IMG/VR virus record: IMGVR_UViG_3300030116_003579
Span: 1-45,287 of that record
DNA: 45,287 nucleotides
Strand: one strand, 5' to 3'
From: a virus
The position numbers and the translations under genes are program-made. This document shows positions 1 to 45,287 of the stretch, piece after piece. A model generated the notes under the pieces. That model was not told where the DNA came from and searched no databases. It saw only the letters and a list, made by a program, of their open reading frames with translations. Numbering within the stretch: the stretch's first letter is position 1; each line of letters opens with the position of its first letter.

Positions 1-98
1 TCCATTTTTTAAAGATAGTACCGCCAAAGTTTATGACACTTTGATTTTATCCAGGCTGTTCTTTATGGACATGTTGGATAGGGACTTTCGATCTAAAC
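1..98. repeat. Terminal direct repeat, left copy (circular-assembly overlap)
   Basis: The first 98 bases recur at 45189-45286; the next base differs (c at 99, a at 45287), at the very end of the contig. The repeat lies inside the DNA polymerase coding sequence and keeps its frame. It is therefore best read as the overlap of a circular assembly rather than a packaged terminal repeat, which in T7-like phages lies between the terminase and the early genes. Confidence 0.9.
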
Positions 99-1549
99 CA
101 CCAAACATGCCAGCTCAACTTTATGGTAGACATAGCCTAGAAAGTTGGGGTCATAGATTAGGCAAGTTTAAATCTGATTTTGGTAAACAACTTCATGGGG
201 ATTGGTCTACTTACAGCCCTGAGATGTTGGAGTATTGTGCTCAAGATGTGGAAGTATCAGTAGCTCTTATAAAGACTTTTGAACCAAAGCTAGAACAATA
301 CAAAAAACCAATAGAAACAGAACATAGATTAGCCAGGATTATGTCTTGGCAAGAAAGAGAAGGTTATCCATTTAACGTAGCCTTAGCTCACAAACTAGAA
401 AACAAATTAAGAACAGAACTCGAACAGCTCTCAGACGAGATGCGGTCAACCTTTATATGGGTTGATGGAGGGAATTTCACACCAGCTCGCCCGAATCAGA
501 ATAAAGGGTATGTAACTGGTGCTGAATTTTGCAGACTCAAAGAGTTTAACCCAACCAGTAGGCAACATATAGCTTTTGCCTTTAAGAATTTTAGAGGTTG
601 GGAACCCTTAGAAAAAACAGATACAGGTAGACCAAAAATTGACGAAAAAATTTTGGAGGAAATAGGGACTGAAGAATCTAAAAAATTTGCAAGAATATTA
701 ACTTTGCAAAAACATTTAGGTCAATTATCTGAAGGAACTAATGCCTGGTTAAAACAAGTAGATAAAGGAGGAAGGATACATCATAGCTGTGTCCTCAATA
801 CAAACACAGGGCGAATGTCGCATATACGTCCCAATTTATCCCAAGTAAAAAGTGACAAAGAATCAAGAGAACTTTTCAACCCTGGACCAGATCGTGTCCA
901 AGTTGGAGCTGATGCTTCTGGCCTCGAATTACGCTGCCTTAGCCATTACCTTGCAAGGTATGACAATGGTGCGTTTGCGAAGGAAGTTGTTGAAGGAGAC
1001 ATACATTCCTACATGGCGGGAATATCTAAAGTCAGTCGTAAAACTCAAAAATCGGTAACTTATTGTCTCATCTATGGCGGGGGCGATTTTAAGTTAGGTC
1101 TGACCGCTGGAGCATCTAAAAAGGATGCTGTTAAAAGAGGTAAAGATCTACGAGGAAAGTTACTCAAAGGGATTAAAGGTTTAGCTGAATTAAATGAAGC
1201 AATACAAACAAGAGCACAACATGGAGTAATTAATGCCATTGATGGTAGACCTATCAGATTACAAGGCAAAGCCTACGCTGCATTGAACTATCTTTTGCAG
1301 AGTTGCGGAGCTGCAATTTGTAAGGCTTGGTTATTAAGAAGCAACCAATTACTACAAGAAAACAATATTGATTATTGGCCGTTGGCATTTGTCCACGATG
1401 AGATGCAACTCTCAGTTAAACCAGAGCATGCAGAGAAGGCATGTGAATTAATAAAAATAGCAATAAAGGATGTACGAACAGAGCTCGCTTTTCGATGTGA
1501 GCTCGATTGCGATACCCAAATCGGAAAAACATGGGCCGACTGTCATTAA
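2..1549 (+). CDS. DNA polymerase, C-terminal part (T7 gp5-like, family A); continues from 44968
   Basis: This is the main body of a family A DNA polymerase that replicates the phage genome. Joined to the N-terminal part at 44968-45286, the protein is 589 residues, shorter than T7 gp5 (704) but usual for marine T7-like phages. The 3'-5' exonuclease Exo III motif (YCAQDVE) lies near joined residue 152. Polymerase motif A (GADASGLELR, about 376), motif B (KTQKSVTYCLIYGGG, about 421-435) and motif C (HDE, about 539) are all present. The TTG at 41 is an internal codon and not a start, because the frame is open to base 2. The 3' end overlaps the endonuclease VII gene by 80 bases. Confidence 0.96.
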   Translation, partial: PFFKDSTAKVYDTLILSRLFFMDMLDRDFRSKPPNMPAQLYGRHSLESWGHRLGKFKSDFGKQLHGDWSTYSPEMLEYCAQDVEVSVALIKTFEPKLEQYKKPIETEHRLARIMSWQEREGYPFNVALAHKLENKLRTELEQLSDEMRSTFIWVDGGNFTPARPNQNKGYVTGAEFCRLKEFNPTSRQHIAFAFKNFRGWEPLEKTDTGRPKIDEKILEEIGTEESKKFARILTLQKHLGQLSEGTNAWLKQVDKGGRIHHSCVLNTNTGRMSHIRPNLSQVKSDKESRELFNPGPDRVQVGADASGLELRCLSHYLARYDNGAFAKEVVEGDIHSYMAGISKVSRKTQKSVTYCLIYGGGDFKLGLTAGASKKDAVKRGKDLRGKLLKGIKGLAELNEAIQTRAQHGVINAIDGRPIRLQGKAYAALNYLLQSCGAAICKAWLLRSNQLLQENNIDYWPLAFVHDEMQLSVKPEHAEKACELIKIAIKDVRTELAFRCELDCDTQIGKTWADCH

Positions 1550-1871
1550 GACATGTAAGACATGTGGAGAAACAAAACCCGATAGTGAATTTGAAAAGGC
1601 AGATGGTAGACATAGAGCAACTAGAAATAGATGCAAAGTTTGTTTTAAGAAGCAAGCAATACTTAGACGAAAACTAAGAAAAGAAAATCCACCACCAGCT
1701 CCAGGTATTTGTCCTATTTGTAAGGAAGAAACAACAGCCTGGGTACTAGATCATTGTCACCACACAGATACCTTTCGAGGGTATATGTGTAGGACTTGCA
1801 ATGCAGGGATAGGTTTACTTCATGACGATATTGAGGTTCTTAATCGAGCCGTAGATTATCTCACTAAATAA
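1470..1871 (+). CDS. Endonuclease VII-like recombination endonuclease
   Basis: The 133-residue protein has the phage endonuclease VII fold signature: an N-terminal CxxC pair (CKTCGE), a second pair (CPICKE), then LDHCHHTDTFRGYMCRTCN with the His/Asp active site near residue 95 and a zinc-binding CxxC. Such enzymes resolve branched DNA before packaging. It begins inside the end of the polymerase gene in another frame (80-base overlap) and ends in TAATG shared with the exonuclease start, so it is translationally coupled on both sides. The ATG at 1470 is the first in frame and gives a typical phage N-terminus; a later start is possible but has no better ATG. Confidence 0.88.
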   Translation: MYEQSSLFDVSSIAIPKSEKHGPTVIKTCKTCGETKPDSEFEKADGRHRATRNRCKVCFKKQAILRRKLRKENPPPAPGICPICKEETTAWVLDHCHHTDTFRGYMCRTCNAGIGLLHDDIEVLNRAVDYLTK

Positions 1872-2602
1872 TGAAACCACTAAAACTATTAATAGACGCA
1901 GACTTTTTCTTTTATCGTGCCGCTGCAGCTGCAGAACTTGAGCTGGATTACAGCCAGGATCTAACAGTTGTTGTTGGTAATTTTAGCCAGGGCAAAAAGA
2001 TTGTTGAAACAGAGATCTCACAATTATGTGAACGCTTTGATACTGACGATGTTTTACTAGCTTTTACCGATCAAAAGAATTTTAGAAAATGTGTTGACGA
2101 AACATACAAAGGAAATAGAACTAAACGCAAACCAGCTGGATACCTCAAGTTAAAAAATTGGGGCATGTTTAACTGGCCATCACTCATGAAGCCAGCACTT
2201 GAAGCTGATGATGTTTTAGGTGTCATTAGCACCAATGGAAGCATTAAAAACTTTGTACTTATTTCTCCTGATAAAGACATGGAACAAATACCTTGTCGTT
2301 TATACAACTTAAAAGAGGAATGGACACAAACACCTGAAGCAGCCAAACGAAAACTATACCAACAGACTCTAGAAGGAGATCAATGCGATGGTTATCGAGG
2401 TTGTCATGGAGTTGGGCCAAAATCTGCTGAAAAAATTTTAGCCAAAGTTGAAGATGGAGATTATTGGCCAGCCGTTGTTGATGCCTATTTGAAAGCAGGG
2501 CAGACAGAAGCAGATGCTTTAAGAACAATAAGACTTGCCAGGATTTTACAAGCTGAAGATTGGGATTCAGTAATGCAGCAACCTATCTTATTTACACCTT
2601 GA
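1871..2602 (+). CDS. 5'-3' exonuclease (T7 gp6-like)
   Basis: This 243-residue member of the flap/5'-3' exonuclease family corresponds to T7 gp6, which removes RNA primers and degrades host DNA. Visible features are an N-terminal LIDADFFFYRAAA metal-binding strand, an acidic segment near residue 116 (ALEADDVLG), SPDKDMEQ near 137, and a helix-hairpin-helix (CHGVGPKSAEKIL) near 177. The gene sits directly after endonuclease VII (TAATG overlap), as in other marine T7-like phages. Its TGA overlaps a possible TTG start for the next small ORF. Confidence 0.92.
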   Translation: MKPLKLLIDADFFFYRAAAAAELELDYSQDLTVVVGNFSQGKKIVETEISQLCERFDTDDVLLAFTDQKNFRKCVDETYKGNRTKRKPAGYLKLKNWGMFNWPSLMKPALEADDVLGVISTNGSIKNFVLISPDKDMEQIPCRLYNLKEEWTQTPEAAKRKLYQQTLEGDQCDGYRGCHGVGPKSAEKILAKVEDGDYWPAVVDAYLKAGQTEADALRTIRLARILQAEDWDSVMQQPILFTP

Positions 2603-2757
2603 AATTAACAAAAAAAGAACTACTTTTTATAAAATATGCACTCATTAATAAACGTATGTACCGAGGAGCTGACCTTAATTTAGGTGCAACTGTTTGGGAA
2701 GAATGGATGCAAGATTTTTATTTAAAAATACTAGAAGAATTAAAACAACATGAGTAA
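2599..2757 (+). CDS. Small hypothetical protein (52 aa)
   Basis: A short ORF follows the exonuclease in a compact operon. The frame is open from an ATG at 2560 inside the exonuclease gene. The TTG at 2599, overlapping the exonuclease stop as TTGA, gives a cleaner 52-residue product with two amphipathic helices and a conserved-looking middle (YRGADLNLGATVWEEW). Its end overlaps the ATG of the DUF3310 gene at 2750. I do not recognise the family. Confidence is moderate because start and function are uncertain, though the gap is otherwise too tightly organised to be non-coding. Confidence 0.6.
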   Translation: MKLTKKELLFIKYALINKRMYRGADLNLGATVWEEWMQDFYLKILEELKQHE

Positions 2758-2974
2758 ATTCTCACCCTCTCATTACCAAAAAGGAATCATAGAAGTCTGG
2801 GATTTTATAGAAGATCAAGACTTAGATTATTTTCTCGGCAACGTAATTAAATACGTTTGTCGAGCTGGCTTTAAACATGACGAAGATACATTAGATGATC
2901 TTAGAAAAGCCAAAACATATCTCTCCAAAAAAATATCCATCATCGAAAAAGAAAATGACAATTACGCACTATGA
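2750..2974 (+). CDS. DUF3310 (SaV-like) protein
   Basis: This 74-residue protein carries the recognisable DUF3310 pattern: HYQ near the start, IEVWDFIEDQDLDYFLGNVIKYV in the middle, CRAGFK, then a DDLRKAKTYL helix. The family is common in phages next to nucleotide-metabolism genes and is sometimes labelled nucleotide kinase, although no enzyme activity can be read from the sequence. It overlaps the preceding small gene by 8 bases and the MazG gene by 20, and lies between the exonuclease and RNR genes. Confidence 0.85.
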   Translation: MSKFSPSHYQKGIIEVWDFIEDQDLDYFLGNVIKYVCRAGFKHDEDTLDDLRKAKTYLSKKISIIEKENDNYAL

Positions 2975-3323
2975 CTTTCAAGGTCAGGCGATCCAATTTA
3001 GATTGCAAATGGATCAGCCAATAGGTAAAGAAAAAGCTGATTTAAGGCTACAAAGAGAATTAATTAGTGAAGAATATTGGGAATTTAATCAAGCTTTAGC
3101 AGATTATAAACCAGATGAATATGCTCTTAAAGAACTAGCAGATTTAGTTTTTGTTTGTTTCCAATATGCTACTGCGGCTGGTTGGGAATTAGATCAAGCT
3201 TTAGACAGAGTATTTAAAAGTAATATGTCAAAGCTAGAAAATGGAAAGCCTGTCAAAAATGAACAGGGAAAAGTAACTAAAGGTCGTAATTACAAACCCC
3301 CTTATTTAAAAGATATTGTATGA
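2955..3323 (+). CDS. mazG: MazG-like nucleotide pyrophosphohydrolase
   Basis: The 122-residue product has the all-alpha MazG/NTP-PPase pattern: LQRELISEEYWEFNQAL, then KELADLVFVCFQYA, with acidic residues arranged as in ExxE...ExxD metal sites. Cyanophage MazG proteins are thought to hydrolyse (d)NTPs or alarmone-type nucleotides and keep infected cells in a growth-like state. The frame is open from 2895, but the ATG at 2955 gives the normal N-terminus (MTITHYDFQGQAIQF). The stop overlaps the NrdA start (ATGA at 3320). Confidence 0.85.
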   Translation: MTITHYDFQGQAIQFRLQMDQPIGKEKADLRLQRELISEEYWEFNQALADYKPDEYALKELADLVFVCFQYATAAGWELDQALDRVFKSNMSKLENGKPVKNEQGKVTKGRNYKPPYLKDIV

Positions 3324-4702
3324 ATAATTTTATAGCTCGTACTGGAAGAGTACAAAGCTGGATTGATAATCCACAATCCCGCTTACCTGTTAGCTGCACA
3401 GTATTTGTAGTTGAAGACAGTATGGAGGGTGACAATGGGATCGAATCGTCTTTACGTTTTACTTCGTTTGCTCTCAGACATGCAGCTGGAGTTGCAATCC
3501 ACCTATCCAAACTACGACCAAAGGGAACTGAAAATGGCAAAGGTCTTGTTGCAAGCGGCCCTGTCTCGTTTGGAAAAATCTACTCGGTCTTAAATGAAGT
3601 GTTGAGGAGAGGTGGTCAATATAAAAATGGTTCGATTACGTTGCATTTAGACCTATCGCATCCTGACATCCTGGAATTTATTGAAGCTGATAGAAGTGAA
3701 TTACCCTGGGCGAAAAGATGTGTAGATCTCACTCCAATAATGTGGTATGAAGCTAGTCAAGAAGTTAAAGACGCATTATTACTTGCTATTAAAAGTGGAG
3801 ATGTTTGGTTAAACAAGATCAAATACACAGGCAAGATGGAAAGGATTTATGGGAATGTTTGCTTAGAAATATATTTAAGGAGTAGAGGAACATGTTTGCT
3901 CGAACATATAAATTTACCGCAATGTGAAATAGAAGAGCTTTCGTCAGCCTTTATTCAAGGAATGACTGAGCTATGTGAACTACATAAAAAAACAGGAGTT
4001 GGAGATTCAGGAGAATACTTATCACCTGAAGAAGATAAACAAGTTGGATTAGGAATACTTGGTCTAGCTAATCTTCTTTCTCAAAATGCAATTACTTATA
4101 AAGAATTTGGTCAACAGTTATCCATCCTTAATAATGGAGGACAGCCAAATGAAATGCCCGCTGGGAAGTTAGCTTATGCTTTACAGCAAGCAATTAATAG
4201 TGCGGCTGTAGTAGCTCGTCAACATGGTATGCACAGAGCATTTTGTATAGCTCCAACAGCTACATGTTCTTACAACCATACAGACAAACTTGGCTTTACT
4301 ACTGCCCCAGAAATAGCACCCCCAATAGATTCAAGTGTTGATCGTGACTCAGGTACTTTTGGTGTTACTAGCTATGACTATGGGTTTGTAGAAACTGCAG
4401 CTGAAGTAGGTTGGCACGACTTTAAAAAAGTTGCCGATGGTATTGTTAAGCTCTTTGATAACACAGGACTATTTCATGGCTACAGCCTAAACACCTGGTC
4501 AGATGTAGTTACCTATGATGAACAATTCATAGAAGAGTGGTTGCACTCCCCACAGACAAGTATCTATTACAGTCTCCAGGTAATGCCAGATACACAGAGA
4601 AAAGATGACGTTACATCTTTCCTTGATGATGAATATAAAAATATGTTTGAACCTATATCCTCAGAATGTACCGAAGATTTTTGCCCAAGTTGTGCTGAAT
4701 AA
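3320..4702 (+). CDS. nrdA: Ribonucleotide reductase alpha subunit, short cyanophage class I type
   Basis: The 460-residue catalytic subunit lacks an N-terminal ATP cone and is much shorter than bacterial NrdA, as in the marine cyanopodovirus RNR group. An N-terminal active-site cysteine lies in LPVSCTVF (about residue 26). CLLEHINLPQCEIEE (about 192-206) resembles the NLCxE thiyl-radical cysteine loop. The tandem tyrosines of the class I radical path appear in TSIYYSLQ (about 425), and a C-terminal CxxC (FCPSC) can act as the redox shuttle. It makes deoxynucleotides for phage DNA synthesis together with the adjacent beta subunit (TAATG overlap). Confidence 0.92.
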   Translation: MNNFIARTGRVQSWIDNPQSRLPVSCTVFVVEDSMEGDNGIESSLRFTSFALRHAAGVAIHLSKLRPKGTENGKGLVASGPVSFGKIYSVLNEVLRRGGQYKNGSITLHLDLSHPDILEFIEADRSELPWAKRCVDLTPIMWYEASQEVKDALLLAIKSGDVWLNKIKYTGKMERIYGNVCLEIYLRSRGTCLLEHINLPQCEIEELSSAFIQGMTELCELHKKTGVGDSGEYLSPEEDKQVGLGILGLANLLSQNAITYKEFGQQLSILNNGGQPNEMPAGKLAYALQQAINSAAVVARQHGMHRAFCIAPTATCSYNHTDKLGFTTAPEIAPPIDSSVDRDSGTFGVTSYDYGFVETAAEVGWHDFKKVADGIVKLFDNTGLFHGYSLNTWSDVVTYDEQFIEEWLHSPQTSIYYSLQVMPDTQRKDDVTSFLDDEYKNMFEPISSECTEDFCPSCAE

Positions 4703-5424
4703 TGACATCACCATATACAAAATTAGTAGAAAGAAAACGAAAGTGGACCCCTGTTGCTGTAACTAGAGGTAAGTTGTTAGAGGGGTCTGAAGATTCAATC
4801 TATCGAGCGTTAGCTCTTCGTGTTTTAGAACTACCTGTAAAAGAATTTTTACAACAAGGTTTAGAAAAAGATTTACCAGATATACCAGGAGTCGTTGAAG
4901 CTCTTGAATCAAACCAAAAAGATGAAGACAAACATGATCTAGGATTTAGTTATATTTGTCGTGCTCATGGTACTGATCCTGATGCTGAGGATGAAGCTCA
5001 AAATATTTTAAATGCTTGGTTAGAAGCTCCCGAACATCCCATATTAAAAGCTGCAATTTTAGAAAGGTCTGTATTTTTTGTACTGCTACCTTTCTATAGA
5101 TTTTGTGGAGATATAGGGATGAGAAGTTTAGCGGCTGACATCTCCAGGGACGAACAAGTCCATGTCGGAATCCACGGAATGGTAGTCCACGACTTGGGTT
5201 TGAAGAATACAGAGAGATTAAATAAGCTTCGTAAAGATACTGTTGATTGGGTTATGAATGGAATGGATAGTCCTAAAAATAGATATCTCAATAAAGATTT
5301 CTGGATGAATCAATCTAACAATTTATATCTTCGAGGAAAAGCAGAAGGACTAGCCGAAACTAAACGTGCCAGGATGCCTTCTTTCTTTGAAGCAAGCAAT
5401 CAAAATCTCCCCAAGTATGGCTAA
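4702..5424 (+). CDS. nrdB: Ribonucleotide reductase beta subunit (NrdB-like, Phe at the usual radical-Tyr position)
   Basis: This 240-residue ferritin-like protein pairs with the preceding alpha subunit. Metal-ligand motifs are visible as ExxH in DEDKHDLGF (about residue 75), a glutamate in ILERSVFF (about 119) and ExxH in RDEQVHVGIH (about 148). Four residues after the first ligand His, where E. coli R2 has the radical Tyr122, the residue is Phe, as in class Ic-type or other tyrosine-free subunits. The gene is short for NrdB (usually 320-380). Its last bases overlap the start of the next small gene. Confidence 0.88.
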   Translation: MTSPYTKLVERKRKWTPVAVTRGKLLEGSEDSIYRALALRVLELPVKEFLQQGLEKDLPDIPGVVEALESNQKDEDKHDLGFSYICRAHGTDPDAEDEAQNILNAWLEAPEHPILKAAILERSVFFVLLPFYRFCGDIGMRSLAADISRDEQVHVGIHGMVVHDLGLKNTERLNKLRKDTVDWVMNGMDSPKNRYLNKDFWMNQSNNLYLRGKAEGLAETKRARMPSFFEASNQNLPKYG

Positions 5425-5614
5425 CGAATTAGAAGTTAATGAAGTATTTGGTGGTCAAGATTTCCTGGAAAAATTAATCCAGGAACTTGACACCACGTTT
5501 CCACAAGTAACACCAAACCCAGACGAACCTCTTAGTAAGATCATGTATAGATCAGGACAAAGAAGTGTCGTTGAATATTTATTTAATAAGCAAGAAAACA
5601 ATGTGCAAACCTGA
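5417..5614 (+). CDS. Conserved hypothetical protein (65 aa) between RNR and structural genes
   Basis: The 65-residue acidic protein starts at the ATG at 5417, overlapping the nrdB stop. The frame is open further upstream inside nrdB, but that part reads as a shadow. The sequence has VFGGQDFLEKLIQELD and SGQRSVVEYLFNKQ, suggesting a small helical protein. Similar short genes sit before the gp7.3/portal genes of cyanopodoviruses; the function is not known to me. The end overlaps the next gene by 14 bases. Confidence 0.75.
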   Translation: MANELEVNEVFGGQDFLEKLIQELDTTFPQVTPNPDEPLSKIMYRSGQRSVVEYLFNKQENNVQT

Positions 5615-5897
5615 TCTCCCTCCAATGCCTGAGCAACCTGATCCGTTGCCAGCTCCTCCTACACCACCTCCAGCTCCATCAGTTCCAGACCCTATAAAGC
5701 CACCTGAAAGTGTTAGTGCTAAAGAGAAAAAATTAAAGAAAGGTTCAAGAAGAGCTCAATTAAATCAAGCTGGTTCTGGAGCTGAACAATTAAGGATTGA
5801 TTTAGATCCTTCCGCAGTACAGAACATTTCAACTGTTAATACAGGTCAAGGAACTAAACCAAAACCAAAACCTAATGCTCTTAATATTCCTAACTAA
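5601..5897 (+). CDS. gp7.3-like proline-rich virion or tail-assembly protein
   Basis: This 98-residue protein begins with a proline-rich stretch (about residues 4-38), then a basic segment (KEKKLKKGSRRAQL), then LRIDLD and a C-terminus rich in Lys/Pro ending ALNIPN. The gene order (directly before the portal) and the short hydrophobic C-terminal tail resemble T7 gp7.3, a small protein needed for tail assembly and host range. Sequence similarity is weak, so the gp7.3 label rests mainly on position and composition. The TAATG junction couples it to the portal gene. Confidence 0.65.
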   Translation: MCKPDLPPMPEQPDPLPAPPTPPPAPSVPDPIKPPESVSAKEKKLKKGSRRAQLNQAGSGAEQLRIDLDPSAVQNISTVNTGQGTKPKPKPNALNIPN

Positions 5898-7561
5898 TGA
5901 AAGAACAAGCCTCAAGCCGTTACCAATCATTAGCAACGGATAGGCAAGACTTTCTAGACAAAGCCAGAGAATGTGCAGAGCTAACCCTACCTTACTTATT
6001 AGTCAATGATGGGCATGCTTCAGGTACTAAATTACCTGTACCCTGGCAAAGTTTGGGAGCTAAAGGGGTGAACGTACTTGCATCTAAATTGATGTTAAGT
6101 CTCTTTCCAGTAAACACTAGCTTTTTTAAGCTGCAAATAAACGATGCTGAGATAGCAGGGATACCAGAAGTAACACCTGAAATTAAATCTGAAGTTGATT
6201 TATCTCTTTCCAAAATGGAAAGGATAATAATGCAACAGATAGCTGAGACTTCTGATCGCATAATGCTTCACGCTGCTATGAAGCACTTAATTGTCACAGG
6301 CAATGTATTGATTTTTGTCGGAAAGAAAGCCCTAAAAGTTTATCCAATAGATCGCTATGTCGTTAATAGGGATGGCGATGGTAACGTGATCGAAATTATC
6401 ACAAAAGAAAAAATCCACAGAACCCTATTACCTAAAGAATTTCAAAAGCCTTTAATGGGTGACGGTAAGGACATCAATGCCCCAGGCGAAGATGGTCCTA
6501 AATTTGGAACTACAGGTGCTAGTAAAACAGAAGAAGCTGAGATATTTACTTGCATTAAATTACAAGATGGTCAATGGAAATGGCATCAAGAAGTAGACGA
6601 TAAGATCCTACCTGGATCTCAAAGTAGTACACCTAAAAACCTACCTATGTGGTTAGCTCTACGCTGGAATGTAGTGGACTCAGAACCCTATGGTCGTGGC
6701 AGAGTTGAAGAGTTCCTGGGAGATTTAAAATCTCTTGAAGGTTTAATGCAAAGTATGGTGGAAGGTAGTGCAGCTGCAGCAAAAGTAGTCTTCACAGTTT
6801 CGCCAAGTTCAACCTGTAAACCTCAAAGTTTAGCTAGAGCCCAGAATGGAAGTATTATCGTTGGCAGACCTGATGATGTTTCAGTAATCCAGGTGGGTAA
6901 AACTGCAGATTTTCGGACTGTAATGGAGATGATACAAGAACTTACCAGGCGATTGTCTGATGCTTTCTTAATCCTCAATGTTCGTCAATCAGAACGAACT
7001 ACTGCTTCAGAAGTTGAGATTGTAAGGCAAGAAATAAATGAACAATTAGCTGGCATATATGGCAACTTAACTACAGACCTACTAAAACCATACCTGGATA
7101 AAAAACTAGCAATACTACAAAGGATGAAAACCGTTCCACCTTTACCTAAAGGTTTAGTTTCTCCTATTGTTGTAGCTGGTTTAAATGGTATTGGTAGAGG
7201 TCAAGACAAAGTAGCTTTAATGGAATTTTTAACAGCTGCTTCTCAAGGTCTTGGACCTGAAGCAATTATGCAATATATCTCACCTGAAGAATTTTTAAAA
7301 AGACTAGCAGCAGCTAGTGGTATTGATACTTTAAATCTTATTAAAGACGCATCCACTATGGAAGAAGAAGCTGCACAGATGCAACAACAGCAAGTCACAT
7401 CATCACTCATAAATCAGGCTGGACAACTTGCTAAATCACCAATCGGAGAACAAGTAGTAAATGGAATCCAACAACAAGCAGCCCAAGGTGGAATCCCAGG
7501 GCAACAAGGACAAGGTGGAATCCCAGGGCAAGAAGCCCCAGAAACGCCCCCGCAGATCTAA
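5897..7561 (+). CDS. Head-tail connector / portal protein (T7 gp8-like)
   Basis: The 554-residue protein matches the T7-type portal in length, position and pattern: an N-terminal SRYQSLATDRQDFLDKARECAELTLPYLL, a long mixed alpha/beta core, and YGRGRVEEFLGDLKSLEGLMQSMVEGSAAAAK around residues 271-300, typical of the connector wing and stem. A dodecamer of this protein forms the DNA entry port and the joint to the tail. The C-terminus is Gln/Gly-rich (GGIPGQ repeats) and is encoded by a 27-base-period DNA repeat that also encodes the start of the next ORF. Confidence 0.95.
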   Translation: MKEQASSRYQSLATDRQDFLDKARECAELTLPYLLVNDGHASGTKLPVPWQSLGAKGVNVLASKLMLSLFPVNTSFFKLQINDAEIAGIPEVTPEIKSEVDLSLSKMERIIMQQIAETSDRIMLHAAMKHLIVTGNVLIFVGKKALKVYPIDRYVVNRDGDGNVIEIITKEKIHRTLLPKEFQKPLMGDGKDINAPGEDGPKFGTTGASKTEEAEIFTCIKLQDGQWKWHQEVDDKILPGSQSSTPKNLPMWLALRWNVVDSEPYGRGRVEEFLGDLKSLEGLMQSMVEGSAAAAKVVFTVSPSSTCKPQSLARAQNGSIIVGRPDDVSVIQVGKTADFRTVMEMIQELTRRLSDAFLILNVRQSERTTASEVEIVRQEINEQLAGIYGNLTTDLLKPYLDKKLAILQRMKTVPPLPKGLVSPIVVAGLNGIGRGQDKVALMEFLTAASQGLGPEAIMQYISPEEFLKRLAAASGIDTLNLIKDASTMEEEAAQMQQQQVTSSLINQAGQLAKSPIGEQVVNGIQQQAAQGGIPGQQGQGGIPGQEAPETPPQI

Positions 7562-7733
7562 TGGAAGATTTGCAAAATCTACAGAATTAGAAGCAGGGCT
7601 TACAAAAAAAGTAGACATCACAGTTAAGAAAAAAATAGATGCTCCTACTGATGCCAAACAATCAGCTGGTAAATATGGCAAACAAGAAAAAATTGTACCC
7701 AGCTTCGGAACTATAAGAACAACATTACATTAA
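7461..7733 (+). CDS. Basic hypothetical protein overlapping the portal gene (90 aa)
   Basis: A 90-residue, Lys/Gln/Ser-rich protein is encoded in another frame over the last 101 bases of the portal gene and the whole gap before the scaffold gene. It has no later in-frame ATG, so translation probably begins inside the portal gene. The N-terminus contains two copies of VESQG from the shared DNA repeat; the rest is basic (KKPQKRPRRSNGR) and ends VPSFGTIRTTLH. No family is recognised. The 170-base portion outside the portal is open and reaches to 1 base before the scaffold ATG, which supports a real gene. Confidence 0.6.
   Translation: MESNNKQPKVESQGNKDKVESQGKKPQKRPRRSNGRFAKSTELEAGLTKKVDITVKKKIDAPTDAKQSAGKYGKQEKIVPSFGTIRTTLH
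7484..7531 (+). repeat. Two copies of a 21-base direct repeat, period 27, coding in two frames
   Basis: The unit CAAGGTGGAATCCCAGGGCAA occurs at 7484-7504 and 7511-7531. The period of 27 preserves both frames: it gives GGIPGQ repeats in the portal C-terminus and KVESQG repeats in the overlapping 90-residue ORF. Confidence 0.9.
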
Positions 7734-7734
7734 T

Positions 7735-8553
7735 ATGGCAACTCTTACCTTTGATCCCTCAGCAGATGGTCCTTCTCCAGAACAGAAGGAAGCAGAAGCT
7801 CAAGCACTAGCCCAAGGCGAAAAGCTCGAAGAAGCTAGAGCTGCAGATGAAGCTGCTAAATGGGATAAGACTGATAAAGAAAATGAAAGTGCAGAACTTA
7901 TTGGTGGCAAATTCAAATCTCAAGAAGAATTATTAAAAGCTTATCAAGAGTTAGAAAAGTTACGCTCTAAAGAAAACACAGAAGAAACTTCTGAACCTGA
8001 AGAGACTACAGCTGAAGAAACACCTGAAACTCCTACAGAAGAAAATCCAATATTTTCTAAAGCTGCTGAAGAATATGCAGATGGTGGAAATATTTCTGAA
8101 GAATCTATTGAAGCTTTATCAAAAATGGATTCAAAAGATTTAATCAAATCTTATGTAGATTTTTATTCTAAATCACAACAGAAAGCAGAACTACAGCAAA
8201 CTCAAGTAAATGAGATAAAAAATATTGCTGGAGGAGAAGAAGGTTATAAAGAACTAACAACTTGGGCTTCTCAAAATTTAGAAAAAACTGAACTAGAACA
8301 ATTTAATACTATTGCTAATACTGGCAATTACACAGCAATTAAGTTTGCAGTTGAAGCATTAAATAGTAGGTTCAGAAATCAAGAAGGCTATGAAGCTCCT
8401 ATGGTTACAGGTAAAGCCGCATCTAGTAATGCCAAGCCTTATCGTAGCCAGGCAGAATTAGCCAGGGATATTGCAAATCCTCTATATAATTCCGACCCAG
8501 CATTTAGAAGTGATGTTGAGGAAAGATTATCACTAAGTACAGATTTACTTTAA
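7735..8553 (+). CDS. Capsid scaffolding protein (T7 gp9-like)
   Basis: The 272-residue, strongly acidic, Glu/Ala-rich protein with long helical stretches (about residues 15-160) lies between portal and capsid genes, as T7 gp9 does. Scaffolding proteins guide assembly of the procapsid and then leave. Marks include the Glu/Thr-rich low-complexity segment (TEETSEPEETTAEETPETPT, about residues 82-101), helices near 145-180, and a C-terminal region with PYRSQAELARDIANPLYNSD, a pattern seen in podovirus scaffolds where the capsid-binding end is C-terminal. The start ATG follows the previous stop by one base. Confidence 0.9.
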   Translation: MATLTFDPSADGPSPEQKEAEAQALAQGEKLEEARAADEAAKWDKTDKENESAELIGGKFKSQEELLKAYQELEKLRSKENTEETSEPEETTAEETPETPTEENPIFSKAAEEYADGGNISEESIEALSKMDSKDLIKSYVDFYSKSQQKAELQQTQVNEIKNIAGGEEGYKELTTWASQNLEKTELEQFNTIANTGNYTAIKFAVEALNSRFRNQEGYEAPMVTGKAASSNAKPYRSQAELARDIANPLYNSDPAFRSDVEERLSLSTDLL

Positions 8554-8557
8554 ACCA

Positions 8558-8614
8558 ATGCCAAAAGGAAAAGGAACGTATTCAAAACCAGGAAGACCAC
8601 CTAAGAAAAAATGA
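8558..8614 (+). CDS. 18-residue basic peptide, AT-hook-like
   Basis: A short ORF encodes MPKGKGTYSKPGRPPKKK. The GRP core flanked by Pro and Lys looks like an AT-hook minor-groove binding motif. Very similar short MPKGKGTYG...RGRPPKKK peptides occur, from memory, in other marine T7-like phages near the capsid gene, which suggests a real gene despite its size. It starts 4 bases after the scaffold stop and its end overlaps the hli start as ATGA. Confidence 0.65.
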   Translation: MPKGKGTYSKPGRPPKKK

Positions 8615-8799
8615 AAACTAAAGATTTAGAGAATCTTTTAAATTATTACCCTTACGAACCACCAATACAGGTGATAGAAAAGAAACCAATTATGACCCCA
8701 GAAGCAGAAAGATTTAATGGTTGGGCAGCAATGCTCGGCATAGTTGCAGCTCTAGGAGCTTACGCAACTACAGGACAAATTATTCCTGGAATATTTTAG
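8611..8799 (+). CDS. hli: High-light-inducible protein (Hli, chlorophyll-binding family)
   Basis: The 62-residue protein ends in one Hli-type transmembrane helix: PEAERFNGWAAMLGIVAALG (about residues 30-49), then AYATTGQIIPGIF. The E..N pair of the chlorophyll-binding helix is present; the residue after NG is Trp where many Hlis have Arg. Phage Hlis are thought to protect the host photosystem during infection. An internal ATG at 8692 would give a 35-residue form of typical minimal phage Hli size. The position between scaffold and capsid matches P-SSP7-type cyanophages, which also carry psbA there; psbA is missing here. Confidence 0.9.
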   Translation: MKTKDLENLLNYYPYEPPIQVIEKKPIMTPEAERFNGWAAMLGIVAALGAYATTGQIIPGIF

Positions 8800-8803
8800 A
8801 CAT

Positions 8804-8877
8804 AATCTTACGTTCATCCTTTTTAGGACGCATTTGTTTAGTCGGTGGAACGGACGCTAAACACTATTCTTAAGATT
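8804..8877 (+). ncRNA. Candidate glutamine-riboswitch-like RNA (glnA / Downstream-peptide topology)
   Basis: Four perfect helices can be drawn. P1 pairs CGTTC (8811-8815) with GAACG (8848-8852). P2 is a TCCT/AGGA hairpin (8817-8820 with 8825-8828, TTTT loop). A pseudoknot pairs GTTTAG (8836-8841) with CTAAAC (8857-8862). An outer helix pairs AATCTTA (8804-8810) with TAAGATT (8871-8877). The 5' block CGTTCATCC...GGACG and the 3' block GGAACG match my recollection of the glutamine riboswitch core, as does the crossing of P1 and P3. The internal loop usually written GGAAGUAGG is different here (CATTTGTTTAG), so ligand binding may be altered or lost. The outer helix ends directly at the ATG of the next ORF. 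Confidence 0.6.
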
Positions 8878-8931
8878 ATGCAAACTGTAAAACTCGTTTA
8901 TAGAGGTGTTGTATATTACATCTCACGTTAA
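8878..8931 (+). CDS. 17-residue YRG peptide downstream of the riboswitch-like RNA
   Basis: The ORF encodes MQTVKLVYRGVVYYISR. The KLxYRGxxY pattern is that of the N-terminus of DUF4278 proteins of cyanobacteria (the PirA-like family), which is often found in short ORFs behind glutamine riboswitches. That link is recalled and not checked. No Shine-Dalgarno sequence precedes the ATG, which abuts the outer helix of the RNA element. The stop codon (8929-8931) lies within the acceptor-like stem of the following tRNA-like structure. If translated, this would be a minimal riboswitch-controlled peptide. Confidence 0.55.
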   Translation: MQTVKLVYRGVVYYISR

Positions 8932-8969
8932 GTCTGGTGACATTTGGGAGGTTCGATTCCTCCCTTAAC
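8927..8969 (+). ncRNA. tRNA-like minihelix (acceptor stem plus T-arm, no anticodon arm)
   Basis: GTTAAG (8927-8932) pairs with CTTAAC (8964-8969). Stacked on it is a perfect T-stem GGAGG/CCTCC (8947-8951, 8959-8963) with a canonical seven-base T-loop TTCGATT. The two are joined by a 14-base single strand beginning TCTGG, reminiscent of the stem-less D-loop of tmRNA. There is no anticodon arm and no encoded CCA (the 3' side continues with A, then ATCA). The element overlaps the stop of the 17-codon ORF. It could act as an RNase P or RNase Z substrate, a tRNA mimic, or be the relic of a tRNA or tmRNA. Confidence 0.6.
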
Positions 8970-8980
8970 AATCAGCCCGA

Positions 8981-9064
8981 TCAGAGGCTTTGTATCTGAC
9001 AACCTTGCAAGGGAAAAAGTTAGGTCAACAAGATATAAATCAGTAGTAGGAGTAAGCCCTCTGA
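8981..9064 (+). ncRNA. Structured leader upstream of the capsid gene
   Basis: TCAGAGGCTT (8981-8990) pairs with AAG-C-CCTCTGA (9054-9064), ten pairs with one bulged C. It encloses about 63 bases that contain a self-complementary CCTTGCAAGG (9003-9012) and GTT...AAC. No ORF crosses it. It may be part of the capsid mRNA leader or a processed RNA. Confidence 0.4.
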
Positions 9065-9087
9065 GGAGGATAACTTTCGCTGAAAAG

Positions 9088-9112
9088 GATTAAGTCGTAA
9101 AGACCGTTAATC
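9088..9112 (+). promoter_or_regulatory. Hairpin in the capsid gene leader
   Basis: GATTAAGTC (9088-9096) pairs with GAC (9102-9104) and TTAATC (9107-9112), nine pairs with a two-base bulge, ending 20 bases before the capsid ATG. T7-type mRNAs carry RNase III-type hairpins in similar places. Here it could stabilise the capsid mRNA 5' end or set ribosome access. Confidence 0.45.
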
Positions 9113-9132
9113 AATCTTTCTCCTATTTAGAG

Positions 9133-10119
9133 ATGACAAATATAGCAAATCTCCATAGACCCAATGCGGTTAATGGAAACCAAAGTAATACCTACGCTAA
9201 TAAGTATGCGACAGCGTTAAAGCTGTTCTCTGGTGAGGTATTTACAGCATTTAATAGTGCTTCAATATTCCAGGGTCTTGTTAAGAGCTACACCCTAAGA
9301 GGTGGTAAGTCTAAGCAGTTCTTACTAACTGGAACATTAAGTGCTGGGTATCACACCCCTGGCACTCCAATACTAGGTGATACAGCATTGAAAGCTAATG
9401 AGAAGACAATCCTAATGGACGATCTCCTTGTAAGCTCTCAGTTCGTGTATGACTTAGATGAGGTTCTATCACAATATTCCACTAGATCTGAAATATCTAA
9501 GCAGATCGGTGAAGCTTTAGCAAAACACTACGATACTCGTATTGCTAAGGTTCTTGATATTGCTTCAAGAGAAGCTTCAGTAGTAACTGGTGAGCCTGGT
9601 GGCTTTGAAGTATCTATTGGTTCTGGAAACCAATTTAAAGCTCAGAAAATTGTTGATGGTTTATTTGAAGCCGCTGCAGTTTTAGACGAGCGTAATGCCC
9701 CTCAAGAGGGTCGTGTATGTGTATTAAGCCCAAGACAATACCTCGGCTTAATTGCAGCTGTAGACACAAATATCTTAAACAGAGAACTTGGTGCATCTCA
9801 AGGTGACATCAACTCTGGAAAAGGTTTATATAGCATTGCTGGTATCAAGCTTTATAAATCAAACAACCTTCCATTTATGGCTGCGTACAACACAGCGGTA
9901 ACTGGTGAGAACAACGACTATGCAGATGCAAACGCTACTTGCTGTGGTCTTGTGTTCCATCGTGAAGCTGCTGGTGTACTAACAGCTATTGGTCCTTCTA
10001 TTGAAACTACAAGTGGAGATTTCCATGTTCAATACCAAGGCGATTTGGTCGTAGGAAAGCTAGCTATGGGAGCATCTTCTTTAAGAGTTTCTGTTGCTGG
10101 TTCATTACAAGCACAATAA
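9133..10119 (+). CDS. Major capsid protein (T7 gp10-like)
   Basis: The 328-residue HK97-fold capsid protein has the marine T7-like pattern: SNTYANKYATALKLFSGEVF near the N-terminus, GGKSKQFLLTGTLSAGYHTPG, and ILMDDLLVSSQFVYDLDE around residues 94-111. The second half holds LSPRQYLGLIAAVDTNILNR and a C-terminus of strands (GVLTAIGPSIETTSGDFHVQ). Codon use is richer in C/G-ending codons than in its neighbours, as expected for the most highly expressed gene. It is preceded by a long structured leader and followed by a strong hairpin, so it can be expressed as its own unit. Confidence 0.96.
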   Translation: MTNIANLHRPNAVNGNQSNTYANKYATALKLFSGEVFTAFNSASIFQGLVKSYTLRGGKSKQFLLTGTLSAGYHTPGTPILGDTALKANEKTILMDDLLVSSQFVYDLDEVLSQYSTRSEISKQIGEALAKHYDTRIAKVLDIASREASVVTGEPGGFEVSIGSGNQFKAQKIVDGLFEAAAVLDERNAPQEGRVCVLSPRQYLGLIAAVDTNILNRELGASQGDINSGKGLYSIAGIKLYKSNNLPFMAAYNTAVTGENNDYADANATCCGLVFHREAAGVLTAIGPSIETTSGDFHVQYQGDLVVGKLAMGASSLRVSVAGSLQAQ

Positions 10120-10125
10120 TAAAAT

Positions 10126-10155
10126 GCCCTAGAGGATTTATATCCTCTTCGGGGC
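10126..10155 (+). terminator. Strong hairpin after the capsid gene (T7 T-phi-like position)
   Basis: GCCCT-AGAGGAT (10126-10137) pairs with ATCCTCT (10142-10148) and GGGGC (10151-10155) across small mismatches. It lies 6 bases after the capsid stop, where T7 has its late terminator. No U-run follows (TTACC), so it is more likely a partial terminator for the phage polymerase or an mRNA-end stabiliser than a Rho-independent host terminator. Confidence 0.6.
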
Positions 10156-10176
10156 TTACCATTCCCTAGAAAATAA

Positions 10177-10794
10177 ATGGCAACAACCTATAAGCTAACT
10201 AAATTAGCAGCCGTAAATATAATCCTATCCAACATTGGACAAGCACCTCTAACAAGTTTAACTACATCTAACCCTTTATCTTCTTTAGCAGAAGGAATGA
10301 TAGATGAAGTATCACATGCTTTGCAATCAGAAGGTTGGGTATTTAATACTGAACAAGATTATCCATTTACTCCTGACAATAATAAATTTATTGAAATTCC
10401 AGCTAACGTTTTATCCTTAGACTCTCCAGAATGGTCTAGTTTAGAGCCAATAATAAGGAAACCAGCTGGAGTTACAAATGCCAGGCTATATGATAAAAGA
10501 GATCATACTTACGAATTTGATACTAAACAGTATTTAAAAGTAATTTGGTATTTTGATTTTATTGATTTACCTGAAGTATTTAAACAATACATAACTATTA
10601 GAGCTGCAAACTTATTTGCTAATAGAGCTGTAGGTTCAAACGAAGTAGTTAAATATTCTGAAAAAGAAGAGGAAATTGCTAGAGCTGCAGTTATGGAATA
10701 TGAAACTCAACAAGGAGATTACAACATATTTAATGACTCAGCTGGAGGTAGAGAGTTCCAAACATATTTACCGTATAACGCTATCAAAAGATAA
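10177..10794 (+). CDS. Tail tubular protein A (T7 gp11-like)
   Basis: The 205-residue protein matches T7 gp11 family features: a start rich in LTKLAAVNIILSNIGQAPLTSL, a Glu-rich helix, WYFDFIDLPEVFKQYITIRAANLFANRAVGS (about residues 125-155), then an AAVMEYETQQGDYNIF helix. It forms the adaptor ring between portal and nozzle. It lies right after the capsid gene and two bases before the tube B start. Confidence 0.94.
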   Translation: MATTYKLTKLAAVNIILSNIGQAPLTSLTTSNPLSSLAEGMIDEVSHALQSEGWVFNTEQDYPFTPDNNKFIEIPANVLSLDSPEWSSLEPIIRKPAGVTNARLYDKRDHTYEFDTKQYLKVIWYFDFIDLPEVFKQYITIRAANLFANRAVGSNEVVKYSEKEEEIARAAVMEYETQQGDYNIFNDSAGGREFQTYLPYNAIKR

Positions 10795-10796
10795 TA

Positions 10797-13541
10797 ATGG
10801 CTGCAGTATCACAATCAATACCCAATCTACTAGGAGGGGTTAGTCAACAGCCTGATCCAATTAAATTACCTGGTCAAGTTAGAGAAGCTGTTAATGCTTA
10901 TCTTGATCCAACTTTCGGATGTAAGAAAAGACCACCAACAGAATTTGTTGGATTGTTAGCTAATAACATTCCTTCAGATGCTAAATGGTTTCCAATATTT
11001 AGAGACAATGACGAAAGATATATCATTGCAATTTACAAATCTGGAAGTCCAGCAACTATCCAGGTAAAAGCCTGGGATGCAAATACTGGTCAAACCAGAA
11101 CAGTTACAGTTAGTTCAAGTGCTCAAACATACTTAGACACAACTAACTTAAATAATTTAAAAACTCTATCTATTGCTGACTATACATTAATTTCTAACGC
11201 TGATAGAGACGTTAGTATGAACGCTGTTCAGCTAACCACTACTAAAGAAGAAGCATTAGTTGTTATTAATTCGATTGCTTATAACACCACTTACTCTATT
11301 GACTTAAATAGAGATGGTAATACTCAACAAACTAAAGTTTATCGGGCTGCAGAATTAGAGATAATTCCTGGATCTTATGAGATAGCTGATAATGGTGCAT
11401 GTTCTCAACATTCAGCTGGAGATCATACAGGTTCAGCAACAGGTAAATCAGGACTTCAATTTAGAATTACTAACCAATGTTCTGCTTATTATGATGAAGA
11501 ATCTAACTCTTACATTTCTAGATATAACGCTAGTGTAATTTTAAAAAATGGTGGTGTTGGATGGAGAGTAGGAGATACTGTAACTGCAACTCAAGGCGGT
11601 AAACAATTTACTATTCGAGTAAGTAAAGAAGCGTTTGAATATACCTATGCAAGTGATGGAATAGCGACATTTACAACCCCAAGTAATGCAAGCTCTGGAA
11701 CTCTACAGATCGGAGATATTATTACTAATTTAAAAAATGCTGTAAATAATATTTCTAATTACACTTGCGATAGTATTGGTAATGTTTTAAGGATTAAAAG
11801 ATCAGATACTAGAAGTTTCAACATTGCTGTTAGAGGTGGTACAACCAACCAGGCAATGACCGTTATAAAAGATACAGCTAATGATATTGCAGAATTACCT
11901 TTCCAATGTTTTCCTAATTTTATTTGCAAAGTAAAAAATACCCAGGATAGTACAGCTGATGATTATTACGTCATATTTGAACCTGACGCAGCTGGTATCC
12001 CTGGTGCTGGATCTTGGACAGAAACAATTAAGCCTGGAATAGAAACAGGTTTAAACTCTTCAACAATGCCACATGCTCTTATTAGGCAAGCTAATGGTAC
12101 GTTTACTTTAGATGCTTTAAATAGTTCTTCTGCTTTTGGTGGTTGGGCTAGTAAAGAAGTAGGAGATGAATTTAGTAACCCTAATCCTAGTTTTGTAGAT
12201 AAGGGTATTTCTAACATGTTCTTCTTTGCAAACCGTCTAGGATTCTTATGTGAAGATGCTGTAATTCTTAGTCAGCCTGGAGATTATTTTAATTTTTTCC
12301 AAACCTCTGCAATTACGGTTACTGATAGTGATCCAATAGATCTAACAGCATCTAGTACAAAGCCAGCTATTCTACAAGCTGCAATAGGTACTCCCAAAGG
12401 ACTAATCTTATTTGCTGAAAACTCTCAGTTTTTAATGGCTTCTCAAGAAGTTGCTTTTGGACCAGCTACAGTTAAATTAACTGAAATTGCTACCTATACT
12501 TACAAGTCAATAACTGAACCATTAAGTACTGGTGTTAGCGTCATGTTTGTTACTGAAGCTGATACTTATACAAAGATTTTAGAAATGGCAGCTGACTCTG
12601 TAGATAACAGACCTACAGTTTCAGATAATACCAGGATTATTCCAGAATATATTCCACCTGATTTAAAATGGGCTACTAACTCACCTAATAACAGTATGTT
12701 GTTTTGGGGTGATAATACTAATACAGTTTTTAGTTTTAAATTTTTTAATGCAGGGAATGAAAGACAATTAGCTGGTTGGAGTAAATGGACATTTCCAACT
12801 CAAGTTAGGATGATGGAATTTGATAATGATACGGCTTATATAGTTTCTTATGACGGAACAAATAGTACTCTTCAAAAAATGGAGTTACTAGATGATCCTG
12901 ATACAGCTCCTATCTCGACAAGTTTTAACACAAAATTTTTACCGAGATTGGATTTTATACATCCCAAAGCTTCTTTAACTACAAGTACAGTTGGCTCAAA
13001 TACAAAAATATATTTTCCTACTGGTGGCTATGTAAATGGAACAACACCTGTATTTATAATGACTAGTGGTGCTGATGCTGGATACTTTATTAGACCAACA
13101 ATACAAACTGATGGTGGTGGTAAATTTATATTGGTTCCTAGTTCATTAACTTCAGTTAATTATGTAATTGGGATGCAATATAGAATGACTGTTTCTTTGC
13201 CAGCATTTTATGTAGCAACTGAAGGTAAAGCTGATCGTATTGATAATCCAGTAGTAGAATTGTTGTATTTAGATCTTTATTATTCAGGTAGATATGAAGT
13301 AGAGATAGAGAAATTAGGATATACAAACTATACACATAACGTAGATATAGCTAGAGCTGGTTTATATTTAGCCAACGCTCCAGCATTAGAAGAAGTAGTT
13401 ACAAAAACAGTACCAATATTTTGCTTAGGTAGAGATGCCAAGGCAAGTATATATGCAGATGATCCTGTCCCTTCAGCTATAACCAGCTATTCCTGGCAAG
13501 GTCATTACAACAAACGAGACGTATTACAACTTAAAGGTTAA
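10797..13541 (+). CDS. Tail tubular protein B / nozzle (T7 gp12-like)
   Basis: The 914-residue protein begins SQSIPNLLGGVSQQPDPIKLPGQ, the hallmark N-terminus of T7 gp12-type nozzles, followed by a beta-rich body with the typical FFANRLGFLCEDAVILSQPGDYFNFF block (about residues 474-500) and ILQAAIGTPKGLILFAENSQFLM soon after. It forms the tail nozzle that carries the fibres. Size is slightly above T7 gp12 (794). It overlaps the next gene as TAATG. Confidence 0.95.
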   Translation: MAAVSQSIPNLLGGVSQQPDPIKLPGQVREAVNAYLDPTFGCKKRPPTEFVGLLANNIPSDAKWFPIFRDNDERYIIAIYKSGSPATIQVKAWDANTGQTRTVTVSSSAQTYLDTTNLNNLKTLSIADYTLISNADRDVSMNAVQLTTTKEEALVVINSIAYNTTYSIDLNRDGNTQQTKVYRAAELEIIPGSYEIADNGACSQHSAGDHTGSATGKSGLQFRITNQCSAYYDEESNSYISRYNASVILKNGGVGWRVGDTVTATQGGKQFTIRVSKEAFEYTYASDGIATFTTPSNASSGTLQIGDIITNLKNAVNNISNYTCDSIGNVLRIKRSDTRSFNIAVRGGTTNQAMTVIKDTANDIAELPFQCFPNFICKVKNTQDSTADDYYVIFEPDAAGIPGAGSWTETIKPGIETGLNSSTMPHALIRQANGTFTLDALNSSSAFGGWASKEVGDEFSNPNPSFVDKGISNMFFFANRLGFLCEDAVILSQPGDYFNFFQTSAITVTDSDPIDLTASSTKPAILQAAIGTPKGLILFAENSQFLMASQEVAFGPATVKLTEIATYTYKSITEPLSTGVSVMFVTEADTYTKILEMAADSVDNRPTVSDNTRIIPEYIPPDLKWATNSPNNSMLFWGDNTNTVFSFKFFNAGNERQLAGWSKWTFPTQVRMMEFDNDTAYIVSYDGTNSTLQKMELLDDPDTAPISTSFNTKFLPRLDFIHPKASLTTSTVGSNTKIYFPTGGYVNGTTPVFIMTSGADAGYFIRPTIQTDGGGKFILVPSSLTSVNYVIGMQYRMTVSLPAFYVATEGKADRIDNPVVELLYLDLYYSGRYEVEIEKLGYTNYTHNVDIARAGLYLANAPALEEVVTKTVPIFCLGRDAKASIYADDPVPSAITSYSWQGHYNKRDVLQLKG

Positions 13542-13996
13542 TGAAACCCTATTACCGTAAAGCTACGGTGAAGGATGCGATTTTGGTAGCTAATAATCTT
13601 CGTAAAGAAGACCGTATGGAAATGGAGGGGTTAGGTCATCATCCTTTATCCCTCTCTTTTATAGTTCAATTTTACAGTAACACAGTATCTTTCTTTGATG
13701 AGGATGGAAGTATTGCTGGTATAGGGGGAATCATCCCAGATACAAGAGAACATGTAGGACAAGTTTGGATGCTTTGTACTCCTATTGTCACTAGGAAACC
13801 CCATACATTTGTAAGACATCTAAAACGCTGGCTAAATGAACAGCACGAATATCGCCTCCTATGGAATATTGCAGATGCAAGAAACATTTTTCACCACAAA
13901 CTATTAAAAATACTTGGATTTAAAGGAATAAAAGTTGTCCATCCACCACCTTATGCACTCCCATATTATGAAATTGTAAAACTATGTGTTCAGTAG
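13541..13996 (+). CDS. Internal virion protein (gp13-like, GNAT fold)
   Basis: The 151-residue protein begins YYRKATVKDAILVANNLRKEDR and contains SIAGIGGIIPDTREHVGQVWML and HKLLKILGFKG, the layout of GNAT acetyltransferases (N-terminal helices, central strand, LxxLGF). In T7-like phages a small protein of this type sits between nozzle and internal core genes (T7 gp13 position) and acts in virion assembly. The classical acetyl-CoA P-loop (Q/RxxGxG/A) is not clear, so enzymatic activity is uncertain. It overlaps both neighbours. Confidence 0.8.
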   Translation: MKPYYRKATVKDAILVANNLRKEDRMEMEGLGHHPLSLSFIVQFYSNTVSFFDEDGSIAGIGGIIPDTREHVGQVWMLCTPIVTRKPHTFVRHLKRWLNEQHEYRLLWNIADARNIFHHKLLKILGFKGIKVVHPPPYALPYYEIVKLCVQ

Positions 13997-14622
13997 CAGC
14001 AGCGGGCGTAGCTGTTTCAGCGATTGGATCGGCTGCATCCATTTTTCAAGGTATGCAAAATATGCAACTTACCGTTGATATGGCTAAACAGCAGCAAGAT
14101 TTATCTTATAGACAAGCCCAGCAACAACAAAACTTTCAAAATCAGGCGATTGTGCAGAAACATATTGGAGATGTTAAAGCACAACAAGCAGCTCAATTTG
14201 CCGCAGAAAAAGCATATTTCTTCGGAGATCAAGCAGCAAACGCAGCCTTCGTATCACAACAAGAAAAATTAAAAGAAATACAAACAAAAGCAGCTTTTAA
14301 AGCTCAAGAAATATATGCAAAACAAATAGGTGGTAAAGGAAGACTTTTAGCGGAAGGAGGAACTGGACAATCTATTGGATTACTAGCTCTTAATGAAGAA
14401 AGATTGGCGGGATTTGCATTAGCAGAACAAAACGCTTCTCTTAGATCCGCAGAACAGGCAATGGGTAATTCTATGGAAGAAACCAGGCTTAAAGCTTTAT
14501 CAAATATAAATGTCATCGCTTCTAAAACTCCCACACCTGTAAGCACACCAACCCTAGCTCCTCAACCTATAGGTATAGGAAAAGATTTAGAACTAGGAAT
14601 ACCCTCTTATAATTGGGCTTGA
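13984..14622 (+). CDS. Internal virion protein (gp14-like)
   Basis: The 212-residue protein opens with a hydrophobic Ala/Gly-rich segment (AAAGVAVSAIGSAASIFQG, residues 4-22), then a long Gln/Ala-rich helical region (QQQDLSYRQAQQQQNFQNQ) and a glycine-rich GKGRLLAEGGTGQSIGLLAL segment. This is the typical layout of T7 gp14 homologues, which are ejected to form a channel in the outer membrane. It follows the gp13-like gene with an overlap and precedes the gp15-like gene. Confidence 0.9.
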   Translation: MCSVAAAGVAVSAIGSAASIFQGMQNMQLTVDMAKQQQDLSYRQAQQQQNFQNQAIVQKHIGDVKAQQAAQFAAEKAYFFGDQAANAAFVSQQEKLKEIQTKAAFKAQEIYAKQIGGKGRLLAEGGTGQSIGLLALNEERLAGFALAEQNASLRSAEQAMGNSMEETRLKALSNINVIASKTPTPVSTPTLAPQPIGIGKDLELGIPSYNWA

Positions 14623-14624
14623 TA

Positions 14625-17105
14625 ATGACAAGAAGATACCAACCAACTCAGTACGGTAGCAATTTTCAAGGTTATGCCAAAGAAAAAGGTTTTAATCCAG
14701 TACAGCCTTTCGATCAATCAAATCAGATTAAAGAAAGAGCACAAGATAAAATTGACAATATAAAAAACTTAGCTAGAGCTAATCAAATACAAGCTAATTT
14801 AGATAGAGCGACATTACAAGGTAATCAACAAATTGCTAAGGCAAAATTTGATGCAAATTGGAAAGTGATTAATGGTTTAATTGCTTTAACTAAAACAGGT
14901 ATAGAAGGTTATCAGACAATTAAAGAGGATCAATTAGAAAAAGAAAAAGAAAATGCTTTATGGGAATCTCTTGGTGGTGGTGAAGTAAAACCAACTGAAG
15001 TTGAAGTTGAAACTTCTAAAGAAAACAATAAAAAAGTAGACCTTGAAGTTACTGCAAATGGTGCAGCAAATAATGAAATTTCTAATGAATTGCTTGATAC
15101 AGGCGATATAGAAAAATTAGATTTATCAAATCAATTACAAGAAAGTAGTACTTCTAATATAGTTACTGGTTTAAAAGGAGATGTGTTTGGAGCTGTAGGA
15201 ATACACCAGGCTTACTTAAGAGAACGATTATCACAAGTTCCTCCTGATGAAATGCCTAAAAATTTGGCTGACATAAGACTTTTATTGAAAGAATTTAATA
15301 AGGATTTTATGAAATCTGGGGGCTTTCTAGATCCAAGAATGAAAGATTTAGTTCTTGAGCATTTAGCTGAGACGATGGTAAACAATACAAATTATATCTC
15401 TGCAGAATTAGTTAAAAAAAATGTTGAAAATACTCAAAAAGCAAATTTATTAATTGTTGAAAACTATGTCGCAAAAGTTGTAGATAATGATAAGTTATCT
15501 CTGCAACAAAAATGGAACGCAATTTCTGATGCTTATTTTAATAATAATGTAGGGTTTACTGATAGAGGATTAGCTAATGAAGCAGCGTTAAAACAACTTT
15601 TAGAAGAAGTAGCTTTATCTGGTCCTTCAGCTGTATCTGAAATAAATAATTTAAGAAATGTTTTACAAGTAGATAAACAAAAAGGGACTGAATTAAACAA
15701 CAAATATCAAAACATTTTTGATGAATATGAAATTAAAGCGAGAGACAATAATATACAAGAGTTTCAAAGGAATGAAAATGAAAGAAATATAGCTAATAAA
15801 AAAGTTGTAGATAATTATTATAAAAATCCAACTCCTGATAATAAACAAAGAGCTATTAATTCTTTATTAGCTATTGGTACAAAAGAATCTATAGCTGAAG
15901 CTTTATCTTTATCTTCAACAGGTTTAAGTTACGATCCGAAAAAAGCAGCTGAAATAGCTTTAGAAATTGCTGGTGGTGCTGAATATGATGAAGATGATCT
16001 TAAAACTTTGCTAGATGAACAAGTTATTAGTAAAGAAGAATATGATAATTTAATTACACTTGGACCATTAGCAGAAACTAAAAGAGAATTAAAAGATTAT
16101 GTAGAGTCAATAGATAATTCATTTGAAGAAGCTATTACAAAAGGATATGACGAATCTGATTTAAAAAAAGGTAATTTATTATCACAGCTGTCTATTAAAA
16201 AAGAAGGATTAAAAGACGAAGTTTATGAAAAATTATTAGCAGAAATTAGAGTAAATCCTAATTTAATAAATGATAAGAATCAATTAGCTATTAAAACTAA
16301 TGAGATTATTACAGATGTAATGGCTGGGGGTAGATATACAGCAACAAAGACTCCAGCCAAAGGATGGCAATTTACTTATGATTCAGAAACTAACCAGAAA
16401 AATTTAAAAACATTTAATATTGTTGGTAAACCTGGCTCTCAAGATTTTTCATCTTTAAGTTACGATCAATTATTTAATAAGAAAAAAATATCAATAGCTG
16501 AAATGAGTGCTACTGATGATTATTTTTTTAGTTTAGAAGATATACAAAGTGAATTTAAATTCTTTGCAGAAAACGGATTACCAAGTCAAAAGTTATTAAA
16601 ATATTCAGCGGCTTTAGGTTATACACCAAAAGCATTTTTAAACGAACAAATGCGTTTGTTTGGTTTTAATAAAAACGCTGCAGAAGATTTCAAAATCGAA
16701 GTAACTAATCAAATTGGTGATACAAAGAATGGTTTTAAATATTTAGTAAAAAATGGCGGCTTCACTACTGAAGGTAGTGCTTACTTGGCAGCTGGCATTG
16801 AACGTTGGTCTGGATGGAATTTCCAAGAAGAGGACACAGGGGAGCTTTTCTGTACTCCCTGGATGGACCATCCATTGCGAATCCAGGCATTAGAAAAAAG
16901 ATTTGGCAAAAAAATCAATCAGATTACAGCCAAACAACAACTCGCATTTATGATACAGGAATTAAAAAAGGACTATCCAGAGCAATATAGGATTTTAACT
17001 GACCCAACATCATCAAAAGATGATATAAGAACTGCGTCAGCTATTTACTTTAAGCATTTACCGTCCGATATAGACAAAACTGTTGAATCTTTATTAGCTC
17101 GTTAA
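14625..17105 (+). CDS. Internal core protein (gp15-like) with C-terminal lysozyme-like region
   Basis: The 826-residue, Lys/Asn/Glu-rich, mostly helical protein corresponds to T7 gp15. I start it at the ATG at 14625 (two bases after the previous stop); the frame is open from 14613. The last 130 residues differ in character. GGFTTEGSAYLAAGIERWSG, then WMDHPLRIQALEKRFGKK and QQLAFMIQELKKDYPEQY resemble the order of a phage tail-lysozyme domain, with Glu in GIERW as the possible catalytic residue. That would place peptidoglycan cleavage in gp15 here rather than in gp16 as in T7. Confidence 0.85.
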   Translation: MTRRYQPTQYGSNFQGYAKEKGFNPVQPFDQSNQIKERAQDKIDNIKNLARANQIQANLDRATLQGNQQIAKAKFDANWKVINGLIALTKTGIEGYQTIKEDQLEKEKENALWESLGGGEVKPTEVEVETSKENNKKVDLEVTANGAANNEISNELLDTGDIEKLDLSNQLQESSTSNIVTGLKGDVFGAVGIHQAYLRERLSQVPPDEMPKNLADIRLLLKEFNKDFMKSGGFLDPRMKDLVLEHLAETMVNNTNYISAELVKKNVENTQKANLLIVENYVAKVVDNDKLSLQQKWNAISDAYFNNNVGFTDRGLANEAALKQLLEEVALSGPSAVSEINNLRNVLQVDKQKGTELNNKYQNIFDEYEIKARDNNIQEFQRNENERNIANKKVVDNYYKNPTPDNKQRAINSLLAIGTKESIAEALSLSSTGLSYDPKKAAEIALEIAGGAEYDEDDLKTLLDEQVISKEEYDNLITLGPLAETKRELKDYVESIDNSFEEAITKGYDESDLKKGNLLSQLSIKKEGLKDEVYEKLLAEIRVNPNLINDKNQLAIKTNEIITDVMAGGRYTATKTPAKGWQFTYDSETNQKNLKTFNIVGKPGSQDFSSLSYDQLFNKKKISIAEMSATDDYFFSLEDIQSEFKFFAENGLPSQKLLKYSAALGYTPKAFLNEQMRLFGFNKNAAEDFKIEVTNQIGDTKNGFKYLVKNGGFTTEGSAYLAAGIERWSGWNFQEEDTGELFCTPWMDHPLRIQALEKRFGKKINQITAKQQLAFMIQELKKDYPEQYRILTDPTSSKDDIRTASAIYFKHLPSDIDKTVESLLAR

Positions 17106-17121
17106 GGTTGCGACCCTAACG
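17100..17121 (+). other. Small intergenic hairpin between gp15- and gp16-like genes
   Basis: CGTTA (17100-17104) pairs with TAACG (17117-17121), with an inner GG/CC pair. It begins inside the gp15-like stop codon region and has no U-run. Its role is not clear. Confidence 0.3.
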
Positions 17122-17137
17122 GCATATACAAATAAAT

Positions 17138-20100
17138 ATGGAAAATGAAGAAATAAATCAGGGTATTCCTGAGACGGAAGGTGATGTCGAAAATTTTGTA
17201 GAAGGTTTCGACCAATTACCTGATATTGACCCACCTCCCACTACACAAACTGAATCGAAAGGAAGAGACACAACTGAAACCAGAGGTTTATCCAAAATAG
17301 TTCCTGAATGGATGAAACCTACTGAATTAAAAGAAGGATACGATGCCGTTACAGGTTTAGTTGATGGTCAATCAGATAATGTATTTCGTGGTGTTCAAGC
17401 TGCGGCTACAAATTTTATTGATGATACTTTTCGAGGAGATAAAGAAACTTACGATGAAATTCTTGCCAGACAAGATAAAGAGTATGGTGCAAAAAGAGTT
17501 GAATTTCTAAAGGCTGATAAAGAAAGAAGAATTAAAGCTGGTGTAGAAGATGAAGAGGGTAATAGATTACCAAATGTCTACTCTGAAACTGTAGGTATTC
17601 CTGTAGGAGCTGCCCTTGGAAACCTTGAAGCTGGATTTGAAATAGCTGAATTTGGTGGAGATTTAACTAGATGGCTTTTTAATTTAGGAAATGTCGCTCC
17701 TGAAGATGACATATCAACAATATTTAACGCTAATAGTAAGTATCAATGGGCTCAATGGGATTTAGGTAGAAATGATTTTGGAGCTCAATCTGGAGTTGGA
17801 AAATTCGCCCAGGGTTTACTTCAGTTTGCAGGTCTTTTAAAAGCTACAGGAGGTCTAAAAGGTCTTGAAGGTGTTAAAGCTGCAGCTCGTACAAGTCCAG
17901 GATTACATTCACAAAAAACTTCAAAGGTTTTACAACGGTACTTTTCTTCTGCAAATAAATTATGGAGAAGTAAAACTACAGCACAAAAATTTGGGTTAGT
18001 AACAAAAGCTGGTTATAAGGGTGGTATAGCTGGTATTAAAGCTGACATAATCACTACGATTACTGAGCCTGAGCAATCAAACTTAAGTAATTTAATACAA
18101 GATTTTGTTCCTGAACTAGAAGACTCCTGGCTAACTGCTTTAAGTGTTGACGATGATGATTCGATGGGAGAAGCAGTTGTCAAGACTACACTAGAAGGAT
18201 TTGGACTTGGATACGCTGCTGATGCTGTAGGTGTTGTTCTTGTAGGTAAAAGAGTTTTTGGAAAATTATTAGCTTCTGGAGTTGATAAAACAACAGCACA
18301 AAAAAAGGCTGTTTATGAAGCTAAAAGAGTCCAAGACAATCTTGAACCAAATACTTTAGAGCAACCAGTAGTTCCTATAAATGAATTATTAATACCAGAA
18401 GAAACAGCTGATATTTTAAATAAAGCTATTAATCCTAATAATACAGAATATGATTTATATGATTTAGAAGAACTTACTAGATCAATAAGGTCATATTCAG
18501 TTGATGAACAGCTTGATTGGTATCACAGTATCCCAATAGGCTCAAGATATAACGTAGAATATTTTTTATCTCTTGATGCACAGTTTAGAGAATTTGGTGG
18601 ATATGCAGACAAAATTGTTGAATTACCAAATGGAACTAAAGTTAATTTTCATTTTGAAAAATCACAAAAAAATTTTGATGGAGTTGATGGTGCTGACATA
18701 CCACAAATAGATATTTCTTGGAATATAAAAGGTCAAGGCTACAAAGGCACAAATATTAAAAAAGGGAAAAATGCCTTATCTAATTATTTGCAAGCCAGAA
18801 AAGATGGAGACTTAGCAGCAAATCCTCCAGAACATGAAGCTATTGGTAGACATGGTAAAGAACTAATGACTCAATTACAAACGATTGTAAGAGAGGAATT
18901 AAGACCAGGACAATTAGTAGCAAACCAACCAATAGGCGATATTGCAGAAAAAGGTTCAGCTCAATTTAGAAGGAAACAAGCTGCATTTAAAAAAGCTAGT
19001 AGTCAGGCAAAAGTAATTTTTAATAATAAATATGAGAAAAGTGATTTATTTTGGGAACAATTATTAGAAGATTTTACTTTTTCAAATCTTTCTGGAGTAC
19101 GCAAAAAAGAAGATTTTTTAGACTATGTTAAAGATTACAATAAAAAACCTGATGCTGATAATGTTTGGGATGCCTTAACAGAAAGTCAGCAAGCAGAATG
19201 GATAGATGCTTACATAAGAGATGGGGTAATTAAAGGTGTAGAAAAACCTAACATTAGACATCAAGTTTATAAAAGAGCTGGTTTTGGAGATGAAGTTTAT
19301 GCAACTCAATATGCAATAGTTCGTAGTTCACCTGATGGTAAAGGTAGATGGCTCACTCCTGTTAATCCTCCAAGACTTGAAAATGGTCAATTAGATGATG
19401 AAGGTTTTGCTGAATTAATTAGTAAATTAAGATCTGAAAATTTAAACAACTTACAAGAAGCATATAGGTTTATACAAAATTCTCCTATAGAAGGAAGACT
19501 TGCTAAATTTAATCAATTATTAGAACAGCAATCAAAAGGTATTCCTGTTACCTGGGATGATGTAGCTCATGTATTTAGCGAATACTTCACTAAAGGTAGT
19601 CGTGAAGTACCAACTGAAATTTCAGAAGGTCTACAAAAAGCTATTCAGCAAGTTATTGATTACAGGGCTAAGAATTTTGCAGGGTCTACTCATTGGGCTG
19701 CTCATCCTGTTACAGGTGAATTTGCAGATCCAAGTTCTTTTTATATAGATATAGATGGTGAGTCTTTATCAAGTTTAAAAGCTGAAGATATTATTGGCTT
19801 CATGACAAGGAATAAAGATCTTCTTACAAGAGAAGATACTTTCTTCTACATGAGTACAACAGATGGAATCTTAAAAATTGTAAGGCAAATACCAGCTGAT
19901 GACGAAGCAGAAATATTAGCCAGGTCATTTGATCTCCCTGAAATGCGTACTTTTGGTAGAGAAAAAGAAGCGTTTGGGTGGGAAACAGGTGAAACTTATA
20001 TTAAAACTGATGGTAAAGGAGAGCTAGTAGAAACCAGAGGTAATCATGGTCGTTCTATGATTAGTAATCCTCATGAAAGACGTACAGTTACTCCTACTGA

Positions 20101-22702
20101 AGCAGCTGCACAATTCTTACAAGAAACTAATCAAAGACCAGGACAAAGGGTTGCTGCACAAAGAACACTTACAAATAGACAAATAAGGTTATTAGCTGAT
20201 GGTGCTCCTGATGGAGTAGAGGATATGATAACTGATCTTGTTCGAGACACTCCTATAAATATAAGAGAACTATCTAATATTTCTCAATTAACAGAACCAC
20301 AAATTTTAGCTAATGCTAAAGAAGCAATGGCTGATGCTTTAGATGAAGTTACTGGTGATATTGATTTTGAAAAATTATTAACGTCTAGATATGAAGAAAC
20401 TGGAGATGTTTTATTAACAAGAACAGGGATAGTTCAAACAAGACTTTTAATGCAAGAAATGTCTAAAGGTCTTTGGGAATCTTCTTATAACATTATTAAA
20501 TTAGGTGATGCTAGTGCAGACAATTTTGCCCAAATAGAGCAAATGACAAAGCAATGGAAAGCATTAGCTCGTATATATAAAGTCTCTGCTAACGCTCACA
20601 GTAATTTACTAAGAGCATCAAAAATTAAATTGCCCTGGGGTGGTGAAATTAACAACCCTATTCCTCCTAAAAATCTTGCAGATATAGATCAAAAATTAAA
20701 GTCTGGAGAAGAGGTGTTAGATAAATTAGTTGACAGATTAAAAAGAGGAGATCCTAAAGCAAAAGCTGAAGCTACAAGATTAGCTAATGCTTTATTACTT
20801 GCCGATGGAGATATAAGTATTGCAAATAAACTGTGGGGTTATGTAGGTGATTTGTCTATTGGACAAGGTTTAAAAATAATGTATAACTCATTATTGTCTG
20901 GACCAGCTACTCATCTAGTAAACATAACTTCCAACATATTTAATACTGTTTATAGACCTTTTGCTGCAGCTACAGGCGGTGGAGTTAAAGAACGTAAAAT
21001 GGCTATTGCTGGCTATTACGGTATCCAAAAAACTTTACTTGACTCCTGGAATGTAATGGAGAAAGTATATAAGAATGGAGGTAAAGCTATAAATGATGGT
21101 GATAAAGGAATAAAAATTGCTGCTGAAATAGATGCCAAAATGGATCTAGTTAATAAAGCAGCTACTTTAAGTGAAGATAAAGCATTTAAAGCTGGTGTAG
21201 GTTTTGTCAATATCACTCATGGGGTAGCAAACTTCCCACTATTTAGTTGGCCGTCCAATATGTTGGTTTCTGCTGATGAGTTCTTTAAAACATTAAATGC
21301 TCGGATGGAGTACAACTCCAGGATGATGGAGTTAGCTATTGATACAGCTGAACCTGGAAATGTTGATGAAGTATTTGAAAATTTACTAAAGAAAAATTTT
21401 GAACAGAATTTTGATATAAATACTAATCAAATAAAAAACCAGGATCTATTAGATGTTGCTAAAGAAGCTACCTTCCAACAGGAATTAGAAGGTCCAGCAA
21501 GAGTATTTGCTCAATTTATAGACCAAACTCCTGTAATGCGTCCCTTTTTCCCATTTGTTAAAACTGGTCACAACATTATGGTCTTTGCTGGTCAACATGT
21601 ACCAATCTTAAACCGTTTTTTAAGTGAATATAAAACAGTTATGAGAGGGGATGATGAATATGCAAAGGCAGTAATGCGAGGTAGAGAATCCTTTGGTCGA
21701 TATATGATAATGGCTGGAGGTTTGGCTGCATATAACGGATTAATTACAGGTAATGGTCCTGTTGATCCTGATGAAAGAAAGAATTGGCTAAGAACACATC
21801 AACCTAGATCTATAAAAGTAGGCAATACTTGGATTAGATATGACCGAATAGAACCATTAGGACAAATTTTAGCTGGAACAGCTGATATTGTTTATGCCTT
21901 AAAAACTGGACATCTTTCTGAGAAGAGAGCTGAGTATTTAGCTGGCTATATGACCTATTCAATAGCTGCAAACCTTACACAAAAGTCATTTTTCCAAGGT
22001 TTAGTACCTCTTGGTAAGATATTAACTCCAGGATGGCAAGGTTTAAACTCCCTATCTAGAGTTCCGCTTGATTTAGTTAATAGTTTTATACCATTAGCGT
22101 CATTTAGACGTACTTTTGCTAATGCACATACTCCTTACTACCAAGAGTTTAATACTCAATTTGATCGTTTCCGTAACCAAGTAAGTTGGGGAATAATGAA
22201 AGGAGTCGATCAAACAGATTGGCTTACAGGAGAAAAGATTGGCAATGATAATGGATTAGTTAATAGTATTCTTCCTTTAAAAATTAATAATAGAGGCGAA
22301 GATATTGTTAGAGACAAATTAGAAGACATTGAATTTGATAGTTCATCAATTATTAAAGAATTAGGTGGCATAGAACTTAAAGAAGAACATAAAGCTCGCC
22401 TTGCTGAATTGATGGGTAATTCAGATTTATATAAAGATTTGGAAGCCTGGGTAACACATCCAGAATTTGATGAAGCAGTAGAAGAATTTAAAACAAGAAT
22501 ACGAAACGGAGAGAAGTTAAGTAAGAAAAATGCTTATTTCTATAGAGAAATTGTCAAGATGATTCAAATGTATCGTGATGATGCTCTAGAAAAATTAAAA
22601 CTAGAATTTCCTGAACTTAACGAAGAAATAATAAACAAAAAATTACTTAGAAACAGCCTTAATCCAGGGTCACTTAATAGACCAGCACTTACAAACTTTT
22701 AG
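17138..22702 (+). CDS. Giant internal core protein (gp16-like, 1854 aa)
   Basis: This is the largest gene in the window and lies where T7 gp16 lies, between gp15 and the tail fibre. It is longer than T7 gp16 (1318). The N-terminus is acidic and disordered-looking; the middle is helical. Around residues 1245-1440 there are hydrophobic stretches (LKIMYNSLLSGPATHLVNIT, VGFVNITHGVANFPLFSWPS), followed by RPFFPFVKTGHNIMVFAGQH near 1468-1487. This resembles large phage DNA-ejection proteins that enter the cell envelope. I see no transglycosylase motif at its N-terminus, where T7 gp16 has one. Confidence 0.88.
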   Translation: MENEEINQGIPETEGDVENFVEGFDQLPDIDPPPTTQTESKGRDTTETRGLSKIVPEWMKPTELKEGYDAVTGLVDGQSDNVFRGVQAAATNFIDDTFRGDKETYDEILARQDKEYGAKRVEFLKADKERRIKAGVEDEEGNRLPNVYSETVGIPVGAALGNLEAGFEIAEFGGDLTRWLFNLGNVAPEDDISTIFNANSKYQWAQWDLGRNDFGAQSGVGKFAQGLLQFAGLLKATGGLKGLEGVKAAARTSPGLHSQKTSKVLQRYFSSANKLWRSKTTAQKFGLVTKAGYKGGIAGIKADIITTITEPEQSNLSNLIQDFVPELEDSWLTALSVDDDDSMGEAVVKTTLEGFGLGYAADAVGVVLVGKRVFGKLLASGVDKTTAQKKAVYEAKRVQDNLEPNTLEQPVVPINELLIPEETADILNKAINPNNTEYDLYDLEELTRSIRSYSVDEQLDWYHSIPIGSRYNVEYFLSLDAQFREFGGYADKIVELPNGTKVNFHFEKSQKNFDGVDGADIPQIDISWNIKGQGYKGTNIKKGKNALSNYLQARKDGDLAANPPEHEAIGRHGKELMTQLQTIVREELRPGQLVANQPIGDIAEKGSAQFRRKQAAFKKASSQAKVIFNNKYEKSDLFWEQLLEDFTFSNLSGVRKKEDFLDYVKDYNKKPDADNVWDALTESQQAEWIDAYIRDGVIKGVEKPNIRHQVYKRAGFGDEVYATQYAIVRSSPDGKGRWLTPVNPPRLENGQLDDEGFAELISKLRSENLNNLQEAYRFIQNSPIEGRLAKFNQLLEQQSKGIPVTWDDVAHVFSEYFTKGSREVPTEISEGLQKAIQQVIDYRAKNFAGSTHWAAHPVTGEFADPSSFYIDIDGESLSSLKAEDIIGFMTRNKDLLTREDTFFYMSTTDGILKIVRQIPADDEAEILARSFDLPEMRTFGREKEAFGWETGETYIKTDGKGELVETRGNHGRSMISNPHERRTVTPTEAAAQFLQETNQRPGQRVAAQRTLTNRQIRLLADGAPDGVEDMITDLVRDTPINIRELSNISQLTEPQILANAKEAMADALDEVTGDIDFEKLLTSRYEETGDVLLTRTGIVQTRLLMQEMSKGLWESSYNIIKLGDASADNFAQIEQMTKQWKALARIYKVSANAHSNLLRASKIKLPWGGEINNPIPPKNLADIDQKLKSGEEVLDKLVDRLKRGDPKAKAEATRLANALLLADGDISIANKLWGYVGDLSIGQGLKIMYNSLLSGPATHLVNITSNIFNTVYRPFAAATGGGVKERKMAIAGYYGIQKTLLDSWNVMEKVYKNGGKAINDGDKGIKIAAEIDAKMDLVNKAATLSEDKAFKAGVGFVNITHGVANFPLFSWPSNMLVSADEFFKTLNARMEYNSRMMELAIDTAEPGNVDEVFENLLKKNFEQNFDINTNQIKNQDLLDVAKEATFQQELEGPARVFAQFIDQTPVMRPFFPFVKTGHNIMVFAGQHVPILNRFLSEYKTVMRGDDEYAKAVMRGRESFGRYMIMAGGLAAYNGLITGNGPVDPDERKNWLRTHQPRSIKVGNTWIRYDRIEPLGQILAGTADIVYALKTGHLSEKRAEYLAGYMTYSIAANLTQKSFFQGLVPLGKILTPGWQGLNSLSRVPLDLVNSFIPLASFRRTFANAHTPYYQEFNTQFDRFRNQVSWGIMKGVDQTDWLTGEKIGNDNGLVNSILPLKINNRGEDIVRDKLEDIEFDSSSIIKELGGIELKEEHKARLAELMGNSDLYKDLEAWVTHPEFDEAVEEFKTRIRNGEKLSKKNAYFYREIVKMIQMYRDDALEKLKLEFPELNEEIINKKLLRNSLNPGSLNRPALTNF

Positions 22703-22711
22703 TAATATGCA

Positions 22712-25700
22712 ATGGCAACGACATCAAACTCATATACAGGGAATGGATCAACAACGCTCTATTCTATTACATTTCCATACTTAGACACCTCTGACATTAA
22801 AGCTCAAATAGACGGTGTAGTAACAACAGCATTTTCTTTAGCCAACGCAACACAAGTACAATTCAATTCAGCTCCCGCTAATGGAGCTGAGATCATTATA
22901 TATAGAGAAACAAGTGACGCTTCACTTGCTGGAGGTGAATTTTTCGCAGGGTCATCTATTCGAGCTGACACTTTAAACGATAACTTCAATCAAACTCTAT
23001 ATATAGGACAAGAAGTGGCATCAAGATCAATTAGTAGTCTTGGTGGCACTATGCAAGGGCAATTCAATTTAGGGAAAGGTGTAAATCTTAACTTTGAAGG
23101 TTCTACTGATGATGCACATGAGACAACTTTAACTGCCCAAAACCCAACAGCTGATAGAACTATTACGCTACCTAATGTTTCGGGGACAGTTGTAACTACT
23201 GGAGATTCAGGATCGGTCAGTAACGGCATGTTAGCTGATCCAGAACTACAAGAATTAGCAACAATGAGCTCTGGTACTGCTTCTGCTTTAGCAGATTTAA
23301 GCCAGGCTGAAGTTCAGGCACTAGATGGAGTGACTTCATCTACAGCTGAATTAAATATTTTGGACGGAGTAACTGCTTCTACTGCTGAAATTAATAAATT
23401 AGATGGTGTAACTGCTACAACAGCTGAAATTAATCATGTAGATGGTGTAACTTCTAATGTTCAAACACAATTAAATGCAAAACAACCATTAGATTCTGAT
23501 TTAACTACTTTGTCTAGTATGCAAAGTGGGGCGGCAACTGAATTAGCCTCCTTAACTTCAACTGAACTAGACATTTTAGATGGAGCAACCGTAACTACAG
23601 CTGAATTAAACAAGCTAGATGGAGTTACATCCACAACTGATGAACTAAACATCCTGGATGGAGTAACTTCTACTACTGCAGAGTTAAATATTCTTGATGG
23701 AGTAACGGCTTCTACAACAGAAATCAATTATGTAGACGGAGTTACTTCTAATGTACAAACTCAGTTAAATGCTAAACAGCCTCTTGACGCAGATTTAACA
23801 ACTCTTGCTGGGATGCAATCTGGGACTGCTTCAATTCTTGCTAGTAATACGGCATTAACCTCAACAACAACTGAATTAAACCAATTAGATGGTAAAACTC
23901 TTGGAGAAACTTCACTAACAACAAATAGTGATACAGCTATTCCAACTTCTAAGGCTGTAGCTGACTTTGTTAGTGCGACAGTAGCTCCTCTTGGTGGTTT
24001 AGAAGTAATATCTAATGAATTAAGCTTCCCAAATACACAGCCAGCAGCGGGTGTTGTTATATCTATATCTGACGCTGGAGGAGTTGTATTTAATGGGTCT
24101 GGAGTGAGTACCACAGGAAGAACTGCTGGCGGCTCAACAGTAACTATTAATAATGCTCCATCTAGTTTAAATGGAGAAACATTAGTAGCTGGTGTTGGCT
24201 TAATGGTCAGCTCTACAGGATCTAGTCAAACATACAACTACCACAAAATACTTGGTAAAGAAGATGACATTAAACAGTTATCTGATGACATAAATGACTT
24301 TAATGCAAGATACAGAGTAGGTTCTTCTAACCCAACATCTGCACTTGATTCTGGAGATTTATTCTTTAATACAAGTACAGGTAAGTTATTAGTTTATAAC
24401 GGAACAAATAGTGCCTGGGAAGAAGCACAGTCAGTAGGTAACTTCTTTATCTCGACTTTCTCTGAAAGTTTTGATGGAAGTAGAACTGCATTTACAGTTT
24501 CCAATGCACCTACAAACGCACAACAATTAATAATTTCAATAAATGGAGTCATTCAGAAACCTAACGCTGGACAAGGTGTCCCAAATGAGGGGTTCACTCT
24601 TAGTGGATCTACTGTTACTTTTAGTTCTGCCATACCTTCTGGGAGTGACTATTTCGTTATTGTTCTCGGCTCGACAGTAAATATTGGTACGCCAAGTAAT
24701 AACACAGTAACTGAAGCCATACTGCAAGCAAATGTAGTTAGTGAAGAAAAATTAAAAGTATCTAATAGTCCTACTAATGGATATTTCTTATCTGCTCAAT
24801 CTGGTAACTCAGGTGGTCTTACTTGGGCACAGGTAGATACTGGTGTAACAAGTGATGGGTCAGGAAACACAGTAGCTGGTACAAACGCTGGAGATTCAAT
24901 TACTTCTGGAAGTAACAATACTGCTGTTGGTAAAGATGCTTTAACAACAAACACAACTGGTAATTCTAGTGTTGCTATAGGTCTTGAAGCATTAAAGTTA
25001 AATACTACAGGCAGTAGTAATGTTGGAATCGGTCAAGAAGCTTTACAACAAAACACTACCGCTAGTAATAACACTGGCGTTGGACATAATGCTTTAAAAT
25101 TAAATACAACAGGAACAGAAAATACTGCATTAGGAAGGCAATCATTACGAACAAACACAACAGGAGGTAGTAATGTTGCTATAGGTGTTAATGCTATGTA
25201 TAACAACTCGACTGGAAGTAGCAATACAGCTGTCGGTAATGTTGCTATGTCTGCAAACACAACAGGAACACAGAACGTGGCTGTGGGTGCTAATGCTTTA
25301 GATGCAAATACAACTGCATCCAATAATACAGCTATTGGTTATAACTCATTAACTGTAAACACAACTGGAGATTATAACACTGCTCTTGGTGCTAATGCTC
25401 TAGATGCAAACACAACAGGAGGTCGTAATACAGCTATTGGTATAAATACTTTAACTGATTGTACTACAGGTCAAAATAATGTAGCTGTAGGAAGTAATGC
25501 TGGAGAAAATATAACAACTTCCGAAAATAATGTTGCAATAGGACATGATGCAATGGAGGAAAATACCACTGGAAATAATAACATTGCAATAGGTACAAGA
25601 GCGTTAGAAGAAAATACCACAGCTTCAAACAACACTGCTGTTGGATACGAAGCTTTAACAGCAAACACAACTGGAGCTGATAATACTGCTGTAGGCAAAT

Positions 25701-27076
25701 TCGCATTAGATACTAATACTACTGGTAATAATAATACTGCGGTTGGTGTACAAGCTTTAACCAGTGCTACAACTGCTGGAAACAACACTATGGTGGGTAT
25801 GTATGCTGGACTAGGTGCTACAACTGGTGGATCTAACTCTGGCGTTGGGTATATGGCACTGTATAGTCTAACAACAGGAGCTGAGAATATTGCCGTAGGT
25901 AAACAAGCACTTCAATCGGTTGCTACGGCTAGCGGTAATATAGCTATCGGTAATGATGTGTTAAAAAATAATACTTCATCTTACAACACTGCTGTGGGTC
26001 ATGAAGCTATGCAAGACAATACATCAGGACAATATAATGTTGCTGTTGGATTGAGAGCTTTAGGAGATAACACTACAGCTAATCAAAATACTGCTGTGGG
26101 TTATGATGCTTTAAGGAAAACTACAACTGGAGGTTCAAACGTAGCCGTAGGAGCATGGGCATTAGATGCTAATACAACAGCTAATAATAACACCGCTGTT
26201 GGTTATGATGCTTTAACAAGAAATACAGAAGGAGAACGTAATGTAGCCATAGGAACAAAAACTTTAGACGCTAATACAACAGCTAGTCAAAACACTGCTG
26301 TAGGTTATGAAGCTCTGAAACTTAATACTACAGGGTATTCACATACTGCTGTAGGTCATGGTGCATTAGACACTTCAACAACTTCGTATGATTGTTGTGC
26401 ATTTGGTGTAGATTCTTTAAGATCTCAGACTACAGGTGTAAATAACTCTGCATTTGGTAAAGATACACTTGCTAACCTTACTACAGGAAATCATAATACA
26501 GCAATAGGAAAAAATGCTGGAAACAATGTAACTACAGGAGGTAGTAATGTTTTTGTTGGAATGAATGCTGGTAATGGTCAAGTAACTACAGAAAGTGATT
26601 ATTTATTTATTGCCCGTGAAGGAGTAGCATCGGGAAATGATGGCTGTTGGATTTTTGGTGATGCCGAAGGTGATGTTTTTCAAGGTAATAATGATGGACA
26701 TTGGGCAACAACATCAGATCAAAGACTTAAAAAAGATATAGTTGATAATACTAAAGGTCTCGAAGTTATAGATCAAGTTAAAGTCAAAAACTTTAAATTT
26801 AAACAATATAAAGATGGTTCACCTGTTACTTCAGATGATACTGTTGATATAAGTGCATTTACTAATGATCCAAAAATAAATCAAGTACTATTAAGACAGG
26901 GAGATACATCAACAAAAATAGGTGTAATTGCACAAGAATTAGAAACTGTTTTACCAAACTCTGTAAAGATAGGACCACATGGTCAAAAAACTGTAATACA
27001 AGATGAATTGTTTTGGCACATGTTAAACGCAATAAAAGAATTATCCGCAAAAGTTACAGCCTTGGAGGGCAAATAA
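22712..27076 (+). CDS. Tail fibre with T7-type head-binding N-terminus, YadA-like repeats and S74 chaperone
   Basis: This is a 1454-residue receptor-binding fibre. Residues 1-115 match the T7 gp17 N-terminal attachment domain (YTGNGSTTLYSITFPYLDTS). Residues about 190-400 hold repeats of AELNILDGVT plus two copies of a QLNAKQPLD block. From about 710 to 1295 there are some thirty 17-residue repeats of the type NTAVGxxALxxNTT, as in the left-handed beta-roll of trimeric adhesins. The C-terminus (SDQRLKKD from residue 1335, then IGVIAQELE) is an S74 intramolecular chaperone, whose Ser/Lys pair is expected to release itself after trimer assembly. Confidence 0.92.
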   Translation: MATTSNSYTGNGSTTLYSITFPYLDTSDIKAQIDGVVTTAFSLANATQVQFNSAPANGAEIIIYRETSDASLAGGEFFAGSSIRADTLNDNFNQTLYIGQEVASRSISSLGGTMQGQFNLGKGVNLNFEGSTDDAHETTLTAQNPTADRTITLPNVSGTVVTTGDSGSVSNGMLADPELQELATMSSGTASALADLSQAEVQALDGVTSSTAELNILDGVTASTAEINKLDGVTATTAEINHVDGVTSNVQTQLNAKQPLDSDLTTLSSMQSGAATELASLTSTELDILDGATVTTAELNKLDGVTSTTDELNILDGVTSTTAELNILDGVTASTTEINYVDGVTSNVQTQLNAKQPLDADLTTLAGMQSGTASILASNTALTSTTTELNQLDGKTLGETSLTTNSDTAIPTSKAVADFVSATVAPLGGLEVISNELSFPNTQPAAGVVISISDAGGVVFNGSGVSTTGRTAGGSTVTINNAPSSLNGETLVAGVGLMVSSTGSSQTYNYHKILGKEDDIKQLSDDINDFNARYRVGSSNPTSALDSGDLFFNTSTGKLLVYNGTNSAWEEAQSVGNFFISTFSESFDGSRTAFTVSNAPTNAQQLIISINGVIQKPNAGQGVPNEGFTLSGSTVTFSSAIPSGSDYFVIVLGSTVNIGTPSNNTVTEAILQANVVSEEKLKVSNSPTNGYFLSAQSGNSGGLTWAQVDTGVTSDGSGNTVAGTNAGDSITSGSNNTAVGKDALTTNTTGNSSVAIGLEALKLNTTGSSNVGIGQEALQQNTTASNNTGVGHNALKLNTTGTENTALGRQSLRTNTTGGSNVAIGVNAMYNNSTGSSNTAVGNVAMSANTTGTQNVAVGANALDANTTASNNTAIGYNSLTVNTTGDYNTALGANALDANTTGGRNTAIGINTLTDCTTGQNNVAVGSNAGENITTSENNVAIGHDAMEENTTGNNNIAIGTRALEENTTASNNTAVGYEALTANTTGADNTAVGKFALDTNTTGNNNTAVGVQALTSATTAGNNTMVGMYAGLGATTGGSNSGVGYMALYSLTTGAENIAVGKQALQSVATASGNIAIGNDVLKNNTSSYNTAVGHEAMQDNTSGQYNVAVGLRALGDNTTANQNTAVGYDALRKTTTGGSNVAVGAWALDANTTANNNTAVGYDALTRNTEGERNVAIGTKTLDANTTASQNTAVGYEALKLNTTGYSHTAVGHGALDTSTTSYDCCAFGVDSLRSQTTGVNNSAFGKDTLANLTTGNHNTAIGKNAGNNVTTGGSNVFVGMNAGNGQVTTESDYLFIAREGVASGNDGCWIFGDAEGDVFQGNNDGHWATTSDQRLKKDIVDNTKGLEVIDQVKVKNFKFKQYKDGSPVTSDDTVDISAFTNDPKINQVLLRQGDTSTKIGVIAQELETVLPNSVKIGPHGQKTVIQDELFWHMLNAIKELSAKVTALEGK
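24838..26600 (+). repeat. Degenerate coding repeat array, about 51-base period, in the tail fibre
   Basis: Repeats of about 51 bases encode NTAVGxxALxxNTTxxx units. They are diverged at DNA level but strongly periodic, with aatacTGCTGTaGG-like and AATACAACa-like words recurring. This array can change length by recombination and so alter fibre length. Confidence 0.85.
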
Positions 27077-27331
27077 ATGGAAGAAAGAACAGCCGATGAA
27101 GTAGCAGCAATTTTCGCTGCTGCTGGCGATAGTGTTACTGTAATTGGTACTGCTAAAACTGAAGATGAAACTGATGATGAATATAAAGATAAGATCAAGA
27201 GAAATGTAGATCATCTTGAAATTATCAAGGGTTATAAAAAACTTGATGAAAAAACTTCTATCTGGGGTTCAGAAGACTTTACCGCTATCGACAAAGCTAT
27301 TGTTGATGGTAAAAAAGTCTACGGAGGCTAA
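27077..27331 (+). CDS. Small acidic protein following the S74 fibre (84 aa)
   Basis: The gene starts on the base after the fibre stop. The product has an N-terminal TADEVAAIFAAAGDSV helix, a Glu/Asp-rich segment (KTEDETDDEYKDKIKRN) and SIWGSEDFTAIDKAIVDGKK. Similar small genes follow S74 fibre genes in marine phages and may be fibre-associated; I do not recognise the family. Coupling to the fibre gene suggests a role in fibre assembly or decoration. Confidence 0.7.
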   Translation: MEERTADEVAAIFAAAGDSVTVIGTAKTEDETDDEYKDKIKRNVDHLEIIKGYKKLDEKTSIWGSEDFTAIDKAIVDGKKVYGG

Positions 27332-28279
27332 ATGGCATTAACAAAAATTGGGACGGATGGTGTCAAAGATGATGCCATTACGTCAGGGAAGATACCCGCA
27401 AACGCTGTGGGTTCTAGTGAGATAGCAGATCAAGCAGTAACTTTAGATAAATTACCTCATGGCACATCATCTAACGATGGTAAGTTTTTACGAGCAAACA
27501 ACGGAGCAGATCCTAGCTTTGAAACAGTTACAAGTACAACAATAAACAACAACGCAGATAACAGAGTTATTACTGGCTCTGGTACTGCTAATACTTTAAA
27601 TGCTGAGTCAAACGTAGTTATAGATTCTAGTGGGAGATTAGGTATAGGAAACACCTCCCCCGATCAAAAATTAAAAATTGAAGATTCAAGTGATGTTGCA
27701 ATACATATTTTAAAAACAGGATCACAAGATACACTAATAAAAAATACAGGACAAACAGAGATTTGTGCTGCTACAGGTGGATCTAGTGGACAAAGAATAG
27801 CTTTTAAAATAGGTGCAAACACTGGATCATTATCTGACATAGCAAAATTTACTCCTAATGGTTTATGCTTTGGAACTGACACCGCAGCAGCCAACGCACT
27901 TGACGACTATGAAGAGGGTGCATGGACACCTAACGTAGCTGGTAATGGTTCTGGTAGTTATTCAATAAGAAGTGCTAACTATACAAAAATTGGAAACTTT
28001 GTCCATGCTGATTTTTATATTGCTGTTTCTGGTTTAAGTTATGGTCAAGCTACTTTTGCTATGGCTGGTTTACCTTTTACACCTACTGGTTATGGTGCTG
28101 GTTCATTTATGTCTAAATACCATGTTACAAACAACAATAGATGGTTTGTGTTACATACGTCTAACGCTGACTCAACTTTATATATTTACGGAAGTGAAAA
28201 TAATGCAAACTGGGAATCACTAGCTGCTGACGCAAGTTTTGAAATGATCGGCACTATTACTTATCGAACAAACGCATAG
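27332..28279 (+). CDS. Second tail fibre-like protein (315 aa)
   Basis: The protein opens MALTKIGTDGVKDDAITSGKIPANAVGSSEIADQAVTLDKL, a repeat-like segment typical of cyanophage fibre N-termini. It continues with LRANNGADPSFETVTS and IDSSGRLGIGNTSPDQKLKI, shared with many marine tail fibres, and ends in a beta-rich domain with YTKIGNFVHADFYIAVSG and LPFTPTGYGAGS, which may be carbohydrate-binding. It is probably an accessory receptor-binding protein. It begins one base after the preceding stop. Confidence 0.82.
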   Translation: MALTKIGTDGVKDDAITSGKIPANAVGSSEIADQAVTLDKLPHGTSSNDGKFLRANNGADPSFETVTSTTINNNADNRVITGSGTANTLNAESNVVIDSSGRLGIGNTSPDQKLKIEDSSDVAIHILKTGSQDTLIKNTGQTEICAATGGSSGQRIAFKIGANTGSLSDIAKFTPNGLCFGTDTAAANALDDYEEGAWTPNVAGNGSGSYSIRSANYTKIGNFVHADFYIAVSGLSYGQATFAMAGLPFTPTGYGAGSFMSKYHVTNNNRWFVLHTSNADSTLYIYGSENNANWESLAADASFEMIGTITYRTNA

Positions 28280-28292
28280 ACCGAGCTACGTC

Positions 28293-28319
28293 TTAAAACT
28301 AAGCCTAAACCTGTTTTAA
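28293..28319 (+). other. Intergenic hairpin after the fibre genes
   Basis: TTAAAAC (28293-28299) pairs perfectly with GTTTTAA (28313-28319) over a 13-base loop, in the only gap (56 bases) between the fibre and lysis regions. There is no clear U-run. It could be a weak terminator or a processing site. Confidence 0.4.
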
Positions 28320-28335
28320 TCGGAGATTAATCCTA

Positions 28336-28590
28336 ATGGCATTAAGCGAATCAATTGAATACGACAAGATAGAAGTTGTCGGTCAATATAAAGCGGTACA
28401 AGTCCGCAAAGCAACAGTCATCAAAAAAGATGGCACAGAACTTACAAGATCTTTTGAAAGATATGTATTACATCCAGACTCAGACATAAGCAAAGAACCA
28501 GCAGAGATTAGTGCTGTATGTAATGCAGTTTGGACAGATGCAATAAAAGATGCTTGGAAAAAGAAAGTAGAAGCAGATAACCCTAGCTAG
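28336..28590 (+). CDS. Conserved hypothetical protein (84 aa)
   Basis: The 84-residue protein reads as a small beta-alpha protein: strands YDKIEVVGQYKAVQVRKATV and RSFERYVLHPDSDISKEPAEI, then a helix with NAVWTDAIKDAWKKK. Similar proteins occur after tail fibre genes of marine cyanophages and pelagiphages. No function is recognised. The stop TAG overlaps the GTG start of the next gene (TAGTG). Confidence 0.75.
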   Translation: MALSESIEYDKIEVVGQYKAVQVRKATVIKKDGTELTRSFERYVLHPDSDISKEPAEISAVCNAVWTDAIKDAWKKKVEADNPS

Positions 28591-28982
28591 TGGAAATACC
28601 CACCATAATTATTCCACCAATAGAAAAAATAGAAACAATATCAATACCTTTACCAACAGCAGACGTTCCTAGTTATGTACCTTTAGTAGTTCCTCCAAGC
28701 GATTTAGAACCTCCTCCTGGAATTAAATCTGAAAGTACAGAAACAGAAGAAGCTCCAACTGGTATTAGAAGGATTGATATACCTTTCACAGATTATGATG
28801 TACCTGTCCCAGAGAATGAAATTTTAATTACTGCTGGGGGTACAGCAGTTGTCTCAGTCGCAGCCACGCTCACAGCTACAGCAGCCTTTAAATGGGCTGT
28901 GACTGCTATGAAACCAATACTTAAAACACTAATTAAAAAAATAAGTGGAAGAAAAGAAAAAGGGAATATTCGGGAAGCTTAA
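28590..28982 (+). CDS. Proline-rich membrane protein (130 aa, GTG start)
   Basis: The protein starts with GTG at 28590, directly at the upstream stop. Residues 1-75 are Pro/Ile/Glu-rich (IPTIIIPPIEKIETISIPLP), followed by one transmembrane helix near residues 85-110 (LITAGGTAVVSVAATLTATA) and a short basic tail (KKISGRKEKG). The layout suggests a single-pass inner-membrane protein with a long extended periplasmic or cytoplasmic arm. It overlaps the holin-like gene by 38 bases. A spanin-like or tail-associated role is possible. Confidence 0.7.
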   Translation: MEIPTIIIPPIEKIETISIPLPTADVPSYVPLVVPPSDLEPPPGIKSESTETEEAPTGIRRIDIPFTDYDVPVPENEILITAGGTAVVSVAATLTATAAFKWAVTAMKPILKTLIKKISGRKEKGNIREA

Positions 28983-29250
28983 AGATGTAGCCGATGAGAA
29001 AGAGCATACCTTGGAAATCCTTGGAACTCTAGTCAGGCTAGGGGTTGTCGTGTGGAGTGGATTTATTATTACGCTTAATTATATTGAGTTACCAATGATA
29101 AAAAAAACCGCAAATACGGATATAACTTTCGTGGCTTCGATTTTTGGATCTGCCCTTTATTCCTTCGGATTGCAGACAAACAATGGTAAAGGTTCAAGTA
29201 AGCCACCAGTTTGTCCTATGGCAAAAAAACCTGAAGAAATTAAATCATGA
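28945..29250 (+). CDS. Putative holin-like membrane protein (101 aa, GTG start)
   Basis: The 101-residue protein has two predicted transmembrane helices, about residues 29-50 (GTLVRLGVVVWSGFIITLNY) and 60-78 (DITFVASIFGSALYSFGLQT), with a charged N-terminus and a hydrophilic C-terminus. Size and topology fit a class II holin, and it lies in the cluster before the terminase where T7 has gene 17.5. It starts with GTG inside the preceding gene and ends overlapping the next ATG. No endolysin gene of the T7 amidase type was found in the window. Confidence 0.6.
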   Translation: MEEKKKGIFGKLKDVADEKEHTLEILGTLVRLGVVVWSGFIITLNYIELPMIKKTANTDITFVASIFGSALYSFGLQTNNGKGSSKPPVCPMAKKPEEIKS

Positions 29251-29603
29251 AAAAATGGATAATATGTCTTGCCCTTTTATCACCAGCTGTAGCTAAAGCC
29301 AATGTTGTGACACCCCAGTTCACTTCAGGGAGTATGCAAAGTACCACCACGACAACTCAGACTATAACTGAAGTCTCGCAAAAACAAATTTTCGGGGCCT
29401 CGGTAAATACCTGGTCAGGTTCTAACGTAACTGCTTCTGGAAATTTAGCTGACACAACTACAACTTTTTCAGTAACAGATACTTCATTACCCTGGAATTT
29501 AGAAACAACTACAAGAGCCGCTGGGCTAGTTGAGCAATGGGATACCACAACAAATTACACAATAAACTCTACAACTACCTCACTCTCTGTCTTCTCGCAG
29601 TAA
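29247..29603 (+). CDS. Secreted protein with signal peptide (118 aa)
   Basis: The N-terminus is a clear signal peptide: MKKWIICLALLSPAVAKANV, with Ala-x-Ala-type cleavage sites around residue 18. The mature part is extremely rich in Thr and Ser (MQSTTTTTQTITEVSQKQIF, TTRAAGLVEQWDTTTNYTIN). The last 67 bases also encode the start of the next gene in another frame. A secreted Thr-rich protein next to a holin-like gene fits a cell-envelope role, but no lysis domain is recognised. Confidence 0.72.
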   Translation: MKKWIICLALLSPAVAKANVVTPQFTSGSMQSTTTTTQTITEVSQKQIFGASVNTWSGSNVTASGNLADTTTTFSVTDTSLPWNLETTTRAAGLVEQWDTTTNYTINSTTTSLSVFSQ

Positions 29604-30061
29604 GTAGTCCAGTAGTTGCAGAAACAAATAACACCTCAAATCCAGTAGCAGCTGCGACCTCAAACAATACCAATCAGTCTGTACAGTTCAACAATAATGG
29701 TGGACCGTCTAGGCAATATTTTGGTACTGGTTTCAGCTGTAACGGATCTACGATGACTCTTTCTCCTTTTTATATGGGGAATGATACTCAACCACAAACT
29801 GAAGATGGATATGTCATTTCTGAAAATTGGGGGTTCCAGGTTAATTTTATGGTCCCACTAAATCGGAAAAGTATAGATCAATGCTTATCACTTGCAGCCA
29901 GGCAAGAAGACAAAATCAGATTAGATATGGAGCTGGTTCGTGCTCTTAAATGCAGCGAGCTCCAGAGATCGGGATTCACGTTCCGTCCAGGCTCAAGGGT
30001 AGAACATTTATGCAGCGACATAGTACCTATTACTTCTTTATATCCTAAGAAAGATAAATGA
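29537..30061 (+). CDS. Secreted protein with signal peptide, nested start (174 aa)
   Basis: A second exported protein starts inside the preceding one. The signal peptide is basic with a hydrophobic TLCLLAVSSPVVA core, with cleavage near residue 28. The mature part is Asn/Thr-rich, then YFGTGFSCNGSTMTLSPFYM, and contains four cysteines (CNG, QCL, KCS, LCS) that could form disulphides in the periplasm. Two overlapping exported proteins in adjacent frames recall the architecture of Rz/Rz1 spanins, although there is no lipobox and no Rz-type coiled coil. Confidence 0.72.
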   Translation: MGYHNKLHNKLYNYLTLCLLAVSSPVVAETNNTSNPVAAATSNNTNQSVQFNNNGGPSRQYFGTGFSCNGSTMTLSPFYMGNDTQPQTEDGYVISENWGFQVNFMVPLNRKSIDQCLSLAARQEDKIRLDMELVRALKCSELQRSGFTFRPGSRVEHLCSDIVPITSLYPKKDK

Positions 30062-30132
30062 CAGAATTTATAGCAATTTTGTGTGTTTCTTATTTAATTT
30101 ACAAATTTTTGAGAATTATTAGAGCTTATTAA
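30058..30132 (+). CDS. 24-residue single-helix membrane peptide
   Basis: The ORF overlaps the previous stop as ATGA and encodes a peptide with one hydrophobic helix (FIAILCVSYLIYKFL) and a basic end (RIIRAY). It ends 2 bases before the next ATG. Its compact placement supports translation. It may be a small lysis or membrane-modulating peptide. Confidence 0.5.
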   Translation: MTEFIAILCVSYLIYKFLRIIRAY

Positions 30133-30134
30133 AA

Positions 30135-30449
30135 ATGGCATTATATGACGGTAGACAATCAGCTCGTACTGTTGAACCAAATAGACAACCTGGAGTAGCT
30201 AGACAACTTTCAGCTGGAGCCTCAAGTGCTAACACAGCTTTGACCTCTAGTTGCTCCAGAATATCTATTAGGGCAGTTACGGCTGACATTAGATACTCAA
30301 TCGGTGGATCTAGTCAAACAGCTAGTGGGACTAGCCACTTCATCGCACAAAACGAAAGATTGGAATTAGTAGTTCCTGAAGGAGCAAACATAGCTGTTAA
30401 AAGAAATGCTTCTACTAGCGGAACTTTAGAACTTACAGAATTATTTTAA
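30135..30449 (+). CDS. Small beta-rich virion-type protein (104 aa)
   Basis: The product has a disordered N-terminus (MALYDGRQSARTVEPNRQPG) and a beta-sandwich-like remainder (SRISIRAVTADIRYSIGGSS, ERLELVVPEGANIAVKR). Similar short proteins are common among marine phages near the terminase genes and are often found in virions, but no experimental role is known to me. It is part of the dense small-gene cluster with no gap to its neighbours. Confidence 0.7.
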   Translation: MALYDGRQSARTVEPNRQPGVARQLSAGASSANTALTSSCSRISIRAVTADIRYSIGGSSQTASGTSHFIAQNERLELVVPEGANIAVKRNASTSGTLELTELF

Positions 30450-30450
30450 A

Positions 30451-30615
30451 ATGATTGTACTTATAAAACCAATACTATTTGCCTTCCTCAAGAGTACAGC
30501 GGTTAAGGAATTAGTAATTAGCCTTCTTGAGGCATACAGCAAATCTACAGAAAATACCATAGACGATAAAGCAGTTGCCCTTATAAAAGAGAACCTGTTT
30601 AAGTCTCCAGCATAG
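30451..30615 (+). CDS. Small hypothetical protein (54 aa)
   Basis: The ATG at 30451 follows the previous stop by one base. The 54-residue product has an amphipathic N-terminal part (LIKPILFAFLKSTAVKELVI), then LLEAYSKSTENTIDDKAVAL and IKENLF. This pattern (hydrophobic start, then a helix with DDKAV) recurs, from memory, in small phage proteins next to the terminase small subunit. The function is unknown. Its end lies 7 bases before the terminase small subunit start, within the same operon. Confidence 0.65.
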   Translation: MIVLIKPILFAFLKSTAVKELVISLLEAYSKSTENTIDDKAVALIKENLFKSPA

Positions 30616-30622
30616 GAGCGTT

Positions 30623-30853
30623 ATGAATAAACGAACAAGTGAAGCTTCTTTCGAGGAACTTCATACTTTGTTGACCAATGAAATAATTGCAAGAATTAAA
30701 TCTGGAGAAGCTACTACAGCTGATCTAAGAGCTGCGATTGATTGGTTAAAAGCAAATGATATTACAGGTGTAGCAATGGACAACTCGCCCCTGGCTGGTC
30801 TTGCAGGGCTTATACCTGAATTGGATTTTGATGAAGTCAATAGACATACATAA
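30623..30853 (+). CDS. Terminase small subunit (T7 gp18-like, DNA maturase A)
   Basis: The 76-residue protein has the small-terminase pattern of marine T7-like phages: FEELHTLLTNEIIARIKSGE, then ATTADLRAAIDWLKANDITG, then an acidic C-terminus with PELDFDEVN. It recognises concatemeric DNA and loads the large subunit. A good Shine-Dalgarno sequence (TAGGAG, 30613-30618) precedes the ATG, stronger than at most genes in this phage. Confidence 0.88.
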   Translation: MNKRTSEASFEELHTLLTNEIIARIKSGEATTADLRAAIDWLKANDITGVAMDNSPLAGLAGLIPELDFDEVNRHT

Positions 30854-30855
30854 CA

Positions 30856-31086
30856 ATGGCAAAATCAAGTCCCGCCCGACTTAGGGCACAAGCAAAATAC
30901 AATCGCAAACCATCCCAGGTAAAACGAAGAGTTGCTTTAAATAAAGCCAACAGACAGAAAGGGACTTATGGGAACGGTGATGGTAAAGATGTTTCTCATA
31001 AGAGAAGTGGAAAGACTGTCCTGGAAAAAGCAAGCACTAACCGTAGACGCAATGGACGTAACGGTAAATCTAAATACAAAAAGTAA
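30856..31086 (+). CDS. Very basic hypothetical protein (76 aa)
   Basis: This 76-residue protein is rich in Lys, Arg and Asn (PARLRAQAKYNRKPSQVKRR, SHKRSGKTVLEKASTNRRRN). The segment KPSQVKRRVALNKANRQKGTYG..GDGKDVSHK recurs in marine phage proteins of unknown function located between the terminase subunits. The charge suggests binding to nucleic acid, possibly in packaging. It starts two bases after the terminase small subunit gene. Confidence 0.78.
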   Translation: MAKSSPARLRAQAKYNRKPSQVKRRVALNKANRQKGTYGNGDGKDVSHKRSGKTVLEKASTNRRRNGRNGKSKYKK

Positions 31087-31107
31087 ACCTTAGTTATTAA
31101 TGAGCCA

Positions 31108-31374
31108 ATGGAAACACCCCGAAGCCTCATGGAAGATCTCCTCACCTTTCGCAGTACAGATGCGAAACGAATGTGGAGGGACCTTATCAAGATTCGGGAC
31201 AAACATCGTTGTACCTATTGCGGTTCAACAGAAGACTTAACCATTGACCACATTCGCCCCAGGTCGAAAGGGGGCGAAACAAATGCCTCTAATTGTGTGA
31301 CCGCCTGTAGAGCTTGTAATCAAGCAAAGGGGTCACTTCATTTACATGAATTTTTAAGTTTAAAATTATTATGA
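31108..31374 (+). CDS. HNH endonuclease near the terminase genes
   Basis: The 88-residue protein has a complete HNH motif: RCTYCGS (about residue 35-41), LTIDHIRPRSKGG (about 44-56, with the catalytic His), N for the second element, and CRACNQAKG (about 69-77). Both CxxC pairs needed for zinc are present. HNH enzymes beside terminases in other phages work with the large subunit in DNA cutting during packaging. It could also be a free-standing homing-type nuclease. Confidence 0.85.
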   Translation: METPRSLMEDLLTFRSTDAKRMWRDLIKIRDKHRCTYCGSTEDLTIDHIRPRSKGGETNASNCVTACRACNQAKGSLHLHEFLSLKLL

Positions 31375-31892
31375 CTGCAGAAGTTTTCACAGCTCAAACA
31401 AATAGAAGAGCTGGAACTATTCATAGTTACGGCTATGGAAGCATTGCCATCGACTCAACAGCTGATACAGCTTTAGCAAACATCACTACATCTAGCACAG
31501 TTAGAGATGTACTCGAAGTTTTAGATGCTTGCATTGAAAGAGATAGAGCAACAACAGCTACCTCAATCGGAGGAGCAACTCAAAACCTAACCTCTAATGG
31601 TCCAACTGATATAACACTTTCAGCTGCAGCGGTTTCAACTGGTGCTAATGGATCTTCTACTCCAGTTACAGTTGGTACTCTTGCTGCTGTAGCAACAGAC
31701 TCAGCTAGCAACCTTACATTCAGTCTTGTATCTGGAACAGGTTCTACAAACAATGGCAACTACGCTATCTCTGGAACAACTCTACAGTTCACAGGATCTA
31801 GTGCTTCAGCTGGTACAGAGTCAGTAAGAATAAGAGTTACAGACAGTTCAGCTCTTACATACGAAGAAGCTTTCCAAATAACAATTAGCTAA
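31371..31892 (+). CDS. Putative Ig/cadherin-like surface protein (173 aa)
   Basis: The protein is Thr/Ala/Ser-rich. Residues about 1-60 contain SYGYGSIAIDSTADTALANI and a helix (RDVLEVLDACIERDR). The second half (about 95-173) reads as a cadherin-like or putative-Ig domain, with the ending ESVRIRVTDSSALTYEEAFQ and strands TFSLVSGTGSTNNGNYAISG before it. Such domains decorate capsids or tails and bind cell surfaces. It is placed between HNH and terminase genes and overlaps both neighbours. Confidence 0.7.
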   Translation: MTAEVFTAQTNRRAGTIHSYGYGSIAIDSTADTALANITTSSTVRDVLEVLDACIERDRATTATSIGGATQNLTSNGPTDITLSAAAVSTGANGSSTPVTVGTLAAVATDSASNLTFSLVSGTGSTNNGNYAISGTTLQFTGSSASAGTESVRIRVTDSSALTYEEAFQITIS

Positions 31893-32170
31893 TGAAACTA
31901 CCCGCTGTCCGTTTCAGGTTAAGCGAGTTTAAAAATATAGCCAGGTGGGTAATGAGAAATTGTCCACCTCCTATGGCTTGGCTTATCCTGGGCTACCTCT
32001 ATGGACTTGAAACTCAATACATAGAATGGAAAACTACATTAACTGTTGATAAAGCTATTAAAGATTGGGAAGCACAATGTCCTGATTTTATTGAAGACAG
32101 AGAAGTTGAAATTATTGAGACGGAATCTGAAGTAGAAGGTTTATCAAATTTTGAAATAAAGCCTAAATGA
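31892..32170 (+). CDS. Hypothetical protein upstream of the terminase (92 aa)
   Basis: The 92-residue protein has a basic N-terminal half (LPAVRFRLSEFKNIARWVMR), a hydrophobic stretch (PPPMAWLILGYLYGLETQYI) that could be membrane-associated, and an acidic tail (CPDFIEDREVEIIETESEVE). The family is not recognised. The stop overlaps the terminase start as ATGA, indicating translational coupling, so a packaging-related role is a reasonable guess only. Confidence 0.7.
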   Translation: MKLPAVRFRLSEFKNIARWVMRNCPPPMAWLILGYLYGLETQYIEWKTTLTVDKAIKDWEAQCPDFIEDREVEIIETESEVEGLSNFEIKPK

Positions 32171-33903
32171 ATAATGTAGAAACTTTAGACAAAAAGATTA
32201 AAGAAGACTTTCGAGCCTTCTTAACTCTTGTCTGGAGAGAACTTGATTTACCAAAGCCAACTAGGGCTCAACTATCTATAGCTAAATACCTACAAACAGG
32301 TCCTAAACGATTACAGATAAGTGCGTTCAGGGGAGTAGGTAAAAGCTGGATTAGTGCAGCCTTTGTGCTTTGGACTTTATATAACAACTACGACAAAAAG
32401 ATAATGGTAGTTTCAGCTAGTAAAGAAAGAGCTGATAACTTTTCAATTTTTTGTCAAAAACTAATCTTAGATATACCTTGGCTAGGGCATCTTGGTCCCA
32501 AGAATGATGACCAACGCTGGAGCCGTATATCTTTCGATGTAGGACCAGCTAAACCTCACCAAGCACCGTCTGTTAAATCAGTTGGTATAACTGGACAGAT
32601 GACAGGTAGTAGAGCTGACTTGCTAGTGTTTGATGACGTAGAGGTTCCACTTAATAGTGCTACTGATATGCAGAGAGAAAAGTTACTTCAATTAGTAACT
32701 GAAGCTGAATCTATTTTGACTCCCTCTGATGAATCTAGAATCCTATTCTTAGGCACTCCTCAATCAACCTTTACCATCTACAGAAAGCTTGCTGAGAGAG
32801 CCTACAAGCCCTTTGTTTGGCCCGCTAGATACCCAAAGATCTTATCGAATTACGAGGGCCTTCTAGCCCCTCAATTAGAAGAAGATATTAATAAGAAAAA
32901 AGCGGAAACCTGGACTCCAACAGATACAAGATTTTCAGACAAAGATCTTATCGAAAGAGAAGCAGCTATGGGACGTAGCAACTTTATGTTGCAGTTCATG
33001 TTAGATACTTCTTTATCTGATGAAGAAAAGTTTCCTCTTAAATTTAGAGACTTAATAGTAACCCCTCTCGGAGAAGAATGTGCTCAACGGTATGTTTGGT
33101 CCGCTGATCCTCGCTACATGCTTACGCAACTCAATCCTGTCGGCTTACCTGGGGATCGCTTCTATGGACCCCTATTTATTGACGAAGCCGCAGTTCCATA
33201 CGCTGAGACGATTGTATCGACAGACACTTCAGGGCGTGGTTCCGATGAAACTGTGGCCGTTGTCCTTGCTCAAGCTAATGGCTACATTTTCGTTAGAGAC
33301 ATCAGAGCTTATAAAGAAGGATATTCTGATAGTACCCTCATCGACATTATTCGTCTTGGTAAACGATATAAGGCAACAAAGCTAGTTATTGAATCTAACT
33401 TCGGTGATGGAATGATTTGTGAACTCTTTAAACGTCATCAAAGACAAGAAGGGTTTATGGCTGATATAGAAGAAGTTAGAGCTACTACTAGAAAAGAAGA
33501 AAGAATAATAGAAACACTTGAACCAGTAATGAATCAACATAAGTTGATCGTTGATCCAAAAGTCTTTGAATATGACTACAGATCTAACCCTGATGAACCT
33601 CCTGAGAAAAGACTAGAGTATATGCTTATGTATCAACTCTCCAGGATGTGTAAAGAGAAAGGAGCTGTAAGACATGATGATAGAGCTGACGCTTTAGCTC
33701 AAGGAGTTAAATGGTTTATTGATGCTGTTGCTATCTCAGCCCAAGAAGCAGTAGAAGATCGTCAAAGACAAGAATGGAACGCTATGGAACAAGCATTTAT
33801 AAATCATCCTCATTTGGCTACAGATGCCCTTGTATTAGGGAAGAGCTTTAAAGACATCGAAGTACAGCAGAACAAAGTCTATGATTGGACTCAGGGCCGT
33901 TAA
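32167..33903 (+). CDS. Terminase large subunit (T7 gp19-like, DNA maturase B)
   Basis: The 578-residue packaging ATPase and nuclease has a Walker A motif (FRGVGKSW, about residue 53-60), Walker B (LLVFDDVE, about 152), the coupling motif ILFLGTPQ, and an RNase H-like nuclease with SADTSGRGSDE-type acidic residues (STDTSGRGSDETV, about 351) and HDDRADALAQG near 503. Length and order match T7 gp19. It cuts concatemers and pumps DNA into procapsids. It ends the late operon and is followed by strong hairpins. Confidence 0.96.
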   Translation: MNNVETLDKKIKEDFRAFLTLVWRELDLPKPTRAQLSIAKYLQTGPKRLQISAFRGVGKSWISAAFVLWTLYNNYDKKIMVVSASKERADNFSIFCQKLILDIPWLGHLGPKNDDQRWSRISFDVGPAKPHQAPSVKSVGITGQMTGSRADLLVFDDVEVPLNSATDMQREKLLQLVTEAESILTPSDESRILFLGTPQSTFTIYRKLAERAYKPFVWPARYPKILSNYEGLLAPQLEEDINKKKAETWTPTDTRFSDKDLIEREAAMGRSNFMLQFMLDTSLSDEEKFPLKFRDLIVTPLGEECAQRYVWSADPRYMLTQLNPVGLPGDRFYGPLFIDEAAVPYAETIVSTDTSGRGSDETVAVVLAQANGYIFVRDIRAYKEGYSDSTLIDIIRLGKRYKATKLVIESNFGDGMICELFKRHQRQEGFMADIEEVRATTRKEERIIETLEPVMNQHKLIVDPKVFEYDYRSNPDEPPEKRLEYMLMYQLSRMCKEKGAVRHDDRADALAQGVKWFIDAVAISAQEAVEDRQRQEWNAMEQAFINHPHLATDALVLGKSFKDIEVQQNKVYDWTQGR

Positions 33904-33924
33904 ACGGTCATTGCAGGGAGGTAA

Positions 33925-33948
33925 ACAGAGGAAGTGGTGCTCCTCTGT
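33925..33948 (+). terminator. Hairpin 1 after the terminase gene
   Basis: ACAGAGGA (33925-33932) pairs perfectly with TCCTCTGT (33941-33948) over an eight-base loop, 21 bases after the terminase stop. No U-run follows. It could be a late mRNA 3' end signal or packaging-associated structure. Confidence 0.5.
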
Positions 33949-33965
33949 GTGGATTGCGGTGAGAC

Positions 33966-33989
33966 GGAGCCCTTGTTAATCGGGGCTCC
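33966..33989 (+). terminator. Hairpin 2 after the terminase gene
   Basis: GGAGCCC (33966-33972) pairs with GGGCTCC (33983-33989), GC-rich with a ten-base loop, then CCCCTATATCC. It stands in series with the hairpin at 33925, which suggests an end-of-operon signal for the phage RNA polymerase. Confidence 0.5.
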
Positions 33990-34258
33990 CCCTATATCCA
34001 ACTTACATATACCCCCGCTTAATCAGGTTTCTAGCGTCTTCCTGAATTAAGTAAACCTCTCTCAAATCGCCTCAGTAAAGCTCCAAACCCTAGTGTTTGT
34101 AAGCGAGCGTAGCGAGCGTCTTTTTACCGCTAAACGTCTAAATGCCTAGTAAAGCCATTCCTTTATAGCTTTAGACCTCAATATTGTTGGTCAGTAGTTC
34201 ATACCGTTTGTACCGTATGTAACTCAAGCAGCTAAATATTTTTATTTTGTATGTTGTT

Positions 34259-34402
34259 ATGAGAGAAAGACTAAAGAAACTTAATAATGATTTGGTTATT
34301 GCATTGCAAACTAATAACCATAAACAAGTTAACCGCTTAGTCGGTGAGATTGAATATGAAAAGGATAAAGAGTCTCTGATGAGGTGGGTATGGTATAGGT
34401 AA
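34259..34402 (+). CDS. Small early protein (47 aa)
   Basis: The ORF encodes a charged, helical 47-residue protein with RERLKKLNNDLVIALQTNNH, KQVNRLVGEIEYEKDKESL and an aromatic end (MRWVWYR). It is too short to be certain but is the only open frame here, begins after AT-rich promoter-like sequence (GCTAAATATTTTTATTTTGT) and ends shortly before a Rho-independent terminator. No family is recognised; small early T7-like proteins often act on host enzymes. Confidence 0.5.
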   Translation: MRERLKKLNNDLVIALQTNNHKQVNRLVGEIEYEKDKESLMRWVWYR

Positions 34403-34455
34403 AAAATTTTGTTATAAATTTCTGAACCCTATACGCAATAGCGGTCCGAAGGACT

Positions 34456-34508
34456 ACCCCCCATAGCCCCCCAAAAATATCAATATAGGGGGTGGGGGTC
34501 TTTTTTTC
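34456..34508 (+). terminator. Rho-independent terminator after the 47-aa ORF
   Basis: ACCCCCC...GCCCCCC on the left pairs with GGGGG and GGGGGT on the right (ending at 34499), with an AT-rich loop, followed by a run of seven or eight T (34501-34507). This is a strong intrinsic terminator that separates the terminase side from the early genes. Confidence 0.8.
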
Positions 34509-34528
34509 TAGTCATACCAAGGGGTTGC

Positions 34529-34547
34529 ACCGCATATAGTATGCGGT
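34529..34547. promoter_or_regulatory. Perfect palindrome ACCGCATA-TAG-TATGCGGT
   Basis: Eight-base arms with a three-base spacer lie about 80 bases before the next ORF. TTGCAC, the half-site found in other early operators, overlaps the left arm (34525-34530). It could be an operator or, as RNA, a short hairpin; no U-run follows. Confidence 0.5.
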
Positions 34548-34628
34548 TGCCGCCTAAATTCCTGGATTTTCAGCGGCCAGAATTGCCGCCCATTCTTATT
34601 TCTATTCCCATCTGTCGCAAATTTTATT

Positions 34629-34856
34629 ATGTATCGAAATAAAAAGAATATATATAGAAAAGTCATGGCTCACAATGTCCATGAGATCTATAAACAAATG
34701 AATAAATTATTATTAACAATCCCAGCCAATACAGATATTAAAATGAATGAAGACGGACCACACCAGGCAACCATATTAAATGTGTTGAGTATCGAAGAAG
34801 AATGGATACTAGATGATGAACTAAGAGAAGATATAAGCCTGGTAAATTTTAAATAA
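34629..34856 (+). CDS. Early hypothetical protein (75 aa, or 63 aa from 34665)
   Basis: The product reads MAHNVHEIYKQMNKLLLTIP from the internal ATG at 34665, preceded by twelve mostly basic residues from the ATG at 34629. The end is acidic (SIEEEWILDDELREDISLVN). The 34665 start looks more natural, but neither has a clear ribosome binding site. It is the first of a series of small early genes; the family is not recognised. Confidence 0.6.
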   Translation: MYRNKKNIYRKVMAHNVHEIYKQMNKLLLTIPANTDIKMNEDGPHQATILNVLSIEEEWILDDELREDISLVNFK

Positions 34857-34865
34857 TAAATACTA

Positions 34866-34893
34866 TTGACATTAAATAATTATTTGTAAATAT
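34866..34893 (+). promoter_or_regulatory. Host-type sigma-70 promoter
   Basis: A perfect -35 TTGACA (34866-34871) is followed after 16 bases by a TG-extended AAATAT (34888-34893). It lies 33 bases upstream of the ATG at 34926, in very AT-rich sequence. It is the best consensus -35 seen in the window and is placed for early transcription by the host polymerase. Confidence 0.65.
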
Positions 34894-34912
34894 TAAAAAG
34901 TAAACTCAATTA

Positions 34913-34922
34913 CACTCAACCA
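34913..34922 (+). promoter_or_regulatory. Leader motif CACTCAACCA (copy 1)
   Basis: CACTCAACCA ends 3 bases before the ATG at 34926, which has no Shine-Dalgarno sequence. The same motif stands before several other early starts (35587, 37568, 37784, 41893). Confidence 0.6.
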
Positions 34923-34925
34923 ACT

Positions 34926-35141
34926 ATGACAAGATTAAATCTATTAGTCACTAGGATAAAGCATTATGTAGACCTTTTACAGGTGCAATTAAAACTCTAT
35001 GAACCAGGGACCGAAGAGCGTCAAATTATTCAAGATGAGTTAGATCAAGTTGAATACAATCTTGAATTTATGCTCTCAATAGAAGATCACATAAACAAAG
35101 AACATAATAAAAACGGTTGTCATTTAACTTTAATTAAATAG
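34926..35141 (+). CDS. Early hypothetical protein (71 aa)
   Basis: The helical protein (TRLNLLVTRIKHYVDLLQVQ, then EERQIIQDELDQVEYNLEFM) looks like a two-helix coiled coil with an acidic middle and a basic, histidine-containing end. It stands behind a good sigma-70 promoter and the CACTCAACCA leader motif, so it is probably transcribed early by the host polymerase. The family is not recognised. Confidence 0.68.
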   Translation: MTRLNLLVTRIKHYVDLLQVQLKLYEPGTEERQIIQDELDQVEYNLEFMLSIEDHINKEHNKNGCHLTLIK

Positions 35142-35148
35142 TCAGCCA

Positions 35149-35225
35149 CACTCAGCCACTCAACATGTTATACTTTTGGGAGTTCATTAAAAGAACTTAC
35201 CTCAAACACTCAGCCACACTCAACA
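35149..35225. repeat. Cluster of CACTCAGCCA / CACTCAACA direct repeats
   Basis: CACTCAGCCA occurs at 35149-35158 and 35207-35216, each followed at once by CACTCAACA (35157-35165 and 35217-35225). This is a doubled form of the leader motif, in non-coding DNA, about 50 bases apart. It could be a protein-binding or replication-initiation cluster. Confidence 0.6.
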
Positions 35226-35244
35226 CGCTAAGTAATTAAAACTA

Positions 35245-35271
35245 TTGTCTTAATTAAATTAGTTCTATAAA
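35245..35271 (+). promoter_or_regulatory. Possible promoter of the small RNA
   Basis: TTGTCT (35245-35250) and TATAAA (35266-35271) are 15 bases apart, a little shorter than usual. The element lies just upstream of a hairpin-rich stretch that ends in an intrinsic terminator. Confidence 0.4.
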
Positions 35272-35277
35272 GTGTGG

Positions 35278-35378
35278 TCATGATACATGTTTCAATCTTG
35301 TATCAAAAACGAAAGTAGTCTTGCTTTTGGTTGAGTGGTCTACCGTTTTAACCCTGGGCTAACGGCCTGGGGTTTTTT
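35278..35378 (+). ncRNA. Candidate phage small RNA, about 100 bases
   Basis: Between a possible promoter and a good intrinsic terminator lies about 100 bases without a convincing ORF (only 12- and 15-codon frames). It contains a hairpin TGATACA (35281-35287) with TGTATCA (35299-35305), then a single-stranded-looking CAAAAACGAAAG, and ends with the terminator stem at 35351. This is the standard build of a small regulatory RNA gene. No target is known. Confidence 0.45.
35351..35378 (+). terminator. Rho-independent terminator
   Basis: ACCCTGGGC (35351-35359) pairs with GCCTGGGGT, with two wobble pairs and a short loop, followed by TTTTTT. It ends the candidate small RNA and isolates the following genes. 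Confidence 0.8.
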
Positions 35379-35401
35379 AATGCAATTAAATAAATATATA
35401 A

Positions 35402-35491
35402 ATGATCCCAACACCAATATATGAGCTAATTGGCTTAATCCTTTTATATGCCTGGTTTATTCTCTTATTAATACCAACTAAAGAAGATTAA
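35402..35491 (+). CDS. 29-residue membrane peptide
   Basis: The ORF encodes one hydrophobic helix (ELIGLILLYAWFILLLI) with MIPTPIY in front and PTKED behind. It stands after the terminator and a half-site ATGCAATT (35380-35387). The strongly hydrophobic, non-random composition suggests a real single-pass membrane peptide made early, perhaps an inhibitor of host membrane processes or superinfection (speculative). Confidence 0.5.
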   Translation: MIPTPIYELIGLILLYAWFILLLIPTKED

Positions 35492-35516
35492 TTGTTACTG
35501 ATTGTAAACATCTCAG

Positions 35517-35546
35517 TTGCATAGATGCAATTGATATGACTATAAT
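35517..35546 (+). promoter_or_regulatory. Promoter of the antirestriction gene with overlapping operator
   Basis: TTGCAT (35517-35522) and a perfect TATAAT (35541-35546) are 18 bases apart. The palindrome TTGCATAGATGCAA (35517-35530) covers the -35 box, so a bound repressor would block the polymerase. A near-identical palindrome stands at 37363. Confidence 0.7.
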
Positions 35547-35586
35547 AAAATCAAGATAAACAACTAACATTGTTTCATCTCAATTC

Positions 35587-35596
35587 CACTCAACCA
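35587..35596 (+). promoter_or_regulatory. Leader motif CACTCAACCA (copy before the antirestriction gene)
   Basis: An exact copy lies 16 bases before the ATG at 35613, with AATCACTCATC in between and no Shine-Dalgarno sequence. Confidence 0.6.
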
Positions 35597-35612
35597 ATTA
35601 AAATCACTCATC

Positions 35613-36611
35613 ATGGTCGCAACTGCTACTAAAAAACCAAAGACCGCCAAAAAATATGACGGTCCAACAGGTGAAGAAAAGCTAGTCACCGAATTAGTTA
35701 ATCTAATTAAGTCAGGGGTCAACCCTTGGGAAAAGCCCTGGACAGGTGGCAACGGTTATCATCGCAACATAGAAACAGGTAAATATTACCAGGGTGCTAA
35801 TCAATTTGTATTAGAACTCTACCAAGTTTCAAGAGCTTATCCTTTACCTTTATGGATGGGATCAGCCCAGGGTAAAAAATTAGGTCTAAATATTAAAAAG
35901 GGCTCACGATGCTCATATATATTAAGACCTCAAAAAGTTTCTTATCCTGAACTAGATGACAACGGTAAAGCAATTCTTAATGAAGATGGTAAACCTAACT
36001 TCATTCAATACATAAAGTATAAGACCTGTTGCGTTTTTAATATTGCATGCTTTGAGGGTAAAGATCCCGAAGCTCAAACAAAGTTAGACAATCTAATTTT
36101 AAAAGAGCAAGGCAACGCAAAACGTGAAGAAAAAAAGTTAAGTGATCGGTTAAGTAATGCTAAAGAAGTATTGGTTAATCAATGGTGTAAAAATGTTCCA
36201 TTACGTTTAACAGGTGATAGAGCATTTTATTCCTACAGTTCTCATTCAATAACATTACCTAAGTTAATGTTTTTTAAGGACGAGGAAAGTTGGTATAGCA
36301 CGCTAGCCCACGAATGTGTACATTCAACAGGCCATGACCGTCTTTTAAACCGTCCAGAATTAAAAACTTATCACTCATCAATTAAGGCTCGAGCAACCGA
36401 AGAATTATGTGGTGAACTGGGTGCGTTTCTTGTTTGTAACCGTCTTCAAATTTCATCTAATAAAGAAAACCACGCTAGCTATTTAGAGAGCTGGTCAAAA
36501 GTATTAGATGACGGCGGGGCTAATGTCTTATTTAAGATATTCAGTAAAGCAACCAAGGCCGCTAACCTCATATGCGGTGAAGAAGTTAATACAGCTGAGG
36601 AGGTCAAGTAA
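35613..36611 (+). CDS. ArdC-like antirestriction protein / zincin metallopeptidase
   Basis: The 332-residue protein has an ArdC-type N-terminal ssDNA-binding domain (EEKLVTELVNLIKSGVNPWE, then GGNGYHRNIETGKYYQGANQ) and a C-terminal zincin-like domain with AHECVHSTGHDRLL, an HExxH plus third His, around residue 231-239. Plasmid ArdC protects incoming single-stranded DNA from restriction, so an early role against host defence is likely. Transcription from a strong, possibly repressed promoter agrees with that. It overlaps the next gene by one base (TAATG). Confidence 0.85.
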   Translation: MVATATKKPKTAKKYDGPTGEEKLVTELVNLIKSGVNPWEKPWTGGNGYHRNIETGKYYQGANQFVLELYQVSRAYPLPLWMGSAQGKKLGLNIKKGSRCSYILRPQKVSYPELDDNGKAILNEDGKPNFIQYIKYKTCCVFNIACFEGKDPEAQTKLDNLILKEQGNAKREEKKLSDRLSNAKEVLVNQWCKNVPLRLTGDRAFYSYSSHSITLPKLMFFKDEESWYSTLAHECVHSTGHDRLLNRPELKTYHSSIKARATEELCGELGAFLVCNRLQISSNKENHASYLESWSKVLDDGGANVLFKIFSKATKAANLICGEEVNTAEEVK

Positions 36612-37111
36612 TGGGCACTAGATCTCGCATAGGCTACCTTAATGAGGATGGTTCTATTATCTCAGCCTATCACCACTATGACGGCTACCCAGCCTGGTTA
36701 GGTGTAACCCTTAAGAAACACTTTCACACTGAAAGAAAGGCTTTAAAGCTTATTAAGGGCGGTGATATGACTACATGCTGGACTAAGCAAAGATGGTCTA
36801 AAAAACTAGGCTCTTACGAGAATAGATTTTATGGACCTCAGTATTATTCCAAGCGGGGGGATGACCTACCCGCACAAACTTCTAAAAACTTTGGAGAATT
36901 TCAAAAATTAGTAGCTTGGGAAGAATACATTTATATTTACATCGAGGAAACTTGGGTAGCTTATAAAGTTCACACAAAAACAGGTTACAGCGGTTTTGCT
37001 AATGATGCCCCTTGTACATTCTTAGAGATGGTCACAATACCAAAAGACTACCCTGAAGAATACAAAGAAAGTTTAAAGCTAATGGAAAAGCTAAAAACAA
37101 AAGCATCATAA
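36611..37111 (+). CDS. Conserved phage hypothetical protein (166 aa)
   Basis: The opening MGTRSRIGYLNEDGSIISAY, followed by HHYDGYPAWLGVTLKKHF, is typical of a widespread phage family of unknown function. The protein continues with aromatic-rich segments (YENRFYGPQYYSKRG, EEYIYIYIEETWVAYKV). It is translated together with the ArdC-like gene and ends before a strong terminator, so both belong to one early transcript. A role in early host takeover is possible. Confidence 0.8.
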   Translation: MGTRSRIGYLNEDGSIISAYHHYDGYPAWLGVTLKKHFHTERKALKLIKGGDMTTCWTKQRWSKKLGSYENRFYGPQYYSKRGDDLPAQTSKNFGEFQKLVAWEEYIYIYIEETWVAYKVHTKTGYSGFANDAPCTFLEMVTIPKDYPEEYKESLKLMEKLKTKAS

Positions 37112-37119
37112 ATAATAAG

Positions 37120-37143
37120 CCCCTTAGAGATAAGGGGTTTTTT
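37120..37143 (+). terminator. Rho-independent terminator after the ArdC operon
   Basis: CCCCTTA (37120-37126) pairs perfectly with TAAGGGG (37131-37137) over a GAGA loop and is followed by TTTTTT. Confidence 0.9.
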
Positions 37144-37172
37144 CATGGGAATTTATAGACCAGGGCAGCAAA

Positions 37173-37256
37173 ATCACTAATCATTCCAAGCGGCCAAAAT
37201 AAAAACTTCTAGTCATATCACTCATATTTCCAAGCGGCCAAAATAAAAAATTCTAG
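37173..37256. repeat. Two tandem copies of a 44-base repeat
   Basis: The core TTCCAAGCGGCCAAAATAAA begins at 37184 and again at 37228 (period 44), each followed by TTCTAGT and preceded by ATCACT. Related words (TTCTAGTCATA at 34507, CAGCGGCCAGAAT near 34574) occur near the first early gene. It lies in non-coding DNA upstream of the RNA polymerase; candidates are phage promoters, iteron-like origin repeats, or protein-binding sites. Confidence 0.75.
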
Positions 37257-37283
37257 TTAATCTAGATTTAATAGTAATACATG

Positions 37284-37298
37284 CCACACTAAATGTGG
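37284..37298. other. Short hairpin CCACA-ctaaa-TGTGG
   Basis: A perfect five-base stem follows the 44-base repeats in the non-coding region before the RNA polymerase operon. There is no U-run. Confidence 0.35.
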
Positions 37299-37362
37299 TG
37301 ATACCAATATATTCAGTTGCACTTATAACGCTATTCTTGCAGTATTGTATTAAATAAGCCAG

Positions 37363-37376
37363 TTGCACTAATGCAA
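37363..37376. promoter_or_regulatory. Operator-like palindrome TTGCACTAATGCAA
   Basis: It has the same length, arms and flanks (CAG in front, TT behind) as the palindrome at 35517. A single half-site CAGTTGCAC lies 46 bases upstream (37314-37322). Together with the sites near the MarR gene this suggests one phage regulator with several operators. Confidence 0.6.
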
Positions 37377-37520
37377 TTAGATTTCCAAGTTTTTAAAAAT
37401 AAAAACCTAAGCTATTCAGGTGAGCATTACTTAAAAAGGGTATTAACTTATACATTAGTACTTGGGTTATATAATAACCACTGTGGGAGTGTTACTGAAT
37501 GTAACGTAGATAGCTCATAG
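37371..37520 (+). CDS. Possible small protein (49 aa), uncertain
   Basis: An open frame of 49 codons starts at the ATG within the palindrome at 37363 and encodes MQLDFQVFKNKNLSYSGEHY and a moderately hydrophobic middle (LKRVLTYTLVLGLYNNH). It covers a promoter-like TATAAT with its own inverted repeat. Length alone is not decisive in AT-rich DNA. It may be a leader peptide or chance. Confidence 0.3.
   Translation: MQLDFQVFKNKNLSYSGEHYLKRVLTYTLVLGLYNNHCGSVTECNVDSS
37465..37479. promoter_or_regulatory. Inverted repeat GGTTAT-ATA-ATAACC around a -10-like TATAAT
   Basis: Six-base arms flank and include TATAAT (37470-37475), about 105 bases before the small gene at 37582 that leads the RNA polymerase operon. 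There is no convincing -35. It could be a repressed promoter. Confidence 0.4.
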
Positions 37521-37567
37521 TATCATCTATAACCTTTTGTCATTAACAAAGTGATGTACACTAATCC

Positions 37568-37577
37568 CACTTAACCA
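37568..37577 (+). promoter_or_regulatory. Leader motif CACTTAACCA (one mismatch)
   Basis: The motif ends 4 bases before the ATG at 37582, again without a Shine-Dalgarno sequence. Confidence 0.5.
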
Positions 37578-37581
37578 GATA

Positions 37582-37767
37582 ATGATTATCATTCCCACTC
37601 CACATTGCCGTAAATATACTGTCAAATACATTGATGGAAATAAAATAGTACATAATCTAGAGCTTTATGCTTTCAGCATTGAGCAAGCAAGAGAGGACGC
37701 TATAGACCTAAACCCATACATTTATAAAAACCCTAATTCAATCCTGGGTATATCAGAACACAATTAA
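37582..37767 (+). CDS. Small protein before the RNA polymerase (61 aa)
   Basis: The 61-residue product has strands (CRKYTVKYIDGNKIVHNLEL) and a helix (SIEQAREDAIDLNPYIYKN), a small alpha/beta protein. It stands behind the leader motif and just upstream of the RNA polymerase gene, in the position of T7 gene 0.7-like early functions, but shows no kinase features. The family is not recognised. Confidence 0.65.
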   Translation: MIIIPTPHCRKYTVKYIDGNKIVHNLELYAFSIEQAREDAIDLNPYIYKNPNSILGISEHN

Positions 37768-37783
37768 AAAATGATTAACTCAC

Positions 37784-37793
37784 CACTCAACCA
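37784..37793 (+). promoter_or_regulatory. Leader motif CACTCAACCA before the RNA polymerase
   Basis: An exact copy ends 9 bases before the RNA polymerase ATG (37803); there is no purine-rich ribosome binding site in between (AAAGCAAAC). Confidence 0.6.
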
Positions 37794-37802
37794 AAAGCAA
37801 AC

Positions 37803-40139
37803 ATGGCAGAAGAAGATCTTGAGCTATTTAGTAGGCAGCTCAGTAGAGAGACACATCAAAGTGATGAAGCAACAACGAGACTTAGAAACAGAACTAAACG
37901 AGCTGAATCTAAATCTTATGCTAGCTCGACAATCTACGGTCAGTCACTATTAAAAAATTATGTTGGCATTATTTCCAAGTCGCTCGATTCTCGACTTCAA
38001 TATTTAAGAAAAGGAGGAGGAGCTGTAGACGCAGCTACCGTTTACCAGCATTTAAAAAATGCAGACATGCAAGTGGTAACGGTCATAACAATGAAAGTAT
38101 GCCTGGATGTTTTAGGTAAGGATATTAAACCACAATTAGCAGACCTTACTATTGCTATTGGGAAAGCTATTGAAACTGAATTGCGACTTAATTATTATTT
38201 TGCCCAGGATAAAGATTTATATAAACATATCACTCATAGTTTTCACTCAGCTACAGGGACCAGGCAAAAGGCTACAGTTTATAGACTTCACTTTAATAGG
38301 GAGAATATTGTCTGGCCAACATGGTCCAGGGAAACAACTCATAAGATAGGCAGCTGGTCTTTAGATTGTCTTTGCAGAGCTACAAACTGGATAACAAAAG
38401 AGACTATTCCAGTTGGCAAAAGGAAAAGCAGAACTGTAATGAGATACAGCCAGGAATTTCTTGGTTTAAAAGACTCAATAATTCATAGAGCTGAAAACCT
38501 AGCCTTTTGTAGATGGCCAATGGTGTGTAAACCTATTGAATGGACTAATGACCAGAAAGGGGGCTACCTGACTGAAGAAATTAGAAATGGTAATTCTTTG
38601 GTTAGGTATAAAGGTCCATTACAGGGTGGTAAACAGGGAGAGTTACCTATTCAGTTTTTGAACAATCTTCAAAACCAGGAATATTGTATAAACCTCTTTG
38701 TATATAACGTAGCTCGGCATTGTTTTGATACTTTCAAGTCTATTGGAAAATTTAAACGAGCTGAAGCTAAACAACCACCAGAAAAACTAGAAGGAGAGCC
38801 CACAAAAGAAGAGCTTAAAGCACATAAAAAACATCGAAGACAAATAGAGGACTACAACGCTCAAATTGAACAAAAAAATTACCGTACTACTGAAGTTATG
38901 TATGTAGCTGAAAAGTACAAAGATGAAAAGCGTTTCTATGTGCCCTGGAGTTTTGGTTATAGAGGAAGAGTTTACCCTTTAGTGGATACACTTTCGCCTC
39001 AAGGAACTGACTTCGATAAGTCACTTTTGTACTTCTATCAAGAAGGTCCTATTGATGAATATTGGTTAGCTTTCCAAGTCGCAACTACTTATGGGTTAGA
39101 TAAGGAAACTTACAACAACAGATATGAATGGGTTAAACAGAATATCCCACTTATCACCCAAGTTGCAACTGATCCTATAGGTAACATGAGCTTATGGGAG
39201 GACACCGAAGAACCCTGGTGTTTTATTGCTAGTTGTTTTGAATATTGGTCTTGTTGTATAGCTAAAACAAAAACAACAAGTGGTTTACCATGTGGCATAG
39301 ATGCAACCCAATCAGGAATACAACATCTATCAGCCTTAACCTTAGATGCTACCGCAGCTAAACTTGTTAATGTATTACCAACTGATAAACCAGCTGACGG
39401 ATACAGAACAGTAGCAGAGCATAGCATTAAGTATTTACAAGATAAAACTCTTGCACAATACATAGATCGTAAGGTAACTAAAAGAACCACAATGACTCTT
39501 TGCTATGGAGTTACGGCTCATAGTGCAAGAGCATATATAAGAGAAGCATTAATGGAAAAGGGAGTTGATTTATCTATTCCTGGACGATTAACCGACATAA
39601 CAAAAGCCATCTATGAATGTGCTATCCCAGAAGTTTTTCCTGGTCCTGTTGATGTAATGAAATGGTTTCAGCAATGTGCCAGAAAAATTATGGAAACACA
39701 AGACAGTATCCAATGGACTACACCTTCAGGTTTTATAGTCCGACAGGATCTAAGGAAAAGTCTATCTAAAAGAGTACAGACAAGACTTATGGGAGCTGTC
39801 ATAGATTGCAAGATAGGTAATGGTTGGGGAGGTCCTGATAACAAACACCATGTATCAGCACTAAGTCCTAACGTAGTACACAGTTATGATGCTTCTCTTT
39901 TACATTTCACATTTGCTGAATGGGATAAACCTTTTACAGTAATTCATGATTGTGTCTTAGGAAGATCATGTGACATGGAACAAATGTCTAAAGATATTCG
40001 TATGCACTTTGTTGAAATGTATAAAGAACCAATATTAGAAGATTGGGCTAAACAAGTTGGAGTAGACGTACCTTTATCACTCATCAAAGGCACTCTAGAT
40101 ATAAACAAAGTTAATAACGCTTTGTACTTTTTTTGTTAA
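37803..40139 (+). CDS. Single-subunit DNA-directed RNA polymerase (T7 gp1-like)
   Basis: The 778-residue polymerase is shorter than T7 RNAP (883) but normal for cyanopodoviruses. Visible signatures are PWSFGYRGRVYPL (about residue 380), motif A CGIDATQSGIQHLSAL with the catalytic Asp (about 498), motif B RKVTKRTTMTLCYG (about 555-570), NVVHSYDASLLH, and motif C VIHDC (about 714) with the second catalytic Asp. It should transcribe the middle and late genes from phage promoters that are not yet identified. The start at 37803 is the first ATG and follows the leader motif. Confidence 0.96.
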   Translation: MAEEDLELFSRQLSRETHQSDEATTRLRNRTKRAESKSYASSTIYGQSLLKNYVGIISKSLDSRLQYLRKGGGAVDAATVYQHLKNADMQVVTVITMKVCLDVLGKDIKPQLADLTIAIGKAIETELRLNYYFAQDKDLYKHITHSFHSATGTRQKATVYRLHFNRENIVWPTWSRETTHKIGSWSLDCLCRATNWITKETIPVGKRKSRTVMRYSQEFLGLKDSIIHRAENLAFCRWPMVCKPIEWTNDQKGGYLTEEIRNGNSLVRYKGPLQGGKQGELPIQFLNNLQNQEYCINLFVYNVARHCFDTFKSIGKFKRAEAKQPPEKLEGEPTKEELKAHKKHRRQIEDYNAQIEQKNYRTTEVMYVAEKYKDEKRFYVPWSFGYRGRVYPLVDTLSPQGTDFDKSLLYFYQEGPIDEYWLAFQVATTYGLDKETYNNRYEWVKQNIPLITQVATDPIGNMSLWEDTEEPWCFIASCFEYWSCCIAKTKTTSGLPCGIDATQSGIQHLSALTLDATAAKLVNVLPTDKPADGYRTVAEHSIKYLQDKTLAQYIDRKVTKRTTMTLCYGVTAHSARAYIREALMEKGVDLSIPGRLTDITKAIYECAIPEVFPGPVDVMKWFQQCARKIMETQDSIQWTTPSGFIVRQDLRKSLSKRVQTRLMGAVIDCKIGNGWGGPDNKHHVSALSPNVVHSYDASLLHFTFAEWDKPFTVIHDCVLGRSCDMEQMSKDIRMHFVEMYKEPILEDWAKQVGVDVPLSLIKGTLDINKVNNALYFFC

Positions 40140-40158
40140 TTACAAATATGCAACTGAT

Positions 40159-40320
40159 ATGCCAGAACTACATGAAAATGCCACTCTTATAGAGAGGCTT
40201 CAATACTATGTAAACTTCGATGAACCCAGGAAAGCCAGGGCTTTAGCCCAGGTTGCTGACTTCTTAGAAGAGTGCTATTTATGGGACTTAAATTTTTATT
40301 CTCCCACATTTGAGTTATAG
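40159..40320 (+). CDS. Small protein after the RNA polymerase (53 aa)
   Basis: The ORF encodes a 53-residue, helical and acidic protein (TLIERLQYYVNFDEPRKARA, then QVADFLEECYLWDLNFYSPT). The dense aromatic and charged content and uninterrupted frame make it a likely gene. An operator half-site ATGCAACTG (40148-40156) lies just in front of the ATG, so it may be under the same control as marR. Not recognised. Confidence 0.6.
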   Translation: MPELHENATLIERLQYYVNFDEPRKARALAQVADFLEECYLWDLNFYSPTFEL

Positions 40321-40371
40321 TCTGTTAAGTTAAGAGTACACAAACTTATATTTTTGGTTATACTTGGCTTA

Positions 40372-40389
40372 GTGCAAGTAACATTGCAT
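40372..40389. promoter_or_regulatory. Half-site pair GTGCAA / TTGCAT upstream of the MarR gene
   Basis: GTGCAA (40372-40377) and TTGCAT (40384-40389) are the two arms of the early palindromes in everted order, six bases apart, about 50 bases before the MarR start. This fits autoregulation, as is usual for MarR proteins. Nothing else was recognised in 40321-40437 except AT-rich promoter-like sequence. Confidence 0.45.
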
Positions 40390-40437
40390 TAGTATCCTTA
40401 ACCCTAACTAAAAAGACTTATCATTCTTGCTACAAAA

Positions 40438-40794
40438 GTGACATCCCCTGGTATAAGAACTAACGACTCTTTGTATAGAATGTACATGGCATTCGATGTC
40501 ATTAGATCGTTAGATAGAGAGTTTCCAGCTCAATTATTAATTACATTTTTGTATATTGCTAGCCATAATGGTTGCCGACAAGAAGACATAGCTACGGAAA
40601 CGTCTATGACTACTTCATCAGTATCCAGGAACGTGACTTGGCTTGGTCCAAGACACAGGTTAGGTAAAGAAGGATTAAGACTTATTTATAGGGAAAAAGA
40701 TCCTGAAGATCATAAACGCTACAGGATTTATTTAAGCCGCAAAGGTGAGCAAATAGTAAAGCTCATCGAAAATGTTCTTAACCAAAAGCTATGA
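40438..40794 (+). CDS. MarR-family winged-helix transcription regulator (GTG start)
   Basis: The 118-residue protein has a MarR-type core: dimer helices at the ends, helix-turn-helix CRQEDIATETSMTTSSVSRN (about residues 43-62), then a beta wing with YREKDPEDHKRYRIYLSRKG, matching the DxR wing and LTxKG pattern. MarR proteins bind palindromes of this size as dimers. The GTG at 40438 is the longest start; ATGs at 40480 and 40486 would remove the first helix. It overlaps the integrase start (ATGA), which suggests joint control of the lysogeny-type module. Confidence 0.85.
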   Translation: MTSPGIRTNDSLYRMYMAFDVIRSLDREFPAQLLITFLYIASHNGCRQEDIATETSMTTSSVSRNVTWLGPRHRLGKEGLRLIYREKDPEDHKRYRIYLSRKGEQIVKLIENVLNQKL

Positions 40795-41657
40795 GCACCA
40801 CAACAAAACAACTCAAAACTTGGGGAGACATCCACAAGTACACTTGGGAGCATTGTTGGAAACGACAATCTTCAAGTAAAGACACTTTGCATAGGATTGA
40901 AAAAGTGACTTCTTTTTGGGGCGATTCCTTTCCACTCAGCCAGTTAGCTAAGGGTCATGTATGGGTTGAGCTTCAAAATGATCTACTAGAGGATTACAAT
41001 TTATCTAATAGTAGAGTCAATAAAATTGTATCCGTTGCTTCTCACGCAATGAGATATACGCACAGATTAGACTTGCACTCACACAAGCGACCTTATTTTG
41101 AGTTGCTAGATGCTGATGAATGTAGACAATCCTGGTTTACTAAAGAGCAAGTCAAACAACTCTGTACTATTGCTGTTGAAATATATAGTAATCAGCATTT
41201 AGCAGATGCTATGAATGTCTCAGCATATACAGGCATCAGACAAGGTGAGCTTCTTAAACTTAGAGTTGCTGACGTTGATCTAGAAAACAATGTTATTTGG
41301 ATTGGCGGTAGACCTGAAACAAAACCAAAAGGAAAGAAAAGCCGCCCTGTTCCCATTGCTCATAAATTAAAATTTATTTTTGAGAAAAGATGCAATGAAA
41401 ACAAACAACTTGTTTTTGGTGATGACTTCTTAAATAAAGGTCAACTTTTTAAGCAGTTTAAAAAATGTAGAAAGCAAATAGGTCTTGATGAATCTTATGT
41501 TTGGCACTCTTTCAGACACAGTTTTTGTACTTGGTCTGGAGCTGTAGATCATCCTAAAAATATTCAAGCTATTGCTGGTCATAAAAGCATTGATACTACA
41601 ATGAAATACTGTAAAGCTTTTAGTGAAGCATTACATGGATGTGTTGCTAAGTTATAG
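40791..41657 (+). CDS. int: Tyrosine-type site-specific integrase
   Basis: The 288-residue recombinase has a SAM-like N-terminal domain and a complete catalytic set: Arg in YTGIRQGELLKL (about residue 148), Lys in the beta hairpin (KPKGKKSRPVP), HSFRHSF (HxxR, about 239), a second His in AGHKS, and the nucleophile Tyr in TTMKYCK (about 272). The adjacent tRNA-Leu fragment supports site-specific integration into the host tRNA gene. Cyanopodoviruses carry int and attP-like sites but stable lysogens are hardly known, so activity is an open question. Confidence 0.93.
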   Translation: MSTTTKQLKTWGDIHKYTWEHCWKRQSSSKDTLHRIEKVTSFWGDSFPLSQLAKGHVWVELQNDLLEDYNLSNSRVNKIVSVASHAMRYTHRLDLHSHKRPYFELLDADECRQSWFTKEQVKQLCTIAVEIYSNQHLADAMNVSAYTGIRQGELLKLRVADVDLENNVIWIGGRPETKPKGKKSRPVPIAHKLKFIFEKRCNENKQLVFGDDFLNKGQLFKQFKKCRKQIGLDESYVWHSFRHSFCTWSGAVDHPKNIQAIAGHKSIDTTMKYCKAFSEALHGCVAKL

Positions 41658-41690
41658 GTATCGCATTATCTTAAAACCTTAATGCGGTAC
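41658..41690 (+). terminator. Long hairpin after the integrase gene
   Basis: GTATCGCATTA (41658-41668) pairs with TAATGCGGTAC (41680-41690), eleven pairs including one T-G, starting on the base after the int stop. No U-run follows. It could end the int mRNA or serve as an accessory site in the attachment region. Confidence 0.5.
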
Positions 41691-41714
41691 TTCCATAGAC
41701 CTCAAAATAGTGCC

Positions 41715-41729
41715 AAAATAGCCTATTTT
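41715..41729. other. Inverted repeat AAAATAG-C-CTATTTT in the attachment region
   Basis: Perfect seven-base arms lie 40 bases before the tRNA fragment. The sequence CTCAAAATAGTGCC just upstream resembles the tRNA part ACTCAAAATGCTG. These may be arm- or accessory-binding sites for the integrase. Confidence 0.4.
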
Positions 41730-41769
41730 TGCTATGATTTTTTCAGATGTTAATCGCTGAAAAAGCAAT

Positions 41770-41811
41770 GGGAGCGTGGTGGAATTGGTAGACGCACCGC
41801 ACTCAAAATGC
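41770..41811 (+). other. attP-like site: first 42 bases of a tRNA-Leu(CAA) gene
   Basis: The 42 bases from GGGAGCG to AAAATGC fold as the 5' half of tRNA-Leu: acceptor strand GGGAGCG, D-arm (GTGGAATTGGTAGACGC) and anticodon arm with CAA. After position 41 of the tRNA the pairing partner is lost, so homology stops there. Cyanophage P-SSP7 is known for a 42-base identity between phage and host tRNA-Leu. Because the phage holds the 5' half, an integrated copy would have to supply the promoter for the restored tRNA. Confidence 0.8.
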
Positions 41812-41851
41812 TGTACTAGATAGCAACATACATACAACTCAATCACTCATA

Positions 41852-41873
41852 GGGGCTCTAAAGCCCCTTTTTT
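41852..41873 (+). terminator. Rho-independent terminator after attP
   Basis: GGGGCT (41852-41857) pairs perfectly with AGCCCC (41862-41867) over a CTAA loop (CTAA partly paired) followed by TTTTTT. It ends transcription from the polymerase-int operon before the replication genes. Confidence 0.9.
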
Positions 41874-41892
41874 ATTGGGTTCTTGTCAGTTC

Positions 41893-41902
41893 TACTCAGC
41901 CA
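41893..41902 (+). promoter_or_regulatory. Leader motif TACTCAGCCA before the replication operon
   Basis: A variant of CACTCARCCA lies 22 bases before the ATG at 41925. The longer word ACTCAGCCAGTTA recurs inside the int gene (40934-40946). Confidence 0.45.
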
Positions 41903-41924
41903 GTTAAATTATTTCCAAGATGCG

Positions 41925-42071
41925 ATGCCCGAATTAACACAACAAGAAATCGAGGATTTAACCGAAGAAGACTACGCAATGTTTCTTGCTTATGGAGTTA
42001 CAAATCCTGATGAAATTAAAGAAGAACATTATGAGAGCTATCTCAAATCACAAAGAAAATTTGATCTATGA
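41925..42071 (+). CDS. Small acidic protein, first gene of the replication operon (48 aa)
   Basis: The frame is open from a TTG at 41883, but the ATG at 41925 gives a clean start (MPELTQQEIEDLTEEDYAMF). The product is acidic and helical and ends EEHYESYLKSQRKFDL. It lies after a terminator and leads the operon with ssb. The family is not recognised; acidic mimicry of DNA is possible but unsupported. Confidence 0.65.
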   Translation: MPELTQQEIEDLTEEDYAMFLAYGVTNPDEIKEEHYESYLKSQRKFDL

Positions 42072-42141
42072 ATGGATTGCAAGGGTAAAGAAAAAGCTCG
42101 AAGAGTTACCAACTAAATATCCTGGTCCAAAAAAATTATGA
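42031..42141 (+). CDS. Small basic protein overlapping ssb (36 aa)
   Basis: The ORF overlaps the preceding gene by 41 bases and ssb by ATGA. The 36-residue product is helical and basic (EWIARVKKKLEELPTKYPGP). The uninterrupted frame that bridges the gap to ssb, and the ATGA coupling, argue for translation. The function is unknown. Confidence 0.5.
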   Translation: MRAISNHKENLIYEWIARVKKKLEELPTKYPGPKKL

Positions 42142-42743
42142 AACTTAGATCATCAATCCAAAAGAACCAAATGCAAAAGCCTAATAGATACGTCTTTGAA
42201 ACTCAATTAGAAGGATTCATTAACGTATATCAAGACTCTGGAAAGTATGAAAACAGATGTTTTTCTTATACAATTCCAGCAGAAACTTTAGAAAAAGTTG
42301 AAAAAGACAGAAAAGAATTACTTAAATGGGTAGACACTAAACTGGAAAACCCTAAGAGAGTAGCTCTTAATCCTCCTCCTTATGACGATGAAGGTTTGTG
42401 TAAATACAGTTATAGCGAAACTGCTAAAAAACCTATACCAGTTTTTGTAGATACAGAAGGGCAACCATTGTCGGATTCTGACCTACAAAATTTAAGGAAA
42501 GGTACTCAAGCTGTACTGATTGTTGACCAATCTCCATACACTAAACCAGCTAAAGGAACATCCCTTAAAGTTGTCGGAGTGCAAGTGACTAAACTTGTCA
42601 CCGCCACAGGTGCAACTGATAGTGGAGATATGAGCCTGGAAGATATTAATTCTATCTTTGGGACAAGAGATGGATATAAGTCTTCATCACCAACAGTAAG
42701 TGATGATCGACCAGTTGAAGTAGCCAATAGTTATGACTTCTGA
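42138..42743 (+). CDS. Single-stranded DNA-binding protein (T7 gp2.5-like)
   Basis: The 201-residue protein has an OB-fold-type body with the cyanopodovirus SSB pattern: NRYVFETQLEGFINVYQDSG near the N-terminus, FVDTEGQPLSDSDLQNLRKG and SLKVVGVQVTKLV in the core, and an Asp/Ser-rich C-terminal tail ending in SYDF, an acidic-aromatic end like that of T7 gp2.5 used to contact polymerase and helicase. It protects single strands and promotes annealing in replication. Confidence 0.9.
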   Translation: MKLRSSIQKNQMQKPNRYVFETQLEGFINVYQDSGKYENRCFSYTIPAETLEKVEKDRKELLKWVDTKLENPKRVALNPPPYDDEGLCKYSYSETAKKPIPVFVDTEGQPLSDSDLQNLRKGTQAVLIVDQSPYTKPAKGTSLKVVGVQVTKLVTATGATDSGDMSLEDINSIFGTRDGYKSSSPTVSDDRPVEVANSYDF

Positions 42744-42745
42744 TT

Positions 42746-43102
42746 ATGACTTTTCGCTCTGTTTTAGAAGAGCGTATTGCTAAGTCATTTGAAAAAGATA
42801 ACGTTGTTTATCTTTATGAAGCGAGGAGTTATAGCTACAAACTTGAATCGAAATATACACCTGATTTCTTTCTAAACAACAACATCATTTTAGAAGCTAA
42901 AGGTTTTTTTAAACCCGCTGATAGAAGAAAGATGTTGGCTATTAAAAAGCAATATCCAGACTTAGATATACGTTTTGTCTTTCAAAGAAATAATACCTTA
43001 TCGAAAAATAGCAAAACTCACTATGGAGATTGGTGCGATAAGCATGGATTTCCCTGGTGTATCTATCCCAACATTCCACCCTCATGGCTTCCAACGATCT
43101 AA
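42746..43102 (+). CDS. Endonuclease I / Holliday junction resolvase (T7 gp3-like)
   Basis: The 118-residue enzyme shows the T7 endonuclease I active-site set: Glu in SVLEERIA, then YTPDFFLNNNIILEAKGFFK (about residues 37-56) with the PD...ExK catalytic residues. It resolves branched DNA and helps degrade host DNA. It lies in the standard order ssb, endo, primase-helicase. The stop overlaps the next ATG (TAATG). Confidence 0.92.
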   Translation: MTFRSVLEERIAKSFEKDNVVYLYEARSYSYKLESKYTPDFFLNNNIILEAKGFFKPADRRKMLAIKKQYPDLDIRFVFQRNNTLSKNSKTHYGDWCDKHGFPWCIYPNIPPSWLPTI

Positions 43103-43218
43103 TGCCAACCATAGATAACTTTGTCTCTCGACTACAGGAAGAGGGATACCCAGTACAAGTGATTCTTGAATCGCTAAAAGAGTACACCGAAATCTACGAG
43201 GAATTGTCCTCAAAATGA
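43102..43218 (+). CDS. Small protein between endonuclease I and primase-helicase (38 aa)
   Basis: The 38-residue ORF couples to both neighbours (TAATG in front, ATGA behind) and encodes TIDNFVSRLQEEGYPVQVIL then an acidic helix (SLKEYTEIYEELSSK). The tight fit in the operon makes it likely to be real. No family is recognised. Confidence 0.6.
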   Translation: MPTIDNFVSRLQEEGYPVQVILESLKEYTEIYEELSSK

Positions 43219-44801
43219 ATAATGAAACGTCCGAATTTATTACGCACAAAGCCTGTCCTAGCTGTCCTAGTTCTGATGCACTTGCTGTTTATAGTGATGG
43301 CCACGAATATTGTTTCAGTTGCGGATATACAAACTTTCCTAATGAAGCGACTAATCCGCAACAACTTACCAGAAATAACACCGTCAGCAATCCCAGAATT
43401 ACCTACGAAGGAGAGTTTGCCAGGCTTACCTCTCGAAATATAAGTGAAGAAACGTGCAAAAAATTTAATGTCAGGGTCGATCATCCTGGGCCAGTTATAC
43501 GGTTCCCATATTTCACTACATCCAGACAGATTAGCTCTTACAAAGAGAAAACTAAAGAGAAAGATTTTTATTGGAAAGGTAAAAATGTTGACAAGACATT
43601 GTTTGGTCAACATCTTTTCGGTTCTGGAAAAACTCTTGTTATATCTGAAGGCGAAATAGACTGCCTTTCCATCTGGGAAGCCAGAAAAAACTGGCCTGTA
43701 ATGTCCATTTCAAATGGAGCTAAAGGGGCTTATAAAAACTTATCAGCACAGTTACCAGCCCTTTTAAAATTTGAAGAGATTATTCTTTTCTTTGATAACG
43801 ATACAGCTGGACAAGAAGCCGCTGAAGAATGTGCTTCTTTGTTTCCAGCTGATCGTGTTTTTATAGCGACATTGACAGGATATAAAGATGCCAGCGAAGC
43901 ATTACAAGCTAAAGATCCTGAAGCTATTCGTCAAGCTATATGGAACAAAAAAGCCTATAGCCCAAGAGCAATTATTGATGGAAGAAGTCTTTTTGATCTC
44001 GTCACAAAACCCATTAATGGGAAGGATGCTGATTGGCCTTTTCCTGGACTTAATACTCTCACAGGAGGATTACGTTTAGGAGAACTATGTGTATGGACAG
44101 CGGCTACTGGTTGCGGTAAATCAACTGCAACAGGAGAAGTATGTGTATCACTCATAGACCAGGGTTTTACCGTAGCTTATATAGCTTTAGAAGAATCAGT
44201 ACAAAGGCAAGCTTTAAGACTAATGACAGTCAAAGCAAATAAGCCCTTACATTTAAACAACGAAATACCAGAAGATGAGTTACGAAAAGCTTTTGACAGT
44301 AGTATCGGCTCTGGAAAAGTTTATTTACGAAGTGGATTTGGGAGTGTTGACCCTGACCATTTACTTAACGATATTCGGTTTGTCGTAAAAAACTTTGGAG
44401 CCCAATTTGTCATCATTGACCATTTATCAATATTGCTGAGTGGCAATACCGATGATGAGCGAAGAATGATAGACCAAGTAATGACCAAACTACGGTCATT
44501 TGTAGAAGAAACCAATATCGGTATGATCTTAATCTCACATTTAAGAAGATCTCATAACGATAAAGGACATGAAGAAGGAGCCCAGGTATCCCTCGGTCAA
44601 CTAAGGGGAAGCCACTCTATAGCTCAACTTGCAGATATATGTTGCAGCTTATCCAGGGACATAACATCAGGATCTAATACCACAAAACTAACCGTACTTA
44701 AAAATAGATTTAATGGTCAAACTGGACCGATAGATGGAGTACTTAGTTACAACAAGGAAACTGGAAGATTAGTTGAAATACCCACCGCACAAGATTTTTA
44801 A
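43215..44801 (+). CDS. Primase-helicase (T7 gp4-like)
   Basis: The 528-residue bifunctional enzyme begins with a zinc-binding primase domain (CPSC near residue 14, CFSC near 36), followed by a TOPRIM core (ISEGEIDCLS about 142; FFDNDTAGQ about 193). The helicase domain has Walker A ATGCGKST (about 298), Walker B VIIDHLSIL (about 397) and ISHLRRS (about 439). It unwinds DNA and makes primers at the fork, working with the SSB and DNA polymerase encoded beside it. It matches T7 gp4A in order and size (566). Confidence 0.95.
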   Translation: MNNETSEFITHKACPSCPSSDALAVYSDGHEYCFSCGYTNFPNEATNPQQLTRNNTVSNPRITYEGEFARLTSRNISEETCKKFNVRVDHPGPVIRFPYFTTSRQISSYKEKTKEKDFYWKGKNVDKTLFGQHLFGSGKTLVISEGEIDCLSIWEARKNWPVMSISNGAKGAYKNLSAQLPALLKFEEIILFFDNDTAGQEAAEECASLFPADRVFIATLTGYKDASEALQAKDPEAIRQAIWNKKAYSPRAIIDGRSLFDLVTKPINGKDADWPFPGLNTLTGGLRLGELCVWTAATGCGKSTATGEVCVSLIDQGFTVAYIALEESVQRQALRLMTVKANKPLHLNNEIPEDELRKAFDSSIGSGKVYLRSGFGSVDPDHLLNDIRFVVKNFGAQFVIIDHLSILLSGNTDDERRMIDQVMTKLRSFVEETNIGMILISHLRRSHNDKGHEEGAQVSLGQLRGSHSIAQLADICCSLSRDITSGSNTTKLTVLKNRFNGQTGPIDGVLSYNKETGRLVEIPTAQDF

Positions 44802-44810
44802 TGAAAAAAC

Positions 44811-44966
44811 ATGAAATTACTCGTAGCCTGTGAATATAGCGGAGTTGTAAGAGAAGCCTTCGCTAAAAAAGGTCACGATGCATGGTCATGTGATCTACTA
44901 CCTACAGATCAACCAAGTGATAAACACATTCAAGGAGATGTTCTTGAAATAATTAATGATGGATAA
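44811..44966 (+). pseudogene. Truncated DNA methyltransferase N-terminus (51 aa)
   Basis: The 51-residue ORF (MKLLVACEYSGVVREAFAKK, then GHDAWSCDLLPTDQPSDKHI and QGDVLEIINDG) matches the first part of phage-encoded DNA cytosine methyltransferase-like proteins, which continue with WDLMIAHPPC and the catalytic domain. Here the frame stops with TAA exactly after INDG, so the catalytic PPC part is missing. The SAM-binding strand is present. It may be a decayed gene or a retained small protein. It sits between the primase-helicase and DNA polymerase, and its stop lies one base before the polymerase ATG at 44968. Confidence 0.75.
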
Positions 44967-44967
44967 T

Positions 44968-45286
44968 ATGAGACTCGCATTTGACGTAGAGACAAATGGA
45001 CTATTGCGAGAACTTGATTGTATTCATTGTTTAGTAACTCAAGATTTAGATACTGGAAAAGTATTCAAATATGACGATACTGGACTACATGATTCAGTTA
45101 TAACAGGCATACAAAGTCTGATGGTAGCTGATGAAATATGGGGTCATAACTCGATAGGTTTTGACTGCGAAGCAATCTTGCAATGTTATCCATTTTTTAA
45201 AGATAGTACCGCCAAAGTTTATGACACTTTGATTTTATCCAGGCTGTTCTTTATGGACATGTTGGATAGGGACTTTCGATCTAAAC
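44968..45286 (+). CDS. DNA polymerase, N-terminal part (joins 2-1549 across the circle)
   Basis: This is the start of the family A DNA polymerase. Exo I (AFDVETNGLL, with D6 and E8) and Exo II (WGHNSIGFD, about residues 57-65) of the proofreading exonuclease are intact, so the enzyme should proofread. In-frame ATGs at 44956 and 44959 would add three or four residues; 44968 gives the usual MRLAFDVE start, one base after the upstream stop. The last 98 bases duplicate 1-98. Removing the overlap gives a continuous 589-codon gene. Confidence 0.95.
   Translation, partial: MRLAFDVETNGLLRELDCIHCLVTQDLDTGKVFKYDDTGLHDSVITGIQSLMVADEIWGHNSIGFDCEAILQCYPFFKDSTAKVYDTLILSRLFFMDMLDRDFRSK
45189..45286. repeat. 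Terminal direct repeat, right copy
   Basis: It is identical to bases 1-98; see the left copy. The final base of the contig (45287) departs from the repeat. Confidence 0.9.
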
Positions 45287-45287
45287 A

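Follow-up and report, generated by a model that had tools for sequence, protein, structure and literature searches.

Type 2 glutamine riboswitches (Downstream-peptide RNAs; Glutamine-II, Rfam RF01704) bind glutamine and are ON, probably translational, switches for DUF4278 proteins, a ligand-stabilised pseudoknot competing with the structure that hides the ribosome site; both binding and ON switching have been published for host members only (PMC6316151, PMC6698751). According to a review, the class is confined to marine picocyanobacteria (PMC6316151). A Glutamine-II RNA from Prochlorococcus has been crystallised; in its structure the glutamine lies against C1, G18, C39 and G40, beside C19:G41, and the A33:G42 pair, reported to be 99.5% conserved, makes no contact with the ligand (PMC6698751). 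The glutamine riboswitches of T4-like cyanophages and of the methylophage Melnitz have been described as glnA-like (PMC9964418, PMC9004378). Two further systems are close to the locus analyzed here. Prochlorococcus yfr6 (strains MED4 and SS120) is a single small transcript that likewise joins a Downstream-peptide leader to a short ORF (PMC1242208, PMC2864571); it is a host gene of about 240 nt encoding 33 aa, not followed by a capsid gene, and a tRNA-like element has not been reported for it. Melnitz, also a marine phage, carries a glutamine riboswitch near a tRNA-like RNA, ssrA (PMC9004378), yet the riboswitch is of the glnA type and resides inside the 3' domain of a tmRNA made of two pieces, and the phage is an OM43 myovirus.

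The window, i.e. the whole stretch of 45,287 nt of virus DNA analyzed, was compared with all 4227 Rfam families, and Glutamine-II was the sole match, above its cut-off (E 1e-5; Table 1). The same element scores 19.8 bits with the glnA model RF01739, below the cut-off of 35, and assignment to the glnA class was dropped, although the CGUUCA...GGACG...GGAACG core is shared and the ligand given in the literature is the same. On its sequence, the element at 8808–8861 is a Downstream-peptide (type 2) glutamine riboswitch. An earlier note, made from the letters of the sequence, had proposed that the phage carries, in the hli-capsid interval, a glutamine aptamer belonging to the glnA/Downstream-peptide group, which is borne out by the Downstream-peptide model and not by the glnA model. 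The note had also regarded the lack of the conserved loop GGAAGUAGG as a deviation. That loop belongs to the glnA class; the element being of the Downstream-peptide class, its absence is no deviation.

The window element shares with Glutamine-II RNAs the sequence, the pseudoknot, the ligand-contact nucleotides and a short ORF of the YRG/DUF4278 type after the aptamer. It differs from host members in residing in a T7-like phage, between hli and the capsid gene, and in preceding a 17-aa single-repeat peptide, the host peptide having two repeats; further differences are a G:A pair in place of A33:G42, a bulged U in P3, and a start codon located within the outer helix. The aptamer begins a few bases past the hli stop codon (8799), and is therefore probably part of a polycistronic message; the major capsid gene starts 271 nt downstream, at 9133. 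A sigma-70 promoter or a terminator at the riboswitch was considered and dropped, promoter-like sites being in no excess (5 against an expected 6.8), and the stretch from the aptamer to the capsid gene having no terminator-like site.

Table 1. Features of the hli-capsid interval, with positions in the 45,287-nt window
Feature	Position	Strand	Basis or remark
hli, encoding a 62-aa high light inducible protein; adjacent, upstream	8611–8799	+	PHROG 178, E 4e-22
P0 5' strand CATAATCTTA, anti-start helix	8801–8810	+	10 bp with 8871–8880; pair probability 0.86–0.98, 25 C
Glutamine-II aptamer (Rfam match)	8808–8861	+	37.5 bits, cut-off 33
Pseudoknot (PK) helix, 5' strand CGTTC	8811–8815	+	pairs with GAACG 8848–8852
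C1, G2 (crystal numbering)	within 8811–8815	+	glutamine contacts, PMC6698751
Small hairpin TCCT 8817–8820 / AGGA 8825–8828 (crystal P1)	8817–8828	+	covariation
Linking strand CGCA	8829–8832	+	invariant in 71 sequences; crystal structure
G8830 = G18 (crystal equivalent), stacked on glutamine and bonded to it	8830	+	crystal structure
C8831 = C19, partner G8853 = G41	8831	+	crystal structure
P3 (crystal P2), 5' strand	8835–8845	+	partner 8854–8863; own sequence reading, covariation
GAACGG, PK 3' strand and G41 equivalent	8848–8853	+	at least 99% conserved in 71 sequences
P0 3' strand TAAGATTATG, start codon included	8871–8880	+	ATG unpaired probability 0.00–0.07, 25 C, nested fold
Regulated micro-ORF, 17 aa MQTVKLVYRGVVYYISR, YRGxxY / DUF4278-like	8878–8931	+	YRG peptide recurrence; pN/pS
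tRNA-like element	8927–8969	+	acceptor helix vs shuffled partners; only such hairpin in the window
Acceptor strand GTTAA (holds the peptide stop codon)	8927–8931	+	pairs with TTAAC 8965–8969
T-stem GGGAGG / CCTCCC	8946–8951 / 8959–8964	+	
T-loop TTCGATT	8952–8958	+	
D-loop-like CTGGTGA		+	
Conserved structured capsid leader	8970–9132	+	covariation in clade relatives; palindromes; no Rfam match
Leader hairpin CAGA/TCTG		+	
Leader palindrome CCTTGCAAGG	9003–9012	+	
Leader GCC-hairpin-GATAAC motif	9056–9074	+	
Leader long helix AGGAGTAAG/CTTTCTCCT		+	
Major capsid gene	9133–10119	+	PHROG 267 major head protein, E 2.8e-71

The four helices listed in the note (CGTTC/GAACG, TCCT/AGGA, the crossing GTTTAG/CTAAAC and the outer AATCTTA/TAAGATT) all reside where it had placed them. 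As MFE z-scores are weak (-1.35 and -1.15), the case for an RNA rests on comparison, and 71 phage and host aptamers were aligned. The pseudoknotted structure (17 pairs) is 94.3% paired in the alignment, against 81.7% after shuffling, and its covariation score, 0.376 vs. 0.134, was reached in none of 500 shuffles. The crossing helix P3, whose core is GTTTAG 8836–8841 / CTAAAC 8857–8862, is made up of 7 bp followed by the bulged U8842, C8843-G8856, G8844-C8855 and G8845.A8854; double changes occur at all 7 pairs, and the mean helix length falls from 7.5 to 4.9 bp when 3' strands are dealt among the sequences. In the small hairpin 97.5% of cells are paired, with double changes at three of the four pairs. 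The 5' strand of the PK helix does not vary, except for one compensatory change of C:G to T:A in phage SS120-1. PK helix and crossing P3, with their covariation, form the H-type pseudoknot typical of RF01704.

The outer helix is present and ends at an ATG, as described in the note, and is not a mere closing stem. Pairing extends beyond AATCTTA 8804–8810 / TAAGATT 8871–8877 to 10 bp (P0, 8801–8810/8871–8880), covering the ATG at 8878 and so burying the start of a conserved micro-ORF. In nested folding at 20–37 C P0 pair probabilities range from 0.84 to 0.98, and the ATG is almost never unpaired. In a close relative, L125, P0 is kept with different bases. Over 68 loci flanking pairing averages 5.06, against 4.36 in dealt controls (sd 0.12), and P0-type pairing masks a GGAG-type ribosome site in several of them. 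A strong P0 is found in only about a dozen of the 68 loci, and most P-SSP7-like phages have no long P0; these would need another platform, or switch differently.

A start codon enclosed in a 10-bp P0 fits the ON-type translational switch published for the class, and a model in which P0 is either closed or open is favoured. The phage is a T7-like cyanophage, and the riboswitch would act within its late transcript. When glutamine is lacking, P0 would stay closed, the ATG of the YRG peptide (17 residues) would be hidden and no peptide would be made; when glutamine is plentiful, the pseudoknot (8811–8815/8848–8852) would be stabilised, the fold rearranged and P0 opened, and the peptide translated. 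P0 and pseudoknot are presumably mutually exclusive (the linker is 7–8 nt long), and ON polarity is assumed by precedent. Judged from sequence comparison, it is highly probable that this type 2 riboswitch opens P0 on glutamine and so turns on translation of the YRG peptide; a sensing of host nitrogen status by the phage copy, as the note had proposed, may follow.

The 17-codon ORF, which directly follows the AATCTTA/TAAGATT helix, and the elements downstream from it are absent from the earlier note. A pattern scan of IMG/VR, which required the exact core, yielded at least 120 stretches. Among the matches listed from all loci retrieved, the aptamer is followed by an ATG-started frame encoding YRGxxY in 122 of 138 phage matches, a ratio that is not a population frequency; the invariance of YRG..Y is in part built into the search motif. 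The 16 matches without peptide include, where inspected, chance matches in GC-rich coding DNA, elements cut at contig ends and ORFs with GTG starts (L026, L087). Changes in 82 distinct nine-codon cores fall mostly at third positions, and pN/pS is 0.44 in frame, vs. 1.16 and 1.68 in the two alternative frames; by this measure the micro-ORF is coding, and under purifying selection in its frame only. As in RF01704 loci, the short ORF directly downstream (8878–8931) is of the YRG/DUF4278-like type. The comparison with Pfam DUF4278 (PF14105) was made on five longer phage homologues, the 17-aa window peptide being below scannable length: one scored 27 bits (cut-off 25.3), three 16–23, one did not match. 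Longer phage peptides (33–60 aa) also match PHROG 5049, annotated as of unknown function. Prochlorococcus host versions carry YRG and YRR in tandem, e.g. MTTLTYRGKNYVQNKEAAKKQLVELTYRRNVYTNRMDDAS. No solved structure of any YRG peptide was found; by analogy with its DUF4278 relatives, host nitrogen metabolism is the probable target of the peptide. Two loci are peculiar. A GC-rich phage contig (L049, 1322–1568) carries the aptamer and a longer peptide with two YRG motifs, similar to the tandem host form, with no capsid gene within the short stretch covered. In L015 the aptamer and a 13-aa YRG peptide follow a porin-like gene, no capsid gene is found within 4 kb, and the sequence may come from a host or from a different kind of phage.

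A T7-like capsid gene lies downstream, on the same strand, in 100 of the 121 phage loci that have both aptamer and peptide among the matches listed, a count that again depends on the exact core and is not a population frequency. Among the same matches, the capsid gene starts at a median distance of 235 nt past the peptide stop, at most at 1318 nt, and of the loci with 2 kb or more available only two are without it. Whole-record searches of 13 cyanopodovirus isolates detected Glutamine-II above cut-off in nine, SS120-1 and P-SSP7 included; S-SBP1 retains half of the element, and none above cut-off was found in S-CBP42, Syn5 and P60, so that the riboswitch is not essential. By blastn the P-SSP7 element matched P-SSP2, P-SSP3, P-GSP1, 9515-10a, NATL2A-133, P-SSP6, P-SSP10, NATL1A-7, S-TIP28, S-TIP37, S-RIP1, S-RIP2, KBS-P-1A, S-CBP1, S-CBP4 and others, all podoviruses of about 42–48 kb except for fosmid fragments and three weak halovirus matches. 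The literature search, which covered freely accessible papers, found no paper on cyanophage capsid leaders or podovirus Downstream-peptide RNAs. The riboswitch family is known; within the same limits, its fixed site before cyanopodovirus capsid genes was met in no paper.

The slot past the peptide stop codon is occupied by a T-arm-like hairpin in 86 of 160 loci and by a hairpin with loop CACCTCAGAGTCGGA in 59, both being found in two. In loci of the T-arm type an acceptor-like helix stacks directly on the T-arm; its mean length is 4.78 bp, against 2.95 with dealt partners (sd 0.33, maximum 3.91, 300 deals). The same loci also carry a D-loop-like CTGGTG or a mini-hairpin containing the peptide stop codon. 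Relatives with a tRNA-like element overlapping the peptide stop, or with a real tRNA in its place, include L003, L053, L122, L140 and L331. In the other hairpin the loop CACCTCAGAGTCGGA is strongly conserved (e.g. L001, L004, L078, L096), and this hairpin is nearly mutually exclusive with the tRNA-like element. Real tRNAs in the slot are a tRNA-Trp in L140 and an annotated tRNA-Gly in NATL1A-7; tRNA-Gly-like sequences not called by ARAGORN reside in L040, L057 and L117. In the window ARAGORN found no tRNA or tmRNA, and the Rfam tRNA-Sec model scores 13.3 bits at 8927–8969 (cut-off 47). A tRNA or tmRNA gene was thus rejected, the sequence being tRNA-like only; in having no tmRNA the window differs from Melnitz. 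An attachment site corresponding to a host tRNA end is disfavoured, since attachment requires identity and here acceptor pairs compensate and the T-loop changes across phages. The natural reading is that of a tRNA degenerated into a putative processing signal; located between peptide and capsid, it is a possible processing site separating the two messages.

Past this slot come 120–180 nt of conserved, structured sequence, whose hairpins covary in the clade of the window; in the window this stretch corresponds to the capsid leader, for which Rfam has no match. The motif GCC-[short hairpin]-GAYAMC is found also in the P-SSP7-like clade. Enclosed by a covarying helix, and often with a UACG loop, it recurs in the capsid leaders of distant cyanopodoviruses. 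Perfect palindromes of at least 10 nt were detected in 96 of 97 non-redundant leaders and in every leader clade (mean length 11.9, vs. 7.1 in dinucleotide shuffles), and are of 33 different sequences. Palindromes that diverge in sequence yet stay self-complementary point to pairing of one transcript with another, as a duplex or loop to loop, or else to a dyad acting at the DNA level. The tRNA-like element and the palindromic leader are apparently undescribed.

These features leave some room, about one chance in four, for the riboswitch mainly tuning the capsid, opening or translation of the peptide ORF altering the folding or stability of the leader and hence capsid output. The position of aptamer and peptide, fixed ahead of the capsid gene among the matches listed, the conserved structured leader in between, and the peptide stop codon contained in the tRNA-like acceptor helix all suit such a role, which is nonetheless unlikely: purifying selection acts on the peptide itself, whole genes separate peptide from capsid in some phages, a tRNA-like element or real tRNA would, if processed, split the two messages, and S-CBP42 keeps the capsid leader without the riboswitch. 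A composite 5' region common to the capsid messages of T7-like cyanophages can tentatively be proposed, with a glutamine-gated micro-ORF, a degenerate tRNA cut by RNase P/RNase Z and a self-complementary hairpin leader. The cut by host tRNA-maturing enzymes would part the message for the nitrogen-controlled peptide from that for the capsid, and through the leader hairpins one transcript may pair with another.

The residues equivalent to C1, G2, G18, C19, C39, G40 and G41 (8811, 8812, 8830, 8831, 8851, 8852 and 8853) are all unchanged, and from this conservation of the pocket, together with family membership, both observed, we infer that the RNA binds glutamine. In the window four positions that are otherwise conserved to at least 96% deviate from the consensus, and they form two pairs: 8844-8855 is G-C, the consensus being C-G, with the same swap in L015, and 8845:8854 is G:A, the consensus being A:G in 69 of 71 sequences, with the same swap in L125. 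G8845:A8854 corresponds to the A33:G42 pair of the crystal numbering, at the PK/P2 border. The earlier note had suggested a changed ligand or a decayed copy, and neither is supported, the bases contacting glutamine being kept and the odd positions being compensatory swaps, which argue for a working RNA. That a host-derived copy has decayed and lost glutamine binding is improbable: the four departures, and a score of 37.5 bits, below those of P-SSP7 (48.1) and NATL1A-7 (59.2), would fit decay, but the departures form two compensatory pairs, one common to L125, ligand contacts, peptide frame and P0 are all intact, and P0 pairing survives with other bases in L125. A Glutamine-II-like variant with a different ligand, to which the A33:G42 to G:A swap bordering the binding helix might point, is the least credible of all, as C1, G18, C39, G40 and C19:G41, which bond glutamine, are unaltered, and A33:G42 has no ligand contact in the published structure.

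The riboswitch is a phage member of a known family carrying a natural compensatory variant; with the G:A swap, nature provides a compensatory mutant at an almost invariant pair of an RNA whose structure has been solved. The tRNA-like element and the palindromic leader may be the more novel part, and are worth following along with the fixed coupling of the riboswitch to a micropeptide ahead of cyanopodovirus capsid genes. In this T7-like virus of marine cyanobacteria the riboswitch seemingly governs a peptide of 17 residues encoded shortly before the capsid gene and, the same arrangement being found in most related cyanophages examined, phages with the riboswitch seem to read the nitrogen state of the host. 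P-SSP7 and its Prochlorococcus host are both cultured, which makes the question testable now. A riboswitch and a selected micropeptide before the capsid gene in most T7-like cyanophages examined would imply that late genes are gated by host glutamine in some of the abundant viruses of the ocean.
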